Shown here in pieces: positions 1 through 64,000 of a stretch of 64,000 bases of DNA (the first letter of the stretch is position 1; every line of letters begins with the position of its first letter). The notes below the pieces were generated by a model that saw only the letters and a program-made list of their open reading frames with translations, had not been told where the DNA came from and did no database searches. The stretch lies in assembly GCF_900099835.1 (NCBI RefSeq), contig NZ_FNKP01000003.1, positions 124,001-188,000 of the forward strand, read 5' to 3'. The translations under genes and the position numbers were made by a program. Source of the DNA: Paraburkholderia fungorum (GTDB taxonomy: Bacteria > Pseudomonadota > Gammaproteobacteria > Burkholderiales > Burkholderiaceae).

Positions 1-1223
1 GATCGGAGGCAGACATGATGGAATTCTTCGCAGGTTTCGATTCGTTGCAGAACCAGCGCGCGCTGCGCGTCGAGTGCTCGCCGCACGGCGTCGACAGTGG
101 CCGCGCGCACGAGCAGCGTGCAGACCGGTTGTCCCGCTTCGATGCGGGTGCCGGGCATCGGTATGTCGCAACAGCGCGGATCGCGCAGACAGGCATGGCT
201 GAACGCGTCCGACACGGTGAACGGCCGCGTCGCGAACAGCACGTGCTGTCCGGCTCGCCAGCGTGGATGGCGGCCGAGCGCGACGCTGGCGAACGGCGGC
301 GGGCGGCCGAAGCGGCAGGCGTCGAGGTGGCACGCGAGCAGCCCGCGCGGCCACGCATCGGGCGACACGGTTTCGTAGAGCCCCATCGTCGATGAAGGGC
401 GGGGGTTGATTTCGAGCACGGCCAAGCCGTCGCCGTCGAGCAGAAAGTCGCAGCTGTTCAGCCCGCTCAGTCCGGTGCGCGCGCATAGCGCGTCGAGCGC
501 GTCCTGCACACGCGCAACGACAGGCGCCGGCAGATCGATCGGACCGATCGATCCGGCGTGCACGAACGGCAGCTCGCCGATTGTGACCGTCAACTGCTCG
601 GCAAAGCCAATCAGGTGCGCGCGGCCTTGCGCGCTCACGAACAGCGTCGACAGCGACCGGCCGCTCGCGAGCCGCTGAAAATAGCCGTGAGCCGACGTGC
701 TCTGCGCGCCGGGCGCCGTCAGCCAGCGGATGTGCGTGCCGCCGCAGCCGTCCGCGCGCTTGTACAGCCAGCCTTGCGTCGACGCCGGCCGCTCGAACGA
801 CACCGTCGGGTGCGCAATGCGCAATTCGTCGAGCAGCGCAAAAAAACGCGCCGGCTCGCGCACCGCTGCGCTCGCTTCGGCGCAGTTGCCGATGAAGCGC
901 GGCAAACCCGGCGTGGCGTGCAGTTGCGCGAGCAGCGGCTCGAGTCCGCCGCCGCCGATCCAGCCAATGAAGCGCGGCAGCCGCGCGACGCGAGTCAGTG
1001 CGAGTGCGAGCCGCTCGGGATCGATGGCGAGCGGGTTGTCGTCGAGCGTGCCGATATGGCTCCATACATCGACGACCTCACGCGTATCGCAATCGCCGAA
1101 CAGATCGAACGCGGCAACCCGCAGCCCGGCGCGCGCCGCCGACTGCGCCAGCTGGCGCGCGGACAGCCCGGCGACCGCGACAAAAGGCGCGTGGGCGGAC
1201 GGTTGGAGAAGGGAGGTTTGCAC
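1..1223 (-). CDS. ATP-grasp family protein of the H4MPT cluster (3' end outside window)
   Basis: An open frame runs leftward from a GTG at 1221-1223 to the window edge with no stop; it was read by hand because it lacks an ATG start. The translation begins MQTSLLQPSAHAPFVAVAG and later has EINPRPSSTMGLYE, the metal-binding Glu/Asn pattern of ATP-grasp ligases. The start lies 3 bp after the mtdB stop codon, so the two genes are probably translationally coupled. ATP-grasp proteins are regular members of bacterial H4MPT clusters and are thought to act in cofactor biosynthesis, perhaps as an amino-acid ligase. The exact reaction here is inference. Confidence 0.8.
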   Translation of the reverse strand, partial: MQTSLLQPSAHAPFVAVAGLSARQLAQSAARAGLRVAAFDLFGDCDTREVVDVWSHIGTLDDNPLAIDPERLALALTRVARLPRFIGWIGGGGLEPLLAQLHATPGLPRFIGNCAEASAAVREPARFFALLDELRIAHPTVSFERPASTQGWLYKRADGCGGTHIRWLTAPGAQSTSAHGYFQRLASGRSLSTLFVSAQGRAHLIGFAEQLTVTIGELPFVHAGSIGPIDLPAPVVARVQDALDALCARTGLSGLNSCDFLLDGDGLAVLEINPRPSSTMGLYETVSPDAWPRGLLACHLDACRFGRPPPFASVALGRHPRWRAGQHVLFATRPFTVSDAFSHACLRDPRCCDIPMPGTRIEAGQPVCTLLVRAATVDAVRRALDAQRALVLQRIETCEEFHHVCLR

Positions 1224-1226
1224 GGC

Positions 1227-2153
1227 TCAGCCGAGGCCGGCCGCGACCGTGCGGGCTTCGTCGAACGCCTGTGGAAAGCCCAGGTAGACGGGTTTGCCGC
1301 CGGTGCGCATGCGCATGAAGAGCCGGTGCTCGACCTGGTATTTGACGTTGCCGATCGCGAGCGCGCCGATGCCGACCGCGCCCGCATCCGGCAGGCCTTC
1401 GATCGGCTTGCCGTCGTTCATCACGTTGACGCCGGCAATGCCTTCCGGCGGAACAGCGTTGACGTCCGCGGCGATCAGTAGGCGTTTCGCGAACCCGAGG
1501 TCGGCGGAGGACATCACCTGAACGCCCGCGATCGCGGTCGCGAGCACGATCTCGGCGTCGGCCAGTGCACCGCGCAACGCCTCGGGCGTGGTCACGCCGA
1601 TGCCTTTCGTGACGATCCCGAAGCGCTGGTCGATCTCCGCCGACACACCGAGCGCGCGCGCCTGATCGTGATGGCTCGCGATCGTCACGTCGGCGCCGCG
1701 CGAGGCGGCCATGGCCGCCGCCACGCGTCCGACCGCGCCGGTGCCGCCGAGAATCAGCACGCGTCTGCCGCCGAGTTCCATGCCGAACTGTTTGCCCAGG
1801 TGCCGTTCGACCAGCGCGACGGCGGCCGCCGCCGTCGTGTACGAGCCGCTCGGATCGGCGAATACGGAGACCTCGAACGGCGGCACCATCGCCTGACGCG
1901 CGCTGTCGAGCATGTCGGCGGCCTGCATCACGTCGCGCCCGCCGATGAAGATGCCGGTGCGTGACACGCCTTTCGGACCGCGCGAGAAAATTGCGTCCTG
2001 CGTCAGATTCGCGACCATGCCGGGCTGCACGTTGCAATACGGCACGATCACCTGATAGCCCGCGTCGGCGGCCATGTTGACGTCGAACGGACTCATCTGC
2101 GGCGTGGCCGTGAACATGTGCAGGATGTACGGTCTTTCAATGGTTTCGGACAT
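1227..2153 (-). CDS. mtdB: NAD(P)-dependent methylenetetrahydromethanopterin dehydrogenase
   Basis: The 308-residue protein matches MtdB in length and pattern. Its N-terminus is ERPYILHMFTATPQMSPFDV, and a Rossmann-type nucleotide loop GGTGAVGRVAA lies near residue 135. MtdB oxidises methylene-H4MPT to methenyl-H4MPT in the cytoplasm, the first redox step of H4MPT-linked formaldehyde oxidation. It sits between the beta-RFAP synthase gene and the ATP-grasp gene on the same strand. Family assignment is secure; NAD versus NADP preference cannot be read here. Confidence 0.95.
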   Translation of the reverse strand: MSETIERPYILHMFTATPQMSPFDVNMAADAGYQVIVPYCNVQPGMVANLTQDAIFSRGPKGVSRTGIFIGGRDVMQAADMLDSARQAMVPPFEVSVFADPSGSYTTAAAAVALVERHLGKQFGMELGGRRVLILGGTGAVGRVAAAMAASRGADVTIASHHDQARALGVSAEIDQRFGIVTKGIGVTTPEALRGALADAEIVLATAIAGVQVMSSADLGFAKRLLIAADVNAVPPEGIAGVNVMNDGKPIEGLPDAGAVGIGALAIGNVKYQVEHRLFMRMRTGGKPVYLGFPQAFDEARTVAAGLG

Positions 2154-2351
2154 GGGCTCAGGCTCGTTTCGGTTTCAGTGACAATGTCGCGGCCGGGGTG
2201 GCGGCCTGGCGGGGCGCGTAGGGTCGGCGCTTGTACCTCGTCTCCGGGACGGGCTGCGCGACCGGCGTCCCGGTTGGGCCGCAAACTGCGCTTTCCGCCG
2301 CCTTGATTGCAGCAGCGACATCAGCGGCCTCGTCTCCCTGCGCGCGGTGCC

Positions 2352-3377
2352 TCATGCAGCGTCGATCCGTCGCGTGTGCGCAGCGCTGTTGCGTATCGCC
2401 GCGCCGCTGTTTCTGCCGGCGACGACCGTGCATTCGATATGCGGCAACGCACGCGCGATGTGCCGGGCAGTGGCAAGTGCGCCATTGGCATCGTGCGTGC
2501 TCGCGAGAATTGCGAAACCCGTCGGTCCCCACGATGTCTGGCCGATTCCGGCCATGCGCTCGGCCGCGACCGCGCGCAACACCAACTCGACTTCGGGGCT
2601 CGCAAACACGCCGCCTTGCGCGCTGGCGAAGTATTCACCGATGGTCTGCTGCATCCCGGTCAGCGCGAGCGCGAACGGCGCGAAGTTGCGCTCGGCGACG
2701 CCGGGCAGAATCTGCATTAGCACCAGATGGCACAGGTGCGCGGCGAGGCTCTGTGGAAACGGCGCAAGCGACGCGAGCGCGCGGCGCTCTTCGACGCCGT
2801 GCAAGCCTTCGCGCGAATGATCGCTGACCAGCAGCACGCGCCACTCGTCCGGAAACGGCTGACGCGCGAGCAACGGCGGAACGCCGCGATGCAGCCCGCT
2901 GGCCGGGCCGCCGTCGAGCAGCAATCCGCCCGACTCGAAGCCAAGAATGCCGATCCCCGAGCGCGCGCCGCGCCCAAGCAGCGAGGCGATCTCCACCGTG
3001 CTGGCCGGCTGGCCGACGAGTTGCGTGAACGCGGTGCCGACTGCCAGCGCCAGTTGAGTGCCGGAGCCGAGGCCGGTGTGTGCGCGAGGCGCGTGGCGCA
3101 CGTCGATCGCGAGCGTCGCCGGGCCGTAGGCGGCCTGCAGTTGCGCGAGACAGTGTGCGATCCGTTCGCGCTCGGCGTCGCCGATTGCACCGTTGATCTG
3201 CTGATGTTCGGCAAGGCGTGCTTCGACGCGAGTGCCGTGCGCGTCGATCGCGAGGCCGAGGCTGCCGAAAGCGCGTCCGAGCGATGCGTTCGGATCGAGA
3301 AATCCCAGATGCAGGCGCGCGGGGGCGTCGATCGTGATGGCCGTGTGGGGCGGAACGCGGCGAAACTGAAGCGGCAT
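2352..3377 (-). CDS. beta-ribofuranosylaminobenzene 5'-phosphate synthase (H4MPT biosynthesis)
   Basis: The 341-residue protein is a GHMP-kinase-like beta-RFAP synthase. It opens with a substrate-binding stretch (APARLHLGFLDPNASLGRAF) and has the glycine-rich loop HTGLGSGTQLALAVG near residue 110. The enzyme condenses 4-hydroxybenzoate or p-aminobenzoate with phosphoribosyl pyrophosphate, the committed step to the methanopterin side chain, and is a diagnostic marker for H4MPT in bacteria. The 198-bp gap to mtdB holds nothing I can recognise. Two copies of the CACAG-type operator motif lie about 215-250 bp upstream of the start. Confidence 0.92.
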   Translation of the reverse strand: MPLQFRRVPPHTAITIDAPARLHLGFLDPNASLGRAFGSLGLAIDAHGTRVEARLAEHQQINGAIGDAERERIAHCLAQLQAAYGPATLAIDVRHAPRAHTGLGSGTQLALAVGTAFTQLVGQPASTVEIASLLGRGARSGIGILGFESGGLLLDGGPASGLHRGVPPLLARQPFPDEWRVLLVSDHSREGLHGVEERRALASLAPFPQSLAAHLCHLVLMQILPGVAERNFAPFALALTGMQQTIGEYFASAQGGVFASPEVELVLRAVAAERMAGIGQTSWGPTGFAILASTHDANGALATARHIARALPHIECTVVAGRNSGAAIRNSAAHTRRIDAA

Positions 3378-3710
3378 CGCAAGTGTCCTTGTGGGTGCGC
3401 TGAACAGGGTTTGGCCGGACTGGGTTGGGCCGGAAAAATGCCGACACGGCGCGCGTTCCTGCGCATGTCATCACGCATGTCATCACCTATGGCGGCGGCG
3501 CGGCCCGCTGCGGCAACGCGCCGGGCGAGATCAAGCAGAAGCCATACCAGGCGCAAGCCCGCTTGCGTCGCGATTTTCTGCCGCGGATGCGTACACGCTG
3601 TGTGACGCGGGAGGCGCACTGTGTCACACGTTGTTTCATCGCCGGCGTCAGAGACCCAGCCAGGCTGCTGCTGGACAGCACCGTCGATCCGCACCACCGC
3701 GCAGCACCGC
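3378..3710. other. intergenic region upstream of beta-RFAP synthase gene
   Basis: This 333-bp stretch separates the beta-RFAP synthase start from the end of the pterin dehydratase-like gene. ORFs within it look like frame shadows. It contains a near-direct repeat (CATGTCATCAC twice, about 3474-3487) and the paired operator-like motif at 3590-3626. It probably holds the promoter of the leftward H4MPT genes. Confidence 0.5.
3590..3626 (-). promoter_or_regulatory. paired operator-like motif upstream of H4MPT genes
   Basis: On the minus strand TGACACAGTGCGCCTC (3626 to 3611) and TCACACAGCGTGTACG (3605 to 3590) share the core CACAG and start exactly 21 bp apart, two helical turns. The second is a short palindrome (ACAC-AGC-GTGT). 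The interval also holds the inverted repeat GTGTGAC/GTCACAC (3602-3608 and 3622-3628). Related copies lie upstream of xoxF and moxR. The regulator is unknown. Confidence 0.5.
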
Positions 3711-4109
3711 TCATTCGCCCTGCGCGGATTTCGCTGCGTCGTACTTGATATAGCGAAAGCGCTGATCGTCGGAGGGTGTGCCTTCCAGCGGGCCGTCCTC
3801 GCGTCCGGGCTGCCACTGGATCACCGATTCCATCATCCCGGCGAGCGCAAAATCCTTGTCCGTGATGCCTTTTGCGCTATGCGTCTTGAGCTTCACGGTG
3901 ACGAACGCATACGACACCGTCAGATCCGGGTGATGCCAGGCAGCCTCCGCGAGATGGCCCACGGTATTGACCACCATCAGCGTTCCCTTCCAGCCCTCGG
4001 TGCGGTACTTGCGCCGCAGCCAGCCGTCTTCGAGATACCAGTGCTGCAGCGCACCCGTGAGGCGCGCGCGCACCTCGTCGTCGGAATAGACATGTTCCGT
4101 GTTTGCCAT
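3711..4109 (-). CDS. 4a-hydroxytetrahydrobiopterin dehydratase-like (PCD/DCoH family) protein
   Basis: The 132-residue protein has the pterin-4a-carbinolamine dehydratase signature: an AWHHPDLTVSYAFVTVKL stretch with the His-His-Pro active-site motif near residues 58-60, then TDKDFALA. It is longer at the C-terminus than the usual ~100-residue enzyme. PCD-like genes occur in several proteobacterial H4MPT clusters, so a role in pterin cofactor metabolism rather than phenylalanine hydroxylation is likely, though inferred. It is divergent from xoxF across a 476-bp region with two operator-like motifs. Confidence 0.85.
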   Translation of the reverse strand: MANTEHVYSDDEVRARLTGALQHWYLEDGWLRRKYRTEGWKGTLMVVNTVGHLAEAAWHHPDLTVSYAFVTVKLKTHSAKGITDKDFALAGMMESVIQWQPGREDGPLEGTPSDDQRFRYIKYDAAKSAQGE

Positions 4110-4266
4110 GATGTTCTCCTCGGAAGCGGGCGTTGCCGCCGAACTTCATCGCGATGCAAGTGGCGAGCCAGTCGCGTTGCGTCCTGCCTTGCGTTGCGCA
4201 TCGATTCGCGGGTCGCCTGGTGCTTCGACTCGTGCCTCGCAAAGGACACGCTTCGTTTCACCCGCA

Positions 4267-4282
4267 TGACACAGTATGTGTC
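4267..4282 (+). promoter_or_regulatory. palindromic operator-like site upstream of xoxF
   Basis: TGACACAGTATGTGTC contains the perfect inverted repeat GACACA-GTA-TGTGTC. It is the best-conserved of five related sites in the methanol module. It lies about 300 bp before the xoxF start and about 160 bp before the divergent PCD-like gene. Confidence 0.55.
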
Positions 4283-4310
4283 GCGCCGGGTGGCGCAATC
4301 GGCTCGCGCG

Positions 4311-4326
4311 TGGCACAGCGTGCGAC
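4311..4326 (+). promoter_or_regulatory. second operator-like site upstream of xoxF
   Basis: TGGCACAGCGTGCGAC matches the first site at the CACAG core and the flanking TGR and TG positions. It begins 44 bp downstream of that site, about four helical turns, which fits binding on one face of the helix. Confidence 0.45.
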
Positions 4327-4585
4327 GCAGCGGCGCCTCGCGCGCACGGCTCGCGCCGCGCTGGCGATACGGCGCGCGTCCCCGGCGAACGCGACGAACC
4401 GCGAGACATGTGGCGAGCACTTCAATCGGCATGGAATATGCGTTCGCCGTTCATGCGCCGCGGAGCCCGACATCGAATCGGGACAGCGCGTTGATCGTTA
4501 CCTGCACTCGAGAAGGCGCGCACGATGCATGCGAGGTAGCGTGGGTCATTCGTGAGTTGAACAGCAGGACAATTCTGGAGGAGAC

Positions 4586-6403
4586 ATGAACTTACGCAAC
4601 ATGGTTCTTGGGCTCGCGATCCTCGCATCGGCAGCCTTTAGCTCTATCGTCGCTCAGGCCGATCCGCAGCTCGACAGCCTGATGAAAAATCCATCTAACT
4701 GGGCGGCCCAGGCGGGCGATTATGCGAATCACCGCTACAGCCCGCTCAAGCAGATCAACGAGAACAACGTCGGCAAGCTGCAGGTCGCATGGACCATGTC
4801 GACCGGTGTGCTGCGCGGCCATGAAGGCGCGCCGCTCGTGATCGGCGACACGATGTATATCCATTCACCCTTTCCCAACAAGGTCATTGCAATCAACCTG
4901 AAGGACCAGACGTTCCTCTGGCAATACCTGCCCAAACAGGATGACCAGGTCGTCTCCGTGATGTGCTGCGACACCGTGAATCGCGGCCTCGCTTACGGCG
5001 ACGGCAAGATCTTCCTGCAACAGGCCGACACCAAACTCGTCGCGCTGAACGCGAAGACGGGCGACGTGGTATGGACCGCGCAAAACGGTAATCCGAAGGC
5101 AGGCGAAACCAACACCAATGCGCCGCACGTTTTCGGCGACAAGGTGCTGACCGGGATTTCCGGTGGCGAATTCGGCGTGCGCGGGCGCTTGATCGCTTAT
5201 GACATCAAGACCGGCAAGCCGGCCTGGACTGCCTACAGCACCGGTCCCGACAACGAAATGCTGATCGATCCGCAAAAGACCATGACGTATGTCGACGGGC
5301 AGATGGTGCCGGTTGGCGCGGATTCGTCGCTCAAGTCGTGGAAGGGGGATCAGTGGAAGCTGGGCGGCGGCACCACGTGGGGCTGGTATGCGTGGGACCC
5401 GAAGCTCAACCTGATCTACTACGGTACTGGCAATCCGGGTACATGGAACCCGTCGCAACGTCCGGGCGACAACAAATGGTCGATGTCGATCTTCGCGCGC
5501 GACCTGAATACCGGCACGGCACGCTGGGTCTACCAGATGACGCCGCACGACGAATGGGATTATGACGGCGTCAACGAAATGATCCTTTCCGATCTGAACA
5601 TCGACGGCAAAAAGGTGCCTTCGATCGTCCACTTCGATCGCAACGGTTTCGGCTACACGCTCAATCGTGAAACCGGACAGCTGCTGGTCGCGCAGAAGTA
5701 CGACCCGGCGGTGAACTGGGCCGACCGCGTCGATCTGAAGAGCGGTTTGCCGATCCGCAACGCGGCGTACTCGACCCAGGCGGCAGGCTCGGATCACAAC
5801 GTGAAGAACATCTGCCCGGCAGCGCTCGGTTCGAAAGACCAGCAGCCGGCTGCGTTCGATCCGAACTCGAACCTGTTCCTCGTGCCGACGAACCATGTCT
5901 GCATGGACTACGAGCCTTTCGAAGTCGACTACGTGTCGGGACAGCCGTATGTCGGCGCCACGCTGTCGATGTATCCGGGCCCGAACGAGAACAACGCGAT
6001 GGGCAACTTCATCGCGTGGGATGCGAGCAAGGGCAAGATCGTCTACTCGAAGCCGGAGAAGTTCTCGGTGTGGTCGGGCGTGCTTGCCACGGCTGGCGGC
6101 GTCGCGTTCTACGGCACGCTCGAAGGCTATCTGAAGGCCGTGCGCATCAGGGACGGCAAGGAACTGTGGCGCTTCAAGACGCCGTCCGGAATCATCGGCA
6201 ACGTCTTCACGTACGAGTATCAGGGCAAGCAGTATGTCGGCGTGTATTCGGGCATTGGCGGCTGGGCCGGCATCGGCATGGCAGCGGGACTCGAAAAGTC
6301 GACTGAAGGTCTGGGCGCGGTCGGCGGTTATCGTGAACTCGCGAAGTACACCGCGCTCGGCGGCACGCTCTTCGTGTTCGCGATTCCGAGCGAAAAGAGC
6401 TGA
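4586..6403 (+). CDS. xoxF: lanthanide-dependent PQQ methanol dehydrogenase, XoxF type
   Basis: The 605-residue precursor has a Sec signal peptide ending near AQA (about residue 25), so the enzyme is periplasmic. It has the vicinal disulfide Cys127-Cys128 under PQQ, Glu195 and Asn283 as metal ligands, and [12 protein letters not shown] with catalytic Asp325 and an extra Asp327. That second Asp is the lanthanide-binding residue that distinguishes XoxF from calcium-type MxaF, which has Ala there. The enzyme oxidises methanol, passing electrons to the cytochrome encoded next. A GGAGGAG ribosome site supports the start. No mxaF or mxaI is in the window. Confidence 0.96.
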
Positions 6404-6439
6404 ACGAGTCGCGCAAACCACCAGGGGGATCCGAACGGC

Positions 6440-6473
6440 TGCCGGTGCATGAGTTGCAAGCAGCACACCGGCA
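6440..6473 (+). terminator. hairpin between xoxF and xoxG
   Basis: TGCCGGTG (6440-6447) and CACCGGCA (6466-6473) form an 8-bp perfect stem with an 18-base loop. There is no T tract, so it is more likely an RNA-stabilising or processing hairpin that lets xoxF mRNA outnumber xoxG mRNA than a full terminator. Confidence 0.4.
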
Positions 6474-6590
6474 GACGCTTCGGTTTCCATACGAATCGAA
6501 GCATCATTCTGAGCGCGCCCCTATTCGAATCTGTGCCGATGCGTCGGTCGAACGCAGCGGGGCGCCGCTTATCTTGAAGGAGACATGTGC

Positions 6591-7010
6591 ATGAAAGGCC
6601 GATCATTCCTGTTGCTGGTGACACTGCCCGCGGCACTCCTCCTGCTGCCCGTCGGGTACGCGCAAACCAATCCGTCGATCGCGCAGGTCGCGTACAAGGT
6701 GGTCGACGGCAGCAAGGTCGACACCGACACACTGCAGGGGTGGAAGACATGGCGTGCGCTCGCGTGCGAACGTTGCCATGGCGCGCAGCAGCAGGGCATG
6801 GTTGGACCCTCGCTGATCGACGCGTTCAAGACGCTCGACAAGGATGAATTCCATCGCACGGTGTTCGGCGGACGGGTGGCCAAAGGCATGCCCGACTTCA
6901 GCACGAGCCAGATGATGCAGAAGAACTGGGAGAACCTCTACGCGTACCTGAAAGGACGCTCAGACGGACAGATCAAGCCGGGCGATCTGCAGGCCATCGA
7001 TTCCAAATAA
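6591..7010 (+). CDS. xoxG: XoxG-type cytochrome c, electron acceptor of XoxF
   Basis: The product (139 residues from ATG 6591) has a signal peptide ending at GYA-Q, one haem-binding motif CERCH, and a downstream GMPDF that supplies the axial Met. This is the small class I cytochrome found beside xoxF, which takes electrons from the dehydrogenase in the periplasm. An upstream ATG at 6585 is in frame, but AAGGAG at 6577-6582 is only 2 bases from it and 8 bases from 6591, so 6591 is preferred. Confidence 0.88.
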   Translation: MKGRSFLLLVTLPAALLLLPVGYAQTNPSIAQVAYKVVDGSKVDTDTLQGWKTWRALACERCHGAQQQGMVGPSLIDAFKTLDKDEFHRTVFGGRVAKGMPDFSTSQMMQKNWENLYAYLKGRSDGQIKPGDLQAIDSK

Positions 7011-7044
7011 AAGCCGGCGCCGCCACTCTTCCGGAGGCATCATC

Positions 7045-7956
7045 ATGCGTCAAACCAGAAGCATGTCCGTGCATGCCGCGCTCAGCGCGGCCGCCTTGTG
7101 TTGCGCCGTGCTCGCGAGCGCGGCCGTGCAGGCAGACGGCCCTGCGTTGCCGAATAACGACGGCGCGGACGGCGTCCTCAGAGTCTGTGCGGACCCGAAC
7201 AACATGCCCCTGTCGAACAATAAGGGCGAAGGCTACGAGAACCGGATCGCGAGTCAGATGGCGAGCGACTTCGGCTACAAGCTCGAATACACGTATTTTC
7301 CGCAGCGCATGGGCTTCGTGCGCCACACGTTGCGCGAGAAGGAAGAGAGCGGTGACCGCTTCAGGTGCGACCTGATCATCGGCGTGCCGAAGGGTTATGA
7401 CATGACGTCGACGACGCAGCCGTATCTGCGCTCGACGTATGCGATGGTGTTTCCGAACCGGCCCGAGTTCGCCAGTATCCATACGCCCGACGATCTTCTC
7501 AAGCTGCCGCCCGATCAGTTGCACAAACTGCGCTTCGGGATCTTCTCGCAGACCCCGGCGGTCGACTGGCTGCTCGGCCATGGTCTGATCGATCAGGCGG
7601 TTTCGTATCAGGTGCAAAGCGGTGATCCGCAGGAATATCCCGGTCAGATGATCGAGCAGGATCTTGCGAAGGGCAATGTCGATGTGGTGTTCCTTTGGGG
7701 GCCGATAGCGGGCTATTTCGCCAGGCGCGCCGGCGACTCTGTGCGGCTGGTGCCTTTTCCGCCGGGCCCCGGCATCCGCTTCGACTACACGATCTCGATG
7801 GGTGTGCGCTACGGCGAAAAAGCGTGGAAAGACAAGGTGGATCAATGGATCGGCGCGAATCACGACAAGATCGACAGCATCCTGACGAGCTACGAGGTGC
7901 CGTTGCTCAAGCCGGTCGACGTGCCGGGTCCGAAGTCCGGTGACGCTTCGCCATGA
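7045..7956 (+). CDS. xoxJ: XoxJ/MoxJ-family periplasmic binding protein
   Basis: The 303-residue exported protein has a signal peptide ending near VQA and the family opening LRVCADPNNMPLSN. This is a solute-binding-protein fold that in the xox cluster is thought to bind and help activate the dehydrogenase rather than deliver a nutrient. No ABC permease lies nearby, which fits a maturation role. It is in the xoxF-xoxG-xoxJ order and ends with an ATGA overlap onto the next gene. Confidence 0.88.
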   Translation: MRQTRSMSVHAALSAAALCCAVLASAAVQADGPALPNNDGADGVLRVCADPNNMPLSNNKGEGYENRIASQMASDFGYKLEYTYFPQRMGFVRHTLREKEESGDRFRCDLIIGVPKGYDMTSTTQPYLRSTYAMVFPNRPEFASIHTPDDLLKLPPDQLHKLRFGIFSQTPAVDWLLGHGLIDQAVSYQVQSGDPQEYPGQMIEQDLAKGNVDVVFLWGPIAGYFARRAGDSVRLVPFPPGPGIRFDYTISMGVRYGEKAWKDKVDQWIGANHDKIDSILTSYEVPLLKPVDVPGPKSGDASP

Positions 7957-8717
7957 CCGCTGCGCGCAGCAGCGGGCTGCGTGCGGTCGCGGCACGGTTC
8001 GTCATCGCTGCATCGCTCAGCGGCGCGTGCGTCGTGCCGGCCGCACGCGCTGCAGACCCGGCCGGCAGCAGCGACATCACGGCCGCCGAACATCTGATCT
8101 TCACGACCGATCATCTGCACGGCGTCGCCGCTCAAACCGAACTCGACTACGCGATGATCGATTCGCAGCAGCCGTCGCGCAGTGCCGACGTGGTCAAGGT
8201 GCTGGTGGTGAGCCCGGACAACGCAAAGGGTGACGCTCAGGTGTCGGACCATACCGGCAGCGTGCCGCTGCCGAGCGGCGGTCTGCAGTGCAATCCGGTG
8301 ATCATCTATTTTCTGGAACGCGACATCACCGAGATGCAGGGGCTGACGGGCGGACAGCGGCGCTACTTCCAGCAGCGGCTGCGCCTCGCGCTCGCGGCCG
8401 GTCCGCAGATCGAGAACGTGACGAGCGAAACCGGCGGCAAATCTGTCAGCGCGCATCGCGTCGTCGTGCAGCCGTATCTGAACGACCCGAACGCGGCGCG
8501 CTTCGCGGAGCTGACGGGCAAGCGCTATACCTTCCTGATCGCCGATGCGGTGCCGGGGCAGGTGCTGCAGATTCGCACCGACGTGCCCGGCGCGAACAAC
8601 GACTTCGCGCATCCTGTGCATTCGGAGACGCTGAGCTTCCAGTCGGTGCTGCGCAGATTGCCGTCGCCGGCAACCGCGCCGCCGAAGTCGTCGAATGCGC
8701 CGAGAGCCAGCCGCTGA
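7953..8717 (+). CDS. exported protein of unknown function in the xox operon
   Basis: This 254-residue protein starts in a 4-bp ATGA overlap with xoxJ, so it is probably coupled to it. It has a signal peptide ending near ARA-AD and no recognised catalytic motif. It has a single Cys after the signal (GGLQCNP) and a Pro/Ser-rich tail. I do not recognise the family. Its position suggests a periplasmic accessory role in methanol oxidation. Confidence 0.75.
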   Translation: MTAARSSGLRAVAARFVIAASLSGACVVPAARAADPAGSSDITAAEHLIFTTDHLHGVAAQTELDYAMIDSQQPSRSADVVKVLVVSPDNAKGDAQVSDHTGSVPLPSGGLQCNPVIIYFLERDITEMQGLTGGQRRYFQQRLRLALAAGPQIENVTSETGGKSVSAHRVVVQPYLNDPNAARFAELTGKRYTFLIADAVPGQVLQIRTDVPGANNDFAHPVHSETLSFQSVLRRLPSPATAPPKSSNAPRASR

Positions 8718-8730
8718 GCGGCTGCTTCCC

Positions 8731-9741
8731 ATGCAGAGCGCGCGCTTCGCGACGAACGCAATCAAGCTGAACTTCATCCGCTCGCTGACGCTGCGCCAGT
8801 TGCAGATTTTCGTCGTCGCGAGCCGCTACACGAGTTTTGCGCGTGCGGCAGAGGAACTGCATCTGACGCAGCCGGCCGTGTCGATGCAGATTCATCAGCT
8901 CGAAGAGACGATCGGCCTGCGCCTGTTCGAACGCGTCGCGCGCAAGCTCACGCTGACGGAGGCGGGCGAGATGCTGACGCATCACGCGAGCCGCATCCTC
9001 GGCGAGATCAAGGACGCCGAGGACGCGATGCTCTCGCTCAGACACGCCGACAGCGGTTCGATCAACATGGGGATCGTCAGTTCGGCGACTTACTTCGCGC
9101 CAAAACTGCTCGCGCTTTATTCGCGTCTTTATCCGAAAGTCGACGTGCATTTTTCGGTCGGCAATCGCGATGCCTTGCTGAGACTGCTGCAGGACAACGC
9201 GATCGATCTTGCGATCATGGGCCGTCCGCCGCCCGAACTCGATACGACCACCGAGCCGCTGGCGAGGCACCCGCAGGTGGTGGTCGCGCCGCTCACGCAT
9301 GCTTTGCGCGCGGCGCGCCGGTTCGATCTGCAGGAATTGCGCGACGATACGTTCCTGTTGCGCGAGCCCGGCTCCGGCACGCGGATGGCCGCCGAAGCGA
9401 TGTTCCGCCAGCATCTGTTCACGCCCGCGAAGATCGTCACGCTCGGCAGCAACGAAACGATCAAGCAGGCGGTGATGGCCGGCATGGGCGTGAGCCTGAT
9501 TTCACTGCATACGCTGCTGCTGGAGTTGCGCACTGGCGAGATTGCACTGCTCGACGTGAACGGCACGCCGATCGAGCGCACGTGGCAGATCGTGCATCTG
9601 CGCACGAAACAGCTGTCGCCGACAAGCGTGGTGTTTCGCCAGTTTCTGCTCGATCACACGGCCACGCATCTGGAGCATGAGTACGCGCCGTTCGTCGGCG
9701 CGGCGACGCACCTTCGAGCCGACACAGGAGCGGGCGAATGA
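8731..9741 (+). CDS. LysR-type regulator, CbbR-like
   Basis: The protein (336 residues from ATG 8731; 348 if the in-frame ATG at 8695 is used) has the LysR winged helix SFARAAEELHLTQPAVSMQI. Its effector domain has CbbR hallmarks such as AIMGRPP, FLLREPGSGTRMA and GSNETIKQAVMAGMGVSLIS. CbbR proteins switch on the Calvin cycle and sense its intermediates. Within a xox operon this may link methanol oxidation to CO2 assimilation, which is inference. Neither start has a strong ribosome site. The gene overlaps the next by ATGA. Confidence 0.88.
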   Translation: MQSARFATNAIKLNFIRSLTLRQLQIFVVASRYTSFARAAEELHLTQPAVSMQIHQLEETIGLRLFERVARKLTLTEAGEMLTHHASRILGEIKDAEDAMLSLRHADSGSINMGIVSSATYFAPKLLALYSRLYPKVDVHFSVGNRDALLRLLQDNAIDLAIMGRPPPELDTTTEPLARHPQVVVAPLTHALRAARRFDLQELRDDTFLLREPGSGTRMAAEAMFRQHLFTPAKIVTLGSNETIKQAVMAGMGVSLISLHTLLLELRTGEIALLDVNGTPIERTWQIVHLRTKQLSPTSVVFRQFLLDHTATHLEHEYAPFVGAATHLRADTGAGE

Positions 9742-10286
9742 GCCGGCGCTGGCTGGTGCGGGTGATGTCAGGCGTCGGCGCGTCGTTGCTGATATCGAGC
9801 GGATGGGCCGAGCCGGTTTCGATCGCGGTGATGAACTGCACGCTGATCGATGACAACGCCGCCTACAACGACGCCGATACCAACCGCATCCAGCACGCGC
9901 GCATCGGCATGATCAGCGATGCGCTGCGCGCGCAGCTGGAGGCGAGCGGGCGCTATCGCGTCGCGGATGCGAGCCGTGCCGCCGATCTGATCGCAACGCT
10001 CGAAGCGGAGCAGGATCTGACGACGTGCGACGGTTGCGCGAGACAGGTCGGCCGCGCACTGGGGGTCGGGCAGGTCGGCGTGTGCTGGGTGCAGAAAGTC
10101 AGCAACCTGATTCTCAATCTGAATCTGCGCGTGGAAGACGTGGCGAGCGGCAGGATGCTGTTCCAGCGCTCGGTGGACATTCGCGGCAACACCGATCTGT
10201 CATGGCGGCGCGGTGCAACAGCGCTGGTCGGCCTGCTGGTCGATCAATCGTCGCAGGATGTTTCGCCGCACAGCATGCCCCGATGA
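9738..10286 (+). CDS. exported protein of unknown function (resembles DUF3280/DUF2380 proteins)
   Basis: The 182-residue protein has a signal peptide ending near GWA-EP, followed by an NTP-free, CsgG/FlgO-like alternation (IAVMNCTLIDDNA, ISDALRAQLEASGRYRV). It has a CDGCARQVGRALG segment near residue 96. Proteins of this general type accompany xox or mxa genes in several methylotrophs. The family name is tentative and the function unknown. It overlaps the LysR gene by 4 bp and closes the first rightward operon. Confidence 0.7.
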   Translation: MSRRWLVRVMSGVGASLLISSGWAEPVSIAVMNCTLIDDNAAYNDADTNRIQHARIGMISDALRAQLEASGRYRVADASRAADLIATLEAEQDLTTCDGCARQVGRALGVGQVGVCWVQKVSNLILNLNLRVEDVASGRMLFQRSVDIRGNTDLSWRRGATALVGLLVDQSSQDVSPHSMPR

Positions 10287-10299
10287 CGCCGGCCGCAAA

Positions 10300-10315
10300 T
10301 GGCACAGTGTGTCCC
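10300..10315 (+). promoter_or_regulatory. operator-like site upstream of moxR operon
   Basis: TGGCACAGTGTGTCCC matches the sites upstream of xoxF and of the H4MPT genes at TGRCACAGYRTGY. It lies in the 220-bp gap between the exported-protein gene and moxR, about 190 bp before the moxR start. Confidence 0.5.
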
Positions 10316-10506
10316 CAAACGCCGTGACAGCCTGATCAGCCGGCTACGTTCGCACGGACCGCCGCGCGCCTCTTCGAGACCGGCACAAAGCATGCTTGAA
10401 CGGATGCCGGCACGCAAAGCGTTGAGAGGCAGCGCCGATACGACACGGCACGCAAGCCACGATAACGACCCAGGCTCGGGCAGGCCACACGGAGGAGATC
10501 GCATCG

Positions 10507-11526
10507 ATGGGTTCTGGCGAACAGCTTCAGGACTGGCGTCTTCACGCACTTCAGATCGAGAAGGAAGTCGCGAAAGTCGTCATCGGCCAGCAGCAGATGC
10601 TGCGGCTCATCAACGTCGCGCTGTTCGCCCGGGGCCATGTGCTGCTCGAAGGCGGTGTCGGCGTCGGCAAGACCACCGTGCTGCGCGCATTTGCGCGCGT
10701 CGTCGGCGGCGAATTCGAGCGGGTGGAAGGCACGATCGACCTGATGCCGGGCGACCTTGTCTATCACACCTATGTCGACGCCGACGGCAAGCCGCGCATC
10801 GACCCCGGTCCGCTGCTGCGCCACGGCGACCAGTTGACCACGTTCTTCTTCAACGAGATCAACCGCGCGCGTCCGCAGGTGCAGTCGCTGCTGTTGCGTG
10901 CAATGGCCGAGCGTTCAGTGTGGGCGTTCGACCGCGAATACCGCTTTCCGCACATGACGGTGTTCGCCGACCGCAACAAGGTCGAGAAAGAAGAAACCTT
11001 CGAGCTGGCTTCCGCCGCGCGCGACCGCTTTCTGTTCGAGCTGAACATGCCGACTCCCGCCGATGCCGACGTCCGGCGTTCGCTGATCTTCGAGACAACG
11101 TTCCATGACGTGGATGCGCTGCTTGCGCAACTGACACCCGGCCTCGTGCCGTGGGAGCAACTGAACAGCGTCGGCGCATGGATTCAGCACGACGTCGAGG
11201 CGAGCCCGACGATCGAGCGTTACGCGCTGGACATCTGGCAGGCGACCGAAGCGCCGCAGCGTTTCGGCATCGAACTCGAAGGCGTCGACATGCCGCAGCT
11301 GATCCTCGCAGGCGCGAGCCCGCGCGGCATGAGCGCGCTGCTGCGAGCCGCGCGTGTGGTCGCGTGGCTCGCGGGGCGCTCGCATCTGATTCCGGAGGAC
11401 CTGCACGAAGTGCTGATGCCGGCGCTCGGTCATCGTGTGTTCTTTACGCCGATCTACGAGTTGCGTCGTCAGGAACTGGCCGAGGCGCTGATCGCGCAGA
11501 TCATGGCGAAAGTCGCGGTTCCCTGA
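10507..11526 (+). CDS. moxR: MoxR-family AAA+ ATPase (MxaR)
   Basis: The 339-residue cytoplasmic ATPase has Walker A GGVGVGKTT at residues 49-57 and a Walker B-like FFFNEIN at 113-119, with Asn where many MoxR proteins have Asp. MoxR/MxaR ATPases act with von Willebrand factor A (VWA) domain partners to insert the metal or mature methanol dehydrogenase. GGAGGAG about 11 bases upstream supports the start. It heads a compact operon with mxaS, mxaA, mxaC, mxaK and mxaL. Confidence 0.92.
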   Translation: MGSGEQLQDWRLHALQIEKEVAKVVIGQQQMLRLINVALFARGHVLLEGGVGVGKTTVLRAFARVVGGEFERVEGTIDLMPGDLVYHTYVDADGKPRIDPGPLLRHGDQLTTFFFNEINRARPQVQSLLLRAMAERSVWAFDREYRFPHMTVFADRNKVEKEETFELASAARDRFLFELNMPTPADADVRRSLIFETTFHDVDALLAQLTPGLVPWEQLNSVGAWIQHDVEASPTIERYALDIWQATEAPQRFGIELEGVDMPQLILAGASPRGMSALLRAARVVAWLAGRSHLIPEDLHEVLMPALGHRVFFTPIYELRRQELAEALIAQIMAKVAVP

Positions 11527-11539
11527 TGCGCACACGGCC

Positions 11540-12403
11540 ATGAACGGGATCGCGGAATTTCACTATCGTCTGCCGACGCGTGCGAGCGGCGCGCGGCCAG
11601 GCTCGCATCCGGGCGCGAGCTTCGGCGCGGGCCAGCAGTTCGCGATGCACGGCCGCCTGTTCGACTATCCCGATCCGCGTCGCCTCGATTTGCGCGCGAG
11701 CGTGCGCGCGGCGCGCTCCGAATGGCTCGTGCGGGTCAATCTGCAGCGCGTGGCGGTTCCCGTGGTGGTGATCGTCGATGTGTCGGCGTCGATGCAGTTC
11801 GGCACGCGGCTCAGCAAGCTGGAGATCGCGGCGGACTTCGTCGAGGCGCTCGGTTTCAGCGCGTTTCGCGTCGGCGACCGGCTCGGCATGCAGGCTTTCG
11901 ACTCGGCCCCGCGCGACGATCTGTTCATGCCCGAGCGCTACGGCCGGGGCACCGGCAACCTGCTCGCGACGATGCTGCGCGCGTGCGCCGCGCGCGAGGC
12001 CGGACGCAGTGGCGCGGAAGGATTGCGCCGCTGCGCGACGCGGCTGGCCGGCCGCCAGGCGCTCGTGTTCGTCGTCTCCGATTTTCACTGGCCGCTTGCG
12101 TCGATGCCCGCTGTGCTCGATTTGCTGATTCATGCGTGCGTGGTGCCGGTCGTCGTGTGGGACGAAGCCGAAATTTCGCCGCCCGCGCGCGGTCCGCTGC
12201 TGGCCGTCAACGACGCGGAATCCGGTGAGGAGCGCAGCGTGTGGCTGCGCGCGAGCGTGCGCGAGCGCTGGCAGCGCGGCGTCATCGAGCGGCGCGCGAC
12301 GTTGGCGCGGCTCTTCGGGTCACGCGGCATGCCGCCGTTTTATATCGAAGGCAGTTTCGATCCGGAAGCGATGTCGCGTTACTTCCTGGAGGCGGCCACA
12401 TGA
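11540..12403 (+). CDS. mxaS: MxaS-like DUF58/VWA protein
   Basis: The 287-residue protein has the DUF58 layout with a VWA metal site PVVVIVDVSASMQFG (DxSxS) near residue 75-85. It has no signal peptide. In calcium-type methylotrophs MxaS is required to make active methanol dehydrogenase, presumably as a partner of the MoxR ATPase. It follows moxR by 13 bp and overlaps mxaA by 4 bp. Confidence 0.85.
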   Translation: MNGIAEFHYRLPTRASGARPGSHPGASFGAGQQFAMHGRLFDYPDPRRLDLRASVRAARSEWLVRVNLQRVAVPVVVIVDVSASMQFGTRLSKLEIAADFVEALGFSAFRVGDRLGMQAFDSAPRDDLFMPERYGRGTGNLLATMLRACAAREAGRSGAEGLRRCATRLAGRQALVFVVSDFHWPLASMPAVLDLLIHACVVPVVVWDEAEISPPARGPLLAVNDAESGEERSVWLRASVRERWQRGVIERRATLARLFGSRGMPPFYIEGSFDPEAMSRYFLEAAT

Positions 12404-13368
12404 GGCCTCGCGCACTTCTTCACGCGATCGGCGGACGCCTGTGTCAGGCGACTCGTTGCGCGCCGATGGTAGCGCTGCTGGGCGTCGGCTATGCGGGTGG
12501 GCCCGTCACGGCCGCAGCCGCACCCGTGATCGCAACCGTCGACGAACCGCGCGCTTTTGGCCATGTATTGGGCGACGTGCTGACCCAACGTGTGCTGCTG
12601 CAGGCAAACGGCGCCGACCTCGGTTCGGTCAGCCCGCCGTCGGTCGGGCGCACCGGGCTGTGGCTCGAGCGTCGGCCGGCGTCTGTTGAAACGGATGCGA
12701 ACGGTCGGCGCTGGATGGTGATCGACTACCAGATCGTCAACGCGCCGCAGACGCTCACGCGCATCGCGCTGCCCGCGCTCACGCTCGGTGCGGCGAACGG
12801 CACCCAATTGCAGGTCGCCGAATGGCCCGCAAGCGTCGGTCCGCTGACACCCGCCGACGTGTTCGGCGACGGCGATCTGCAACCGATGCGGCCCGATCGC
12901 ATGGCGCCGCCCGTCGATACCGATGGCTTGTATCGGCGGCTTGGATGGTCGCTCGGTCTGCTGTTCGCGACGCTGGCAGCGTGGGCGGGTTGGTGGTGCT
13001 GGCGCAACTGGCGCGAAGCACAGCGCCTGCCGTTTGCGCGTGCGTGGCGACAGTTGCGCCAGATGCGCCGGTTCGAGCGCGCGAATGGTGGCCGCGGCGC
13101 GGGTGGCGCACAAGGCGCGGCATCGCCGGATGCCTGGTTCTGCATGCATCGTGCGCTGAACGAAACCGCGGGCGAAGTCGTGCACGCCGGTTCGCTGGCC
13201 GGTCTCATTGCGCGCGCGCCGTATCTGCAACCGCTGCGCGCGCAGCTCGACCATTTCTACCGGATGTCGGCGGAGCGCTTTTTCAAGCCCACGCCGGGCG
13301 CTGCCGATTTTCCGCTCGAAGCGTTGTGCCGCGCGCTGTATCAGGCTGAACGGCGTCATCAGCGATGA
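12400..13368 (+). CDS. mxaA: MxaA-like membrane protein of methanol dehydrogenase maturation
   Basis: I chose the ATG at 12400, which overlaps the mxaS stop as ATGA, rather than an upstream in-frame start inside mxaS; this gives 322 residues. The protein has a signal sequence, a periplasmic domain of about 150 residues, one transmembrane segment (SLGLLFATLAAWAGWWCW, about residues 185-203) and a cytoplasmic tail. MxaA is implicated in metal insertion into methanol dehydrogenase. Confidence 0.82.
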   Translation: MRPRALLHAIGGRLCQATRCAPMVALLGVGYAGGPVTAAAAPVIATVDEPRAFGHVLGDVLTQRVLLQANGADLGSVSPPSVGRTGLWLERRPASVETDANGRRWMVIDYQIVNAPQTLTRIALPALTLGAANGTQLQVAEWPASVGPLTPADVFGDGDLQPMRPDRMAPPVDTDGLYRRLGWSLGLLFATLAAWAGWWCWRNWREAQRLPFARAWRQLRQMRRFERANGGRGAGGAQGAASPDAWFCMHRALNETAGEVVHAGSLAGLIARAPYLQPLRAQLDHFYRMSAERFFKPTPGAADFPLEALCRALYQAERRHQR

Positions 13369-14351
13369 TCGCGACACTCGATTTTTCCTCTGCGTGGATG
13401 CTGATCCTGCTGCCGTTCGCCGTGCTGCCGATGCTGCGGCGGCGCAGCGACACGCTTTCGTTTTCGAGCGTCGCCTGGTTGCCGCCCGATCCCGCCGGAC
13501 GCTGGGCCACGTTGCTTGCGCGCGCGTGCGGCATGCTGGCGATCGCGGCGATCGTCGTCGGGCTCGCCGGGCCGGGGCGCTCGCAGCAGCAGGTGCTGCG
13601 CACGGGCAGCGGCGCGCAGATCCTGATCCTGATGGACCGCAGCGCGAGCATGGACGAGCCGATGGCGAGCCCCGGCGTCGAGTCGCCGCGCGGCGATTCG
13701 AAGAACAAGGTTGCGCGGGCGTCGCTGGAGACGTTCGTGAGCCAGCGACCGAACGACCGGCTTGCGTTCATGATGTTCGGCACGAGCCCGGTGCTGGCGA
13801 TGCCGTTCACGTACAACCATCGCGCGATCGACGAAGCGATTGCCGCGACTGCGATCGGTCGAGGCACGCCCGACACCGAACTCGACCGCGGCATGCTGGC
13901 CGCGCTCGATCAGTTCGAAGGACGCGCATCGTCGGGCCGACGCGCCATCGTGCTGGTGTCCGACGGCGGCGCGCGACTCGACGAGACCGTCCAGCGCCGC
14001 ATCCGCGAGAGCCTGCTGCGCAACCGGATCTCGCTGTACTTCATCTATCTGCGCAGCGGTGTCTACAGCCCCGATCTGAACGCGGCGCTACCGGCGGGCG
14101 AGGTGTCGGCGGAGGCGGAACTGCATCGTTATTTTCTGTCGCTCGTCACGCCTTACCGGCTTTTTCAGGCGGGCGACGCGAAAGGGATGATGGCGGCCAT
14201 CGCTGAAATCAACCGGCAGCAGAATGCGCCGACTTCGTTCATCGAGCATTTGCCGCGTCAGGACTGGAGCCCGTATTGCTTCGTCGTCGCGCTGGTTTGC
14301 GCCGTGCTGTTGATGGCGATGCGTGTGCTGCAGGTCAGGAGCTGGGCATGA
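13365..14351 (+). CDS. mxaC: MxaC-like VWA-domain membrane protein
   Basis: The 328-residue protein has an N-terminal membrane segment, a second one near residues 55-70, a VWA domain with the metal motif LILMDRSASMDEP (about residues 85-97), and a C-terminal membrane segment (CFVVALVCAVLLMAM). This BatA-like topology is typical of MxaC, which works with the MoxR ATPase. ATGA overlaps occur at both ends of the gene. Confidence 0.85.
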   Translation: MIATLDFSSAWMLILLPFAVLPMLRRRSDTLSFSSVAWLPPDPAGRWATLLARACGMLAIAAIVVGLAGPGRSQQQVLRTGSGAQILILMDRSASMDEPMASPGVESPRGDSKNKVARASLETFVSQRPNDRLAFMMFGTSPVLAMPFTYNHRAIDEAIAATAIGRGTPDTELDRGMLAALDQFEGRASSGRRAIVLVSDGGARLDETVQRRIRESLLRNRISLYFIYLRSGVYSPDLNAALPAGEVSAEAELHRYFLSLVTPYRLFQAGDAKGMMAAIAEINRQQNAPTSFIEHLPRQDWSPYCFVVALVCAVLLMAMRVLQVRSWA

Positions 14352-14890
14352 CGCGAACCTTCATTCATGCGATCTTCGCGACGCTCGCACTGGTGTGCGC
14401 CGGCTTTGCGCTCTATGACGGCATTCAGCTTCGGCATGCGGTGCGTGTGAATCGTGAGATTGCTGCGGCCGGAGCCGACGCTCGCGAAAACCCGAGCGCC
14501 GATGAAGCGCCGCAGGTTCTTCTGGCGCGCGCGACTGCGCTGTCGAAAGCCGGCCATTACGATTCGGCCGCGCGCATCTACGAAAGCCTGATCCACGACT
14601 ATCCCGACGATCTCGGCCGCATCGCGCTGTTCGACCTCGGCAATATGTATTTGCGCGAAGGCCGGGGCGACGGCGCGGCGCACGGCGTCAGGTCTCTCGC
14701 GATGATCGGCGAGGCGAAGACGCGTTACCGGCTGCTGCTGCGCGTCGCGCCCGATGACTGGAACGCGCGCTACAACCTCGAGCGTGCGTTGTGGCTCGCG
14801 CCGGAAACGCCCGTCGTGCTCGATAAGCCCGACGTCAAGGAGCAGCACAACGTGAAGCTGCGTGGCGCGCAAAGCCAGGATCTGCCATGA
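14348..14890 (+). CDS. mxaK: MxaK-like TPR membrane protein
   Basis: Starting at ATG 14348 (ATGA overlap with mxaC) the protein has 180 residues: one N-terminal transmembrane helix (IFATLALVCAGFALYDG) and a periplasmic part with TPR-like repeats (ALSKAGHYDSAARIYESLI, then LRVAPDDWNARYNLERALW). It matches MxaK in size, topology and position. Its contribution to dehydrogenase maturation is known genetically but not mechanistically. Confidence 0.8.
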   Translation: MTRTFIHAIFATLALVCAGFALYDGIQLRHAVRVNREIAAAGADARENPSADEAPQVLLARATALSKAGHYDSAARIYESLIHDYPDDLGRIALFDLGNMYLREGRGDGAAHGVRSLAMIGEAKTRYRLLLRVAPDDWNARYNLERALWLAPETPVVLDKPDVKEQHNVKLRGAQSQDLP

Positions 14891-15897
14891 GCGGGACACG
14901 CACAGGTTCGGCGACTCGCGCCGGTCGCGGCTTTCGCAACCTGCGTCACTGGTTGACGCCGCTCGCGCTCGGAGCGCTGGTGGCGGCGGTCGCGATGCCG
15001 GACATGACGTTGCCGCGCAATACGTTCGAGTACATCGTCACGTTCGACATCACGCAGAGCATGGATGTCGAGGATGTCGTGCTGAACGGCGCGCCGGTGA
15101 GCCGCCTCAAATTCGCTAAGGCAGCGATGCGCGACGCGCTCGGACGGCTACCGTGCGGCTCGAAAGTCGGGTGGAGCATTTTCACGGGGCAGCGGACCTT
15201 GCTGCTGCTGTCGCCGCTCGAGGTGTGCGCGAACTACGACGCGCTGCTGATGTCGCTCGACGGCATCGACGGCCGCATGCGCTGGACCAACTGGAGCCGG
15301 ATCGCCGAGGGGGGAGTGTATTCGGCGGTGCGCGTCGCCAGGGACGCGGGTCATGGCATTGCGATCGTATTCGCGACCGATGGGCAGGAGGCGCCGCCGC
15401 TTCCGTCGTCGCGTGCGTTGATGCCGGACATCAATCCGGCACGGATCGATGGATGGTTGATCGGCGTAGGTGGCGATCAGCCTGCGGCGATTCCGAAGTC
15501 GGATAGCAACGGCAACCGGATCGGATACTGGCAGGCCGATGATGTGATCCAGGTTCCCGCAGCTTCAGGTGCCGATGCGCAGGCGGAATCGCACGAGGAA
15601 CAGTCTGCGTTGCACGGTCAGTATCTCGCGTTCGTAGCCGGCCAGACTGGCCTTGGCTATCGGCGGTTATGGGCGCCGACTGCGTTGGGCGATGCGATGC
15701 TCGACGCGCGCCTCGCGCATCGCGAGCAGGTGCCGACGGATTTGCGCTGGGTGCCCGCGCTGATCGCGCTGGTGCTGCTGATTGCGCGGTTCATGCCGGA
15801 CGCTGTTTGGGGAGGGTTGCGGCGTCGATGGATAAGGACCCGCGGCTTCTACACAGCTTCGGGGAGACGGGGTGCAAAGCCGAATCCCACGGCGTGA
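14887..15897 (+). CDS. mxaL: MxaL-like VWA protein
   Basis: The 336-residue protein has an N-terminal membrane segment, a VWA domain with YIVTFDITQSMDVED (about residues 54-68) and a C-terminal membrane helix (ALIALVLLIARFM). It ends the moxR-mxaSACKL operon, and its stop codon lies inside the stem of the 15892-15922 hairpin. The DITQS motif keeps the DxSxS-type metal site in DxTxS form. Confidence 0.85.
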   Translation: MSGTRTGSATRAGRGFRNLRHWLTPLALGALVAAVAMPDMTLPRNTFEYIVTFDITQSMDVEDVVLNGAPVSRLKFAKAAMRDALGRLPCGSKVGWSIFTGQRTLLLLSPLEVCANYDALLMSLDGIDGRMRWTNWSRIAEGGVYSAVRVARDAGHGIAIVFATDGQEAPPLPSSRALMPDINPARIDGWLIGVGGDQPAAIPKSDSNGNRIGYWQADDVIQVPAASGADAQAESHEEQSALHGQYLAFVAGQTGLGYRRLWAPTALGDAMLDARLAHREQVPTDLRWVPALIALVLLIARFMPDAVWGGLRRRWIRTRGFYTASGRRGAKPNPTA

Positions 15898-15922
15898 GGA
15901 CTCATGTGCTGAGTCCTCACGC
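15892..15922. terminator. strong hairpin between convergent mxaL and binding-protein genes
   Basis: GCGTGAGGACTCA (15892-15904) and TGAGTCCTCACGC (15910-15922) pair perfectly over 13 bp with a 5-base loop. It includes the mxaL stop codon and ends 12 bp before the stop of the convergent gene. No adjacent T run follows it on either strand, so it is probably a bidirectional RNA end or stabiliser. Confidence 0.65.
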
Positions 15923-15934
15923 GAAAAACGCAAC

Positions 15935-17146
15935 TTATTTCGAGGCCAAAGCGGTCTCTCCGCCGAGCAGCTTTTCGATCTTCCACTCGCCGTCCACTAC
16001 CTTGAAAATCGTGAAAGCCGGATTGCGCAGGTTGCCTTGCTCGTCGAACGCAATCGTGCCGGTCACGCCCTGGCGGCTGATCGCATGGACGGCTGCTGTC
16101 AGCTTGGCGGGATCGGTCGACTGAGTCTTTTCGACGGCCTCGACGAGCGTGGCGGCGGCGTCGTAGGCGAACGGCGCGTGCAACTCGACCGGATGATGGT
16201 AACGAGCCCGATACGCTGCATCGAACTGCTTGCCGCCGGGCATTTCTTCGAGCGGCCGGCCCGGTTCGAGCGCGATCACGCCATTGGCGCCGGCGCCCGC
16301 CAGTTGCACGAACGTATGGCTCGTACCGCCCGCACCGAGCAGCGTAGCCTTGATGTTCAACTGCTTCATGCGACGCACCACCTGGGCTTCTTCGGTATCG
16401 AGTCCACCGAAGAACAGCACGTCGACGTGTTTGGCTTTGAGCGCAGTCAGCACGCCACTGAAATCGATTGTCTTGTCGTCCACATACTCGTGAGCGGCGA
16501 TCGTGCCGCCATTCACCTCGACCCCCTTGACGAACTGTGTCGCAAGACCCGATCCGAACGCCGTGCGGTCGTCGATCACGCCGATGCTTTTGCCCTTCAG
16601 CGTCTTGACCGCATAGGCGCCGGTGATCGCGCCGCTCAGGTCATCGTGACCCATGATGCGAAACGACGTGTCATACCCTTGCAGCGTGTACTGATGGCCC
16701 GTGGAGGCGGGCGCGATTTCCGGAATGTGTGCCGCGTTGTAGACGCGCGAAGCCGGAATGCTGCAACCGGTGTTCCAGTGCCCGACCACGCCCACCACGT
16801 GCTGATCGACCAGTTGCTGGGCAACCGTCACAGCGGTACGCGGGTCCGAGGCATCGTCGACGGAGGTCAAGGCAAACTTGACAGGCTTGCCGTTCAGCGT
16901 GGGATGTTTCGCGTTGGCGTCATCGATCGCAAGTTGCGCACCGTTTTCCAGGTCCTTGCCGATTCGGGCGGAGGGGCCGGTCAGCGGTCCGGCGATCCCG
17001 ATCAGGATCGTGCGTGTGTCGTTCGCATCAGGCGACGTCCCCTGGGCTTGAACCGGGTTGGCTGCGAGCAGCGGCACGGCGGCTGAAAGCGCGAGCGTCA
17101 GCAGCTTGTAGAAGGGCGTAGCGGGTTTGGAGGTGTGGTTTGACAT
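15935..17146 (-). CDS. branched-chain amino acid-type ABC transporter substrate-binding protein
   Basis: The 403-residue periplasmic protein has a signal peptide ending near VQA and the LivK-type opening ILIGIAGPLTGPSARIGKDL. It belongs to the type I periplasmic binding proteins that capture amino acids, amides or urea-like compounds. No permease or ATPase gene is adjacent. It lies downstream of three amidohydrolase-type genes on the same strand, which suggests that it binds the substrate of that pathway. Confidence 0.85.
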   Translation of the reverse strand: MSNHTSKPATPFYKLLTLALSAAVPLLAANPVQAQGTSPDANDTRTILIGIAGPLTGPSARIGKDLENGAQLAIDDANAKHPTLNGKPVKFALTSVDDASDPRTAVTVAQQLVDQHVVGVVGHWNTGCSIPASRVYNAAHIPEIAPASTGHQYTLQGYDTSFRIMGHDDLSGAITGAYAVKTLKGKSIGVIDDRTAFGSGLATQFVKGVEVNGGTIAAHEYVDDKTIDFSGVLTALKAKHVDVLFFGGLDTEEAQVVRRMKQLNIKATLLGAGGTSHTFVQLAGAGANGVIALEPGRPLEEMPGGKQFDAAYRARYHHPVELHAPFAYDAAATLVEAVEKTQSTDPAKLTAAVHAISRQGVTGTIAFDEQGNLRNPAFTIFKVVDGEWKIEKLLGGETALASK

Positions 17147-17206
17147 ATCGTTGTATGAGCGGCGAGGCTTGAGTTCGATGAATGGCGCGTGCGATGCTGC
17201 GGCGCT

Positions 17207-17920
17207 TCAGTGCGCGGGTGTGACGTGACGAATCGCTTCCAGCACGGCTGCGGTGTCCGCCACCGCGCCGAATACGCCGCTTTTCTTGATCAGCAGACGC
17301 AGTGCAGCTTCGTGAACGTCTTCGGTTCCGGCTGCCGTGGCGTCGGAAACGGTTAGCGTGTCGTAGCCGCGATCGAGCGCTTCGCGCACCGTCGTGTGGA
17401 TGCAGCAGTCGGTGGTGAGGCCCGCGAAGATCAGATCCCGAATCCCTTTCTCACGAAGGAACGTGTCGAGATTCGTCGTCGAAAATGCGCCGTACGAGGG
17501 TTTGTTGAACACGGCTTCGTTGGCGAGCGGTGCAACTTCTGGAACGATCTCCCAGCATGGCTCGCCCTTGATCAGATAGCGGCCGTTCGGACCGCTATCG
17601 CCCACGGCCACGCCGCGGCCGTCCGCGCCACGCCAGAGACGATGAGGCTGCACATCGGACAGATCCGCCGAGAACGTCTCGCGCGTATGGCAGACCGTGA
17701 TGCCGCTTGCGCGGCACGCGTCGAGCAGCGCCTGAATGTTGGGGATAGGCTTGCGCAGCGCGGTGAGATCGAAGCCGAAGCCGGCCATGTAGCCGCCTTC
17801 CGCGCAAAAGTCGCCTTGCACGTCGATCACGATCAGGGCCGTCGTGGCAGCCGATACCGCCCGGTTCAGCGGAAATGCGTAAGGCGCTGCACCGACGCGG
17901 TCTGCAGGTAGGGAAGTCAT
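17207..17920 (-). CDS. isochorismatase-family cysteine hydrolase (amidase)
   Basis: The 237-residue cytoplasmic enzyme has the cysteine-hydrolase triad: Asp33 (VIDVQGDFC), Lys140 (FNKPSYGAF) and Cys173 (TTDCCIHTT). Relatives cleave biuret, triuret, ureidoacrylate or N-carbamoyl compounds. With an N-carbamoyl amidohydrolase and an ATC-hydrolase-family gene upstream it is probably a small-amide hydrolase; the substrate cannot be read from sequence. Confidence 0.85.
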   Translation of the reverse strand: MTSLPADRVGAAPYAFPLNRAVSAATTALIVIDVQGDFCAEGGYMAGFGFDLTALRKPIPNIQALLDACRASGITVCHTRETFSADLSDVQPHRLWRGADGRGVAVGDSGPNGRYLIKGEPCWEIVPEVAPLANEAVFNKPSYGAFSTTNLDTFLREKGIRDLIFAGLTTDCCIHTTVREALDRGYDTLTVSDATAAGTEDVHEAALRLLIKKSGVFGAVADTAAVLEAIRHVTPAH

Positions 17921-17992
17921 ATCGAAGCTTGTTGGTGAGCGTCACGCGAGCGACGCTGTGATGAAATAAGGTGTGCGCGGCTCATGCGCGGG

Positions 17993-19270
17993 CTAGATGT
18001 CGACGGAACAGATGCCCGCCGCTTGAGCCACGGCGTGAAGCAACACGTTGGCTCCCGCTGTCGCCCATTCCGGCGTAATAGCCTCGGCTTCGTTGTGGCT
18101 CAGGCCGCCTACGCAAGGAATGAAGATCATCCCCGATGGCGCCACGCGCGCCATGTAACACGCGTCATGTCCTGCGCCCGAGACGATGTCCTGAAAGGGC
18201 AGATCGAGCGTACGCGCAGCGTGCCGCACGGCATCTACGCATTCGGGCGCGAACGGCACTGGCGCATAGTCGAAGATCTGCGTGATCTCGGCGTCGAGAA
18301 GCTGCGCGGAAGCGATCCGCTGCACCGCCTCACGCATGCTGGCGTCCATTGCATCGAGCACGGCGCTTTCGGGGTGGCGGAATTCGATCGTGAAGAAGCA
18401 CTCGCCCGGCACCGTGTTGCGCGAATTCGGACGCGCCTCGATCATCCCGACGGTTGCCCGGCCATTCGGTGCGTGCTGCCTGCCGAGCTGATCGACGAAA
18501 TCGATCACGCGCGCGGCGCCGACCAGCGCGTCGCGGCGCAGGTCCATCGGCGTCGTGCCCGCATGAGCGTCGGTGCCGCGAAACGTCAGTTCGTACCAGC
18601 GCTGCCCCTGGCCAGCCGTCACCACGCCGATCGTTTTGCCTGCGCGTTCCAGCACCGCTCCCTGTTCGATATGCAATTCGAAGAATGCGTGAACAGGAAA
18701 TCCGCCGACCGGCTCGCTGCCTGCATAGCCGATTGCCTGCAGTGCCTCACCCAGAGTCGTGCCCGCCGCGTCCTTTCGCGATAACGCGAAATCGAGCGAG
18801 AAAGCGTTCGCGAACACACCCGAGGCGATCATGGCCGGGGCGAAGCGCGAGCCTTCTTCATTGGTCCAGATGACGACGTCGACGGGTCGTTCCGTTTCGA
18901 TGCCGGCATCGTTCAGCGCACGAATCACCTCAAGCCCGCCGAGCACGCCATAAATGCCGTCGTATTTGCCGCCGGTGGGCTGCGAATCGGCGTGCGATCC
19001 GGTGACGACGGGCGCTGCATCTGCCTGCCGACCGGCACGCCGCGCAAAAACGTTGCCCATCCGGTCGACGCGAATCTGGCAGCCCGCTTCTTTCGCCCAC
19101 GTGACGAACAGGTCACGCGATTCCCGGTCCAGCTCGCTCAGCGCGAGACGGCACACGCCGCCTTTCGGCGTCGCGCCGATCTGCGCCATACGGTCGAGCG
19201 AAGCCCAGAGGCGCGCGCCGTCGACGCGGGGCAGTAGCGTCGGCCTGGAAACGGCAAGTGCGTCAGTCAT
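17993..19270 (-). CDS. M20-family Zn hydrolase, N-carbamoyl-L-amino acid hydrolase / ureidopropionase type
   Basis: The 425-residue protein has the di-metal motifs of the allantoate and N-carbamoyl amino acid amidohydrolases: GSHADSQPTGGKYDG (His-x-Asp), WTNEEGSRFAPAM (Glu-Glu), HIEQG, and a C-terminal GGLSHNEAE His. Such enzymes release ammonia and CO2 from N-carbamoyl amino acids. It overlaps the ATC-hydrolase-family gene by 8 bp, so the two products probably act in sequence. Confidence 0.88.
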   Translation of the reverse strand: MTDALAVSRPTLLPRVDGARLWASLDRMAQIGATPKGGVCRLALSELDRESRDLFVTWAKEAGCQIRVDRMGNVFARRAGRQADAAPVVTGSHADSQPTGGKYDGIYGVLGGLEVIRALNDAGIETERPVDVVIWTNEEGSRFAPAMIASGVFANAFSLDFALSRKDAAGTTLGEALQAIGYAGSEPVGGFPVHAFFELHIEQGAVLERAGKTIGVVTAGQGQRWYELTFRGTDAHAGTTPMDLRRDALVGAARVIDFVDQLGRQHAPNGRATVGMIEARPNSRNTVPGECFFTIEFRHPESAVLDAMDASMREAVQRIASAQLLDAEITQIFDYAPVPFAPECVDAVRHAARTLDLPFQDIVSGAGHDACYMARVAPSGMIFIPCVGGLSHNEAEAITPEWATAGANVLLHAVAQAAGICSVDI

Positions 19271-19814
19271 CGCCGTGCTCCACAGAAAGTCGCGCGCTCG
19301 CGTCGGCGTCTTTCAGCCGGTAGCGGAAGTCACAACGCGGTCCGCCCTGCATTAGCGTGGTCGTGCGCGTGAGTTCAATGCGAGGGTCGTAGCCCTCGAT
19401 GAAAAGCGCGTCGCGCGCGCAACTCAGAAGATGTCCGATCTCGCCGAGTCCCATTGAGTGATACATCTCCGCGTAGCGGCAGCGGTGCACGTCGTAGTCG
19501 TAATGCACGGCGTCTTCGCGCTGCACCGAAACGTTCAACGCGTCGTCTTTTTCCCACAGCACCTGCAGGGCGATGAACGAAGCAATGCTGGTGCCGTTTT
19601 TTTCCTGCGCAGCGAACGTTTTTCCGGCGGCCACTGCGGCTCCCCGTACTGCCTCGCCGATCACGGCCTGCGCTTTTTCGGTGCCGAGATCGCGCTTGAG
19701 GATCTGATAGATGGGTTTGATGATTTCCGCTTCGATACGGCGGCGCGCCAGAATGCCGAGGCGATCGTCGCTGTCTGCGGGGGCAGCGATCGGAGTGCTT
19801 GCTGTGTTGGTCAT
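19263..19814 (-). CDS. L-2-amino-thiazoline-4-carboxylic acid (ATC) hydrolase family protein
   Basis: The 183-residue protein shows the conserved ATC-hydrolase features HLLSCARD and GGPRCDFRYRL, each with a Cys. In Pseudomonas an ATC hydrolase opens the thiazoline ring to N-carbamoyl-L-cysteine, which an N-carbamoyl hydrolase then converts to cysteine. The same two-enzyme order is seen here with the M20 gene. The actual substrate may be another cyclic amide or amidine. It is first in the operon, 188 bp from a divergent LysR gene. Confidence 0.8.
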   Translation of the reverse strand: MTNTASTPIAAPADSDDRLGILARRRIEAEIIKPIYQILKRDLGTEKAQAVIGEAVRGAAVAAGKTFAAQEKNGTSIASFIALQVLWEKDDALNVSVQREDAVHYDYDVHRCRYAEMYHSMGLGEIGHLLSCARDALFIEGYDPRIELTRTTTLMQGGPRCDFRYRLKDADASARLSVEHGDD

Positions 19815-19848
19815 GAAGGTCCGGCGTGGGTAACTTTATATTTGAGAA

Positions 19849-19876
19849 ATATTACGTTGTCGATTGTCTGGATCAA
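19849..19876 (-). promoter_or_regulatory. candidate sigma-70 promoter of the ATC-hydrolase operon
   Basis: On the minus strand TTGATC (19876 to 19871) and TAATAT (19854 to 19849) are separated by 16 bp, about 35 bp before the start codon at 19814. The surrounding 190 bp is much richer in A and T than the flanking genes. Confidence 0.4.
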
Positions 19877-19914
19877 AATGAAAAATAATTAGATAGACAG
19901 ACGAATTTGATATT

Positions 19915-19937
19915 AGCCCGTTAAAAACGGGCTTTTT
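19915..19937 (+). terminator. intrinsic terminator upstream of the LysR gene
   Basis: AGCCCGTT (19915-19922), a 3-base AAA loop and AACGGGCT (19926-19933) are followed by TTTT: a compact rho-independent terminator on the plus strand. It sits in the divergent control region ahead of the LysR start, so it may insulate the regulator from upstream transcripts or end a short leader RNA. Confidence 0.6.
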
Positions 19938-20002
19938 ACGCGATGCGGACGGGGTGCGACGAGTTGTGACGTGTCTTCGATATCTGACTTATAATTCAAT
20001 AC

Positions 20003-20902
20003 ATGAAAATTATCGAACAATTGAAAGATGACCCGCCGCTGCGTGCGGTGCGCGCTTTCGAGGCATTTGCGCGCTTTGGCTCGGTCACCCTGGCGAGTGC
20101 GGAACTCGACATCACGCCGTCGGCGATCAGCCACCAGTTGCAGCTCCTCGAGAGCTTCGTGCAAACGCCACTCACTCGCAGACAAGGTCGCGCGCTCGTG
20201 CTGACCGACGAAGGCCGCGACTACTATCGCTCGATCAGCGCCGCGTTTTCCGTACTGCGGAGCGCGACAGGCGTGGTGCGAAGCCGCACTGCGCTACGAC
20301 AGGTAACGATCAGCCTGATTCCGCTTTTCGGCATTGGCTGGTTCATCCCGAGGCTGAGCGCGTTTCTTGCCGATAACGAAGACGTGGACGTGAACGTGTC
20401 GTACGCGCATCACCGCAACTATCACAGCGACGCATCGGATATTTCGATCCGGTTCGGCGCGGGCGAGTGGACGGGTTATACGCGCACGAGGTTGCTGTCC
20501 GGTCAGGTCGTGCCGGTGTGCAGTCGCGCGTTTCTGAAGCAGCATGGGCCGATCAGAAGCGCGGCCGACATCGCCGCGCTGCCGCTCATTCACGACGAGG
20601 ATCGAGCGACATGGGTCGCGTGGCTGCGCCAGCAGGGCGTGCCGAACGTGCATCACGCAATTGGGCCACTTTTCGAGGATGGTCAACTCACGCTGAACGC
20701 GACGCAGGCAGGGCTAGGCATTGCGCTGCTGCGCGCGCCGCTGATTGAACGCGAGCTCGCGTCGGGCGAACTGGTTCGTTTATCCGAAGCGACACTGGAT
20801 GATGGTCGCGATTACTACTTGTGCATGCGTACCGACACGGAGTTACCTGTCGGCGCACGACGCCTCGCGCAATGGATTCAGAGTGAGATGAATCGCTGCT
20901 AA
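20003..20902 (+). CDS. LysR-type regulator, GcvA-like
   Basis: The 299-residue protein has an N-terminal winged helix (PPLRAVRAFEAFARFGSVTLASAE, TPSAISHQLQLLESF) and a GcvA-type effector domain. It is divergent from the ATC-hydrolase operon, its likely target. A TATAAT at 19990-19995 ends only 7 bp before the ATG, and there is no Shine-Dalgarno sequence, so the mRNA is probably leaderless. Its stop codon overlaps the vapC stop tail to tail. Confidence 0.88.
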   Translation: MKIIEQLKDDPPLRAVRAFEAFARFGSVTLASAELDITPSAISHQLQLLESFVQTPLTRRQGRALVLTDEGRDYYRSISAAFSVLRSATGVVRSRTALRQVTISLIPLFGIGWFIPRLSAFLADNEDVDVNVSYAHHRNYHSDASDISIRFGAGEWTGYTRTRLLSGQVVPVCSRAFLKQHGPIRSAADIAALPLIHDEDRATWVAWLRQQGVPNVHHAIGPLFEDGQLTLNATQAGLGIALLRAPLIERELASGELVRLSEATLDDGRDYYLCMRTDTELPVGARRLAQWIQSEMNRC

Positions 20903-21279
20903 TGAATGTCGTGCATAAAAGCGACGCCAACTTCTCCTGCAAGTTGGGCAAGCCGTTTGTCTAGCGTCCAGAGCAATGCGCCGGGTGTTATCAAGGTCGA
21001 TGCGAGAAGCGTGATGTCGCTACTGCCGCAGCCTCGACCGTCAAGCTGTCTTGCTTCGATCAACGCCATTACCTCTGCCCATGTCGCGTGTTTCGCGTGC
21101 TCCAGCAGTCCGATATCGCGCAATGTACGCGCTCGTGGTGCGGGCGGAGTACCGCATGCAAGTTCTACGAGCACGACCGGATGCGTTAGCACCTGATCGC
21201 TAAAGAGAAGTTGAGCCAGTCTTGAGTTGGAACCACGGAAGTGATCAACCCATACAGACGTATCGACGAGGACGCTCAT
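20899..21279 (-). CDS. vapC: VapC-type PIN-domain toxin
   Basis: The 126-residue protein has the PIN-domain acidic residues: Asp6 ([12 protein letters not shown]), a Glu in VELACG, Asp near residue 88 ([10 protein letters not shown]) and Asp near 107 (WTLDKRL). VapC toxins are Mg-dependent RNases, commonly cutting tRNA. It overlaps the upstream antitoxin gene by 4 bp, the usual toxin-antitoxin coupling. Confidence 0.9.
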
Positions 21280-21482
21280 CGAGTTGCTGGCTCCGACTGC
21301 CGGCGCGAGATGTCAGCCATCTCCGGAACAGTGCCGCCCAGAGCGGCGAGTCGCTTTCCAGCCTGTACGCGCACGAAGGTCTGCATCGCTACGCGGAACA
21401 AGTCGGACTTGTCCATGTCGGGATCAGCAAGTTCAAGGGCGCGCTCATAAAGGTTGTCGTCGATCGATACGGTAGTTCGCAT
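21276..21482 (-). CDS. vapB: VapB-type antitoxin
   Basis: From ATG 21482 the product has 68 residues and begins [19 protein letters not shown], a ribbon-helix-helix antitoxin N-terminus. A longer frame from 21527 would run back through the operator palindrome and is rejected; GAGGCGAAA precedes the chosen start. VapB neutralises VapC and represses the operon by binding upstream DNA. Confidence 0.85.
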
Positions 21483-21491
21483 TTTCGCCTC

Positions 21492-21519
21492 AAAATTGAT
21501 GACAAGATACATCAATTTT
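21492..21519. promoter_or_regulatory. vapBC operator palindrome
   Basis: AAAATTGATG (21492-21501) and CATCAATTTT (21510-21519) form a 10-bp perfect inverted repeat with an 8-bp spacer, immediately upstream of vapB. This is the expected binding site for VapB/VapBC autorepression. Confidence 0.65.
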
Positions 21520-21527
21520 AGCATCAT

Positions 21528-21921
21528 TCGGTACTGGATGGCTCAATGGCTAAGCCATCCTGTCCGCGAGAAATCGGAATTGCCCCACGCTGATTGACTA
21601 TGAAAGTAGGGAGCGCGGGGGGACTACTCTGCAGCCAAAGTCATAGACAAAGGCAATTCCAGCCGGTTGAAAAGAGCGGGCGCAGAGCCGAATGCCCGGG
21701 TTCAATTTTCGTTGTGCTCTGCAGCAAGCATAGAGAAGTAAATCCCATATAGTGGGGAAAATCCTGGGGTAGTTCGTAATATTGACGTCGCTTTCACAAA
21801 GATAGAATAAACACTCTAAATCGGCCTGGTTGCGACCCAGAGGGCGATTGATTTGGGAGAGCTAGCTGTCTGCCGACTCAGCAGGTAGCAGCACCCCGTC
21901 AGCGAAAACCTGAGAGACATC
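21528..21921. other. intergenic region before phasin gene
   Basis: About 400 bp without a convincing gene and richer in A+T than its surroundings. A weak promoter candidate (TTGACG at 21782-21787, TAGAAT at 21803-21808, 15-bp spacing) precedes the phasin-like gene. The string GGGTTCAATTTT near 21709 looks like a tRNA T-loop, but no tRNA folds around it. Confidence 0.4.
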
Positions 21922-22470
21922 ATGAGCACTCGAGAGAAGATGCCATTTCCGACGACATACGACACCTGTACGACTGCTGTTGCCTGTGTACCCGACGATC
22001 TGTTTTCCAGATCTGTCGAACTGGCGCGCCTGAACTTCAGAACATATGGACTGGTGCTCGCGAGCGCGGCGCGCCACTGGGAGTGTCTGCTGCAAGCGCG
22101 GACGCTGGAGCAGGTGGTCCGCGCCCAGGCCGACACATTGCCCACGCTGGCTTCGCAGATCGCCGATTACACGCAAGGCTGGATTGACGTACTGACAACC
22201 ACCACGGTCGACCTGAACCTGACTGCGAACGCAGGCGACGAAAATGACGCGCGCGAGGCGCGTACCTTGCTCGACGGAATCGCGAAGAGCGCCCAGAGCG
22301 TCGACGCGATGTTGAGCGCGGTGAGTCCGGCACCATCCACGTCAGGCGGCGACGTCGCTGTTCGATCATCCGCCGCCGCCCAGGATACGGCTTCTGCCGA
22401 TCCCAGTCGCGCCCGGCACCCTGCACCGGCCGAGCCGAAGCGCCGGGCTCCTCCCCGAGGCCGTCGCTAG
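21922..22470 (+). CDS. phasin-family protein
   Basis: The 182-residue protein has the amphipathic helical pattern of Burkholderia phasins (ELARLNFRTYGLVLASAARH, then LASQIADYTQGWIDVL), followed by a Pro/Ala/Arg-rich tail from about residue 140. Phasins coat polyhydroxyalkanoate granules. The length fits the family, but the first 28 residues and the basic tail are atypical. No PHA synthesis gene is nearby. Confidence 0.7.
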   Translation: MSTREKMPFPTTYDTCTTAVACVPDDLFSRSVELARLNFRTYGLVLASAARHWECLLQARTLEQVVRAQADTLPTLASQIADYTQGWIDVLTTTTVDLNLTANAGDENDAREARTLLDGIAKSAQSVDAMLSAVSPAPSTSGGDVAVRSSAAAQDTASADPSRARHPAPAEPKRRAPPRGRR

Positions 22471-22591
22471 CCGGTCATCCCGCCGGCAGTCCCACGAATT
22501 TTTTCGGAATCCACTTTCACGCGTTGCGGTGTCGCGACCGGCAAGTAGATCTGCCTGTCGTCTCCGCACAGAACATTCTGGATAGGAAAAC

Positions 22592-22789
22592 ATGCTGAGT
22601 CTTCACGAGCTGGCTACCTTGCTGATCATCAAGGATTCGCCCGAACGTATCGGAGCGGACCATGCGGAACTGGGCGCATTGCGCGCATTGGAGCTGGTCG
22701 ATACCGCGTCGTCCGATACCAGCCTGCCACTGCCACGCATAACCGTCAGGGGGCAGGCGATTTTGCGCGCCATCGCGGGAGTGCGTTGA
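22592..22789 (+). CDS. small hypothetical protein (65 aa)
   Basis: A 65-residue ORF starts at ATG 22592 after an AGGA ribosome site. The product is acidic at the N-terminus with a helical pattern (LSLHELATLLIIKDSPERI, ELGALRALELVD). GC3-biased codons and a good start site support a real gene. I do not recognise the family; the pattern resembles a small winged-helix protein. Confidence 0.55.
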   Translation: MLSLHELATLLIIKDSPERIGADHAELGALRALELVDTASSDTSLPLPRITVRGQAILRAIAGVR

Positions 22790-22888
22790 CTGTCAACAGA
22801 AGAAGTTCTGTCGTCCACACGGACTGAAGTCGCAGTCCCGGTCTGGCCTGGACAAAGCCGGAAACTCATGTGACGCAAGGAGGCAGAC

Positions 22889-23047
22889 GTGGAGCAAACC
22901 TGGATGGGAATCGCGGTTGGCACGATCGTGCTGGTCATCGCCGCAGCAGGCGTAGCGGCTCACTACCGGCGGGAACGGCGGCGCGCGGATCTTCTACGGA
23001 ATCTCGATCACCACGACTGGTGTCGATGGACGCGGCCGCACCGGTAA
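22889..23047 (+). CDS. small single-pass membrane protein (52 aa, GTG start)
   Basis: GTG 22889 follows an excellent AAGGAGG ribosome site (22877-22883). The frame encodes 52 residues: WMGIAVGTIVLVIAAAGVAA forms one transmembrane helix, then a basic stretch HYRRERRRADLLRNL and a Trp/His-rich tail. It is short and lacks an ATG, so it is easily missed. The topology (short N-terminus out, positive C-terminus in) follows the positive-inside rule. Function unknown. Confidence 0.65.
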   Translation: MEQTWMGIAVGTIVLVIAAAGVAAHYRRERRRADLLRNLDHHDWCRWTRPHR

Positions 23048-23149
23048 CACGCTTCGCAAGCGCATCGAAAACAGGGCACGCCGCTCCCTTGTGGACCGCA
23101 TACAAGGCGCGGAATGTCTGGAGTCGGCGGAAAAGTTGAGGAATCAGAC

Positions 23150-23401
23150 GTGAGCCACGCACTTGCAGAAAAGGATCTGGCGCACATCCGCGCCGTGTTG
23201 ATTCATCTCGAGCACAGGAATGACCGGATATCGGCCGATGGGACTAACGGAGGGATCAGCCTCGACTATTGGCGCTCAAGGATCGGAGCTGTGCTCGCTA
23301 TACCGCTGCTGCCAGCCAGCCTCCAGAAACAGTCGAGAGCATTGCTCGAACGACTCGACCGGTTGAACGGGGAACAGCGACGCTATGTGGCCAGCCCGTA
23401 A
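23150..23401 (+). CDS. small hypothetical protein (83 aa)
   Basis: The GTG at 23150 has GAGGAA about 6 bases upstream and is preferred over the in-frame ATG at 23114, which has a poor ribosome site. The product is soluble and mostly helical (LAEKDLAHIRAVLIHLEHRN, LQKQSRALLERLDRLNGEQ). It follows the phasin-like gene and two other small ORFs on the same strand. No family recognised. Confidence 0.5.
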   Translation: MSHALAEKDLAHIRAVLIHLEHRNDRISADGTNGGISLDYWRSRIGAVLAIPLLPASLQKQSRALLERLDRLNGEQRRYVASP

Positions 23402-23546
23402 GCAGACGGAGAGGGCTGACGCCCTGCCTGGAATCTAACGCGGCCACTGTCCTCGCGCGAATCGGCCGAGAGCATCGTGCCCGCCGTCGACACACTGGCC
23501 GTCGCGATCGACGGCACGCCTGGACTGTGAGCCTTAACGGTGCCCG

Positions 23547-24932
23547 TCATGCAATCGCACTTAACGCTGCGGCAAAACGTTTGTCGGCGAGATAGGCGAC
23601 ATTGAAGCGGCAATACGCGGACACCTGATCGCTCGACGGAGAAAAGACGGCGCCCGGGGCGAGAATCACGCCATGGTTAAGGAGCGCCTGTGCCAGTTTC
23701 ATCGAATCGGCATGGCCGGGCAGCGACGCCCACAGATACATGGTCCGGTCGCTCACTTTGTAGATATCGGCGTTGAGTCTGGTGAGTGCGTCGACGGCAG
23801 TGGCCGTCGCGCGTTGCAAACGCTCCTGCAAATGATTGGTATGCCGAAGAAAGTGACCGTCGTTGATGATCGCGTCAAGCGTGCGTTCGCAGTATTCCGA
23901 GCTGCTCACGTGCGTGAGCATCTTGACGTCGGCGAGATCGCTGGCAAGGTCGGCGTTGCACGCGAGAAATCCGACCCGCAGCGCAGCCGACACCGACTTC
24001 GCAAAACTGCCGATATAGATCGTGCGACGCAACTGGTCGAGCGTCGAAATCCGCGTGAGCGAGCGGGGCCGCAAATCGGCGAGCGCATCGTTTTCGACGA
24101 TGGTCAGATCGTGTATCTCGGCAAGCTGCAGGATGCGGTGCGCCTTGGCGGCACTCGTATCCGTCGCGGTGGGATTCTGTCCGACAGACTGCGTGAAGAA
24201 CAGCCGGGGCCGGTATGTGCCGAGGTGCTTTTCGAGTGTGGGAATGTTCGGGCCATCCACGTCGCGGGGCACGCCTACGATGTTCGCGCCGCTTAGCTTC
24301 AGTTTGCCGAACAGCGCGTAATACCCGGGATCGTCGACCAGAACCGTATCGCCGGGCCGCACGTAGTAGCGGATCACCATGTCCATGGCCTGGTTTGCAC
24401 CATGCGTCAGGACGATCTGAGACGGGTTCGCCTCGATCTCGTAAGCGGCCAGTTTCTGCTGAAGCGACTGCCGCAGCGGCAGGTATCCGTAGCGGCTGCC
24501 GTAACGGAAAAGCGACGCGACGCCCGTGCGCACCACGCGCTGATGGTACTGATCGAGGCGCGTCTCGCCGAGCCATTCGACCGGCGGGAATCCTTCGCCG
24601 AGGTTTAGCACGTCGGGTTTGACCTGCAACTGTTCGCGCATCAGCCAGACGACGTCCATTGCCCGGTCGAGGGTGGACGCTTCCTCGACTTCGCTGTGCC
24701 CTTTAACCCGTCTCGCAACGAAGAAGCCGGAACCGCGTCGCGGTTCGATCAGCCCGTTCGCGGTCAGGATGTCGAATGCGCTGATGACCGTGTTCTTCGA
24801 GCAGCCCGACGCCTCAGCGTATTCCCTGATGGACGGCAGTTTCGATCCTGCCGGCAACAGACCTTCTTCGATCTGTTTTGCCAGATTGTCCGCCATCGAT
24901 CCCGACAGGGACGTCTTTTCACGCCGATTCAT
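23547..24932 (-). CDS. MocR-family regulator (GntR helix-turn-helix fused to PLP aminotransferase domain)
   Basis: The 461-residue protein has an N-terminal GntR winged helix (GSKLPSIREYAEASGCSKNT, about residues 28-47) and a fold-type I aminotransferase-like domain with the PLP Lys in IGSFAKSVSAALRVGF. MocR proteins use bound PLP to sense amines or related signals. The gene is divergent from the mevalonate-catabolic genes, and CTGTACC/GGTACAG sites in the 164-bp gap are likely binding sites. Confidence 0.9.
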   Translation of the reverse strand: MNRREKTSLSGSMADNLAKQIEEGLLPAGSKLPSIREYAEASGCSKNTVISAFDILTANGLIEPRRGSGFFVARRVKGHSEVEEASTLDRAMDVVWLMREQLQVKPDVLNLGEGFPPVEWLGETRLDQYHQRVVRTGVASLFRYGSRYGYLPLRQSLQQKLAAYEIEANPSQIVLTHGANQAMDMVIRYYVRPGDTVLVDDPGYYALFGKLKLSGANIVGVPRDVDGPNIPTLEKHLGTYRPRLFFTQSVGQNPTATDTSAAKAHRILQLAEIHDLTIVENDALADLRPRSLTRISTLDQLRRTIYIGSFAKSVSAALRVGFLACNADLASDLADVKMLTHVSSSEYCERTLDAIINDGHFLRHTNHLQERLQRATATAVDALTRLNADIYKVSDRTMYLWASLPGHADSMKLAQALLNHGVILAPGAVFSPSSDQVSAYCRFNVAYLADKRFAAALSAIA

Positions 24933-24958
24933 GGTTATTGCCCTGCAAGGTACGCGGA

Positions 24959-25017
24959 CTGTACCGGGTACAGATGATTAACTGTCGATTCAGACTGTAC
25001 CTTTTATATGGGTACAC
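24959..25017. promoter_or_regulatory. tandem inverted-repeat operators in the MocR/mvaA gap
   Basis: CTGTACC-G-GGTACAG (24959-24973) is a perfect interrupted palindrome. A second pair, CTGTACC (24995-25001) and GGTACAC (25011-25017), repeats the same arms with a 9-base AT-rich spacer. The two left arms start 36 bp apart. The sites lie between divergent start codons and probably bind the MocR protein. Confidence 0.6.
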
Positions 25018-25096
25018 GGTCTTTATTATTCGTGCATCTACAGACCGCCGCAAGTCCGACAGCACGACGTGGCATTGATGACACATGGAGACGTAA

Positions 25097-26383
25097 ATGA
25101 CGATCGATTCAGCCCTCCCGAACTTCCGCGCACTCTCTCCGAGCGAACGCTGGACGCATGTCGCCAAGGCTGTCGGCCTCGACGACGCGCAGTACGCGCA
25201 ACTCGCGAAGCCGGGGGCACTGCCGGTGGAAATTGCGGACGGCATGATCGAAAACGTGATCGGCACCTTCGAATTGCCGATGGCGGTGGCCGGGTACTTC
25301 CAGATCAACGGTAAGGACGTGATCGTGCCGATGGCGGTTGAAGAGCCGTCGATCGTCGCGGCGGCATCGTTCATGGCCAAGCTTGCTCGCGAAGCGGGCG
25401 GCTTCCGTACGTCGAGCACCGGCCCGCTGATGCGCGCGCAGGTTCAGATTCTCGGCGTGTCCGACCCGTACGGCGCCCGCCTGTCGTTGCTGAAACACAA
25501 GGAGGAACTGATCGAACTGGCGAACAGCCGCGACAAGGTTCTGATCGGTCTGGGCGGCGGCTGCAAGGACATCGAAGTGCACGTGTTTCCCGACACGCCG
25601 CGTGGCGCGATGATCGTTGCGCACCTGATCGTCGATGTGAGGGATGCGATGGGTGCGAACACGGTCAACACGATGGCCGAATCCGTCGCAGGGCGGGTTG
25701 AGGAAATCACCGGTGGCAAGGTGCGTCTGCGGATTCTGTCGAATCTCGCGGACCTGCGCCTCGCGCGCGCGCAGGTCCGCTATTCGGCCGACACGCTCAG
25801 AACGAAGGAGTATTCGGGCGAAGAAGTGATCGACGGTGTGGTCGATGCCTATCTGTTCGCGGCGATCGATCCCTACCGGGCCGCGACGCACAACAAGGGG
25901 ATCATGAACGGGATCGATCCGGTGATCGTCGCGACCGGCAACGACTGGCGCGCGGTCGAAGCGGGCGCGCATGCCTATGCAAGCCGGGGCGGTCGATACA
26001 CGTCGCTGACGACATGGGAGAAGGCGACTAACGGCGATCTGGTCGGCACGATCGAGATGCCGATGCCCGTCGGTCTGGTCGGCGGCGCGACGAAGACGCA
26101 TCCGCTCGCGCGTCTTGCGCTGAAAATCATGGACGTGAAATCAGCGCAGGAGTTGGGAGAAATCGCCGTTGCAGTGGGCCTCGCGCAGAACATGGGTGCG
26201 TTGCGCGCGCTGTCGACCGAGGGGATTCAACGCGGCCATATGGCGCTGCATGCACGCAACATCGCGATGGCGGCGGGCGCGACCGGCGCCGACGTCGACT
26301 GGGTCGTGAAGCAGATGGTCGCGGCGAAGGACGTGCGCACCGACTACGCGGTGGAACTGCTCGCGGGGTCCCGCCATGGTTGA
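25097..26383 (+). CDS. mvaA: class II (degradative) 3-hydroxy-3-methylglutaryl-CoA reductase
   Basis: At 428 residues it matches the Pseudomonas mevalonii enzyme in length, and all four catalytic residues fall at the same numbers: Glu83 ([11 protein letters not shown]), Lys267 ([11 protein letters not shown]), Asp283 (ATGND) and His381 ([11 protein letters not shown]). Class II enzymes run mainly in the oxidative direction, mevalonate plus CoA to HMG-CoA. It overlaps the HMG-CoA lyase gene by 8 bp, which supports a catabolic role. Confidence 0.95.
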
Positions 26384-27311
26384 CCTGCCCGTTTCCGGCA
26401 AGGTCAGAATCGTCGAGGTCGGTCCGCGCGACGGCTTGCAGAACGAGCCTTCGTTTGTGCCGACCGCGACGAAGGTCGAACTGATCCGCAGACTGATGAA
26501 GGCGGGTGTCATCGCGATCGAAGCCGCCGCGTTCGTTTCGCCGAAATGGGTCCCGCAGATGGCCGACGGCGCCCAGGTGCTGCGCGAGATCGAGCGTCGG
26601 GAAGGCGTCGTGTTGTCGGCGCTCGTGCCGAATCTCAAAGGCTTCGACGCGGCGCTGGAGGCGAGGTGTGACGAGGTTGCCGTGTTCGCAGCGGCATCGG
26701 AGAGCTTCTCGCAGAAGAACATCAATTGTTCGGTCGACGAGAGCATCGACAGGTTCGAGCCGGTCGTAGAGAGGGCGCGGCAGGAGGGCGTGCGCGTGCG
26801 GGGTTACGTGTCCTGCGTGCTGGGATGCCCGTTCGAGGGCGAGATCGATCCGTTGCAGGTCGCGCGCGTGACGTCACGTCTCTACCAGATGGGCTGCTAT
26901 GAGATCAGCCTCGGCGACACGATCGGAACGGGCACGCCTGCGAAGACCCGACGTCTGATCGAAGCGTGCTCGAAAGATGTGCCGTTATCGGCCCTTGCCG
27001 GCCATTTCCACGACACTTGGGGAATGGCCATCGCGAATGTGTACGCCGCGCTGCAATCAGGTATGGCGAGCTTCGATAGTTCGGTGTCCGGTATCGGCGG
27101 GTGCCCGTATTCTCCCGGCGCAACGGGTAACGTCGCGACCGAAGACGTGGTTTACCTGTGCGATGAACTGGGCTTGCACACGGGTATCGATCTCGCTGCG
27201 CTTGCCGAAGCAGGTGAGTTTATTTCGACGGCGCTCGGCAGGGTGACGTCGTCGCGAGTGGCCCGCGCGATGGCGGCGCGCCGCGCTCGCACGATGTCGA
27301 ATAACGTATAG
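26376..27311 (+). CDS. mvaB: hydroxymethylglutaryl-CoA lyase
   Basis: The 311-residue protein has the lyase N-terminus [18 protein letters not shown] with the catalytic Arg-Asp, and the C-terminal [19 protein letters not shown] with the active-site Cys. It splits HMG-CoA into acetyl-CoA and acetoacetate. Coupled to mvaA by overlap, it completes mevalonate breakdown; it could also serve leucine catabolism. Confidence 0.95.
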
Positions 27312-27385
27312 ACGAAGAGCCGGCACAGCGTGCCCAGTCGCGCGGCCGGTCAATTGCAACTCCGACAACGATCCGGAGGAGACAG

Positions 27386-27925
27386 ATGGAAACCTATCGC
27401 GCTCACGCGGCGGCACCGGCCACCGCGACTCAGCGTCATGACGATCCGGCAACGGAGTCGTCACTCGAACTCGTCGAAGTCTGGGGCGACACAGTCGATC
27501 TGCGACATCTTGCATGGTCGGTCGTTCTCGGGACGGGCATCAGCATCGGCGCATTCTTCGCGGGTCAACGGCTGCTGTCGGCATTCGTGCCCGACGCGGC
27601 GATTGCTCGCGCGTACGCGATGCTGGTCGGCCTCGCCGGCTGCCTCGTGGCGGGCATGGTTTGCGCGTTCCTGTTCAAACCGAAGCGCGAGGTTGTCGAG
27701 CACGCGGTCAATCCTGCCGAACGCATGAGAGTACTCGATCAGCTTGCCGCGGAATCCGGCGGACTCGGCACGGTGGCGGATCTCTCGCCGGCCGCGCGAG
27801 CCGAAATGGACGAACTCGGTCTGCTTGATCTGTTCGCTGCCTACGAGCGCGAGCACGCGCATGAGCGGCATATCGACGAAGCCAACCGTCCGGCCGATCT
27901 GGCCATGAGCAAAGGAGCACACTGA
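27386..27925 (+). CDS. membrane protein, probable small partner of the TctA-like permease
   Basis: The 179-residue protein has two predicted transmembrane helices (about residues 47-67 and 75-97) and a soluble acidic C-terminal half. It starts after a GGAGGAG ribosome site and overlaps the next gene by 1 bp. Small membrane subunits (TctB) accompany TctA permeases, but this one does not look like a standard four-helix TctB. A transporter subunit role is inferred from position. Confidence 0.65.
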   Translation: METYRAHAAAPATATQRHDDPATESSLELVEVWGDTVDLRHLAWSVVLGTGISIGAFFAGQRLLSAFVPDAAIARAYAMLVGLAGCLVAGMVCAFLFKPKREVVEHAVNPAERMRVLDQLAAESGGLGTVADLSPAARAEMDELGLLDLFAAYEREHAHERHIDEANRPADLAMSKGAH

Positions 27926-29304
27926 TGGACCCGCTTCTTCACCAGCTGGTAATCGCGCTGTCGATGGGACTGCTCGGCGCGATCGTATTCGCCGGTATCG
28001 GCCTGATTTCCGGCACGGACGAGACGACCACCATCGCTCCGCTGACACTTCTTGTTGCGCTGCTGGGTGTGCCGCCTGCTGGCGTATTCACGTTTTTCAT
28101 GTCGGGCGCGGTCGCGAAACACATGACCCATGCGATCCCGACCGCGCTGCTCGGCATACCCGGCGATACGATGGCCGCACCGTTGCTGCAGCAGGCGACA
28201 ATGTTGCGCGCGCTCGGCGTGCCGCATATTGCGTTACGCAAGATGATCTCAGGCGGGATCATCGCGGCTTTTGTGGCGGTACCGCTTGCGGTTCTGTTCG
28301 CCGTGCTGCTGGCACCGTTCGGTAGCGCAATCTCCAAAGCCGCCCCTTGGGTGTTCCTCGTTGCGGCGGTTGTCATCGCGTACTTTTCCGCCGGACGATG
28401 GGCGTCGGTGCTGCTGTTGTTGCCGTTCGTGCTGCTGATCGTCGGCCTGCAGGGTTTGACCGGAAAATACGGCGTAAAGCTCAGTGTTAGCTACTTCCTC
28501 GGAATCGCAATCGGCCCGCTCGTCGCCGATCTCTTTTCGATTCTCTCTCCGGCCGAGCGGAACCGGATGCGCCGTCCGCATGTATCGACCTTCTCGCTTG
28601 CGCCGGACCTGAAGGCGTGGCGCGGTTACTTTCCCAATCCGTTCCGCGTGCTCGACAGGCAGCAGACGGCGTGGACGATGGCGACGGCTGCCGTGTCGAG
28701 CGCGACCTTCGTGTTCAGCCCGGTGGCGATGACCGTGGTGATGGGGGAACTGGTCGGCACACGTGTCAAGCATGCGTATCAGCGGCTGACCACGGTGATC
28801 GCGGCCCGCAACGGCGTGACGGAAGCGACCTATATCGCGGAAGCGCTGATTCCGCTCATTGCGTTCGGTTTGCCTCTGAGTCCGGTCGCGGCGGGGCCGG
28901 CCGCGCCGCTGTTCAATGCGCCTCCGCGCTTCTCCGTGGACACAGCAACCGGGCACATCAACAACCTGCATACGTTGATGTCGGTTCACGAGTTCCTGGG
29001 TTATGGACTGTTGTCGGTCCTGCTCGCTGCGCTGATCGCGTATCCGCTCGCAATGAACTATGCGCACCGGGCGGCGTCGTTCGTCGCGCGTCGTTTGAGT
29101 CACGAAGCGATTATCGCGACGTTCTCGGGACTGATCGTCGTGATCAGCTTCTGGGAAGGACAGTTGCTCGGGCTGGCCGTCATTCTCACCGTGGGCCTGT
29201 TCGGCGGCCTGCTGTCGCGGCTGTTCGCATTTAACGCGGGGGTGCAGTTCATGGGCTACTACGTCGCCGTGTTGAGCGTGCCGGCGATTGCCAGATTGTT
29301 CTGA
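27925..29304 (+). CDS. TctA-type tripartite transporter large permease
   Basis: The 459-residue protein is strongly hydrophobic with about eleven membrane helices. It has the TctA pattern FAGIGLISGTDETTTIAPLT and GIPGDTMAAPLLQQA. TctA permeases take up carboxylates with a periplasmic TctC binding protein, which is absent here. Downstream of mvaAB it is the best candidate for mevalonate or a related 3-hydroxy-acid importer (inference). Confidence 0.82.
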   Translation: MDPLLHQLVIALSMGLLGAIVFAGIGLISGTDETTTIAPLTLLVALLGVPPAGVFTFFMSGAVAKHMTHAIPTALLGIPGDTMAAPLLQQATMLRALGVPHIALRKMISGGIIAAFVAVPLAVLFAVLLAPFGSAISKAAPWVFLVAAVVIAYFSAGRWASVLLLLPFVLLIVGLQGLTGKYGVKLSVSYFLGIAIGPLVADLFSILSPAERNRMRRPHVSTFSLAPDLKAWRGYFPNPFRVLDRQQTAWTMATAAVSSATFVFSPVAMTVVMGELVGTRVKHAYQRLTTVIAARNGVTEATYIAEALIPLIAFGLPLSPVAAGPAAPLFNAPPRFSVDTATGHINNLHTLMSVHEFLGYGLLSVLLAALIAYPLAMNYAHRAASFVARRLSHEAIIATFSGLIVVISFWEGQLLGLAVILTVGLFGGLLSRLFAFNAGVQFMGYYVAVLSVPAIARLF

Positions 29305-29503
29305 CTGTTCTGACTGGCAATCGCCTCTAGCGCATATCTGCTTTGCTTCAAACAGCATTCGGCGCGCACGTTCGACAGAGCCGGAGCCGGTCAGAATAAT
29401 GTTTGCTTGCCGCCGCGACGTATTGCATCGGTGGGAAGCAACGGAAATGCTTTGAGGGTCATCCCTGGTTGCAGGGAGCCTTCGTCACGCCTATCTTTCT
29501 ACA

Positions 29504-29515
29504 TCATACGTATGA
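29504..29515. promoter_or_regulatory. GntR/FadR-type operator candidate
   Basis: The perfect 12-bp palindrome TCATACGTATGA lies 12 bp before the GntR start codon, where an autoregulatory site is expected. Short TA-centred palindromes of this kind are typical for FadR-subfamily regulators. Confidence 0.5.
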
Positions 29516-29527
29516 CATAGAGATAAA

Positions 29528-30250
29528 ATGGTGGCGACGCTACACAGACAGGTCCTGAATCAGCTCGGCGAACAGATCTGTTCGGGCAAGTTCATGCCGG
29601 GCGACATCCTGCCGGCCGAGCCCGTGCTCGCCGAACAGATGCAGGTGAGCCGCATCACGATCCGCGAGACGATGAAGTCGCTGTCGGCCAAGGGCATGCT
29701 GCAAGTGCGCCGCCGCTACGGCACCATCGTGCTGCCGCGCGCGCAATGGCAACTGTTCGATCCCGACGTGATCACGTGGCGCGCGCGCGCCGGCGCAATC
29801 GAGCCGGGCCTGATCGAAGATCTGATGGAACTGCGTCTGATCATCGAGCCGAACGCGGCCAGGCTCGCCGCGAAGCGCGCGACGCCGGAAGATCGCATCG
29901 CCGTGCGCCGCGCCTTCAAGGCGATGGAGCGGGCGGTGGCCGGCCACGGCGACTACGTGCCTGCCGACCTCGCATTTCACGGCGCCATTCTGGCCGCCTG
30001 TCACAACCAGTTCGTTCAGCAGATGCAGAACGCGCTGTCGGCGATCTTGCGCACGAGCTTCGAACTCAGTTCCGAAATTGCCGGCGGCCCGGCCCGTTCT
30101 CTGCCGATGCACGAGGCGCTGTGCGTGGCGATCGAGCAGGGCGATCCGCAGGCCGCGGAAGAGGCCGTGCTGACGCTGATCAAGCGCGCCGAGCAGGATT
30201 TCGAGGACCGCGCCGCATTGAACGACACCGCCAACGGCACACCGTCCTGA
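29528..30250 (+). CDS. GntR-family regulator (FadR subfamily, FCD domain)
   Basis: The 240-residue protein has an N-terminal winged helix (GDILPAEPVLAEQMQVSRIT, about residues 25-44) and an all-helical FCD domain with the metal-site Asp and His residues (DLAFHGAILAACHN, LPMHEAL). It resembles regulators of sugar-acid use. It precedes an SDR, an MFS transporter and a dehydratase on the same strand, its probable targets. Confidence 0.88.
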   Translation: MVATLHRQVLNQLGEQICSGKFMPGDILPAEPVLAEQMQVSRITIRETMKSLSAKGMLQVRRRYGTIVLPRAQWQLFDPDVITWRARAGAIEPGLIEDLMELRLIIEPNAARLAAKRATPEDRIAVRRAFKAMERAVAGHGDYVPADLAFHGAILAACHNQFVQQMQNALSAILRTSFELSSEIAGGPARSLPMHEALCVAIEQGDPQAAEEAVLTLIKRAEQDFEDRAALNDTANGTPS

Positions 30251-30327
30251 CGCAGGCAGGTTTCGCCAGCAGCGCATTAAACCCAATTTGAAACGCGACG
30301 ATCCAGACAACCCAAGCGATCGCGACG

Positions 30328-30347
30328 GGCGCACTCGCGCCTTTTTT
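30328..30347 (+). terminator. intrinsic terminator between GntR and SDR genes
   Basis: GGCGC-ACTC-GCGCC (30328-30341) is followed directly by TTTTTT. It would end the regulator transcript, so the SDR operon either has its own promoter or depends on partial read-through. Confidence 0.65.
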
Positions 30348-30369
30348 GTGAACACAGAGGACTCACAGC

Positions 30370-31137
30370 ATGACCCAATTATTCGATCTGAAAGGCCGCA
30401 CGGCACTCATCACCGGCTCGGCGCGCGGCATCGGCTACGCGCTGGCCGAAGGATTGGCGGCGGCCGGCGCGAGCGTCGTGCTCAACGGCACGCGTGCGGA
30501 TACAGTCGCCGAATCGGTCGGCAAGTTGAGCCGCGCAGGGCACAACGCACTGGGACGCGCTTTCGACGTCACCGATGAAGCGGCTGTCGCCGAGGCCTTC
30601 GCACAGTGGGACAAGGACGGCGTGCAGATCGATATCGTCGTGAATAACGCAGGCATCCAGTTCCGCAAACCGCTCGTCGATCTCGAACTGAGCGACTGGC
30701 AGCGCGTGATCGACACCAATCTGACCAGCGCGTTCATCGTCGCGAAACAGGCGGCACGACGCATGATCGCGCGCGGCACGGGTGGCAAGATCATCAACAT
30801 CGGTTCGCTCACCAGCGAGGGCGCGCGGGCGACCGTCGGCGCGTATACCGCGGCGAAGGGCGGCATCAAGATGCTGACCCGCGCGATGAGCGCCGAGTGG
30901 GCGGCCTCGAACATCCAGGCGAACGCGATCGGTCCGGGCTACATCCTGACCGACATGAACAAACCGCTCATCGAAAACGCCGCCTTCGATGCCTGGGTCA
31001 AGAGCAGCAATCCTTCGCAACGCTGGGGCAAACCGGAAGAACTGGTCGGCACCGCGGTGTATCTGGCCTCGCCTGCTTCGAGCTATGTGAACGGCCAGAT
31101 CATCTACGTCGACGGCGGCTGGCTGGCCGTGCTCTGA
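30370..31137 (+). CDS. SDR-family oxidoreductase, gluconate 5-dehydrogenase-like
   Basis: The 255-residue short-chain dehydrogenase has the cofactor loop TGSARGIG and the catalytic Ser...YxxxK arrangement (INIGSLTS, then GAYTAAKGG). It ends IIYVDGGWLAVL. The pattern is close to gluconate 5-dehydrogenase and 2-keto-3-deoxygluconate oxidoreductases. The neighbouring dehydratase and sugar-acid transporter support a sugar-acid substrate. Confidence 0.85.
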   Translation: MTQLFDLKGRTALITGSARGIGYALAEGLAAAGASVVLNGTRADTVAESVGKLSRAGHNALGRAFDVTDEAAVAEAFAQWDKDGVQIDIVVNNAGIQFRKPLVDLELSDWQRVIDTNLTSAFIVAKQAARRMIARGTGGKIINIGSLTSEGARATVGAYTAAKGGIKMLTRAMSAEWAASNIQANAIGPGYILTDMNKPLIENAAFDAWVKSSNPSQRWGKPEELVGTAVYLASPASSYVNGQIIYVDGGWLAVL

Positions 31138-31235
31138 CGCTGCTTCGAATGCAGGCTCGCGCGAGTCCAGCAGAACAAATAAATCGACTCGCGCGCGCTC
31201 AACCTTTGTATACGCCGTACCGATCCGGAGACATC

Positions 31236-32528
31236 ATGGAAAGCGTCAAACCCGTAGCACCTCAAAGATGGTGGTATCTGATGCCCATCATCTTCATCAC
31301 CTACAGCCTGGCCTATCTCGATCGCGCGAATTACGGCTTCGCCGCCGCAGCCGGGATCGACAGGGATCTTGGCATTACGCACGGCACGTCGTCGCTGATC
31401 GGCTCGCTGTTCTTTCTCGGCTACTGTCTATTTCAGGTGCCAGGCGCGATCTACGCGCAGCGCAACAGCGTCAAGAAGCTGATCTTCTTCAGCCTGATTC
31501 TGTGGGGCGTGTGCGCGGCCGCCACCGGCATGGTCAGCAATATTCCGATGCTGATGGCGCTGCGATTCATCCTCGGCGTGGTGGAGGCCGCCGTGATGCC
31601 GTCGATGCTGATGTACATCAGCCGATGGTTCACACGCAGCGAACGCTCGCGTGCCAACACCTTCCTGATTCTCGGCAACCCGGTGACGGTGCTGTGGATG
31701 TCGGTGGTGTCGGGTTATCTGGTCCGCAGTTTCGGCTGGCGCGAGATGTTTGTCTTCGAAGGCGCCCCGGCGCTGATCTGGGCAGTGGTGTGGTGGTTCA
31801 CGGTGAAGGATCGTCCGGCCGACGCGCCCTGGATGAGCGACGCCGAAAAGACCGAATTCGCGGCACGTCTGAAAGCGGAGCAGGCCGATATCGCACCGGT
31901 GCGCGACTACAAGGCGGCGTTCCGCTCGTCGATCGTGATGAAGTTCTGCGCGATTCACGCGCTGTGGAGTATCGGCGTGTACGGCTTCATCATGTGGCTG
32001 CCGTCGATTCTCAAGGCCGCCTCGACGATCGATATCGTCTCGGTCGGCTGGCTGGCCGCCGTGCCGTATCTCGCTGCCATCATTCTGATGTTGCTCGCGT
32101 CGTGGCTGTCGGACAAGACGCGCAACCGCAAGCTGTTCGTGTGGCCGCTGCTTCTGGTCGGCACGATCGCGTTCGTCGCGTCGTACCTGGTCGGCGGCTC
32201 GCATTTCTGGATTTCGTTCGCGCTGCTGGTCGTCGCGGGGGCCACCATGTATGCGCCTTACGGCCCGTTCTTCGCGCTGGTCCCCGAATTGATTCCGAGC
32301 AACGTGCTGGGTGGCGCGATCGGCCTGATCAATGCGTGCGGCGCACTCGGTGCGTTCGCGGGTTCGTGGGTGGTGGGTTACCTGAACGGTGTGACCGGCA
32401 GCCCCGCGGCGTCGTACATCTTCATGGCGGCCGGCTTGCTGCTCTCCGTGATTCTGATGATCACCGTGCCTGCGCATTCCGGTCAGCGCGCGAAGGATAA
32501 AGCGCCGCTCTCGCTGCATCGCACGTAA
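31236..32528 (+). CDS. MFS transporter, anion:cation symporter (sugar-acid) family
   Basis: I use ATG 31236 after a CGGAG ribosome site (430 residues), not the longer upstream frame. The protein has twelve predicted membrane helices and the family opening YLMPIIFITYSLAYLDRANYG. Relatives import hexuronates, glucarate or galactonate with protons. It lies between the SDR and the dehydratase, so it probably imports the substrate of the pathway. Confidence 0.88.
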   Translation: MESVKPVAPQRWWYLMPIIFITYSLAYLDRANYGFAAAAGIDRDLGITHGTSSLIGSLFFLGYCLFQVPGAIYAQRNSVKKLIFFSLILWGVCAAATGMVSNIPMLMALRFILGVVEAAVMPSMLMYISRWFTRSERSRANTFLILGNPVTVLWMSVVSGYLVRSFGWREMFVFEGAPALIWAVVWWFTVKDRPADAPWMSDAEKTEFAARLKAEQADIAPVRDYKAAFRSSIVMKFCAIHALWSIGVYGFIMWLPSILKAASTIDIVSVGWLAAVPYLAAIILMLLASWLSDKTRNRKLFVWPLLLVGTIAFVASYLVGGSHFWISFALLVVAGATMYAPYGPFFALVPELIPSNVLGGAIGLINACGALGAFAGSWVVGYLNGVTGSPAASYIFMAAGLLLSVILMITVPAHSGQRAKDKAPLSLHRT

Positions 32529-32579
32529 GGCTCCGGTTGAGCACATCTGTTCCCCTTGATTCGTTTTTGGCAGGCTGAA

Positions 32580-33827
32580 ATGGCAACTCTGATTACCGAT
32601 GTAAAGGTCATCCTGACCGCGCCGGAAGGCATCAATCTGATCGTCGTGAAGGTGGAGACGAACCAGCCTGGTCTGGTCGGGCTTGGGTGCGCGACGTTCG
32701 CTTACCGGCACGTGGCGGTGAAGTGTCTCATCGAGGAGTATTTGCGGCCGTTGCTGATCGGCCGCGATGCCGAAGCGATCGAAGAGCTATGGCAACTGAT
32801 GCATCAGAACGCGTACTGGCGTAACGGGCCGATCGAGAACAACGCGATTTCCGGCGTCGATATGGCGTTGTGGGATATCAAGGGCAAGCAGGCGAATATG
32901 CCGCTGTATCAGCTATTCGGCGGCAAGTGCCGTGAAGCTGTGCCGATTTACCGGCATGCCGACGGCCGCGATCTGAACGAGCTATGCGAGAACATCCAGA
33001 AGTATCGGGAGCAGGGGATCACGCATATCCGCTGTCAGAGCGGCGGATATGGCGGGGGCGGCTACGGTCGCGCGCCGGCGGGTGCACCCGCTGGATCGGC
33101 GGACGGCGTATATCTCGACAGCAGGAAATACATGCGCGAGACGCTCAAACTGTTCGACGGCATTCGCAGCAAGATCGGCTTCGACGTCGCGCTGTGTCAC
33201 GACGTTCACGAACGGTTGAAGCCGGTCGAAGCGGTCCGTTTCGCGTGCGAGCTGGAACAGTACGACCTGTTCTTTCTCGAAGACGCGATCCCGCTGGAGG
33301 AGGGCGAATGGATGCGCCAGTTGCGCGCGAAAACGACCACGCCGCTGGCTCAGGGGGAACTGTTCAACAATCCTTATGAATGGCGCTTTCTGATCACCGA
33401 ACGGCTGGTGGATTACATCCGCGTGCATTTGAGTCAGATCGGCGGCATTACGGCGGGACGCAAGCTGCAGATCTTCGCCGAGCAGTTCGCCGTGAGGACG
33501 GCGTGGCACGGACCCGGTGACATGTCGCCGCTGGCGCACGCGGCCAACATCCACATCGACCTTGCGTCGCGCAATTTCGGCGTGCAGGAATGGTCCGGCA
33601 CAGAGCCGCCGAACTTCGTGATTCAGGAGCTCAAAGGGCCGAGAGCCGCGTTACTCGACGTATTTCCGGGGCTTCCGGAGTTTCGCGACGGCTATGTCTA
33701 TGCCAACGACAAACCAGGGCTCGGCGTGGATATTGACGAAGCCGAGGCGGCGAAATATCCCTGTGAGAATACCGTCACGACGTGGACCCAGACGAGATTG
33801 AAAGACGGGACGCTGCAAACGCCGTGA
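32580..33827 (+). CDS. mannonate dehydratase / RspA-type enolase-superfamily dehydratase
   Basis: ATG 32580 gives 415 residues beginning MATLITDVKVILTAPEG. The barrel has the three acidic metal ligands of the superfamily (in FDVALCHDVHE, FFLEDAIP and LAQGELFNNP) and the loop CQSGGYGGGGYGRAP typical of the ManD subgroup. These enzymes dehydrate D-mannonate or D-gluconate to 2-keto-3-deoxygluconate, though some are very slow. Specificity is not readable from sequence. Confidence 0.88.
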   Translation: MATLITDVKVILTAPEGINLIVVKVETNQPGLVGLGCATFAYRHVAVKCLIEEYLRPLLIGRDAEAIEELWQLMHQNAYWRNGPIENNAISGVDMALWDIKGKQANMPLYQLFGGKCREAVPIYRHADGRDLNELCENIQKYREQGITHIRCQSGGYGGGGYGRAPAGAPAGSADGVYLDSRKYMRETLKLFDGIRSKIGFDVALCHDVHERLKPVEAVRFACELEQYDLFFLEDAIPLEEGEWMRQLRAKTTTPLAQGELFNNPYEWRFLITERLVDYIRVHLSQIGGITAGRKLQIFAEQFAVRTAWHGPGDMSPLAHAANIHIDLASRNFGVQEWSGTEPPNFVIQELKGPRAALLDVFPGLPEFRDGYVYANDKPGLGVDIDEAEAAKYPCENTVTTWTQTRLKDGTLQTP

Positions 33828-34166
33828 TCGTGCTTTGAAGTGCGATCCGGCGGGGCTTGCGTGGTGGCGTTTCGGTCATTACGCGATGTCCTTTGTTGTC
33901 GACACCGGCCGCCCGCGCGAATGCTCATGGTGCACATCCCGCCACGCTCCCTAATCGACTCCCGACATCGTCATAGTGTATTAACAGAAGGTGTTAATCG
34001 CTTGAAAAGGATGATGTCGCGTGCGATGTATGATGATTCATCCGTCCGCGCAGCCGCGCGGCGGTATCGATTTCGTATTTTTCCGACCTACGACATGATC
34101 CGTCTGCTGCAGACGGATCATGAATCCATCACGCTCAACGGTTGATCGGCAACGCCCAATAACAAG
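33828..34166. other. intergenic region after dehydratase gene
   Basis: About 340 bp with no convincing gene. It contains an AT-rich stretch around 33975-34015 and the strong hairpin at 34094-34122, and separates the sugar-acid operon from the FlhD-like gene. Confidence 0.5.
34094..34122. terminator. 13-bp perfect hairpin
   Basis: CATGATCCGTCTG (34094-34106) and CAGACGGATCATG (34110-34122) pair perfectly around a CTG loop. There is no T run. It lies between the rightward dehydratase gene and the leftward FlhD-like gene, so it may end both transcripts. Confidence 0.5.
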
Positions 34167-34397
34167 TCAGCCCAGAGATGTGGCGTCGGCCCGAAACTGA
34201 CAGATCAGTTCGCCGCTGTCAGCAAGTATCTCAATCTCAGCGGGGGTCAACGAGCGGATTCGGGTGGCCATTGAATCCGACAGACCGAGTGCCGACTTTG
34301 CGTGCTCGGCATCGTCGCCCAGCATGCGCTGAGCTAGCAGCAGGTACGATTGATTGAAGGCGGCAATTGCCCGCAGGCTTTCCAGATCGTTCAACAT
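34167..34397 (-). CDS. short orphan FlhD-like protein
   Basis: The 76-residue protein matches the N-terminal two-thirds of the flagellar regulator FlhD: FNQSYLLLAQRMLGDD, SMATRIRSLTPAEI and GELICQFRAD align with FlhD helices. Full FlhD is about 105-120 residues; the C-terminal part is missing, and no flhC is adjacent. It may be an FlhD paralogue that modulates FlhDC or another partner. Its place beside an exopolysaccharide locus hints at a motility/matrix switch, which is inference. Confidence 0.72.
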   Translation of the reverse strand: MLNDLESLRAIAAFNQSYLLLAQRMLGDDAEHAKSALGLSDSMATRIRSLTPAEIEILADSGELICQFRADATSLG

Positions 34398-34787
34398 TGT
34401 TGCCTTATACGAAGGTTGATGTGCCCATCACCGTCGACTCTCCGGCGATACGCTCCTTCGCAGTTTATCCGCGCCAGTTGGCCGGTTTCTGACAAAACCT
34501 TGATGCGATCCGCCATTCAAGTCTCGCTATGGATACTCGAGAGAAATGAACTCTGAGCTTTTCGCGGCGAATTGTGTAGCGTTCCGTCATTCGATCAGTG
34601 TGATCCGACAGGTCTTAACCTGACTTACCTGGGGGAGGGAGATACTGGCACTGGATTCGCCCCCGCGAATCCTATGGCCTCGGTTCAACCTGCCCGGCTT
34701 TTTCGATTCACGCGGGCAGGTTCTTTTTATTAGAGAGCCTGTATTTCCAAATAAACACCGACCATTTCACACGCGAGATTCAAGCCA
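34398..34787 (+). promoter_or_regulatory. leader region of galU
   Basis: This 390-bp region between the FlhD-like start and galU has no convincing ORF but contains a strong terminator at 34687-34731, 57 bp before the galU start. The terminator must act on an RNA started upstream, so the region encodes either a small RNA or an attenuated galU leader. Confidence 0.5.
34687..34731 (+). terminator. intrinsic terminator in the galU leader
   Basis: AACCTGCCCG (34687-34696) pairs with CGGGCAGGTT (34713-34722) over 10 bp, followed by CTTTTTATT. It is a textbook rho-independent terminator on the plus strand. Confidence 0.75.
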
Positions 34788-35669
34788 ATGCTTAACGTAA
34801 CGAAAGCTGTATTCCCCGTTGCCGGTCTCGGTACACGCTTTCTTCCCGCGACCAAAGCAAGTCCCAAAGAGATGTTGCCGGTCGTCGATAAACCGCTGAT
34901 TCAATACGCCGTCGAGGAAGCAATCGCGGCGGGCATCACAGAGATGATCTTCGTGACAGGGCGCAGCAAGCGAGCCATCGAGGATCACTTCGACAAGTCG
35001 TATGAGATCGAAGCGGAACTGGAGGCACGCGGCAAAGAAAAGCTGCTCTCCCTCGTGCGCAGTATCAAGCCGAGTCATGTTCATTGCTTCTATGTTCGCC
35101 AGGCGGAGGCGCTGGGCTTGGGGCACGCGGTGTTGTGCGCGGAAAAGCTCGTTGGCGACAGTCCGTTTGCCGTCGTGCTGGCGGACGATCTGCTGGATGG
35201 CAAGCCGCCGGTACTGCGTCAGATGATTGACGTTTTCGATCACTACCATACGTCGGTTTTGGGTGTCGAAGAGATCGCACCCGAGGAGTCCGGGTCCTAT
35301 GGCGTGATCGACGGCAAACAATGGGAAGACAATGTTTTCAAGCTGTCCGGTATTGTTGAGAAGCCGATGCCCGCCGACGCGCCGTCCCGATACGGCGTGG
35401 TGGGCCGCTACGTGCTCAAGCCGCGAATTTTCGAGCATTTGCGTGCACTGCGGCCGGGTAGCGGCGGTGAGTTGCAATTGACCGACGCAATTCAATCGCT
35501 GCTCAATGATGAGCAGGTCCTCGCGTACCGGTACAAAGGCACGCGTTTCGGCTGCGGCAGCAAGCTGGGCTATCTGAAGGCGACAGTGGAATTCGCGCTT
35601 CGCCATCCCGAAGTCTCAATAGACTTCCGTGACTATCTTGCTGGGAGAATGACCGAGCTATACGAATAG
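34788..35669 (+). CDS. galU: UTP--glucose-1-phosphate uridylyltransferase
   Basis: The 293-residue protein has the nucleotidyltransferase signature GLGTRFLPATKASPKEMLP and the following VDKPLIQYAVEEA. It makes UDP-glucose, the activated sugar for exopolysaccharide and lipopolysaccharide. It is convergent with the leftward exopolysaccharide operon and probably feeds it. Confidence 0.95.
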   Translation: MLNVTKAVFPVAGLGTRFLPATKASPKEMLPVVDKPLIQYAVEEAIAAGITEMIFVTGRSKRAIEDHFDKSYEIEAELEARGKEKLLSLVRSIKPSHVHCFYVRQAEALGLGHAVLCAEKLVGDSPFAVVLADDLLDGKPPVLRQMIDVFDHYHTSVLGVEEIAPEESGSYGVIDGKQWEDNVFKLSGIVEKPMPADAPSRYGVVGRYVLKPRIFEHLRALRPGSGGELQLTDAIQSLLNDEQVLAYRYKGTRFGCGSKLGYLKATVEFALRHPEVSIDFRDYLAGRMTELYE

Positions 35670-35762
35670 GATCGGGGTTTGCCGAACTCCGCAGGGGGCG
35701 GGTGGCGAGATAAGCAAGGACGCCTTCTGCAGATTCGGCGCCCGCTCATCCCGGCAGGTGAT

Positions 35763-36944
35763 TCAGACGGACCGCTCGCTCGCTTCATCGCGCACGATAT
35801 CCGCGACAAAGCGAGTGAACTGATCGAGATGCCATCCGGCTTTCGAATAACGAGTCTGGCGACCGCGAAACAACAGGTCCGTCACGTGCGCGACACAGAT
35901 CTCATTGGTCGGTTGGGGTTCCTGCGGACCGGGTAATGCGTTGTCGCGCAAGAACTCAGAGCATTTGGACTGGTAGCAAAACAGCATGATAGGGACGTCG
36001 TACACAAAACTGACGATCGCGCCATGCAACTTCGAAGTCACGACGCAGGCCGCTCCCGCGAGCAGATCAATGACCCCGGTAATCGAATCTCCATATTGAA
36101 AGCGGGCGACCGAGACATTTGAAGGCGAGAACAGGCGCGCAATGTCTCCCGTGACTGCGACACTCTCGTCGTCCAGAGAAGCGAATATCACATGATCGAC
36201 GAGACCTAGTCTGTCGACCGCGGCGAGAATCGAAAGAGCTGCGTCCATGTACTGTCGTAAGTGAATCGACACCACGAGTGTGCGCCGCGACTTTCCACTG
36301 AGCGTCGGCGTGTAAAGTGCTGGAAGCGAGAACGCGAGATCCCGAAGGTTGGCAGGCTTCGAGCCCGTCGCATCCTTAACTGCCTGCACCGATGCTTCAT
36401 CGCGAACCGCAATTCGAGGCACGGCCCTCAGGATATCCGCGAATGCCTGTTGCCGTTCAGTCGTGCTAAAGGGGCCGACCGACACGCCGAGCGCCGCGAC
36501 CGGGCGATTGAGGCGGCGTCCTATATTGATAATCAACCTTGCAAACGGTAGCGAGGCGTGGGCGCCAAACAGCGAACCTCCGCCGAACACGGCGGCTCTT
36601 GCTTGCCATATAGCCGCGACATAGGTGAGCGACCGTGCTGCGGCGCCTAGTGTGCCGCTACGCGTCCACAATCTGCGAGCGAGAGGCAGGTGGAACAGAT
36701 ACGTCAATTCCTGTGCAGGGGACGCCCCCACGATCAGCGGCTTGATACCAGGTGTTCTGACTGAAATTGCTTGCAGCAGATAGCCGAATAGATCGTCGCC
36801 AAAGTTATGACGCCCGTAGAATCCGAAGAACGCGATGCGTGTTTCGCGGACGGCCGTGATTGCCTGCAGGTCGCGATGAAGGCGTTGAGTGGGGCGCAGG
36901 TCCGGTGAGACGCGGGGCGGGGCGTCGACTTCAGGTGTGTTCAT
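35763..36944 (-). CDS. polysaccharide pyruvyl transferase family protein
   Basis: The 393-residue protein has the family pattern FGFYGRHNFGDDLFGYLL near the N-terminus and VTSKLHGAIVSFVYDVP near residue 310. These enzymes add ketal-linked pyruvate from phosphoenolpyruvate to sugars of exopolysaccharides, giving negative charge. It is the last gene of the operon and overlaps the GT4 gene by 4 bp. Confidence 0.88.
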   Translation of the reverse strand: MNTPEVDAPPRVSPDLRPTQRLHRDLQAITAVRETRIAFFGFYGRHNFGDDLFGYLLQAISVRTPGIKPLIVGASPAQELTYLFHLPLARRLWTRSGTLGAAARSLTYVAAIWQARAAVFGGGSLFGAHASLPFARLIINIGRRLNRPVAALGVSVGPFSTTERQQAFADILRAVPRIAVRDEASVQAVKDATGSKPANLRDLAFSLPALYTPTLSGKSRRTLVVSIHLRQYMDAALSILAAVDRLGLVDHVIFASLDDESVAVTGDIARLFSPSNVSVARFQYGDSITGVIDLLAGAACVVTSKLHGAIVSFVYDVPIMLFCYQSKCSEFLRDNALPGPQEPQPTNEICVAHVTDLLFRGRQTRYSKAGWHLDQFTRFVADIVRDEASERSV

Positions 36945-38104
36945 TTCAGGGCCTCATTTAACAGTGCTTGTGCGCGGGGCCGCGAGTGTGGGGAATGCCC
37001 CGGCGTCAGCAGACGTCGATACACGCCGACATAAGCGCGGAAAAGTTGCTGATCGCCGAAACGGTCGCGCGCATGGGCACGCGCGGCCGTACCCATTTGT
37101 TTGCGCAGCGCTGCGTCGACGATTAACAGGCGGGTGTAGTACTCCAGCTCGTCGTCGTTATTGGCAAGAAACCCGGTCACGCCGTGGACGATCACGTCGC
37201 GATTGCCCACTATCCGACTGGCTACAGCCGGCAATCCAGCTGCCTGAGCTTCAATCAGTGCGATAGGCATGCCTTCCCACAACGAGGGCAACACGAAGAT
37301 GTCGCACTCCAGAAGTCGCAATCTGAGTTCGAGCGCGGTAATCCAGCCGCTGATCTGAACCGCTTCGCGATCGACCCATTGATCGATCGCGTCGGCCTCG
37401 CCGTCACCGAACCAGACAAAGCGGGTGCGCGGTAGGCCGGCAAGCCGCTGCGCGAGATTCGTGAATCGCCACGGCGCCTTCTGATAGGTTACGCGTGCAG
37501 ACGTGCAAATGACTACCTGCTCGGCTGGTTGCCTGTAATGGTCAGGATTAAACCCGTCGAGTTTCACCGCATTTTCTACAAGGCTTGTGCGTTCCGTCCG
37601 TCGCAGAAGCATGCGTGCATAACGCAATTCGCTTTTGGAGCACGCGACGATATGTCCGCCCATCGCGTGAAGCCACCGCTCGACCAGTAGATAGACTTTG
37701 CTCTTGAGTGGCGAGATGTCCTTCTTGAGAAAGGCAAACCCGTGCGGAGAATAGATCGTACGCGAGCTGATACCGAGCAGACGCGCGGCGACGCGCCCGA
37801 GTGCCGCCGCCTTCGACGAGTGGAGATGGACGATATCCGCGCGCTCGCGAAACAGGCTGCCGACAAGCAACACAATGCTCACGAGATCATGGACGCCGAT
37901 CTGCGTGCGCATGTCCACCATCTCACGTCGGACTCTGGGATCGAACAGACTGTCGAGCTTGCCGACCGTCGGCGTATCCGGCCGGACAGAGTGCAGCACT
38001 ACAACCTCATCTCCTGCCGCGACCTGGCGATTGGCGAGCAGAACGACGCAATGCAGCACACCTCCGCCCAGTGCTTCTGTTACGTGTACGATTTTCTGTC
38101 GCAT
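36941..38104 (-). CDS. glycosyltransferase family 4
   Basis: The 387-residue GT-B enzyme has the N-terminal loop EALGGGVLHCVVLLA and the C-terminal nucleotide-sugar motif EGMPIALIEAQAAGLP. It probably adds one sugar of the exopolysaccharide repeat at the cytoplasmic membrane face. Donor and linkage cannot be predicted. Confidence 0.9.
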   Translation of the reverse strand: MRQKIVHVTEALGGGVLHCVVLLANRQVAAGDEVVVLHSVRPDTPTVGKLDSLFDPRVRREMVDMRTQIGVHDLVSIVLLVGSLFRERADIVHLHSSKAAALGRVAARLLGISSRTIYSPHGFAFLKKDISPLKSKVYLLVERWLHAMGGHIVACSKSELRYARMLLRRTERTSLVENAVKLDGFNPDHYRQPAEQVVICTSARVTYQKAPWRFTNLAQRLAGLPRTRFVWFGDGEADAIDQWVDREAVQISGWITALELRLRLLECDIFVLPSLWEGMPIALIEAQAAGLPAVASRIVGNRDVIVHGVTGFLANNDDELEYYTRLLIVDAALRKQMGTAARAHARDRFGDQQLFRAYVGVYRRLLTPGHSPHSRPRAQALLNEALK

Positions 38105-38110
38105 AGTCGA

Positions 38111-39151
38111 TCACCCTAGTTCCTGAATGGCTGGAGCCGCCTGATAAGGCAGGAAAGGAGACTCACCCTGACCTTCCTCATCGGACATGTTGTGGATTCG
38201 TCCCGCGAGCGCGACTAGTCCAATGATGAATAGCCACATTCCGAGGTTCGCCTTCATTCGGCCGCTGGGCGGAGCGAACTGACGCCACATCACGACCAGC
38301 ATCAGGTTCACGAGAATCAGCTGGAAACGGATGCCCGCGTAAGTGACCTGCGTCATGGCGTAAAGCACCATTGCCAGTAACGCGCAAATCAGCCAGCCAA
38401 TGGGCGGAATCGCGAATTGCCGTCTGTAAATGAGCATCACAGCCAGCATCAGTAACTGGATCAGCAGGAACAGCAGACCCGACGAGGCATTGGGGGCCGC
38501 TATGCCGGTGTAAAGACTGGTCTTGTCGGCGAAGTAGTCCGGCATCACGAGCGAGATACCGATGACCGCCACCGCGACGCCGACGAACATGAGCGTGTGT
38601 CCGCGCCGCGTCGTTGCAATGAAAAGCAGAAACAGGAGTGCGGATGAGAAGTGCACGCAGGTGCCGATCAGCGCGAAGATGAGGTATCGCAGCGGCCTTC
38701 GGTGCGGCGCCACGCGAGTTGCGACAAGGAAGATGGCCGACGCGAGACCGAAGCGCATCACGTTCATGGTCAGTTCGTAGAACATGCCCGGTACGAGGAC
38801 CAATCCGCCGAACCAGATGCCATAGCGGCTGCGGGAAACCGACCAGAGCAGCAGCAGGGCGGTTGTCATCGAGATACTGTTGACGACGAAGCGGGGGTCG
38901 GGATCGACGGACCAGAGCAATTGTGCATAGGCATTGAATAGCGGCTCGGCGCCATATCCATTGCCTTGACCGAGGTCCGTGAAAGCCTGGTAATACGCGG
39001 CGGTATCGGTGCCGCTGTGACCGCGCAGAACGGCCAGCGCGACGATCGGCAGCGAGCAGGTGAGTATGACGACGGGGTTGGTGCCGCCATAGGCGATACA
39101 CAGCGCTACGCCGAAGTAGAAGATCAATAGCGGCAAGAGGTAATAGCTCAT
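38111..39151 (-). CDS. EpsG/Wzy-like polysaccharide polymerase
   Basis: The 346-residue protein is an integral membrane protein with about ten helices, a short RGHSGTDTAAYYQAF segment near residue 45 and the EpsG-family pattern of an Arg/Asp periplasmic loop. In a Wzx/Wzy-type locus this is the expected polymerase, joining repeats in the periplasm. Wzy proteins share little sequence, so the call rests on topology and context. Confidence 0.75.
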   Translation of the reverse strand: MSYYLLPLLIFYFGVALCIAYGGTNPVVILTCSLPIVALAVLRGHSGTDTAAYYQAFTDLGQGNGYGAEPLFNAYAQLLWSVDPDPRFVVNSISMTTALLLLWSVSRSRYGIWFGGLVLVPGMFYELTMNVMRFGLASAIFLVATRVAPHRRPLRYLIFALIGTCVHFSSALLFLLFIATTRRGHTLMFVGVAVAVIGISLVMPDYFADKTSLYTGIAAPNASSGLLFLLIQLLMLAVMLIYRRQFAIPPIGWLICALLAMVLYAMTQVTYAGIRFQLILVNLMLVVMWRQFAPPSGRMKANLGMWLFIIGLVALAGRIHNMSDEEGQGESPFLPYQAAPAIQELG

Positions 39152-39200
39152 GGCGCCTGCCTTGCATGTCGGTGCAGCGCGTCGGGTGCGGATCGATTGC

Positions 39201-41354
39201 TCATGTCAACTTCCGCGACAGCAGGCAACGCCGGAGGTACTTCGCGGCGCTGAGAAGCGAGAAGCACAGCCACTCCACGTGGCTGATCGATCCTCGCCGG
39301 CGAAATCGCAGGTAGTTGTCCTGTTCGCCTTGCTGGATTTTCCAGAGCTGCGCGCTCAGGCCGGTCTTGGCGCCGAACTGCGCCTTATAGACGTAGGAGA
39401 GCGGAAACGGAAACAGAAAGGCTTCGCCCTTATCCACCAGAACCACTTCGAGCAACATGAAATAGTCTTCGGCATGCCGCTTCGTTTCGTCGAAGCGGGC
39501 TTCGACATCCGCGCGCATGAGGATGCTGGACGGCGTGAAGCGGTTCGAGAACAGCACCCGCTGCCGGGACATCCGGCGTGGCACCGTAACGGGTGGCCAC
39601 GGCTGCGCATCGGCGCGCTGGTGCGGTTCCAGTTGCGCGACCGGATGGCCGGTGATAGCGGCATGTGGGCGAGCCGACATCCAGCCGTACTGGATTGCCA
39701 TCTTCGCGGGATGCCAGCTGTCATCCGAGTCGAGGAACGCGATGTAAGGCATCGTGGCCGCGCGCCAAGCGGCATTGCGCGCGGCGCCAGGGCCCGCATT
39801 GCGCGGTTGGAGGATCACGCGAATCCAGTCGGCGGGGTACTGCGTCACCAGATCGGCGAGAAGTGCGCGGGTGCCGTCCGTGCTGCAGTCGTCGACCAGA
39901 ATCAACTCGTGCGGTCGCGACGTTTGCAGAAATACCGACTGAACCGCTCGCGCGATCGTCTCGCCACAGTTGAAGCACGGAATGATGACGCTGACCGGGA
40001 TCGAGCGGGAGCGCGAGAGAGGCAAGCCGGCCGGGACGCTGCGAGTTCCCGTAGCGGCTTTCTGCCTGCTGCGAGCGCGAGCGAGAAAGTGACGCGCGCA
40101 CAGCACCGACAACACAGCCCACACAACTTCGCCCGCGACCGATGCGACGGCGGCACCCATGATGCCCGCATGCGACACCCCGAAGATGGTTGCCACCACG
40201 CTGAAGAGCAGGGCGATCAACGCGCAGCGATTGCGCACGCGAATCAGATCGCGAGTGGTCATCACCGACGAAGCGCTGACGGTGAGAAACCTGAATGGCG
40301 TGCTGATCGTCATGAGCGCGACGACGCTGGCCGATTGCGCGTAGTGCCGCCCAAACACACTGGGCACGACGAGCGGCGCGAGCCATGCTGCCAGACCGGC
40401 CAGGACGATTCCCGACGCGAACATCCACTTGTTGCCGTCGCGGTACGTCCGTTCGAGGCGTGCGTCGCCGGAGGCGGCCCAGCGGTGCAAACGCGGCATC
40501 AGCAGTTTCTGGAACAGCACCGTCGGCAGCAGATAGAGCGCACTCAGAATCGTGACGGCGACGCTATAAATACCGACATCCGACGCGGTGCCGAGGTGAG
40601 ACACGATCACCATGCCGCTTTGTCCATAGGCATAAAACAGCAGGCTGGACAGGCCAAACGGCATGACGTTACGCCAGAGTTCGGTGAGCGTCGGTGACGG
40701 CGGCATCGTCTGCGGGCGTGACGCGGCGGAGTTCGGTCCGTGTCCGACCAGTTCCGCCGCACCGCGCCGCAGCGCGGCGATCGAGCGCCACGCACCGAAC
40801 GTGATGACCAGTCCAATGCAACCGAAGCCGAGCGCCATCGCTTCGCTATTTGCGCCGGCGCGCCAGCAAGCCACGACCAGCAGGAGCCGCCCGGCGTGCT
40901 GCAGGATCTGCCACATCGCGACACGACTGAATTTCTCTTCGAGCTGCAGCCTGGCGGAAGCCATTTCGATGGCGCCCTGCGTCAGCACGACCGGGAGCAT
41001 CGACAGCAACAGTTGGCCGGTGCGGGCATCGGCCGTACCGAGCCACGCCCACAACACGGCCGCGGCGACGCACGCGAGCGCGCTGCGGGTGATGAACCGT
41101 ACCGACACCTCCATCCAGCGTGTAGCGGCCCAGCCTTCGGTACCGTAAGCCTTCAGCCAGAAAGACGGCACACCGAAGCCGACCGCCGGCGCAATGATCG
41201 TCACGACCGCCAGCGCGGCCGCGAACTGCCCATACGCCGACGAGGAGAGCACGCGCGCCAGCACGGCCTGAACCGCAAACGCGAGCGCAGCCGATCCCAG
41301 TGCGCTAACCGACAATAAAGACGCCGCCCAGGCGTCGCGGCGCCGCTGCGTCAT
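39201..41354 (-). CDS. Wzx-type flippase fused to a GT2 glycosyltransferase
   Basis: From ATG 41354 (ATGA overlap with the wzc-like gene) the frame encodes 717 residues without interruption. Residues 1 to about 440 are a polysaccharide flippase with about twelve membrane helices (MTQRRRDAWAASLLSVSALG at the start). After a basic Ser/Arg linker, IPVSVIIPCFNCGETIARAV begins a GT2 domain with LVDDCSTDGT and FLDSDD. Flippases are normally about 420-490 residues and separate from transferases. The fused arrangement would tether a sugar-adding domain to the exporter. Confidence 0.85.
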   Translation of the reverse strand: MTQRRRDAWAASLLSVSALGSAALAFAVQAVLARVLSSSAYGQFAAALAVVTIIAPAVGFGVPSFWLKAYGTEGWAATRWMEVSVRFITRSALACVAAAVLWAWLGTADARTGQLLLSMLPVVLTQGAIEMASARLQLEEKFSRVAMWQILQHAGRLLLVVACWRAGANSEAMALGFGCIGLVITFGAWRSIAALRRGAAELVGHGPNSAASRPQTMPPSPTLTELWRNVMPFGLSSLLFYAYGQSGMVIVSHLGTASDVGIYSVAVTILSALYLLPTVLFQKLLMPRLHRWAASGDARLERTYRDGNKWMFASGIVLAGLAAWLAPLVVPSVFGRHYAQSASVVALMTISTPFRFLTVSASSVMTTRDLIRVRNRCALIALLFSVVATIFGVSHAGIMGAAVASVAGEVVWAVLSVLCARHFLARARSRQKAATGTRSVPAGLPLSRSRSIPVSVIIPCFNCGETIARAVQSVFLQTSRPHELILVDDCSTDGTRALLADLVTQYPADWIRVILQPRNAGPGAARNAAWRAATMPYIAFLDSDDSWHPAKMAIQYGWMSARPHAAITGHPVAQLEPHQRADAQPWPPVTVPRRMSRQRVLFSNRFTPSSILMRADVEARFDETKRHAEDYFMLLEVVLVDKGEAFLFPFPLSYVYKAQFGAKTGLSAQLWKIQQGEQDNYLRFRRRGSISHVEWLCFSLLSAAKYLRRCLLSRKLT

Positions 41355-43615
41355 TGCACCACCTCGTCGATCACGGGACGAGGGTCTTCTCCCCGTGAAT
41401 TTGCGTAGTGGTAGCTTCCGTAGCTCGAGCCGTAGCGGAAACGGCCTGCGTGGCGATCGATGCCGTTGAGCACGACACCCTTCACTTCGACGTTGACCTG
41501 ACGCAAACGCCGGGCGCACTCCTCCAGTTCCGCGGGTTTTGTGATGGAGGCGCGCGCAACCAGGAAGACGTTGCCGCTGGAATAGGGCGCGAGAATCGCG
41601 GCGTCGGGTACCGCGAGAAGCGGAGCGGTGTCCACGATCACGATGTCGTAGTGTTCGGCGAACGTCTTGAAGAGGTCCGCCACACCCGGCTTGCTCAAAT
41701 GATCGGCGGCATTGGCCGGCAGCGAGCCGCTCGGCAGAAAGTCGAGCGTCGAGCGCTCGATCTTGCGGATCGCCGCGTCGAGCGTGCAGTTCCCGATGAT
41801 CACATCCGAGAGTCCGGCCGCCGAATAGCATCCATGAGCGCGGCTCAGTCCGCTGCGCCGCAAGTCTCCGTCCACCAGTAGAACCCGTTTTCCGGTACGT
41901 GAGAGGACGGCCGCGACGTTCCACGCGATAAACGATTTTCCGATATTCGGCGCCGGCCCAGTGAACATCACAACATTGTTGGCGGAATCGGCCAGCGAGA
42001 ATTGCAGGGCGGTACGCAGGCTACGCAAACTCTCGATCGCCGGGTCAGCTGGGTCGACGAATGCCAGCGGCCGATGCGGACTGTTTTTGCGGCGTCCACG
42101 CGCAGTCCAGCGGAACCCGCGGCGGTTTGCCATCGGGACGACGGAGAACACGCTGAGATCGGTCTGCTCCTCGATCTCGTGCGGGTCGGAAATTCCGCGG
42201 AACAACAGATCGCGCGCGAACGCGGTGCCCGCCGCTGCGAAGAAGGCCAGCACGATCACGACCACGCACAGCACGGGCCGCCACAAACGAATCGGTTGAT
42301 CGGGCAGCAGTGCGCTATCCAGCACGCGTACATTGCCGATTCGTCCCACCTCCAGAATCTGCAACTGTTCGATGTTATTGAGCAAGCCGACGTACAGATC
42401 GTTGGCGATCTTGACGTCACGTTGGACTTTCACGACCTGGCGCTGTGTCTCGGGCAGGTGGTCGATACGTTGATTGAATCCCGCCGATTGCGATTGCAAC
42501 ACCTCGATCTGGTGATCGAGCGCGATCACGGTCGGATTGTTCGGTTCGAAACGCGTCAACGCATCCGCACGCTTTTGTCGCAGCGTGCTGATTGCGGTTT
42601 CGTTGTCGGCCGACTGTTGGAGTACGGCACGGGCTTCGCCATCGAGATCGACCGATCCCAGCCTGGTCCGCACCACCGAGTAAGCGCTTTCGGCTGCGTC
42701 GAGTTTCTGCCGCAAATCAGGCACCTGACCACGCAGAAACGTCAGGGAACGCGCGGCCTGTTCTGCCTTACGGTCTTCGTTCTGGTGGACATAGTGCTGT
42801 GCGATATCGTTCAGGATCGCGGTGATCAATACCGGATCGCTGCCGCGCAGCTTGACCTGTAGCACGTTCGAATCTTTGCCCAGCTCGCTGATGGAAAGAC
42901 TACGTTGCAACTGATCGATCGCTTCGAGACGCGATTGCCGGATGAGCTTGAAACGGGCGCCGATCGCCGCATGGATATCGCTGATCTCCAGCGTGATCGG
43001 CCCGTTGTCGCTGATGAAGGTTTCGCTTGTGCCGACCCGCCCAATCACGTCGCGCGCCAGCCCAGTTCCCGAGAGGCGGTACAGGCCGCCGTCGAGCACG
43101 ATCAGGCGGTAGGGTTCTCCTTCCAGTTCGGTGGGGACATCGAAGCGCTTGACGACTGCACGCTCGCCACCCCACGTGTAACCGCCGATTCCCAGCAAGC
43201 CCGGGCGGGTTAGCCCCGTATTCGATCGTGCGATTGCACGACCGATCAACGGAAAGCGCGCGGGCGATGCTTCGATATCGAGGCGCAGGTTATCGACCGC
43301 CGAGGCTACGACGAGGCGTGATTGCAACACCTGCATTTCGGTATCGGCAGACGACTTCACGTCGAGCATCGACGAGAGGTCCTGACCCAGCAGCGACGAA
43401 GCGGTTGTCGCGGCAGATCCTTCGTCGACTTGAGTAATGATATTGACCTGATATTGCGGGTCCGACAGGAATACCGCTGCAATACCCAACACCGACACGG
43501 TTCCGAAAATCCACAGCATCATGCGTCGGTAGAGCAAGAACACGTCGAGCATGGCCGCCAGGTTGAATTCCTTTTCGACGGTACGCACATCATGCGGAGC
43601 ATACGGCGGGTTCAT
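41351..43615 (-). CDS. wzc: Wzc-type polysaccharide co-polymerase / tyrosine autokinase
   Basis: The 754-residue protein has a Wzz domain between two membrane helices (about residues 32-52 and 445-467) and a C-terminal BY-kinase domain: Walker A-type GPAPNIGKSF, Walker A' LLVDGDLRRSG and Walker B VIVDTAPLL. A Tyr cluster near the C-terminus (YGSSYGSYHY) is the likely autophosphorylation site. It controls chain length and export with Wza. It overlaps both the phosphatase and flippase genes by 4 bp. Confidence 0.92.
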   Translation of the reverse strand: MNPPYAPHDVRTVEKEFNLAAMLDVFLLYRRMMLWIFGTVSVLGIAAVFLSDPQYQVNIITQVDEGSAATTASSLLGQDLSSMLDVKSSADTEMQVLQSRLVVASAVDNLRLDIEASPARFPLIGRAIARSNTGLTRPGLLGIGGYTWGGERAVVKRFDVPTELEGEPYRLIVLDGGLYRLSGTGLARDVIGRVGTSETFISDNGPITLEISDIHAAIGARFKLIRQSRLEAIDQLQRSLSISELGKDSNVLQVKLRGSDPVLITAILNDIAQHYVHQNEDRKAEQAARSLTFLRGQVPDLRQKLDAAESAYSVVRTRLGSVDLDGEARAVLQQSADNETAISTLRQKRADALTRFEPNNPTVIALDHQIEVLQSQSAGFNQRIDHLPETQRQVVKVQRDVKIANDLYVGLLNNIEQLQILEVGRIGNVRVLDSALLPDQPIRLWRPVLCVVVIVLAFFAAAGTAFARDLLFRGISDPHEIEEQTDLSVFSVVPMANRRGFRWTARGRRKNSPHRPLAFVDPADPAIESLRSLRTALQFSLADSANNVVMFTGPAPNIGKSFIAWNVAAVLSRTGKRVLLVDGDLRRSGLSRAHGCYSAAGLSDVIIGNCTLDAAIRKIERSTLDFLPSGSLPANAADHLSKPGVADLFKTFAEHYDIVIVDTAPLLAVPDAAILAPYSSGNVFLVARASITKPAELEECARRLRQVNVEVKGVVLNGIDRHAGRFRYGSSYGSYHYANSRGEDPRPVIDEVVQ

Positions 43616-44106
43616 TGAACACCTCCGCGCCGGCAGACTGCATCGGAATGCACACGCTCGCTGATCGGCTCATTCAGATCGTTCAGTCGATGCGCCCAAT
43701 AGTCGACGCCGCTTCTCAACGCTTCGCGACAGGTGCGGAATGCGGCGAGTGGTAAGCCGAACGGGTCGTCGATATCGATACCGTCGAAGCCGCACAACGT
43801 GAAAATCCGACCCCGCATGGTCGGATAAAGCGATTGCAGACTGCGCGATTGTGCGGAGGTCATGGTGAGAATCAGATCGGCCTCGTTCGCCAGCTGGCGG
43901 GTCAGCTGCGTGGCGCGATGCGAGCGTATGTCGATGCCGATTTCTGTCAATGCCGCGACCGCTTCGCTCGTTGCCGGCTGTCCTACCTCGGCAGCGAGTC
44001 CGGCCGAACGTACCTGAAGCGTCTCGTCGCGGCTCTTGAGCATGGCGGCAGCCATCGGGCTGCGGCAAAGGTTTCCGTGACACACCGTTAGAACATTGGA
44101 AATCAT
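43612..44106 (-). CDS. low-molecular-weight protein tyrosine phosphatase
   Basis: ATG 44106 gives 164 residues starting MISNVLTVCHGNLCRSPMAA, with the CX5R phosphate loop CHGNLCRS directly at the N-terminus as in the family; the longer frame from 44184 adds unsupported residues. DPF near residue 116 supplies the general-acid Asp. It should dephosphorylate the Wzc kinase encoded next. Confidence 0.9.
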   Translation of the reverse strand: MISNVLTVCHGNLCRSPMAAAMLKSRDETLQVRSAGLAAEVGQPATSEAVAALTEIGIDIRSHRATQLTRQLANEADLILTMTSAQSRSLQSLYPTMRGRIFTLCGFDGIDIDDPFGLPLAAFRTCREALRSGVDYWAHRLNDLNEPISERVHSDAVCRRGGVQ

Positions 44107-44168
44107 CTGGTTTTGCTTTCTTTGTGTTGAGACGTGGTCGACTCGACGGGGTGCTTGCGCGCCAGGCG

Positions 44169-45851
44169 TCACGACGAACGCCATATGGCCAGTTCATTAA
44201 TCTCGAGCTTCCCTGTCCAACCGCTGAAGCTCACCGTGAGGAGAGCCTCGGAGGCACCGGCAGGGACGGTTGCTTGTGCAAGCGGAAGCGGGTTTGTGGT
44301 GCTTTTGACTTCACTTGTGCCGACGGGGACGGCTGCTGCGGCGAAAAACTGGAACGAGAAGTTCGTGCGACCCGTCGTACCCGTAGCATTTGCCATACAG
44401 GCAGCCGATACGGTCTCGCCCGGCCCGACCGGGAAAGCATGACGCGTGGTCAACGAGAAGGGTGAGTCGCTCTGTTCCGGCAACGAGACTTGCAGTGTCT
44501 GCGTTGATCTGACCACGGCGTCGCCTACGGGTGGCGGATTCGTGACGACCAACTCGCCGCTCGCCAGGTGGACGGATGCGCTAGACGTGCTCCAATGGCT
44601 TAGTTTGTCCATGGGCGTACCGGCTCCATCGAACGAGAAGTCGCTATCGGGGTTGCTCAGGCGGCCCCGCCACGGCAACGCAGGAGTTTTCTGGAAGCTC
44701 ATCGCCTGCAATGACTCGACCGGCACTTCGTCGCCTATCAGCGCCGTCAATGTGTTCTGTTCCGGCGCTTCGAAACGCCATTCGACGCCCGAAGCGGCGA
44801 ATTTCGCAGTTCCGGCAACAAGGCGACGCGGTGCATTGATGAGGTCTTTGCGCTTCCAGTGTCTCGGCAGGACGATCGAGTCGCGTAACACGACGCGAAG
44901 ACGCTCGCCCGCGGCGGTCGCGTTGACCAGCAGGCCGTCGATTCCTTCGACATGACAATGGCTCATGGCCACCGTACCGTAGCGCGCGTGGGCGCCGAAA
45001 TGCACCACGTCGCCGTTGAAATCGAACGAACACGCGTCGAAGACGAAATCCATGCTGTCGGAGTTGATGTCGACGGCGCGTTCCGAACCCGCAAACGTGC
45101 AGTCGACGAAGGTCATCCGCTCCCCGCTGTTCACGCTTCTACCCACGCCCGGTGCGACATAAATGCTGCTGTCGCGATTCTGTTCGAAGCGCGACGAAAA
45201 CCAGGCGGTCAGATAGGTATTGATTGGATCGATCTGCAAGGCACCCCGCCAACCTGTCACCACGACGTTGTGGCCACCGGCATCGCGTACAGCGCCGGAG
45301 AATCCGGCCTGCCGGTTGCCCATGACGATGCCCGATCCCTCTGAACGCTCCCTACCGGGACCGAGTATCGAGATCGTGCCGCCCGAGCCGTCGAGAAACG
45401 GCGAACGGTCGCCGGGAAAACGCAACGCGGTCGCGGGAAGCGTCGTTTCGTTTCTGCACGTCAAGCCATCCCACCCGGCTGGCAGGAGAGAAAAGTCGAG
45501 CAGTACGCCGCCCACCGAGCGCAGCTTGATCCACGGCGCCGTGTCGATCGTTCCGGACAGACCATAGCGGCCGGCGGGAATCAGCAATGCAGGCAGGCAC
45601 GACGTGTCACGCGCTCGCAGTGCAATGTTCCGTACGTAGTCGATCGCGCGCTGGAACATGCCCGTGTCGTCGCTTGAGCCATTGCCTTTGGCAGCAAATT
45701 CGGTAACCCACAGAAATCCGTTTTGCGACGGAGCCACGGCGGATTCACTCCATCCACGTGAAGCGGCGGTCGCACCCAGCATGGCGACACCGGCGGAAAG
45801 ACCCATGATCGAGCGTCGATTCACGACGACCTCGCTGTACGAGACCCACAT
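44169..45851 (-). CDS. Tat-exported right-handed beta-helix (pectate lyase-like) protein
   Basis: The 560-residue protein has a Tat-like signal (NRRSIMGLSAGVAMLGATAA) and a glycosidase/lyase-type beta-helix opening VTEFAAKGNGSSDDTGMFQRAI. The last ~170 residues form a separate beta-rich, carbohydrate-binding-like domain. Within the operon between wza and the phosphatase gene it may be a polysaccharide lyase or hydrolase that trims the product. Catalytic residues were not identified, so binding only is possible. Confidence 0.75.
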   Translation of the reverse strand: MWVSYSEVVVNRRSIMGLSAGVAMLGATAASRGWSESAVAPSQNGFLWVTEFAAKGNGSSDDTGMFQRAIDYVRNIALRARDTSCLPALLIPAGRYGLSGTIDTAPWIKLRSVGGVLLDFSLLPAGWDGLTCRNETTLPATALRFPGDRSPFLDGSGGTISILGPGRERSEGSGIVMGNRQAGFSGAVRDAGGHNVVVTGWRGALQIDPINTYLTAWFSSRFEQNRDSSIYVAPGVGRSVNSGERMTFVDCTFAGSERAVDINSDSMDFVFDACSFDFNGDVVHFGAHARYGTVAMSHCHVEGIDGLLVNATAAGERLRVVLRDSIVLPRHWKRKDLINAPRRLVAGTAKFAASGVEWRFEAPEQNTLTALIGDEVPVESLQAMSFQKTPALPWRGRLSNPDSDFSFDGAGTPMDKLSHWSTSSASVHLASGELVVTNPPPVGDAVVRSTQTLQVSLPEQSDSPFSLTTRHAFPVGPGETVSAACMANATGTTGRTNFSFQFFAAAAVPVGTSEVKSTTNPLPLAQATVPAGASEALLTVSFSGWTGKLEINELAIWRSS

Positions 45852-45873
45852 TGCAAATAGCCTTGGCCGATGA

Positions 45874-47049
45874 TCATTTCGTCACCAGGCCAGCATAGAG
45901 ACCTGCGGTAATGCCAGGAAGCAGCAGACTCAAGACACGGCTGAACCGCACCAGGCCGTTGCCGTCGACATACACGATGTCCTTGGGCTGCAATTCGAAG
46001 CGGTTGGCGAGAATCATCGACACGGGTGAGCCGGCGTCGAGGTGATACACGTGCGCGTCCTTGCCCACGCCGCGAATGACATAGAGTTGTGCTGCATCGG
46101 CCGTCGTTGAACTGATGCTTCCGGCTTGCGAAATCGCGTCGCTCAACGTGAGTTGTCCGCTGCGTAGCGGAAGTGCGGTCACGGGCTTGGTCACTTCGCC
46201 GAGCACGAACACACCGTTTTCTTCTCTGGCGGAGACACGAACGAGGTCGCCGGCGCGCAGCATGATCTTTGATGGATTCACACCACGTTGCAGCATTTTC
46301 GTGAAGTTGATGTCGTACGATCGACCGTCACGGGTCAACGTGATGCGGCTCTGATCCGCCGCCGCACTGAATCCTCCCGCATGACTGATCGCGTCATACA
46401 GGCTGGTGGGAATATCGTTGACGGCTTGCGCGCCCGGCGTGCGAACTTCTCCGTCGACGTACACCTGCTTGGCGCGAAACGACGCCACGCGCACCGTCAC
46501 CTGAGGGTTGTGAAACGATTTGCCCAATTCCGTGGCGATCTTCTGCTGGATCTCGTCGATCTTCATACCCTGAACCCGAACGCTGCCGACGTACGGGAAC
46601 CGCAGGAAGCCGCTATCGTCGATAACGAATCCAGGCGGCGGATCGTAGGCACGCGAGTCGGCGGGCGGCTGCGCCCCCAGCGCGGCAGCGAGTTCCGGGT
46701 GGTCCCAGACGGTGATCTGGAGCACATCGCCGGCGCCGACCGTGTAGCTCTGCGCGCGGGCGAGCAGGGCGGCGAGATTGGCGTCGTCGCGGTGATCCGC
46801 CTGGCTGCTGATGTCATCGATCGACGACAACGTCACTTCCGTTGTCGGCACAGGCAATTTTTCGGCCGGCGTTTGGGCCGTCGCATCGCCGACAGGTAAC
46901 GACGAGTTGCTTTGCATCTTCATGCCGGGCGCAATCGAGCACGCCGAGAGCGCGAACGACAGCGCTGCGAGTCCTGCCAGCCGCGTTATCGGAAATACTT
47001 TGACTCCGCTGCGCCCGAGCACAGGGAACCACAGGTTCGAATGCTTCAC
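45874..47049 (-). CDS. wza: Wza-type outer-membrane polysaccharide export lipoprotein
   Basis: I choose GTG 47049, which has AAGGAA 7 bases upstream, giving 391 residues; the longer ATG frame adds an improbable leader. A lipobox LSACS follows the signal helix. The Poly_export domain (YTVGAGDVLQITVWDHPEL) and two SLBB-like repeats follow. Wza forms the outer-membrane channel for exopolysaccharide with Wzc. Confidence 0.9.
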   Translation of the reverse strand: MKHSNLWFPVLGRSGVKVFPITRLAGLAALSFALSACSIAPGMKMQSNSSLPVGDATAQTPAEKLPVPTTEVTLSSIDDISSQADHRDDANLAALLARAQSYTVGAGDVLQITVWDHPELAAALGAQPPADSRAYDPPPGFVIDDSGFLRFPYVGSVRVQGMKIDEIQQKIATELGKSFHNPQVTVRVASFRAKQVYVDGEVRTPGAQAVNDIPTSLYDAISHAGGFSAAADQSRITLTRDGRSYDINFTKMLQRGVNPSKIMLRAGDLVRVSAREENGVFVLGEVTKPVTALPLRSGQLTLSDAISQAGSISSTTADAAQLYVIRGVGKDAHVYHLDAGSPVSMILANRFELQPKDIVYVDGNGLVRFSRVLSLLLPGITAGLYAGLVTK

Positions 47050-47110
47050 TTCAATTCCTTTCGTGGGGCTTGCAGACCGTCTTCTCCCGGACTGCCGATC
47101 CACATAATGT

Positions 47111-48493
47111 TTAATAGGCCTGGTTGCCGGAAAAACCACGAATCACCGTGTGTAAAACGATTTTGATGTCCATCCAGAACGATCGATGGCGCAGGTAGTA
47201 AAGGTCGTACTCCACGCGACCGGCCATCTTTTCCAGTGCGTCCGTCTCACCCCGGTAGCCGTTGATCTGGGCCCATCCTGTAATGCCGGGCTTGATTCGA
47301 TAACGGTCGACATAGCCGAGAATGAGGGGGCCGTACAGGTCGTCGTGTTCGAGCGCGTGAGGCCGGGGACCGACGATCGACATGTCGCCGCGTAGCACAT
47401 TGATGAACTGCGGAATCTCGTCGAGACTGGTACGACGAAGGAAGCCGCCAACACGCGTAATACGACTGTCGTTGCGGGTTGCCTGACGCACCACGCCGTG
47501 CTCCTGTGCGTGGACCCGCATCGAGCGAAACTTGTAGATTGAAAACGGCCGGCCCTTCAGGCCTTTGCGGCGTTGCCGGAAAAAGACCGGACCCGGCGAC
47601 GAAATCTTGATAGCGATGGCGATCGCGATGAACAGCGGTGAGAGCGCGGCCAATGCAGCCAGCGCAAAAGCCCGGTCGAAAATCTCCTTGCCGGCCATCG
47701 CTTCGTCGGAAATGGCCGACGGCGACAGACTGATCGACGGAATGTCGAGTGCGTTGGCCGATGCAATACCCGCATACAGTCCTAACGGCATGAAATCCGG
47801 CATTAACCGGATCTCAACGAGTGTGTTCCGGAGCGCGTCAGTACAACGGGCCGTGACTGCATGAGCCGACAACGGCAACGCGAGCCATACTTCCTGGATG
47901 CCGCCGGATTTCGCCTGCTCCACCAGGTGAGCGAAGCGCGTTTCGACAAATTCAACGACTTCTTCGTCCGTTCCCGTGTTGGAGGCGTGCAGCTCGACGA
48001 CATCGGCGACCCGAAAATCCAGATGGTCGCGGGCATCCACCTTGGCGACGATCTGCTTGAGATAGTCCCCATGTCCGACGACGGCCACATGGCGGGCCGG
48101 ACGTCTTCGCGCACGCAAGGCCGGATCCGTCGTGTGCCCGGTCAGGCGCCAGGCGGCAAGCATGACGACGCCGACTACTGTCCACCATGCCATCCAGGAA
48201 GCGATGGCCGCGTCCAGCCGGTTAATCGAAAGCAGGAGCAGCCCCCCCCCGAACTGCAAACCTAACCAGGCCGGCAAAACTCGAGTACATAGGCGATGTA
48301 TCGAGCGCATAGGAGGAACGGCGTACGCACGACATGCCGGCAAAATGGCGGTAGACGCCATCAGGATCACGATCGCGAACAGTAACTGCAGTGCGCCGTT
48401 TTCATGGCTTCGTGCAGGAGCGATCAGGGTTGCAATGACTGCTGCGAGCGCCAGGCACCCGCTATCGATAGCACGCGAGAGAGTTCTTTTCAT
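47111..48493 (-). CDS. undecaprenyl-phosphate glucose phosphotransferase (priming enzyme)
   Basis: ATG 48493 follows AAGGAG and gives 460 residues. Four N-terminal membrane helices and a Rossmann-like cytoplasmic domain precede the catalytic PNPT domain with GKEIFDRAFALAAL, KISSPGPVFFRQRR, and SLDEIPQFINVLRGDMSIVG. It starts repeat-unit synthesis by placing a sugar phosphate, likely glucose, on undecaprenyl phosphate. It heads the exopolysaccharide operon, 46 bp after an AraC-type regulator gene. Confidence 0.92.
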   Translation of the reverse strand: MKRTLSRAIDSGCLALAAVIATLIAPARSHENGALQLLFAIVILMASTAILPACRAYAVPPMRSIHRLCTRVLPAWLGLQFGGGLLLLSINRLDAAIASWMAWWTVVGVVMLAAWRLTGHTTDPALRARRRPARHVAVVGHGDYLKQIVAKVDARDHLDFRVADVVELHASNTGTDEEVVEFVETRFAHLVEQAKSGGIQEVWLALPLSAHAVTARCTDALRNTLVEIRLMPDFMPLGLYAGIASANALDIPSISLSPSAISDEAMAGKEIFDRAFALAALAALSPLFIAIAIAIKISSPGPVFFRQRRKGLKGRPFSIYKFRSMRVHAQEHGVVRQATRNDSRITRVGGFLRRTSLDEIPQFINVLRGDMSIVGPRPHALEHDDLYGPLILGYVDRYRIKPGITGWAQINGYRGETDALEKMAGRVEYDLYYLRHRSFWMDIKIVLHTVIRGFSGNQAY

Positions 48494-48539
48494 GGGATCT
48501 CCTTGGGTCTGGAGGCGGACCGTCCAGCAATGTGGCTCG

Positions 48540-49601
48540 TTAGGAGGCAGGGCGGCGCACTCGTCTGAGCGTCGAGGGTTCGGACGCGCCGTTATCGGCA
48601 AGACGATTGCGCTCGGCGGTCCGATACTCGGTCGGTGACATCGACAAATGCTGACGAAACAGTTTGGAGAGCCTGTCGCCGCTGCCTAGTCCGGTGCGGC
48701 GGGCAATCTTGTCGGCAGGCAGGTCTGTATCGACCAGCATGTGGCAAGCTTTCTCGAGGCGCACCCGAAGAACGAACTCGGTTGGAGTGACGCCGATTTC
48801 CTGCTTGAAGCGGCGCAGGAAATTGCGCTCACTCATCGCGACCAGTTGCGCCGTTTTTGCAATCGAAATTCGGCGCTCGCTATTGGCACGCAGGTGTTGT
48901 GCAGAGGTGCGAATGAGGTCGCTTGCACGCGACTCGCTGGAATCAAATACTGCGCGAGTGAACTGTTTTGGCGTAACGGGTTGCAAGGCTTGTGCAACTT
49001 GACTGGCGGTCTCGAAACCGCAGTCCCGCGTCACAACGGTCAGTGCGCTGCTTAGTGCAATGCCCGCCTCCGCATCGGAAACCGTGGCATCGTGTCCGGG
49101 CGGAGCGTCTGGCGCAACAGGGGTTCTCGTTGGCTGGTCCTCGGCCGATTCTTTCGGCTCGAGACCGGCGAGGCGGAGCGTGTCGCGGCCAGCACCAACC
49201 CCGTGGACGATCTGGGCATGAGGGTAGGTGTTGCGTAACCATGAAAGCAGTCGCTCGTCTTTCTCCGCCGGTGTAGCTGCGGCACCGAGTGCGAACAGAG
49301 CGTGGACATTTTTCGCGTAATGGGATTCCAATGCGTCAGTCCAGATCAGTACCCCCGACGACGAGCGAATGGCTCCTCCTCTGGTTGAGACGAGCCGTAG
49401 TTCGTAATAACTTCGCGGTGTTTCGCTCGAGTGACGAAGTTGGTTCGCAAGACTGAATGTCTCTGCAAGACGTCCCATATGAATCAGAGAGAAGCCCTCG
49501 AACAATAGAATCACAATTGTCCTGCCGCCTCGGATTAGTCCAATACGCCCGCGCATCATGAGATGAACCGTCTTTTTTGTAGTATCCGCCGCACATTCCA
49601 T
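48540..49601 (-). CDS. AraC-family regulator with GlxA/DJ-1-like N-terminal domain
   Basis: The frame encodes 353 residues; an internal ATG pair at about 49559 could be the true start (TIVILLFEGFSLIHMG begins the N-terminal domain). The C-terminal AraC domain has two helix-turn-helix units (RRISIAKTAQLVAMSERNFL and KIARRTGLGSGDRLSKLFRQ). The N-terminal part resembles the amidase-like domain of GlxA regulators. It lies just upstream of the exopolysaccharide operon on the same strand and probably controls it. Confidence 0.85.
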   Translation of the reverse strand: MECAADTTKKTVHLMMRGRIGLIRGGRTIVILLFEGFSLIHMGRLAETFSLANQLRHSSETPRSYYELRLVSTRGGAIRSSSGVLIWTDALESHYAKNVHALFALGAAATPAEKDERLLSWLRNTYPHAQIVHGVGAGRDTLRLAGLEPKESAEDQPTRTPVAPDAPPGHDATVSDAEAGIALSSALTVVTRDCGFETASQVAQALQPVTPKQFTRAVFDSSESRASDLIRTSAQHLRANSERRISIAKTAQLVAMSERNFLRRFKQEIGVTPTEFVLRVRLEKACHMLVDTDLPADKIARRTGLGSGDRLSKLFRQHLSMSPTEYRTAERNRLADNGASEPSTLRRVRRPAS

Positions 49602-50261
49602 ACCGCTGGCCCCCCGGCACTATTAGCGAAGTCAGGTTTTCTGCAGCGCATCATATGTGCGGTGGCGCTCTCATCAGAATGAGTCGTCCGAATCAACCAT
49701 GTTGTTGGCGGAATTGCTCAAGACCGGTGGCGAAATGGCACCCTGCAAGGAGGGACATGAAGAACGACGCAATTGCAATGACGCTCTTGAGCGACCCAAA
49801 GTAAACTTTGTTATCTTGACGATATGGAGATATGTAACGGAACGGCTTGGTTGGCCGCGCCCCGACGTCTTCAGGTTCGGCGTTCCGGAAATTGCCTGTG
49901 GATCTATTCTTCGCTGGGAAATCGATCGCTTATTGCCTAATCGGGAAAGGCAATAATTTTTTGATGGGGCATCCAGTGGGAAAAAACGACTGATAAGCGC
50001 AGATGCGACAAGAAGAGAGAGAGCTGATGCGGGAAGAGAACGTCTGTCCGCCGACGACCGGCTAATCAGGTGAGGAGTGCGAGGCGTGAATAGACGGCCC
50101 GAGTACCCTTGATAGCCAAAGTGTCGGTGAACGTTTCATCGAGAAGAAAAGGTCGAGTGCCTTTTCAATTGTGTTGTTGGCGGTGCAAGCGGCGAGCGAA
50201 ACCGCTCATCGGTAGGGCTGCCGTGCGCGGACTCGTCTCGGCGTCGAGTCACCTCGTTGCT
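49602..50261. other. 660-bp region between the two AraC-type genes
   Basis: No strongly supported gene. It holds the inverted repeat CAAAGT-AA-ACTTTG (49797-49810) and a plus-strand terminator at 49932-49962. A 38-codon ORF from ATG about 49825 ends inside the terminator, and a 99-codon frame (49657-49956) ends there too. A small RNA or small protein transcribed rightward is possible. Confidence 0.45.
49932..49962 (+). terminator. intrinsic terminator between the AraC genes
   Basis: ATTGCCT (49932-49938) and AGGCAAT (49948-49954) pair over 7 bp with a 9-base loop, followed by AATTTTTT. Both flanking AraC genes run the other way, so it must serve an unannotated plus-strand RNA. Confidence 0.6.
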
Positions 50262-51251
50262 TCAGGACATTCCGCTTTGATCAGTCGTGTTGCTTGTTCT
50301 ATATGCGGTGGGGGTGGTCGAAAGATACTTTCTGAACAGTTTCGCTAATTGACCACCGCTGCCGATTCCACATCTTCGTGCGATCTTGTCGATAGGCAAG
50401 CGCGACTCGACGAGCATTTGGCAGCTTAAATTCAATCTTGAACGCAGAAGATAGTCGGACGGCGTCATACCTATTTCATTTTTGAAGCGCCGTAAGAAGT
50501 TGCGCTCGCTCATCGCAGCGAGGCGAGCCGCGTAGTCGATTGAAATGGGACGATCGACGTTGGCATCCAGCCAACGCGCCGATGCCATGATCTTGTCGCT
50601 GACCTGCGGTGCTGCGCCTCGAGCGACAGAAGAACCGAAGGGCGTCTTGTGAACTGGCAGAACCGACTGGGCGACGTACGCCGCCAGCTCCGAGCCAAGA
50701 TCTTGCTCGATGATCTGCAGAGCGGTACTCACTGCGGTGGGTGCAATATTTCGTAACGAGGCGCGGCCTGCGCCGGGGGTTTCATCCTGGCGTGAAACAG
50801 GTCGACTGGAACGTCCGGCGGCCGCGAGAAGCAGATGGCCTTCCGCGATGGGATGAACTATCTCGCTAAACTGGTGCCGGTGGCGTAGCCAATGGCAGAG
50901 GCGTTCATCGAGACATGCCCGCTGTACGCCTGCGCCCCCGGCAATGAACATCACGTGTGTGTCGTTCGTTCCCCTGTGTGTGTCGACGCTATCGGTCCAG
51001 ACGAAAACAGAGGACGAACTCGCGATACGCCCTCCCGCTACCGAAAGGAGCGATATGTCATAGCGGATGCGGCCCGATCTTTGCGATACCGACAACGCGT
51101 TCGCCTTATGAAATATTTCGATCAGCGCCGCGACTTTGGGCAGCGCAAACCCGTCGAACAACGCCATATCGACGCGAATCGTTCTGCTCGCCTGACTCTG
51201 TACGACCGTGCGGCGACGTGAGTCAAGCGGCGGAGTATGTACCAGCTCCAT
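50262..51251 (-). CDS. second AraC-family regulator with GlxA-like N-terminal domain
   Basis: The 329-residue protein is a paralogue of the 48540-49601 product. Both share the AMSERNFLRRFK segment with ID/ISIA context and a C-terminal RLPIDKIARRCGIGSGGQLA-type helix. The N-terminal domain (RVDMALFDGFALPKVAALIE) is again DJ-1/GlxA-like, with no obvious catalytic Cys. The tandem copies suggest duplication within the exopolysaccharide control region. Confidence 0.85.
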   Translation of the reverse strand: MELVHTPPLDSRRRTVVQSQASRTIRVDMALFDGFALPKVAALIEIFHKANALSVSQRSGRIRYDISLLSVAGGRIASSSSVFVWTDSVDTHRGTNDTHVMFIAGGAGVQRACLDERLCHWLRHRHQFSEIVHPIAEGHLLLAAAGRSSRPVSRQDETPGAGRASLRNIAPTAVSTALQIIEQDLGSELAAYVAQSVLPVHKTPFGSSVARGAAPQVSDKIMASARWLDANVDRPISIDYAARLAAMSERNFLRRFKNEIGMTPSDYLLRSRLNLSCQMLVESRLPIDKIARRCGIGSGGQLAKLFRKYLSTTPTAYRTSNTTDQSGMS

Positions 51252-51620
51252 TGTTTTCCCCCGTAATCTTTCGTGGCCTGTGAGCCTCTTTCAAGGCCTG
51301 TTATTTATCTTTTCGGACGAATTCTATGCAAATAATGCTTCGCCAATATTATATGGCGGAATTCACCAATACGTTGTCAGCTCCGGCTATGCGGTGGTCA
51401 GCGGGAAAGCCGCAAGAATAAGCGTTTAACGAGCTTTTTTTCGGATAATTGAAAAAAATCGCTGAAATGAGGTAGAGCGTTATATCGCGCCGCTTGAATA
51501 GGGCAGGAAAGGACGGCGGATTGGCTTCAGGCACTGAATTGGTGCCAAAATAGGACAACGATTTGGCGTTAGACGAGCTTCTACATTGCGCAGCACTTAT
51601 GCCTTAACCTGAGAGTTGCG
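51252..51620. other. AT-richer intergenic region
   Basis: About 370 bp with no convincing gene, including T-rich tracts near 51434 and an A run near 51454. Composition differs from the GC-rich genes to the left and marks the start of a foreign-looking stretch. Confidence 0.45.
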
Positions 51621-52115
51621 ATGCCTGTGCATGGCCGCTTTTTTGGCAGCCTGGTCCGTCCATGTCCGCAAAGGCTCCCGCCTGACAAGATATTTACCCG
51701 TAAGGCTTTTGGCGCACTCACCTCGAGTAGAGTTGATGTACCAGATCGTGTTTCTGGTGCCATTTCTGTAAGACGACGCGAGTATTATGTGGCGCGAGTC
51801 TACAGACGTACAACGGAGAGAGCCGGTAAAAAAATTGATTGTGAAGGGATGCGAGCGTTTTATTCGTTCCACATGCAAACGATTGCGCGCGAGCCTAAAT
51901 ATTCCCGAAACACAGCCGATAACCCATTCATGCAAAGACAAGAAATCAAGACAATCGTTGATGCCGCAAACGAGACTGCCGACGCTATAGTTGGAGCCAA
52001 AAAATGGAATACGGCCGAAGAAGCGAGTGCAATGCATGACATAATTTTCTGGGACATACTCACAAAAAAATTTCCCAATGTTAGCGTTGCGGATCTGCTT
52101 TCTCTTTCTAAATAA
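51621..52115 (+). CDS. hypothetical protein in AT-richer segment
   Basis: A 164-codon frame. The C-terminal half (RQEIKTIVDAANETADAIVG, then EEASAMHDIIFWDILTKKF) reads like a real helical protein, while the Arg/Pro-rich N-terminal half is less convincing, so the true start may be a later ATG (about 51849). No family recognised. Its codon use is less GC-biased than that of its neighbours, suggesting acquired DNA. Confidence 0.4.
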   Translation: MPVHGRFFGSLVRPCPQRLPPDKIFTRKAFGALTSSRVDVPDRVSGAISVRRREYYVARVYRRTTERAGKKIDCEGMRAFYSFHMQTIAREPKYSRNTADNPFMQRQEIKTIVDAANETADAIVGAKKWNTAEEASAMHDIIFWDILTKKFPNVSVADLLSLSK

Positions 52116-52192
52116 ATTTAGCGCGTGAGACATCGACAGGCCGGTTGGAAAGTCTGTCGCACGACTTGTTGAGTTACGCGATGCGGGTGCCT

Positions 52193-52465
52193 TCACCGGT
52201 CGCTGAGTCCCATGACGGAAAAAATTTTAACAACCCTTTTTTGCTTTGTTGGGTGACAGCCCTGTTGCTGAATGAAGACCTGAACGGCGCGCATTCTCTC
52301 TTCCCAGGAAAGCTCACGATAGGCACAAACGTTGTACGTGATGCCGGATTGCTGATCCTTGAAAAAATTATTGACGTTTGGCAGTTGCATGACTTCCTCA
52401 AGAGCCGCATTCGAATGACGTGTTGCGCCGATGGTTTGGGGAGGAACCGCGTGAAGGAAGGACAT
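52193..52465 (-). CDS. small hypothetical protein (90 aa)
   Basis: The 90-residue ORF has a protein-like composition (QLPNVNNFFKDQQSGITYNV, ELSWEERMRAVQVFIQQQG). It lies downstream, on the same strand, of a structured leader ending in a terminator (52540-52567), which suggests regulated expression. No family recognised; the ribosome site (GGGAAG) is weak and distant. Confidence 0.45.
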   Translation of the reverse strand: MSFLHAVPPQTIGATRHSNAALEEVMQLPNVNNFFKDQQSGITYNVCAYRELSWEERMRAVQVFIQQQGCHPTKQKRVVKIFSVMGLSDR

Positions 52466-52726
52466 AACACGTTGCTTCCCGAGTGCCGGTATTCCGCACG
52501 TTGCAACATCGCGAAATGGCCCTGATAGTCTGCTAAAGCAAAAAGACCCGCCGCCCCGGAGGGCGGCAGGATGAAAACTCGAGGAGCCGGGTTTGCCTGA
52601 GAGAGGCGCCCCTCGAAAGGCCGAGGCTGAGTGTAGGCACTCAAAGTGACAGGTGGAAAAAGAAGGCTGAATAGCTCATGTTGTTGACCGATCAGTACGT
52701 GAAATAGAGCTATTCCAAGATATTGA
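52466..52726 (-). promoter_or_regulatory. structured leader resembling a degenerate glycine riboswitch
   Basis: On the minus strand the leader holds TGAGTG-CCTA-CACTCA and CCTCG...CGAGG hairpins, then CTCTCAGGCAAA (52603 to 52592), a string typical of glycine riboswitches, then a terminator, then the 90-aa ORF. The other conserved glycine-aptamer strings (such as GCCGAAGG) were not found, so it may be truncated by the adjacent insertion sequence or be another leader class. Confidence 0.35.
52540..52567 (-). terminator. intrinsic terminator in the leader
   Basis: On the minus strand GCCGCCC-TCCG-GGGCGGC (52567 to 52550) is followed after CGGGTC-like bases by TTTTT (52544 to 52540). It lies between the riboswitch-like element and the 90-aa ORF. 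Confidence 0.6.
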
Positions 52727-53470
52727 TGGATTTTCCCCGTAGTCCCGGACACCATCTCACACTAAGGTTGATGAATCGGTTTTACGGCGGAACTCGCGCG
52801 GCGAGCGGTATTTCAGCGCGCTATGCGGGTGTTTTGTCGTTGTGGTGTTCGAATGCGACGACCAGATTGCGCACAGTGGTCGTCGCGTCCGGCTTCGGCA
52901 TGAACACCACGTAATCGCGCTTCGTCGTCTTGACGAAGCTTTCTTCCATGCCGTTGCATTGAAGGTTACATACGGACGTGGTCAACGGCTTGAGACCAAT
53001 AGCTGAAGCGAACGCACGGGTCTTTTCGGCAATGTACCCCGAGCGGTTGTCGCTCAGCCATTCGATTTGCGCAGGCGCTTTGGGAACGTTCCCGAAACGA
53101 TGTTCGACAGCCGCCAGCATGAACGTCGCGCACTACGTCGCCGTTATGACAGCCTGTTGTCGCTGCCCAGCTCATTGCTTCACGGTCGCAACAATCGAGC
53201 GCGAACGTCACGCGCAGCGGCTCGCCGTTGTCGCAATGAAACTCGAAACCGTCAGAGCGCCATCGCTGATTGCTTCTGGGCACCGCCACCGTACCTTCAT
53301 GCCGACGCTCGATGCGCGGCCTCGCAGGCCTCCTGTGAAGCAGCAAATCGTACTGGCGCATCACGCAATAAACACGTTTCGCGTTCACTGGAATCTCGCA
53401 TCACAATTCCCGCCCACTTCGCAGCAGGCCCCAGACCCGTCGATAGCCGTAGCTCGGCAAGGCTGATAGA
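52727..53470 (-). mobile_element. truncated IS2-group (IS3 family) insertion sequence
   Basis: The plus-strand sequence from 52727, TGGATTTTCCCCGTAGTCCC, looks like an IS2/IS51-group terminal repeat, with broken transposase reading frames to its right. The opposite terminal repeat was not found, so the element is incomplete. It sits at the edge of the AT-richer stretch. Confidence 0.7.
52757..53470 (-). pseudogene. IS2-type transposase OrfB (InsD-like) remnant
   Basis: Three frames together recover an InsD-like integrase: YGYRRVWGLLRSGREL, then [20 protein letters not shown] and [20 protein letters not shown], then [20 protein letters not shown] and KTTKRDYVVFMPKPDATTTV, then HPHSALKYRSPREFRR. 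Stops and frameshifts between the pieces (and CNGMEES for the usual SNGMAE) show that it is dead. Confidence 0.8.
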
Positions 53471-53708
53471 AGCAAGCGTTGAAGCTCTAACTCTACCTAT
53501 CGATGCATCGCCCGAGAAACGCATCGCAGTTTGCTGTTGCATACCGGCGTTGTCCGGAAGATCGACGTCATTTAGTTGAACCAGCACCTCGGTATCGGGA
53601 AGAGCACGCTCTAGCGTCTGCGTGAACCGCAGAGCGCTGGACAGCATCTAGCCGTTGGACACCGTCCCAGCGGCCTCTGTCGCAACGTGCTCTGTGCCGG
53701 TGCCCGGG

Positions 53709-53739
53709 CCTCTGCTGCATAGCTGTTATGCAGCAGAGG
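53709..53739. repeat. 13-bp perfect hairpin
   Basis: CCTCTGCTGCATA (53709-53721) and TATGCAGCAGAGG (53727-53739) pair around GCTGT. It lies between the insertion-sequence remnant and the MFS gene, without a T tract. It could be a transcript end or a regulator site. Confidence 0.5.
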
Positions 53740-53879
53740 TCATGAGTGCAATGGTTTGAATCTGCATACTTCCCTCAAGGCCAACGGGCTATCAGAGAGG
53801 CCCGCATGACCGTGCAATCACAGAAGGCGTCGCACAGCTGGTGTTCAAAGGGCTGATGCCGTCAATATCGGAGATGACA

Positions 53880-55121
53880 ATGCAGTCCTGGTACAGCAGT
53901 ATGTTGGCCTCCCAACGCCGCACTTTTTGGGCGTGCTTCCTGGGTTGGGTTCTCGACGCGATGGACGTGCAGATCTTCGCGTTCGTCATTCCTACCTTGT
54001 TGACGATCTGGGGAATGACCAAAGCTCAGGCCGGCGTGCTCGGGACATCGGCATTAATCTTTTCCGCAGTCGGCGGTGTAGTCGCCGGTCTGCTCGCTGA
54101 CCGTATCGGACGGGTGCGTGTCCTCAAAATCGCCATTCTGTGGTTTTCCCTGTTCACAGGGCTGTCGGCATTGACGAACGATTTCCATCAGTTGCTTGTC
54201 ACCCGTAGTCTTCAGGGGCTGGGCTTTGGCGGAGAGTGGGCCGCAGGCGCCGTCCTTATAGGGGAGGTGGTCGATAAGCGCATTCGTGGACGCGCGGTCG
54301 GCTCGGTGCAAAGTGGCTGGCCCGTCGGCTACGCACTGGCCGCCCTCGCATATTGGGCGCTCTACAGCGGGTTGCCGGAGCACCTGGCGTGGCGTGCATT
54401 GTTCATGATCGGCATCCTGCCGGGTCTGCTCGTGCTTTGGATGCGCCGGAACATTGAAGAATCGTCCGCCTTCGAAGCAGCGGCGGAGTATCGCAAGAAG
54501 AGCGGCCTGTTTGGTACCTTCGCGCTGATTTTTTCACCCGGCGTCTTTCGCCTGACCGCGCTCGCGTCTCTGATGGCCGCAGGGGCGCTGGGCGGCAACT
54601 ACACGATCCTTACCTGGTTGGTCACCTATCTGCGGCAAACACAAAGTCTGACCGTTGGCATGACGTCGGTTTATCTCGCGGTGAACATCTTTGGTTCGTT
54701 TTGCGGCTATATCGGCATGGCCTACCTCAGCGACGGCCTTGGCCGCCGTAAAACGTTCGCACTGTCGGCGGCCGGTGCCACGGTTACCGTGCTGGTCTAC
54801 ACGCAGTTGCATCTGCCGATGAGCGTGCTGCTACTGCTTGGTTTTCCGCTCGGACTCTTTCAGTCCGGCATCGTGTCCGGCATGGGCGCGTGCTTTACAG
54901 AACTTTTCCCCGCGCAGATCAGAGGGACGGCCGGAGGCTTTTCATACAACTTTGGCCGAGGTATTGGCGCGCTCGTGCCCGCCGCTGTCGGCCTGACCAG
55001 CACATCGATGGGTCTTGCAAAATCGATCGGCGTATGGGCTGCGCTCGCCTACCTGCTGGTGTTCGCCGTTGCGATCGTCATACCCGAAACCCGTAATAAG
55101 GAGCTCGAAGTCCATGTCTGA
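53880..55121 (+). CDS. MFS transporter (aromatic/organic acid:proton symporter type)
   Basis: ATG 53880 has CGGAG 6 bases upstream and gives 413 residues; longer starts lack this. Twelve helices are predicted, with the loop 2-3 motif GLLADRIGRVRVL and LGWVLDAMDVQIFAFVIPTL at the start, as in carboxylate importers. It overlaps the next gene by 8 bp, so transport and the ThDP enzyme are probably linked. Confidence 0.87.
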   Translation: MQSWYSSMLASQRRTFWACFLGWVLDAMDVQIFAFVIPTLLTIWGMTKAQAGVLGTSALIFSAVGGVVAGLLADRIGRVRVLKIAILWFSLFTGLSALTNDFHQLLVTRSLQGLGFGGEWAAGAVLIGEVVDKRIRGRAVGSVQSGWPVGYALAALAYWALYSGLPEHLAWRALFMIGILPGLLVLWMRRNIEESSAFEAAAEYRKKSGLFGTFALIFSPGVFRLTALASLMAAGALGGNYTILTWLVTYLRQTQSLTVGMTSVYLAVNIFGSFCGYIGMAYLSDGLGRRKTFALSAAGATVTVLVYTQLHLPMSVLLLLGFPLGLFQSGIVSGMGACFTELFPAQIRGTAGGFSYNFGRGIGALVPAAVGLTSTSMGLAKSIGVWAALAYLLVFAVAIVIPETRNKELEVHV

Positions 55122-56799
55122 AACACTTGCATCGCGCAACGGCGGTCAGATTCTCGTTGACGCGTTGGCGCGCAATGCCGTCGATACCGTGTATTGCGTA
55201 CCCGGCGAAAGCTATTTGCCGGTCCTCGACGCGCTGCACGACGCGCACGGTATTCGCACCATCGTCACGCGTCACGAGGGCGCGGCGTCCAATATGGCGG
55301 ACGCGCACGGCAAATTGACCGGTCGTCCCGGCATCTGTTTCGTGACGCGAGGCCCGGGCGCCACCCATGCATCGAACGGTGTGCACACCGCCCGCGAAGA
55401 CTCGACGCCGATGATCCTGTTCATCGGCCAGGTCGAGCGGGGCTTCATTGGACGTGAGGCTTTCCAGGAGGTCGACTATCGCCAGATGTTCGGCGGGCTC
55501 GCGAAATGGGTCACGGAAATCGACAGCCTTGAGCGGATTCCGGAGATCGTGGCGAAGGCCTTTAGCATCGCGATGTCGGGACGCCCTGGGCCGGTGGTGA
55601 TTGGTTTGCCCGAGGACGTGCTGTTCAATTCAGGGGTCGCTGCCGACGCACCAGCAGTGCGCGTCGCGCAGGCCGCGCCGGAATCGTCTGCGATGGCCGA
55701 ACTCGCGCGTTTGCTCGAGACGGCACGTCAACCGCTGGTCGTGGTTGGCGGGACGGGCTGGGACAGAGAAGCGTGCGACGCGTTAAGGCGTTTCGTGGTC
55801 GCGCATAATCTGCCGGTCGCCGCGTCGTTCCGTCGCCAGGACCTCTTCGACAACCGGGATTCCCATTATGTTGGCCAACTGGGACTGGGTGTCTCGCCGC
55901 AACTGGCAGCCCGTGCCCGCGAGGCCGATCTGCTGATCGTGATCGGCTCGCGCCTGAGTGAAACGACGTCCTCCGGCTATACGGTGTTCGAGAGTCCTCG
56001 ACCGCGACAGACCCTGGTCCACGTGCACCCCGACCCGCAGGAACTGGGGCGCGTCTATCAGGCAGATTTGCCGATCAACTCCGGAATGCGCGCGTTTGCC
56101 CACGCTTTGGACGCGCTATCGCCAACGGCTGACGACAGCGCTCGCAACGACGCACAGGTCTGGCACGCGTGGACCGCTGCCGCCCGCGCCGACTACCTCG
56201 CACATTCGAAGCCGCCCGCTCCGGCGCCGGAGCTTGCGGGCGTGGATCTGGCGTCTGTCGTGACTCATCTGAACAACGTTTTGCCGGACGACGCGGTCAT
56301 CACCAACGGCGCAGGCAACTACACGGTCTGGGTGCATCGCTTCTATCGATACCGGCAGGGCGCAACCGAACTCGCGCCGACCAACGGAGCGATGGGCTAT
56401 GGCTTTCCCGCCGCGATCGCCGCGAAGCTGCGGTATCCCGAGCGCGACGTCGTGTGCTTCGCGGGCGACGGCTGCTTCATGATGTATCCGCAAGAGCTTG
56501 CAACCGCGATGCAGTTCGGCGCACCGCTGGTTGTGATCGTCGTCAATAACGGCATGCTCGGCACGATCCGCATGCATCAGGAGCGCGAATATCCGGGGCG
56601 CGTCTCGGCGACGCGGCTCTCTAACCCGGACTTCATCGCGTTCGCGAAGTCGTTTGGCGCCCATGCTGAACGCGTCGAGCGCACCGAGGACTTTCCTGCC
56701 GCGTTTGCGCGCGCACAGCAGTCGGGTGTGGCCGCACTGATCGAGTTGCGCACCGATCCGCGACAGATCACGCCTGCCAACCGTCTCGTGGAGCTCTGA
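55114..56799 (+). CDS. thiamine diphosphate-dependent enzyme, acetolactate synthase-like
   Basis: ATG 55114 with AAGGAG upstream gives 561 residues. It has the catalytic Glu in RHEGAASNMADAHGK, and the ThDP/Mg motif GDGCFMMYPQELATAMQF ending VIVVNNG. Such enzymes include catabolic acetolactate synthase, 2-oxoacid decarboxylases and sulfoacetaldehyde acetyltransferase; the specific reaction is not clear. The aldehyde dehydrogenase remnant downstream suggests that it once made an aldehyde. Confidence 0.85.
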   Translation: MSETLASRNGGQILVDALARNAVDTVYCVPGESYLPVLDALHDAHGIRTIVTRHEGAASNMADAHGKLTGRPGICFVTRGPGATHASNGVHTAREDSTPMILFIGQVERGFIGREAFQEVDYRQMFGGLAKWVTEIDSLERIPEIVAKAFSIAMSGRPGPVVIGLPEDVLFNSGVAADAPAVRVAQAAPESSAMAELARLLETARQPLVVVGGTGWDREACDALRRFVVAHNLPVAASFRRQDLFDNRDSHYVGQLGLGVSPQLAARAREADLLIVIGSRLSETTSSGYTVFESPRPRQTLVHVHPDPQELGRVYQADLPINSGMRAFAHALDALSPTADDSARNDAQVWHAWTAAARADYLAHSKPPAPAPELAGVDLASVVTHLNNVLPDDAVITNGAGNYTVWVHRFYRYRQGATELAPTNGAMGYGFPAAIAAKLRYPERDVVCFAGDGCFMMYPQELATAMQFGAPLVVIVVNNGMLGTIRMHQEREYPGRVSATRLSNPDFIAFAKSFGAHAERVERTEDFPAAFARAQQSGVAALIELRTDPRQITPANRLVEL

Positions 56800-56803
56800 A
56801 GCC

Positions 56804-57057
56804 ATGCAGATAGTCGGCGAAATGATTCTGGGCCACCGGACTGTCAAGGGGCAGGCGGCGACCTGTTTGCGTGGGCGGCTCATAGCGGCGAGCAATTGAC
56901 GCCGGCCTTCGGCGCCGCCACCGAAGCGGACGTCGCGTCCGCCTGCGAGCTGGCGGACGCGGCATTCGACACGTTCCGCGAATTGCCCGAATCACTGAAG
57001 AACGGCAATCCGCTCAACCGCAGGCGGCTTCGGGACGGTGGGCCGGTCAGGGCTTGA
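56804..57057 (+). pseudogene. N-terminal remnant of an aldehyde dehydrogenase
   Basis: ATG 56804 starts MQIVGEMILGHRTVKGQ, then the frame shifts; in the next frame LTPAFGAATEADVASACELA and DAAFDTFRELP match the start of ketoglutaric semialdehyde-type dehydrogenases. The sequence ends at a stop at 57057 inside the LysR gene end, so about 80 of ~520 residues remain. It shows that an operon with the ThDP enzyme gene was once longer. Confidence 0.7.
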
Positions 57058-58009
57058 CCAGCGTCGGACTATCTGGCCGGCCGACGCTGGCTGCGGTGCC
57101 GGGCCATTCGTTGTTGCGCACCAGCGTCGCTGCCGTATCGCGGATGATCTGCGCGATATCCCAGAGGCCCCCGGATGTCGAACTGTTCTGGGACCAGACG
57201 ATGGCAACATCGCGTTCCACTGCCGGGTTGTCGAGGCGGAAGCTTTTGAGTCGTCCAGCCGCGACCTCTTCGACGACGGCAGCGGCAGGTAACACTGAAC
57301 ATCCGCAGTTAGCGAGCACCAGCCGCTTTGTAATCGAGATCGAGCCGTCGCATTCGAGCGCGATTTTAGGCGTGAAGCCTTCACGTGCGGCGAGCGATTC
57401 GACCAGCAAACGTAAGCCGTGATGCGTGCTAGGCAGGATCAACGGGATGTTGGCGAGTTCGCTCACGTTGATCGAGTCGCCGCGCAATGGATAGTCGGGT
57501 GGCGTGATGAGGCAGACGCGTTCGCTGAACAACAGATCGTACTGCAATGCTCCGCGCTGCTCGGGCACATACATGATGCCGATGTCTATCTTGCCGTCCT
57601 GCAGCATGCCCAGAAGCTGGCTGGCAAGACCTTCGACAAACCGGACCCGTGTCTGCGGATAGCGAGCGCCCAGTTCATGTCGCAGCGCGCCGAACATGAT
57701 CCGCGCGACGGTCGGCTGGGCGGCGATACAAATCTGTGCCGGTCCGAGTTCGGAACTGTTGCGAAGGGTTCGGGTCGCTTCTTCGAGAGTTTTCTCCATG
57801 GTCGCGGCGTAGGCGAGCAACACCTGGCCGCGTTCGGTCAGCGTGACGCCCCGGCCACTTCGTCGGAACAGGCGTACGCCGAGCTCGGTTTCCAGCATGG
57901 TGATACGCCGGCTGACGGTTGACTGGTTGATACCGGTTTCCAGTGCTGCGCGCGAGATGCTGCGTGTTCTCGCGACGCGAGAGAAAAGTTCGAGGTCGTC
58001 CGAATTCAT
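57047..58009 (-). CDS. LysR-type regulator
   Basis: ATG 58009 gives 320 residues beginning MNSDDLELFSRVARTRSISR, the usual LysR start; the longer frame from 58189 is rejected. The helix-turn-helix is ALETGINQSTVSRRITMLE. The effector domain resembles regulators of aromatic or carboxylic acid genes. It lies among gene remnants, and its 3' end overlaps the aldehyde dehydrogenase fragment. Confidence 0.88.
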   Translation of the reverse strand: MNSDDLELFSRVARTRSISRAALETGINQSTVSRRITMLETELGVRLFRRSGRGVTLTERGQVLLAYAATMEKTLEEATRTLRNSSELGPAQICIAAQPTVARIMFGALRHELGARYPQTRVRFVEGLASQLLGMLQDGKIDIGIMYVPEQRGALQYDLLFSERVCLITPPDYPLRGDSINVSELANIPLILPSTHHGLRLLVESLAAREGFTPKIALECDGSISITKRLVLANCGCSVLPAAAVVEEVAAGRLKSFRLDNPAVERDVAIVWSQNSSTSGGLWDIAQIIRDTAATLVRNNEWPGTAASVGRPDSPTLVKP

Positions 58010-58063
58010 AGGGGCCGTCGACAGGGCTTCGCGGAAAGCGATGATTGCGTGAGCGGGAAGTGT

Positions 58064-58475
58064 AACGTCTATGACTTTGCCGGTCAGTGGCGCGACTCGT
58101 ATGAACCCTCGGTGCAGATGCTGGCCGGCATGTATCGCGGAGCGCGAGCGTACCCGCGTAGCCTGCGATTCAGCATTGCTGTGCGACATGATTCTGACGC
58201 AGCCGGTGTTCTACGAGTTGCCGCAGATCCCTACACCGACCGTGCTGATGATCGGGGACAAGGACACCACGGCCATTGGTAAGGAATATGCGCCTATGGC
58301 GATCCGTTCTTCACTCGGCAATTATCCGGAACTTGCCCGGGCTGCTGCAGCGGTGATTCCGGATGTGAAACTGATTGAGTTCACTGATTCCGGACATGCT
58401 CCTCAAATGCGGGAACCTGCGCTCTTTCACAAGGTGCTGCTTCGCGAGCTGGCGAATGGCGCAACTTTGCAGTAG
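58064..58475 (+). pseudogene. alpha/beta hydrolase C-terminal remnant
   Basis: YDFAGQWRDSYEPSVQMLAG in one frame and ALLCDMILTQPVFYELPQIP, PTVLMIGDKDTTAIGK and FTDSGHAPQMREP in another reconstruct the C-terminal half of an alpha/beta hydrolase, including the catalytic Asp and His. A frameshift near 58140 separates the two parts, and the nucleophile elbow half is missing. Confidence 0.75.
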
Positions 58476-58557
58476 CGACGCGAGCTTTACCGGAACGTTG
58501 GGGGCGGTGCGCCGCTTTCCGCACTTTCTTTTTACAATCGATCGGGATGCTTTAAGA

Positions 58558-58947
58558 ATGAAGATTTTTCTGGCTGCCTCTATTGTGGCAAGCGTAGCGT
58601 TGTCTGGCGCGGCATCCGCGGCTGAAGTGGCAAAGTCCGCGAGCCCTCTTGCGATTTATGCGGTCGTGCATGTAGACATCGAACCCAAGGACCTTAAGAC
58701 CGCACTGCCGCTGTTGCAGTCGTTCGAACAACAGGCAGCGCATGATACGGCGGTGGTCAGCATAGATGTGCTGCAGCAGATGGGCGCGGAAAATCACTTC
58801 ACATTGCTTGAGAAGTTCTCTTCTGCCGCGGGCTACGACGACTTTGTCTCCCGGCCTTATGTCAAGGCGCTGCGTTCCGGTTTGCAACCACTCCTGGGCG
58901 GCCCCTTCGATGAGCGGATTCACCGTGCAATGCCACAGACGCAATAG
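58558..58947 (+). CDS. exported antibiotic-biosynthesis-monooxygenase-like (ABM) protein
   Basis: ATG 58558 gives 129 residues with a signal peptide ending near ASAAE. The remainder is a ferredoxin-like ABM fold (AIYAVVHVDIEPKDLKTALP, ENHFTLLEKFSSAAGYDDFV). ABM proteins include quinol and haem monooxygenases, usually cytoplasmic, so a secreted form is less common. It follows the hydrolase remnant by 82 bp. Confidence 0.75.
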   Translation: MKIFLAASIVASVALSGAASAAEVAKSASPLAIYAVVHVDIEPKDLKTALPLLQSFEQQAAHDTAVVSIDVLQQMGAENHFTLLEKFSSAAGYDDFVSRPYVKALRSGLQPLLGGPFDERIHRAMPQTQ

Positions 58948-59012
58948 CGGTTGCGCGAATAGCACTGATCGCAGCGCGGCCTTGTCCTGAATCACAAAAC
59001 TATGGAGCAAAC

Positions 59013-59876
59013 ATGGCAATCGTTGATGCCGCCGGACGGCGAGCACTTTTCACCTGGTTCGGCGTGGCCTGTTTGATGGGCTTTGGTGTGACGGCTGTGC
59101 ACGCGCAGTCAGCCTCAGATGCATCCACTTGCGTCAGCGGACCTGTCGACGCATCGGTCGTCAACGCATTGGCGCCGAACGGAACGCTGCGTGCATCAAT
59201 CAATCTGGGTAATCCGGTTCTTGCCACGCTTGATACTCAAGGCGCAAAAGCTGTCGGCGTGTCCGTCGATCTCGCTACGGAACTGGCCAGGCGTCTTGGC
59301 GTGCCCCTGCAGCTCGTCCCCGTCAAGTCTGCAAAAGCCTCTGTCGAGAATGTCGAGAACAATCAGGCCGACATAGGGTTTTTCGCTGTCGATCCGAAGC
59401 GTGGTGGAGAGATCAGTTTTACAGCGCCCTACGTGTTGATTGAAGGCGCGTATGCCGTCCGCAGCGATTCGCCGATTACCCTCAACGAGCAGGTTGACCG
59501 GCCGGATATCACCGTGGCTGTCAGCAGAGGTAGTGCATACGACCTGTTTTTGTCGCGTACGTTGCAACACGCGAAGATCGTGCGGATTTCGCCGTCGTCG
59601 GCGGTCATGCCGGCTTTCTTGAGCGAACATCTCGATGTCCTGGCCGGGATCAAGCCACAGCTGGAGCAACAGGCATCGAGTGCCGGTGGCCTGCGTGTGC
59701 TAGATCAACGATTCATGGTGATCCGGCAGGCGATGGGGGTGCGTAAGTCGCGAGGCGCTATAGCCGCCGCCTGTCTTGCGAACTTTATCGACACGATGAG
59801 AGCGTCTGGATTCGTTGCTGCGTCGCTCGCGCGAAACCACGTTGAGGGTGCATCGGTTGCAAAGGATGGCGACTAG
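59013..59876 (+). CDS. periplasmic substrate-binding protein (ABC amino acid family 3)
   Basis: The 287-residue protein has a signal peptide ending near VHA and the SBP family 3 pattern LRASINLGNPVLATLDTQG, then SVDLATELARRLGVPLQLVP and DIGFFAVDPKRGGEISFTAP. No permease or ATPase is adjacent. It may bind an acid or amine in the periplasm, or sense it for another system. Confidence 0.85.
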   Translation: MAIVDAAGRRALFTWFGVACLMGFGVTAVHAQSASDASTCVSGPVDASVVNALAPNGTLRASINLGNPVLATLDTQGAKAVGVSVDLATELARRLGVPLQLVPVKSAKASVENVENNQADIGFFAVDPKRGGEISFTAPYVLIEGAYAVRSDSPITLNEQVDRPDITVAVSRGSAYDLFLSRTLQHAKIVRISPSSAVMPAFLSEHLDVLAGIKPQLEQQASSAGGLRVLDQRFMVIRQAMGVRKSRGAIAAACLANFIDTMRASGFVAASLARNHVEGASVAKDGD

Positions 59877-60043
59877 CGCGATCGATAACCCGAAGCCGAT
59901 TGCCTGGCGTCGCTACAACGTGGGCTACACGCGTGACCCACGGTTTATCTCAACTATTTCGACGCGGGTGCGGTAGCGGTAGCTGAATTCAACGCGAAAA
60001 CTCCTAAAAACCGCTGGTGTTGCATTAACAAGTCCCGCCAGTT
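59877..60043 (+). other. possible gene remnant between binding protein and response regulator
   Basis: Two overlapping frames (about 59865-59975: NPKPIAWRRYNVGYTRD; then VYLNYFDAGAVAVAEFN) look like a decayed coding sequence, but I cannot name the family. The stretch is convergent with the response regulator gene. Confidence 0.3.
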
Positions 60044-61057
60044 TCAGGTCCGGTCCAGCGCCTTGATCGCAACCGCAGCGGCAGCCGCGCGCGTTTCGAC
60101 GTGCAGCTTGCGGAACAGATGTTCGAGGTGCTTGTTTACGGTGCGCGGCGCCATGCCGAGAATGTCGCCGATATCACGATTCGTCTTGCCGCGAGAGACC
60201 CAGAGCAGCACTTCGGCCTCGCGGACCGTCAAGTTGAAACGCGCGGCCAGCGCGCTGCTGTGCACGGTATCGTCGGTTTCCTTGAGGGTGAGAATCCACT
60301 CTCCGGGATCGGGAGCGGAAGTCGCGCTCGCAGAACGTCGCACATGTCCCGCAGTGAATTCGAGGACGGCATCGGCGGGCCTCCCGCGCGCGAGCCAGTC
60401 CGCAAACCAGTCGCGCAACGGCGGCGGCAACATGGGGCGCGCCACCGCCTGGACGGTGTCGTCGGCGTGGCTCGCCCGGTAGGCGGAAATCTGCCGTGCC
60501 GCCAGCGGACTCTGCCAGCGAATCGCGCCGTCGGCATCGACGACAAGCGCCGCATGCGCTTCGAGCGACAGCGCCGCGTGCGCATAGAGTTGCGCACGCG
60601 AGCGCTGCACATGGGCGCCGATGCGCGCACACACCTCCTCGGGCCGCACGGGTTTCGTCACATAGTCGATGCCGCCGACGCGGAACGCGCGCACCACGTG
60701 CTCGCTTTCCGTCAATGCGGTCATGAAGATCACAGGCAGATGTTCATGGCGCACGTCCTGCTTGAGATGGCTGCAAGTCTCGAAGCCATCCATGCCCGGC
60801 ATCATCGCGTCGAGCAACACGACGTCGGGCGTCACGCGTGCGAGGCGTTTGAGTGCGTCTTCGCCCGAGAGCGCGACCAGCACGGCGTAACCATGCGCCT
60901 GAAGCGTATCCGAGAGAAAAGCAAGGTTGTCCGGCGTGTCGTCGACAATCAACACCACGGGGCGGTCGCGCAGCCACTCGGGCGATGCATCCGCGGCGTT
61001 CACCGCACGCGCGTCAGACGCCCGCGGCGCGAGACAGTCGGTCGAGTTCATGCTCAA
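60044..61057 (-). CDS. response regulator, receiver plus LuxR-type helix-turn-helix
   Basis: The 337-residue protein has an N-terminal receiver (VLIVDDTPDNLAFLSDTL, phosphoacceptor Asp in DVVLLDAMMPGMDG, Lys in YVTKPV), a middle PAS-like segment and a C-terminal LuxR domain (LTVREAEVLLWVSRGKTNRD). Its start overlaps the end of the kinase gene by 44 bp, so the two are coupled. Targets are not evident. Confidence 0.9.
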   Translation of the reverse strand: MSMNSTDCLAPRASDARAVNAADASPEWLRDRPVVLIVDDTPDNLAFLSDTLQAHGYAVLVALSGEDALKRLARVTPDVVLLDAMMPGMDGFETCSHLKQDVRHEHLPVIFMTALTESEHVVRAFRVGGIDYVTKPVRPEEVCARIGAHVQRSRAQLYAHAALSLEAHAALVVDADGAIRWQSPLAARQISAYRASHADDTVQAVARPMLPPPLRDWFADWLARGRPADAVLEFTAGHVRRSASATSAPDPGEWILTLKETDDTVHSSALAARFNLTVREAEVLLWVSRGKTNRDIGDILGMAPRTVNKHLEHLFRKLHVETRAAAAAVAIKALDRT

Positions 61058-64000
61058 GCTCCCTTAGCTGAAAGCGTTCTGCCAGAACGCGCAACACGTC
61101 GATCTGCTCCTGTAGCGCGGGCCATGTTGCACGCGCCGAGTCGAGTTGTTCGATCACCCCTTGCAGGTAGCCGACGTCGAGATGCGCGCGCAGCCGTTCG
61201 AGCAGCGCTTTCGGCCACTCGACGTCCAGTGATGCGTGCCTGACGGGCGGCGCAGCGCGTGCGGGTGCGGACGGCTCGGATGCAATCCAGTCGAGCACCA
61301 GCAACTGCGCGAGCTTGTCGAGCAACAGGTTGATCTGGAGCGGCTTCACGAGATATCCCGCGCAGCCGGTCGCGCTCGCACGCTCCCGATCGTCGGCAAA
61401 AGCGTTAGCCGAAAGCAGGACGATCGGGGCGCTCGACAACTGGTTTTCGCGAATCAGCCGGCTGGCCTCGTAGCCGTCCATCAGCGGCATGGAGATGTCC
61501 ATAATGATCGCGTCGACGGTGTGTGTGGCCAGCCAGCGCAGCGCGTCGGGGCCGCTCTCCGCCTCGGCGACATCGAAGCCGAGCGGCGTCAGCAGTTGCA
61601 CGACGATGCCGCGCTGGTCCGCTAGATCGTCGACCACCAGAATCGCGCGTTGCGGCCCCGTATAGCCGCGGATCGCCGCGAGTTCAGTGCGCGCATCGGC
61701 CGCGCTGTTCACCGCCGGCGCGAACAGCCGCACGATGAAGCGCGTGCCGCGCCCGACCTCGCTATCCACTTCGAGACTGCCGCCGAGCGCCTGCGTGAGA
61801 AGTCGGCAGATCGTCAATCCCAGTCCTGCGCCGTGATCGTGCGCAACGGCCGCTTCGCCTCGCTCGAACGGCAGGAACAGGCGTTCCATTTCGGCGGGAG
61901 GGATGCCGGGGCCGGTGTCGACGACTTCGAACTTCAAGGTGTCGAGCACGTGGCTCACGCGCAGCGTCACAGTTCCTGTGGACGTGAAGCGAATCGCATT
62001 GCCGATCAGATTGGTCAGAATCTGCCCCATGCATTTCTGGTCGGTACGCACGGTGGCGGGCAGGCGGCCTACGGTCTGCACATCGAAAGCGAGCGCTTTT
62101 TCGAGCGCCTGCGGGCGCAGCATCGAGGTGACGTGTGCGACGAAATCCGCGAGTGACACGCGCGCAATGTTCAGTTCCAGCTTGCCCGCCTCGATTCGCG
62201 CGACATCGAGCAGTCCATCGACGAGCGCAAGCAGATGTTCGCCGCTGCGGTGAATCGTTCGCACGGCGCTGTAGCGTGCAGGCGAAAACTCTTCTTTCGC
62301 CTGCAATAGCAACTGCGCGTAGCCGAGAATGCTGTTCAGCGGCGTGCGCAACTCATGGCTCAAACCGGACACATAGCGACTTTTTGCCTGATTCGCCGAT
62401 TCGGCGGCAGCCGTCGCGCGTTTGAGCGCGGCGTCGGTTTTCTGATGCGCGTCGATTTCCTGCATCAGCAATTCGTTTTGCCGTTGCGATTCTTCCTGCG
62501 TGACGCGGCGGCTTTCGCGCTCCAGCACGAACCACCACGCTGCTATGCAGCCGACCAGAGACAGCGCGAAAAATATCTTCAGAAAGCTGTGGCCAATCGC
62601 GCTGTCGATCGACGATCCGTCGGCGGCGAGCGAGGTCACGCTCTGTGACCAGATCAGATAAAGCACGCTCGCGAGCACGGCGAGCATCGCGCCCATGAGG
62701 CTCGCATAGTGCATGAGACGCAGCGCGGCGGGGCCGAGCCGTGCGCGCGGAAACACGCGATGCAGCGCACGATCGGCTTGCGAGGAGAAGCGTGCATGCG
62801 GCTTGCAGCGATCGTGGCAACGTGAGTCGAGCGAACAGCACAACGAGCAGATCGTGCCGCCGTAGGCGGGGCAGAAGGCGGTGTCTTCGGGTTCGAACGC
62901 GTTCTCGCAGATCGCGCAGCGAAGCGAGGTGGCGTCGCCCGTGGGCTGCGCGGCGCGCGCGATGTAGTAGCGCCCGCGCGTGAGCATCGCGAGCACGGGT
63001 GCACAGGCCACCGCCATGCCGAACGCGATGAACGACGACATGGCTTGCGCCAGCAGGCCGAACATGCCGCTCTGGGCGAGCATCGCGGCGGCGGCGGCGA
63101 TCAGCATCGCACCGACGCCGACAGGATTCACGTCGTACAGGTGCGCGCGTTTGAATTCGATATGGCGCGGGCTAAACCCCAGCGGCTTGTTGATGACGAG
63201 ATCGGCGAACAGAGCGCCGATCCATGCGATGGCGATGTTTGCATAGAGCGACAGCACCTTGCCGATCGCCTCGAATACGCCCATTTCCACGAGCAGCAGC
63301 GCGATCATCACATTGAACACGAGCCACACTACGCGACCCGGATGACTGTGCGTCAGACGCGCAAAAAAATTCGACCACGCGAGCGAGCCCGCATACGCAT
63401 TCGTCACGTTGATCTTCAACTGCGAAACGATCACGAACAGCGTCATCGCGGGCAGCGCCCAGCTCGCGAGCCCAAACGGATCGAGCAGCAGGTGATAGGC
63501 GACGAGGTACATCTGCGTGGGCTGCGTGGCTTCCGTCGGACTGACTTCGTACTGGATCGCGACGAAAGCGAGGAATGCTCCGCCCAACATCTTGAGCGCG
63601 CCGGGCACGATCCAGCCGGGTCCCGCCGACAGCAGCGCAAGCCACCAGCGCTTGTGATTCTTTGCAGTCAGCGGCGGCAGGAAGCGAAGGTAATCCACCT
63701 GCTCGCCGACCTGCACGATCAACGCAAACACCACGGTCGAGGCCTGCCCGAACGCGATCACGCTGAACGCGCGGCCTTGCGGAGCGAAACCGGCGAAGGT
63801 CGTCCATTCGTGCACCAGACCGGGGTGACGCCACAGCACCGCCGCATACGGCAGCGCGAACAATATCAGCCACAGCGGCTGGGTCCAGCTTTGCAGCCGG
63901 TTGATCAGCGTGATGCCGAACATCACGATCGGAATTACGACTAGCGAACTCAGTACATAGGCGATCGCTAGCGAGATATGGAAATAGAGTTGCAGCGCGA
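61014..64000 (-). CDS. hybrid histidine kinase with permease-like N-terminus and Cys-rich domain (5' end outside window)
   Basis: The frame is open to the right edge, so the start is missing; at least 995 residues are present. Residues to about 61% are a membrane domain resembling NCS1/SLC-type permeases (LQLYFHISLAIAYVLSSLVV), then a Cys-rich segment (LRCAICENAFEPEDTAFC, CSLCCSLDSRCHDRC), two helices, a HisKA H-box SHELRTPLNSIL, an HATPase domain (VDTGPGIPP, GAGLGLTICR), and a receiver (ILVVDD, IIMDISMPLMDG, GYLVKPL). It probably senses a transported or bound solute. Confidence 0.9.
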   Translation of the reverse strand, partial: ALQLYFHISLAIAYVLSSLVVIPIVMFGITLINRLQSWTQPLWLILFALPYAAVLWRHPGLVHEWTTFAGFAPQGRAFSVIAFGQASTVVFALIVQVGEQVDYLRFLPPLTAKNHKRWWLALLSAGPGWIVPGALKMLGGAFLAFVAIQYEVSPTEATQPTQMYLVAYHLLLDPFGLASWALPAMTLFVIVSQLKINVTNAYAGSLAWSNFFARLTHSHPGRVVWLVFNVMIALLLVEMGVFEAIGKVLSLYANIAIAWIGALFADLVINKPLGFSPRHIEFKRAHLYDVNPVGVGAMLIAAAAAMLAQSGMFGLLAQAMSSFIAFGMAVACAPVLAMLTRGRYYIARAAQPTGDATSLRCAICENAFEPEDTAFCPAYGGTICSLCCSLDSRCHDRCKPHARFSSQADRALHRVFPRARLGPAALRLMHYASLMGAMLAVLASVLYLIWSQSVTSLAADGSSIDSAIGHSFLKIFFALSLVGCIAAWWFVLERESRRVTQEESQRQNELLMQEIDAHQKTDAALKRATAAAESANQAKSRYVSGLSHELRTPLNSILGYAQLLLQAKEEFSPARYSAVRTIHRSGEHLLALVDGLLDVARIEAGKLELNIARVSLADFVAHVTSMLRPQALEKALAFDVQTVGRLPATVRTDQKCMGQILTNLIGNAIRFTSTGTVTLRVSHVLDTLKFEVVDTGPGIPPAEMERLFLPFERGEAAVAHDHGAGLGLTICRLLTQALGGSLEVDSEVGRGTRFIVRLFAPAVNSAADARTELAAIRGYTGPQRAILVVDDLADQRGIVVQLLTPLGFDVAEAESGPDALRWLATHTVDAIIMDISMPLMDGYEASRLIRENQLSSAPIVLLSANAFADDRERASATGCAGYLVKPLQINLLLDKLAQLLVLDWIASEPSAPARAAPPVRHASLDVEWPKALLERLRAHLDVGYLQGVIEQLDSARATWPALQEQIDVLRVLAERFQLRELEHELDRLSRAAGV

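Follow-up and report, generated by a model that had tools for sequence, protein, structure and literature searches.

The window analysed here, a stretch of 64,000 nucleotides from Paraburkholderia fungorum, carries part of a methanol/H4MPT gene module. A gene for a xoxF-type PQQ methanol dehydrogenase (4586..6403, plus strand; PF01011, TIGR03075), for which the name xoxF was taken over from an earlier sequence-only reading of this DNA, diverges from a PCD-like (pterin-4a-carbinolamine dehydratase) gene (3711..4109, minus strand; PF01329). The leftward unit begins with a beta-RFAP synthase gene (2352..3377, minus strand; TIGR00144 over its cut-off) and includes a gene for an mtdB-like methylene-H4MPT dehydrogenase (1227..2153, minus strand; PF09176), while a moxR-like AAA ATPase is encoded at 10507..11526 (plus strand; PF07726).

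The earlier reading had quoted five sites of a shared motif in the intergenic regions of these units, whose positions are correct, as are the 21- and 44-bp spacings. The motif was described as having 16 bases; TGRCACAGYRTGY has 13. Exact matches start at 4267, 4311 and 10300 on the plus strand, whereas the two minus-strand copies (3593-3605 and 3614-3626) carry one mismatch each, so the motif is shared exactly by only three of the five. In place of this one-sided 13-mer, the best form of the motif is the symmetric TGRCACANNNTGTGYCR. The main site, TGACACAGTATGTGTCG (4267..4283, plus strand), lies between the PCD gene and xoxF where they diverge and fits it perfectly; the perfect palindrome announced for one site holds over 15 bp (4268-4282, GACACA-GTA-TGTGTC). 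A secondary UAS-like site, TGGCACAGCGTGCGACG (4311..4327, plus strand), follows 44 bp downstream. Two UAS-like sites precede the beta-RFAP synthase/mtdB unit on the minus strand, namely site 1, TGACACAGTGCGCCTCC (3610..3626), and site 2, TCACACAGCGTGTACGC (3589..3605). The moxR site, TGGCACAGTGTGTCCCC (10300..10316, plus strand), is accompanied by a further half-site, GTGACAGCCTG, from 10324.

The frequency of the motif was assessed by pattern searches of the genome with reversed-pattern controls. Exact matches to TGRCACAGYRTGY number six in 8,581,175 bp, three of them within these 6.7 kb (Poisson P ~2e-8, a post hoc value because the motif was drawn from the sites tested). The remaining three lie inside Pfam-matched genes (TPR/sulfotransferase, BamE-domain and DUF2827), and the open reading frames spanning the sites of the window have no Pfam match. 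The xoxF site also falls in a stop-free frame of 327 aa. Relaxed matches are no more frequent than expected: at up to two mismatches the window alone holds 22 against 18.5 expected, and at one mismatch the whole genome holds 139 against 181 for the reversed control, which places relaxed matches at a background of about one per 64 kb. This background accounts for the similar string near 27322, for which the earlier reading had asked that the background rate be checked. Equal motif density elsewhere, named there as a ground for rejection, was thus not found for exact matches, but relaxed matches do stand at background level. The 8.58-Mb genome has two copies of the perfect palindrome TGRCACANNNTGTGYCR, one preceding xoxF and the other in the divergent gap of an AcoR-like activator gene; at two mismatches it is not over-represented genome-wide (224 versus 356 for the reversed control).

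It is conservation, not density, that makes the sites convincing. From 87 upstream regions of xoxF, five exact duplicates and one region that was too short were removed, and in 80 of the resulting 81 distinct Paraburkholderia/Caballeronia loci, whose flanks have diverged, TGACACAG is present upstream of xoxF. In 26 sequences with flanks less than 60% identical it holds 2.0 bits per base and the two flanks 0.23 and 0.32. Of the secondary site at 4311, relatives keep no more than a degenerate GTGNCAC half-site with a similar offset, seen in some of those listed. At the beta-RFAP synthase unit TGACACAG was found at site 1 in 21 of 76 loci, and site 2 reads GCGTCACAYAGCG in most of 16 aligned regions. 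The proposal that the three intergenic regions of the methanol/H4MPT module share one conserved motif, with conservation upstream of orthologous xoxF genes as part of its test, is borne out.

Downstream of each set of sites, sigma-54-like -24/-12 elements were recognized. That of xoxF, CGGCATGGAATATGC (4427..4441, plus strand), recurs as a pattern at -150 to -161 in 74 of 81 loci, and 80 of 81 have GG-N10-GC somewhere between -166 and -130. For the beta-RFAP synthase unit the element is TGGTATGGCTTCTGC (3535..3549, minus strand), whose strict pattern is found in 67 of 76 loci against 0.03 expected from shuffles, though the UAS-like site is absent from 55 of the 76. The moxR element, CGGCACAAAGCATGC (10381..10395, plus strand), is kept together with its UAS: of 39 loci, 26 have both and 13 have neither, one is never seen alone, and no shuffled moxR region had both. 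The element of the divergent PCD-like gene, TGGCTCGCCACTTGCA (4155..4170, minus strand), is less widely kept, with a score of at least 9 in 32 of 81 loci versus 2.0 expected from shuffles. In the window, the gap from site to element measures 39 and 60 bp at the beta-RFAP synthase gene, 64 bp at moxR, 96 bp at the PCD gene and 143 bp at xoxF. Across relatives the position of the xoxF element is fixed and the distance from site to element ranges from 64 to 214 bp (median 131, n = 79).

Placed 39-143 bp upstream of -24/-12 elements, the sites resemble enhancers for a sigma-54 activator, and the classical operator suggested earlier is better replaced by a UAS. The features of such promoters are present: a conserved GG-N10-GC (GG and GC 12 bp apart) between site and gene, an activator site tens to ~250 bp upstream at no fixed distance, and two sigma-54 genes in the genome (PF04552). 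Since three of the elements (those of xoxF, beta-RFAP synthase and moxR) score only 8/11 against TGGCACG-N4-TTGC, the sigma-54 assignment rests on the GG/GC geometry and its conservation. Elsewhere in the genome six palindromes with one mismatch were found, four of which have no -24/-12 element scoring at least 9 within 300 bp. Another, L235 (C1:2979336), lies in open frames of ~228 aa and has a score-10 element ~145 bp downstream; the palindromes of L235 and L236 themselves score 9 as -24/-12 elements.

The candidate binder is a protein of 672 aa whose gene (G000:C3:116762-118780) sits in a group of H4MPT genes ~10 kb upstream of xoxF. It combines GAF, sigma-54 AAA+ and Fis HTH domains (PF01590, PF00158 and PF02954, all over their cut-offs), with a possible PAS domain (PF08448) below its cut-off, and has a GAFTGA loop, Walker A and Walker B. 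Its orthologue is present in 68 of 68 xoxF-bearing congeners versus 0 of 76 others. The DNA itself shows the sites, the -24/-12 geometry, their conservation, the place of the activator gene and its co-occurrence with xoxF; from these we infer binding, dependence on RpoN and the signal. We consider it likely that the sites are UAS for a sigma-54 (RpoN) activator, probably this AcoR-like protein, which would switch on the methanol/H4MPT module. In the proposed mechanism, the signal may be an alcohol such as methanol, or else formaldehyde or a related metabolite; the activator would bind TGRCACANNNTGTGYCR-type sites, then oligomerise and, through DNA looping, remodel the RNA polymerase-sigma-54 complex at the -24/-12 elements. 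The predicted targets are the xoxF, beta-RFAP synthase/mtdB and moxR units, and probably the divergent PCD gene.

It is unlikely, by our estimate, that the sites are UAS of sigma-54 promoters bound by another enhancer-binding protein, with the AcoR-like gene co-inherited for some other reason. The genome encodes 16 full sigma-54 activators, i.e. 15 besides the AcoR-like one, which leaves room for such a protein. Paralogues of the activator (58-64% identical, with a near-identical recognition helix) also leave room for it: a shared site with at most one mismatch is absent from nine of ten paralogue regions (L306 has one with two mismatches), and in region L314 a site lies ~3.8 kb away. The tie between protein and site is accordingly one by association. 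The palindrome beside the activator gene, moreover, is kept with zero or one mismatch in only 14 of 39 genomes and has two to four mismatches in the other 25. Against another binder stand the co-occurrence of activator and xoxF, the upstream gap of the AcoR-like gene as the place of the genome's only other perfect palindrome, and, outside the clade, the 13 of 54 loci in which a homologue of the activator (33-54% identical, in 10 cases at least 40%) is encoded no more than ~9 kb from xoxF. In L262 both arms of the activator-gap palindrome have changed and its symmetry is kept. No convincing -24/-12 element was seen beside the activator's palindrome. The paralogues were also considered as a link between HTH and motif; with nine of ten regions lacking the site, they neither support nor name it. 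A -24/-12 element scoring at least 10 occurs somewhere in four of the ten regions.

The sequence-only reading had proposed a CbbR-like LysR protein (8695-9741) or a LuxR-type regulator as binder, both of which seem less likely than the AcoR-like activator beside the only other perfect palindrome. LysR (CbbR) operators follow a T-N11-A type pattern beside the regulated promoter. The LysR gene lies closer to the sites than does that of the activator and is syntenic in most of the loci listed; nevertheless, a classical operator of this protein or of another sigma-70-type regulator, with a coincidental -24/-12 geometry, seems very improbable, given that three to four units have a conserved GG-N10-GC on the downstream side of their sites and that the spacing between site and element varies. 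Furthermore, the xoxF site is retained in L047 and, weakly (15/19), in L051, neither of which has a LysR match within 19.8 kb. Chance resemblance picked post hoc is hardly credible: the motif was indeed read off its own sites and its relaxed matches do not outnumber those of shuffles or of the reversed pattern, but conservation between diverged flanks already contradicts it, and the clustering of exact sites speaks against it as well.

Massilia, Variovorax and other Burkholderiales show weaker traces of the arrangement at their xoxF genes, which hints at a wider rule. Outside Paraburkholderia/Caballeronia, 53 of 54 xoxF loci were scored (L055 has too little upstream sequence). A -24/-12 score of at least 9 was found in 20 of the 53 versus 1.6-1.8 expected, and a palindrome with at most two mismatches in 12 versus 1.2 expected; in the 33 distant loci lacking a score of 9 the link was not seen.

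To our knowledge, sigma-54 control of a lanthanide-type methanol dehydrogenase has not been described. Work on the switching of these enzymes has, as far as is known, centred on two-component systems of methylotrophs and Pseudomonas. If the proposal is true, one sigma-54 activator would couple xoxF to H4MPT cofactor synthesis, which would explain the joint onset of methanol oxidation and formaldehyde handling in facultative Burkholderiales; the protein, sites and promoters for testing are now named. The activator shares the GAF/AAA+/Fis-HTH architecture of AcoR, and public records name many of its relatives among the matches listed 'transcriptional regulator of acetoin/glycerol metabolism'. 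The likeness is one of domain architecture, whereas the gene here lies in an H4MPT/methanol cluster, and AcoR of Clostridiales is described as having a distinct UAS motif (PMC6615313). BmoR of Thauera butanivorans is an alcohol-responsive sigma-54 activator whose target has -24/-12 boxes preceded, at a distance of 193 bp, by an inverted repeat/UAS (PMC8899819; PMC8784404), and PBMO is reported to respond still after hairpin deletion (PMC8899819). Compared by description, BmoR/PBMO likewise joins a sigma-54 activator of alcohol-related metabolism to a UAS upstream of -24/-12, although BmoR controls butane monooxygenase. Similarly, MmoR/mmoX combines a GAF-type activator with sigma-54 control of a C1 oxidation operon (PMC5874634), but the target there is the methane monooxygenase of methanotrophs, not a lanthanide-type methanol dehydrogenase or H4MPT genes. 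In PedS2/PedR2 of Pseudomonas putida, related PQQ alcohol dehydrogenases are under lanthanide regulation (PMC6115532) by a two-component system, in contrast to the one-component sigma-54 activator proposed here.

In addition, xoxF has a conserved, lineage-specific 5' leader with a predicted start (4453..4585, plus strand), comprising a covarying hairpin P1 (4466-4482), a nearly invariant helix P2 (4496-4502 with 4535-4541) and the RBS. That this ~130-nt leader is a new cis-regulatory RNA, sensing enzyme state (for example lanthanide or PQQ supply) and gating xoxF translation, is quite doubtful. Single-sequence folding gave z = 0.16, Rfam returned no match, no strong match was found in the 54 distant xoxF loci, and among the 196 relatives no strong match lay upstream of unrelated genes. 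A widely spread riboswitch, sought in both of these sets, was not found. In an alignment of 43 Paraburkholderia/Caballeronia sequences, 12 pairs have 99.6% of cells paired. The covariation score exceeds all 500 shuffles, which ignore relatedness; two-sided changes affect three of five pairs in P1 and none in P2, and 18 and 33 of the 500 shuffles reached as many two-sided pairs and pair types, respectively. Besides two weak other matches, the 196 relatives hold 57 strong ones, from which 11 of the 68 xoxF genomes are absent; these 57 occur one per genome and all abut xoxF.

In the four-contig genome of Paraburkholderia fungorum (8.58 Mb; the window being G000:C3:124001-188000), a conserved upstream activating sequence (UAS) of a sigma-54 regulon appears quite likely to join xoxF, H4MPT synthesis and moxR in Paraburkholderia, with the neighbouring AcoR-like activator probably running the regulon. 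Confidence in this full statement is slightly lowered, since the sites at moxR and beta-RFAP synthase are conserved less widely than the xoxF site. The kind of mechanism is known, and its use for xoxF, H4MPT and moxR appears new: such use was not found described in a search of open-licence papers on xoxF, methanol dehydrogenase, H4MPT or sigma-54 activators, and an earlier description may exist elsewhere. Gene identities were checked with Pfam and NCBIfam. The mtdB-like (1227-2153), beta-RFAP synthase (2352-3377) and PCD-like (3711-4109) genes read leftward, while xoxF (4586-6403), genes for a cytochrome c and a moxJ-like protein, an unassigned ORF, a CbbR-like LysR gene (8695-9741), a DUF3280 gene and moxR (10507-11526) are listed rightward in this order. 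Before the window start lie mch, an MptN-like RimK gene, a CitG-family gene, a folB-domain ORF, the sigma-54 activator and a DUF6513/DHPS-like gene; the matches behind the names MptN and DHPS fall under their NCBIfam cut-offs. Calvin-cycle genes (FBPase, PRK, aldolase, epimerase) occur directly past the H4MPT cluster (L153:9-3727, the region flanking the window), and a CbbR-like LysR gene is present in the window.

The sequence-only reading had proposed one shared motif at five sites, near 3605 and 3626 on the minus strand and 4267, 4311 and 10300 on the plus strand; exact TGRCACAGYRTGY was found at three of them, the other two differing by one mismatch. Six exact copies exist genome-wide, three in this module and three within Pfam-supported genes. 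With one mismatch, the motif is not commoner than its reversed control (139 vs 181 genome-wide), and with two mismatches the window shows no enrichment of it, so that density by itself is a modest argument and conservation is needed. The expected conservation upstream of orthologous xoxF was borne out. The 87 loci comprised 59 stretches of whole genomes, 27 named contigs and the window, whose closest named xoxF relatives are Paraburkholderia and Caballeronia; 81 distinct upstream regions were kept, and TGACACAG occurs in 80 in a single orientation, Ca. Paraburkholderia kirkii being the exception. In 26 sequences with flanks <60% identical, it retains 2.0 bits per base, against 0.23 and 0.32 in the flanks, and the WATGT directly after it is also kept. 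GGCAYGGAAYMYGC lies ~155 bp upstream of the xoxF start in 74/81 loci (-150 to -161). GG-N10-GC is found at this position in 80/81, at a variable 64-214 bp below the UAS; its 12 bp from GG to GC resemble sigma-54 promoters, whose consensus is given as YTGGCACGrNNNTTGCW in an excerpt of PMC5874634. Elsewhere, a one-mismatch palindrome at G000:C1:2979336 has a score-10 -24/-12-like element ~145 bp downstream, inside open frames, and is possibly an extra target or chance.

The same GG/GC geometry is conserved upstream of beta-RFAP synthase and moxR (alignments of 16 regions). For beta-RFAP synthase, 67/76 loci carry the strict -24/-12 pattern (0.03 expected) and 21/76 carry TGACACAG, all 21 together with the element. 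At moxR, UAS and element occur together in 26/39 loci, neither in 13 and one alone in none; no dinucleotide-shuffled region carried the two together. In the 13 (L169, L174, L176-L180, L182-L186 and L035), moxR may be read through from upstream genes; three, L176-L178, have instead a one-mismatch palindrome 36 bp upstream of moxR. In front of the divergent PCD gene, TGGCTCGCCACTTGCA lies 45 bp from the start, and 32/81 loci score at least 9 of 11 there (2.0 expected). The main UAS is thus flanked by a pair of divergent sigma-54-like promoters.

The genome has 16 full sigma-54 activators, and one of them, with GAF, AAA+ (GAFTGA) and Fis HTH domains, is encoded inside the H4MPT cluster, ~10 kb from xoxF. 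Within the 8.58 Mb, TGRCACANNNTGTGYCR is matched perfectly at two places, upstream of xoxF and in this activator's divergent gap (C3:119072-119088). There, a perfect TGGCACACTGTGTGCCG palindrome (L153:8072-8088) lies between the activator gene and the folB-domain ORF, with no convincing -24/-12 element beside it. With the first base free as Y, this palindrome shows 0-1 mismatch in 14/39 genomes and 2-4 in 25/39; in L262, a relative's locus, both arms are altered together (GACACA/TGTGTC). An activator orthologue (≥73% identity) is present in 68/68 congeners with XoxF ≥88% and in 0/76 without such XoxF, some of which have relatives of 60-65% elsewhere. A second AcoR-like activator in congeners (L305-L314), 58-64% identical with nearly the same recognition helix, is located beside other genes, in 6 of 10 regions from congeners without an xoxF orthologue, and apparently serves a separate regulon. 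Two sigma-54 (PF04552) genes were found, at G000:C1:704444 and C2:1522055.

The xoxF 5' leader (4453-4585) is conserved between its predicted start and the RBS, is a lineage-specific RNA and has no Rfam match. It contains one covarying hairpin, P1, which in 43 leader sequences shows two-sided changes at 3/5 pairs; helix P2 has 99.7% of its cells paired yet is almost invariant, and hence lacks independent support. A covariance model run on 196 relatives gave 57 strong matches, each in a different genome and each directly adjoining xoxF; at 54 distant xoxF loci it gave none. Within the window, a second, weak hit at 15409-15535 (22.5 bits) is probably due to chance. Translation or RNA stability could also underlie the leader conservation, and no ligand is implied.

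Beyond the genus, the comparison covered 53 loci carrying xoxF, from Massilia, Variovorax, Pollutimonas, Thauera, Nevskia and further bacteria. A -24/-12 score of at least 9 within 260 bp occurs in 20/53 (1.6 in shuffles, 1.8 in random windows) and was not seen in the other 33, and a palindrome with ≤2 mismatches occurs in 12/53 (1.2 in either control). Activator homologues lie within ~9 kb of xoxF in 13/54 distant loci. Together these counts suggest an older link, statistical and not locus by locus.
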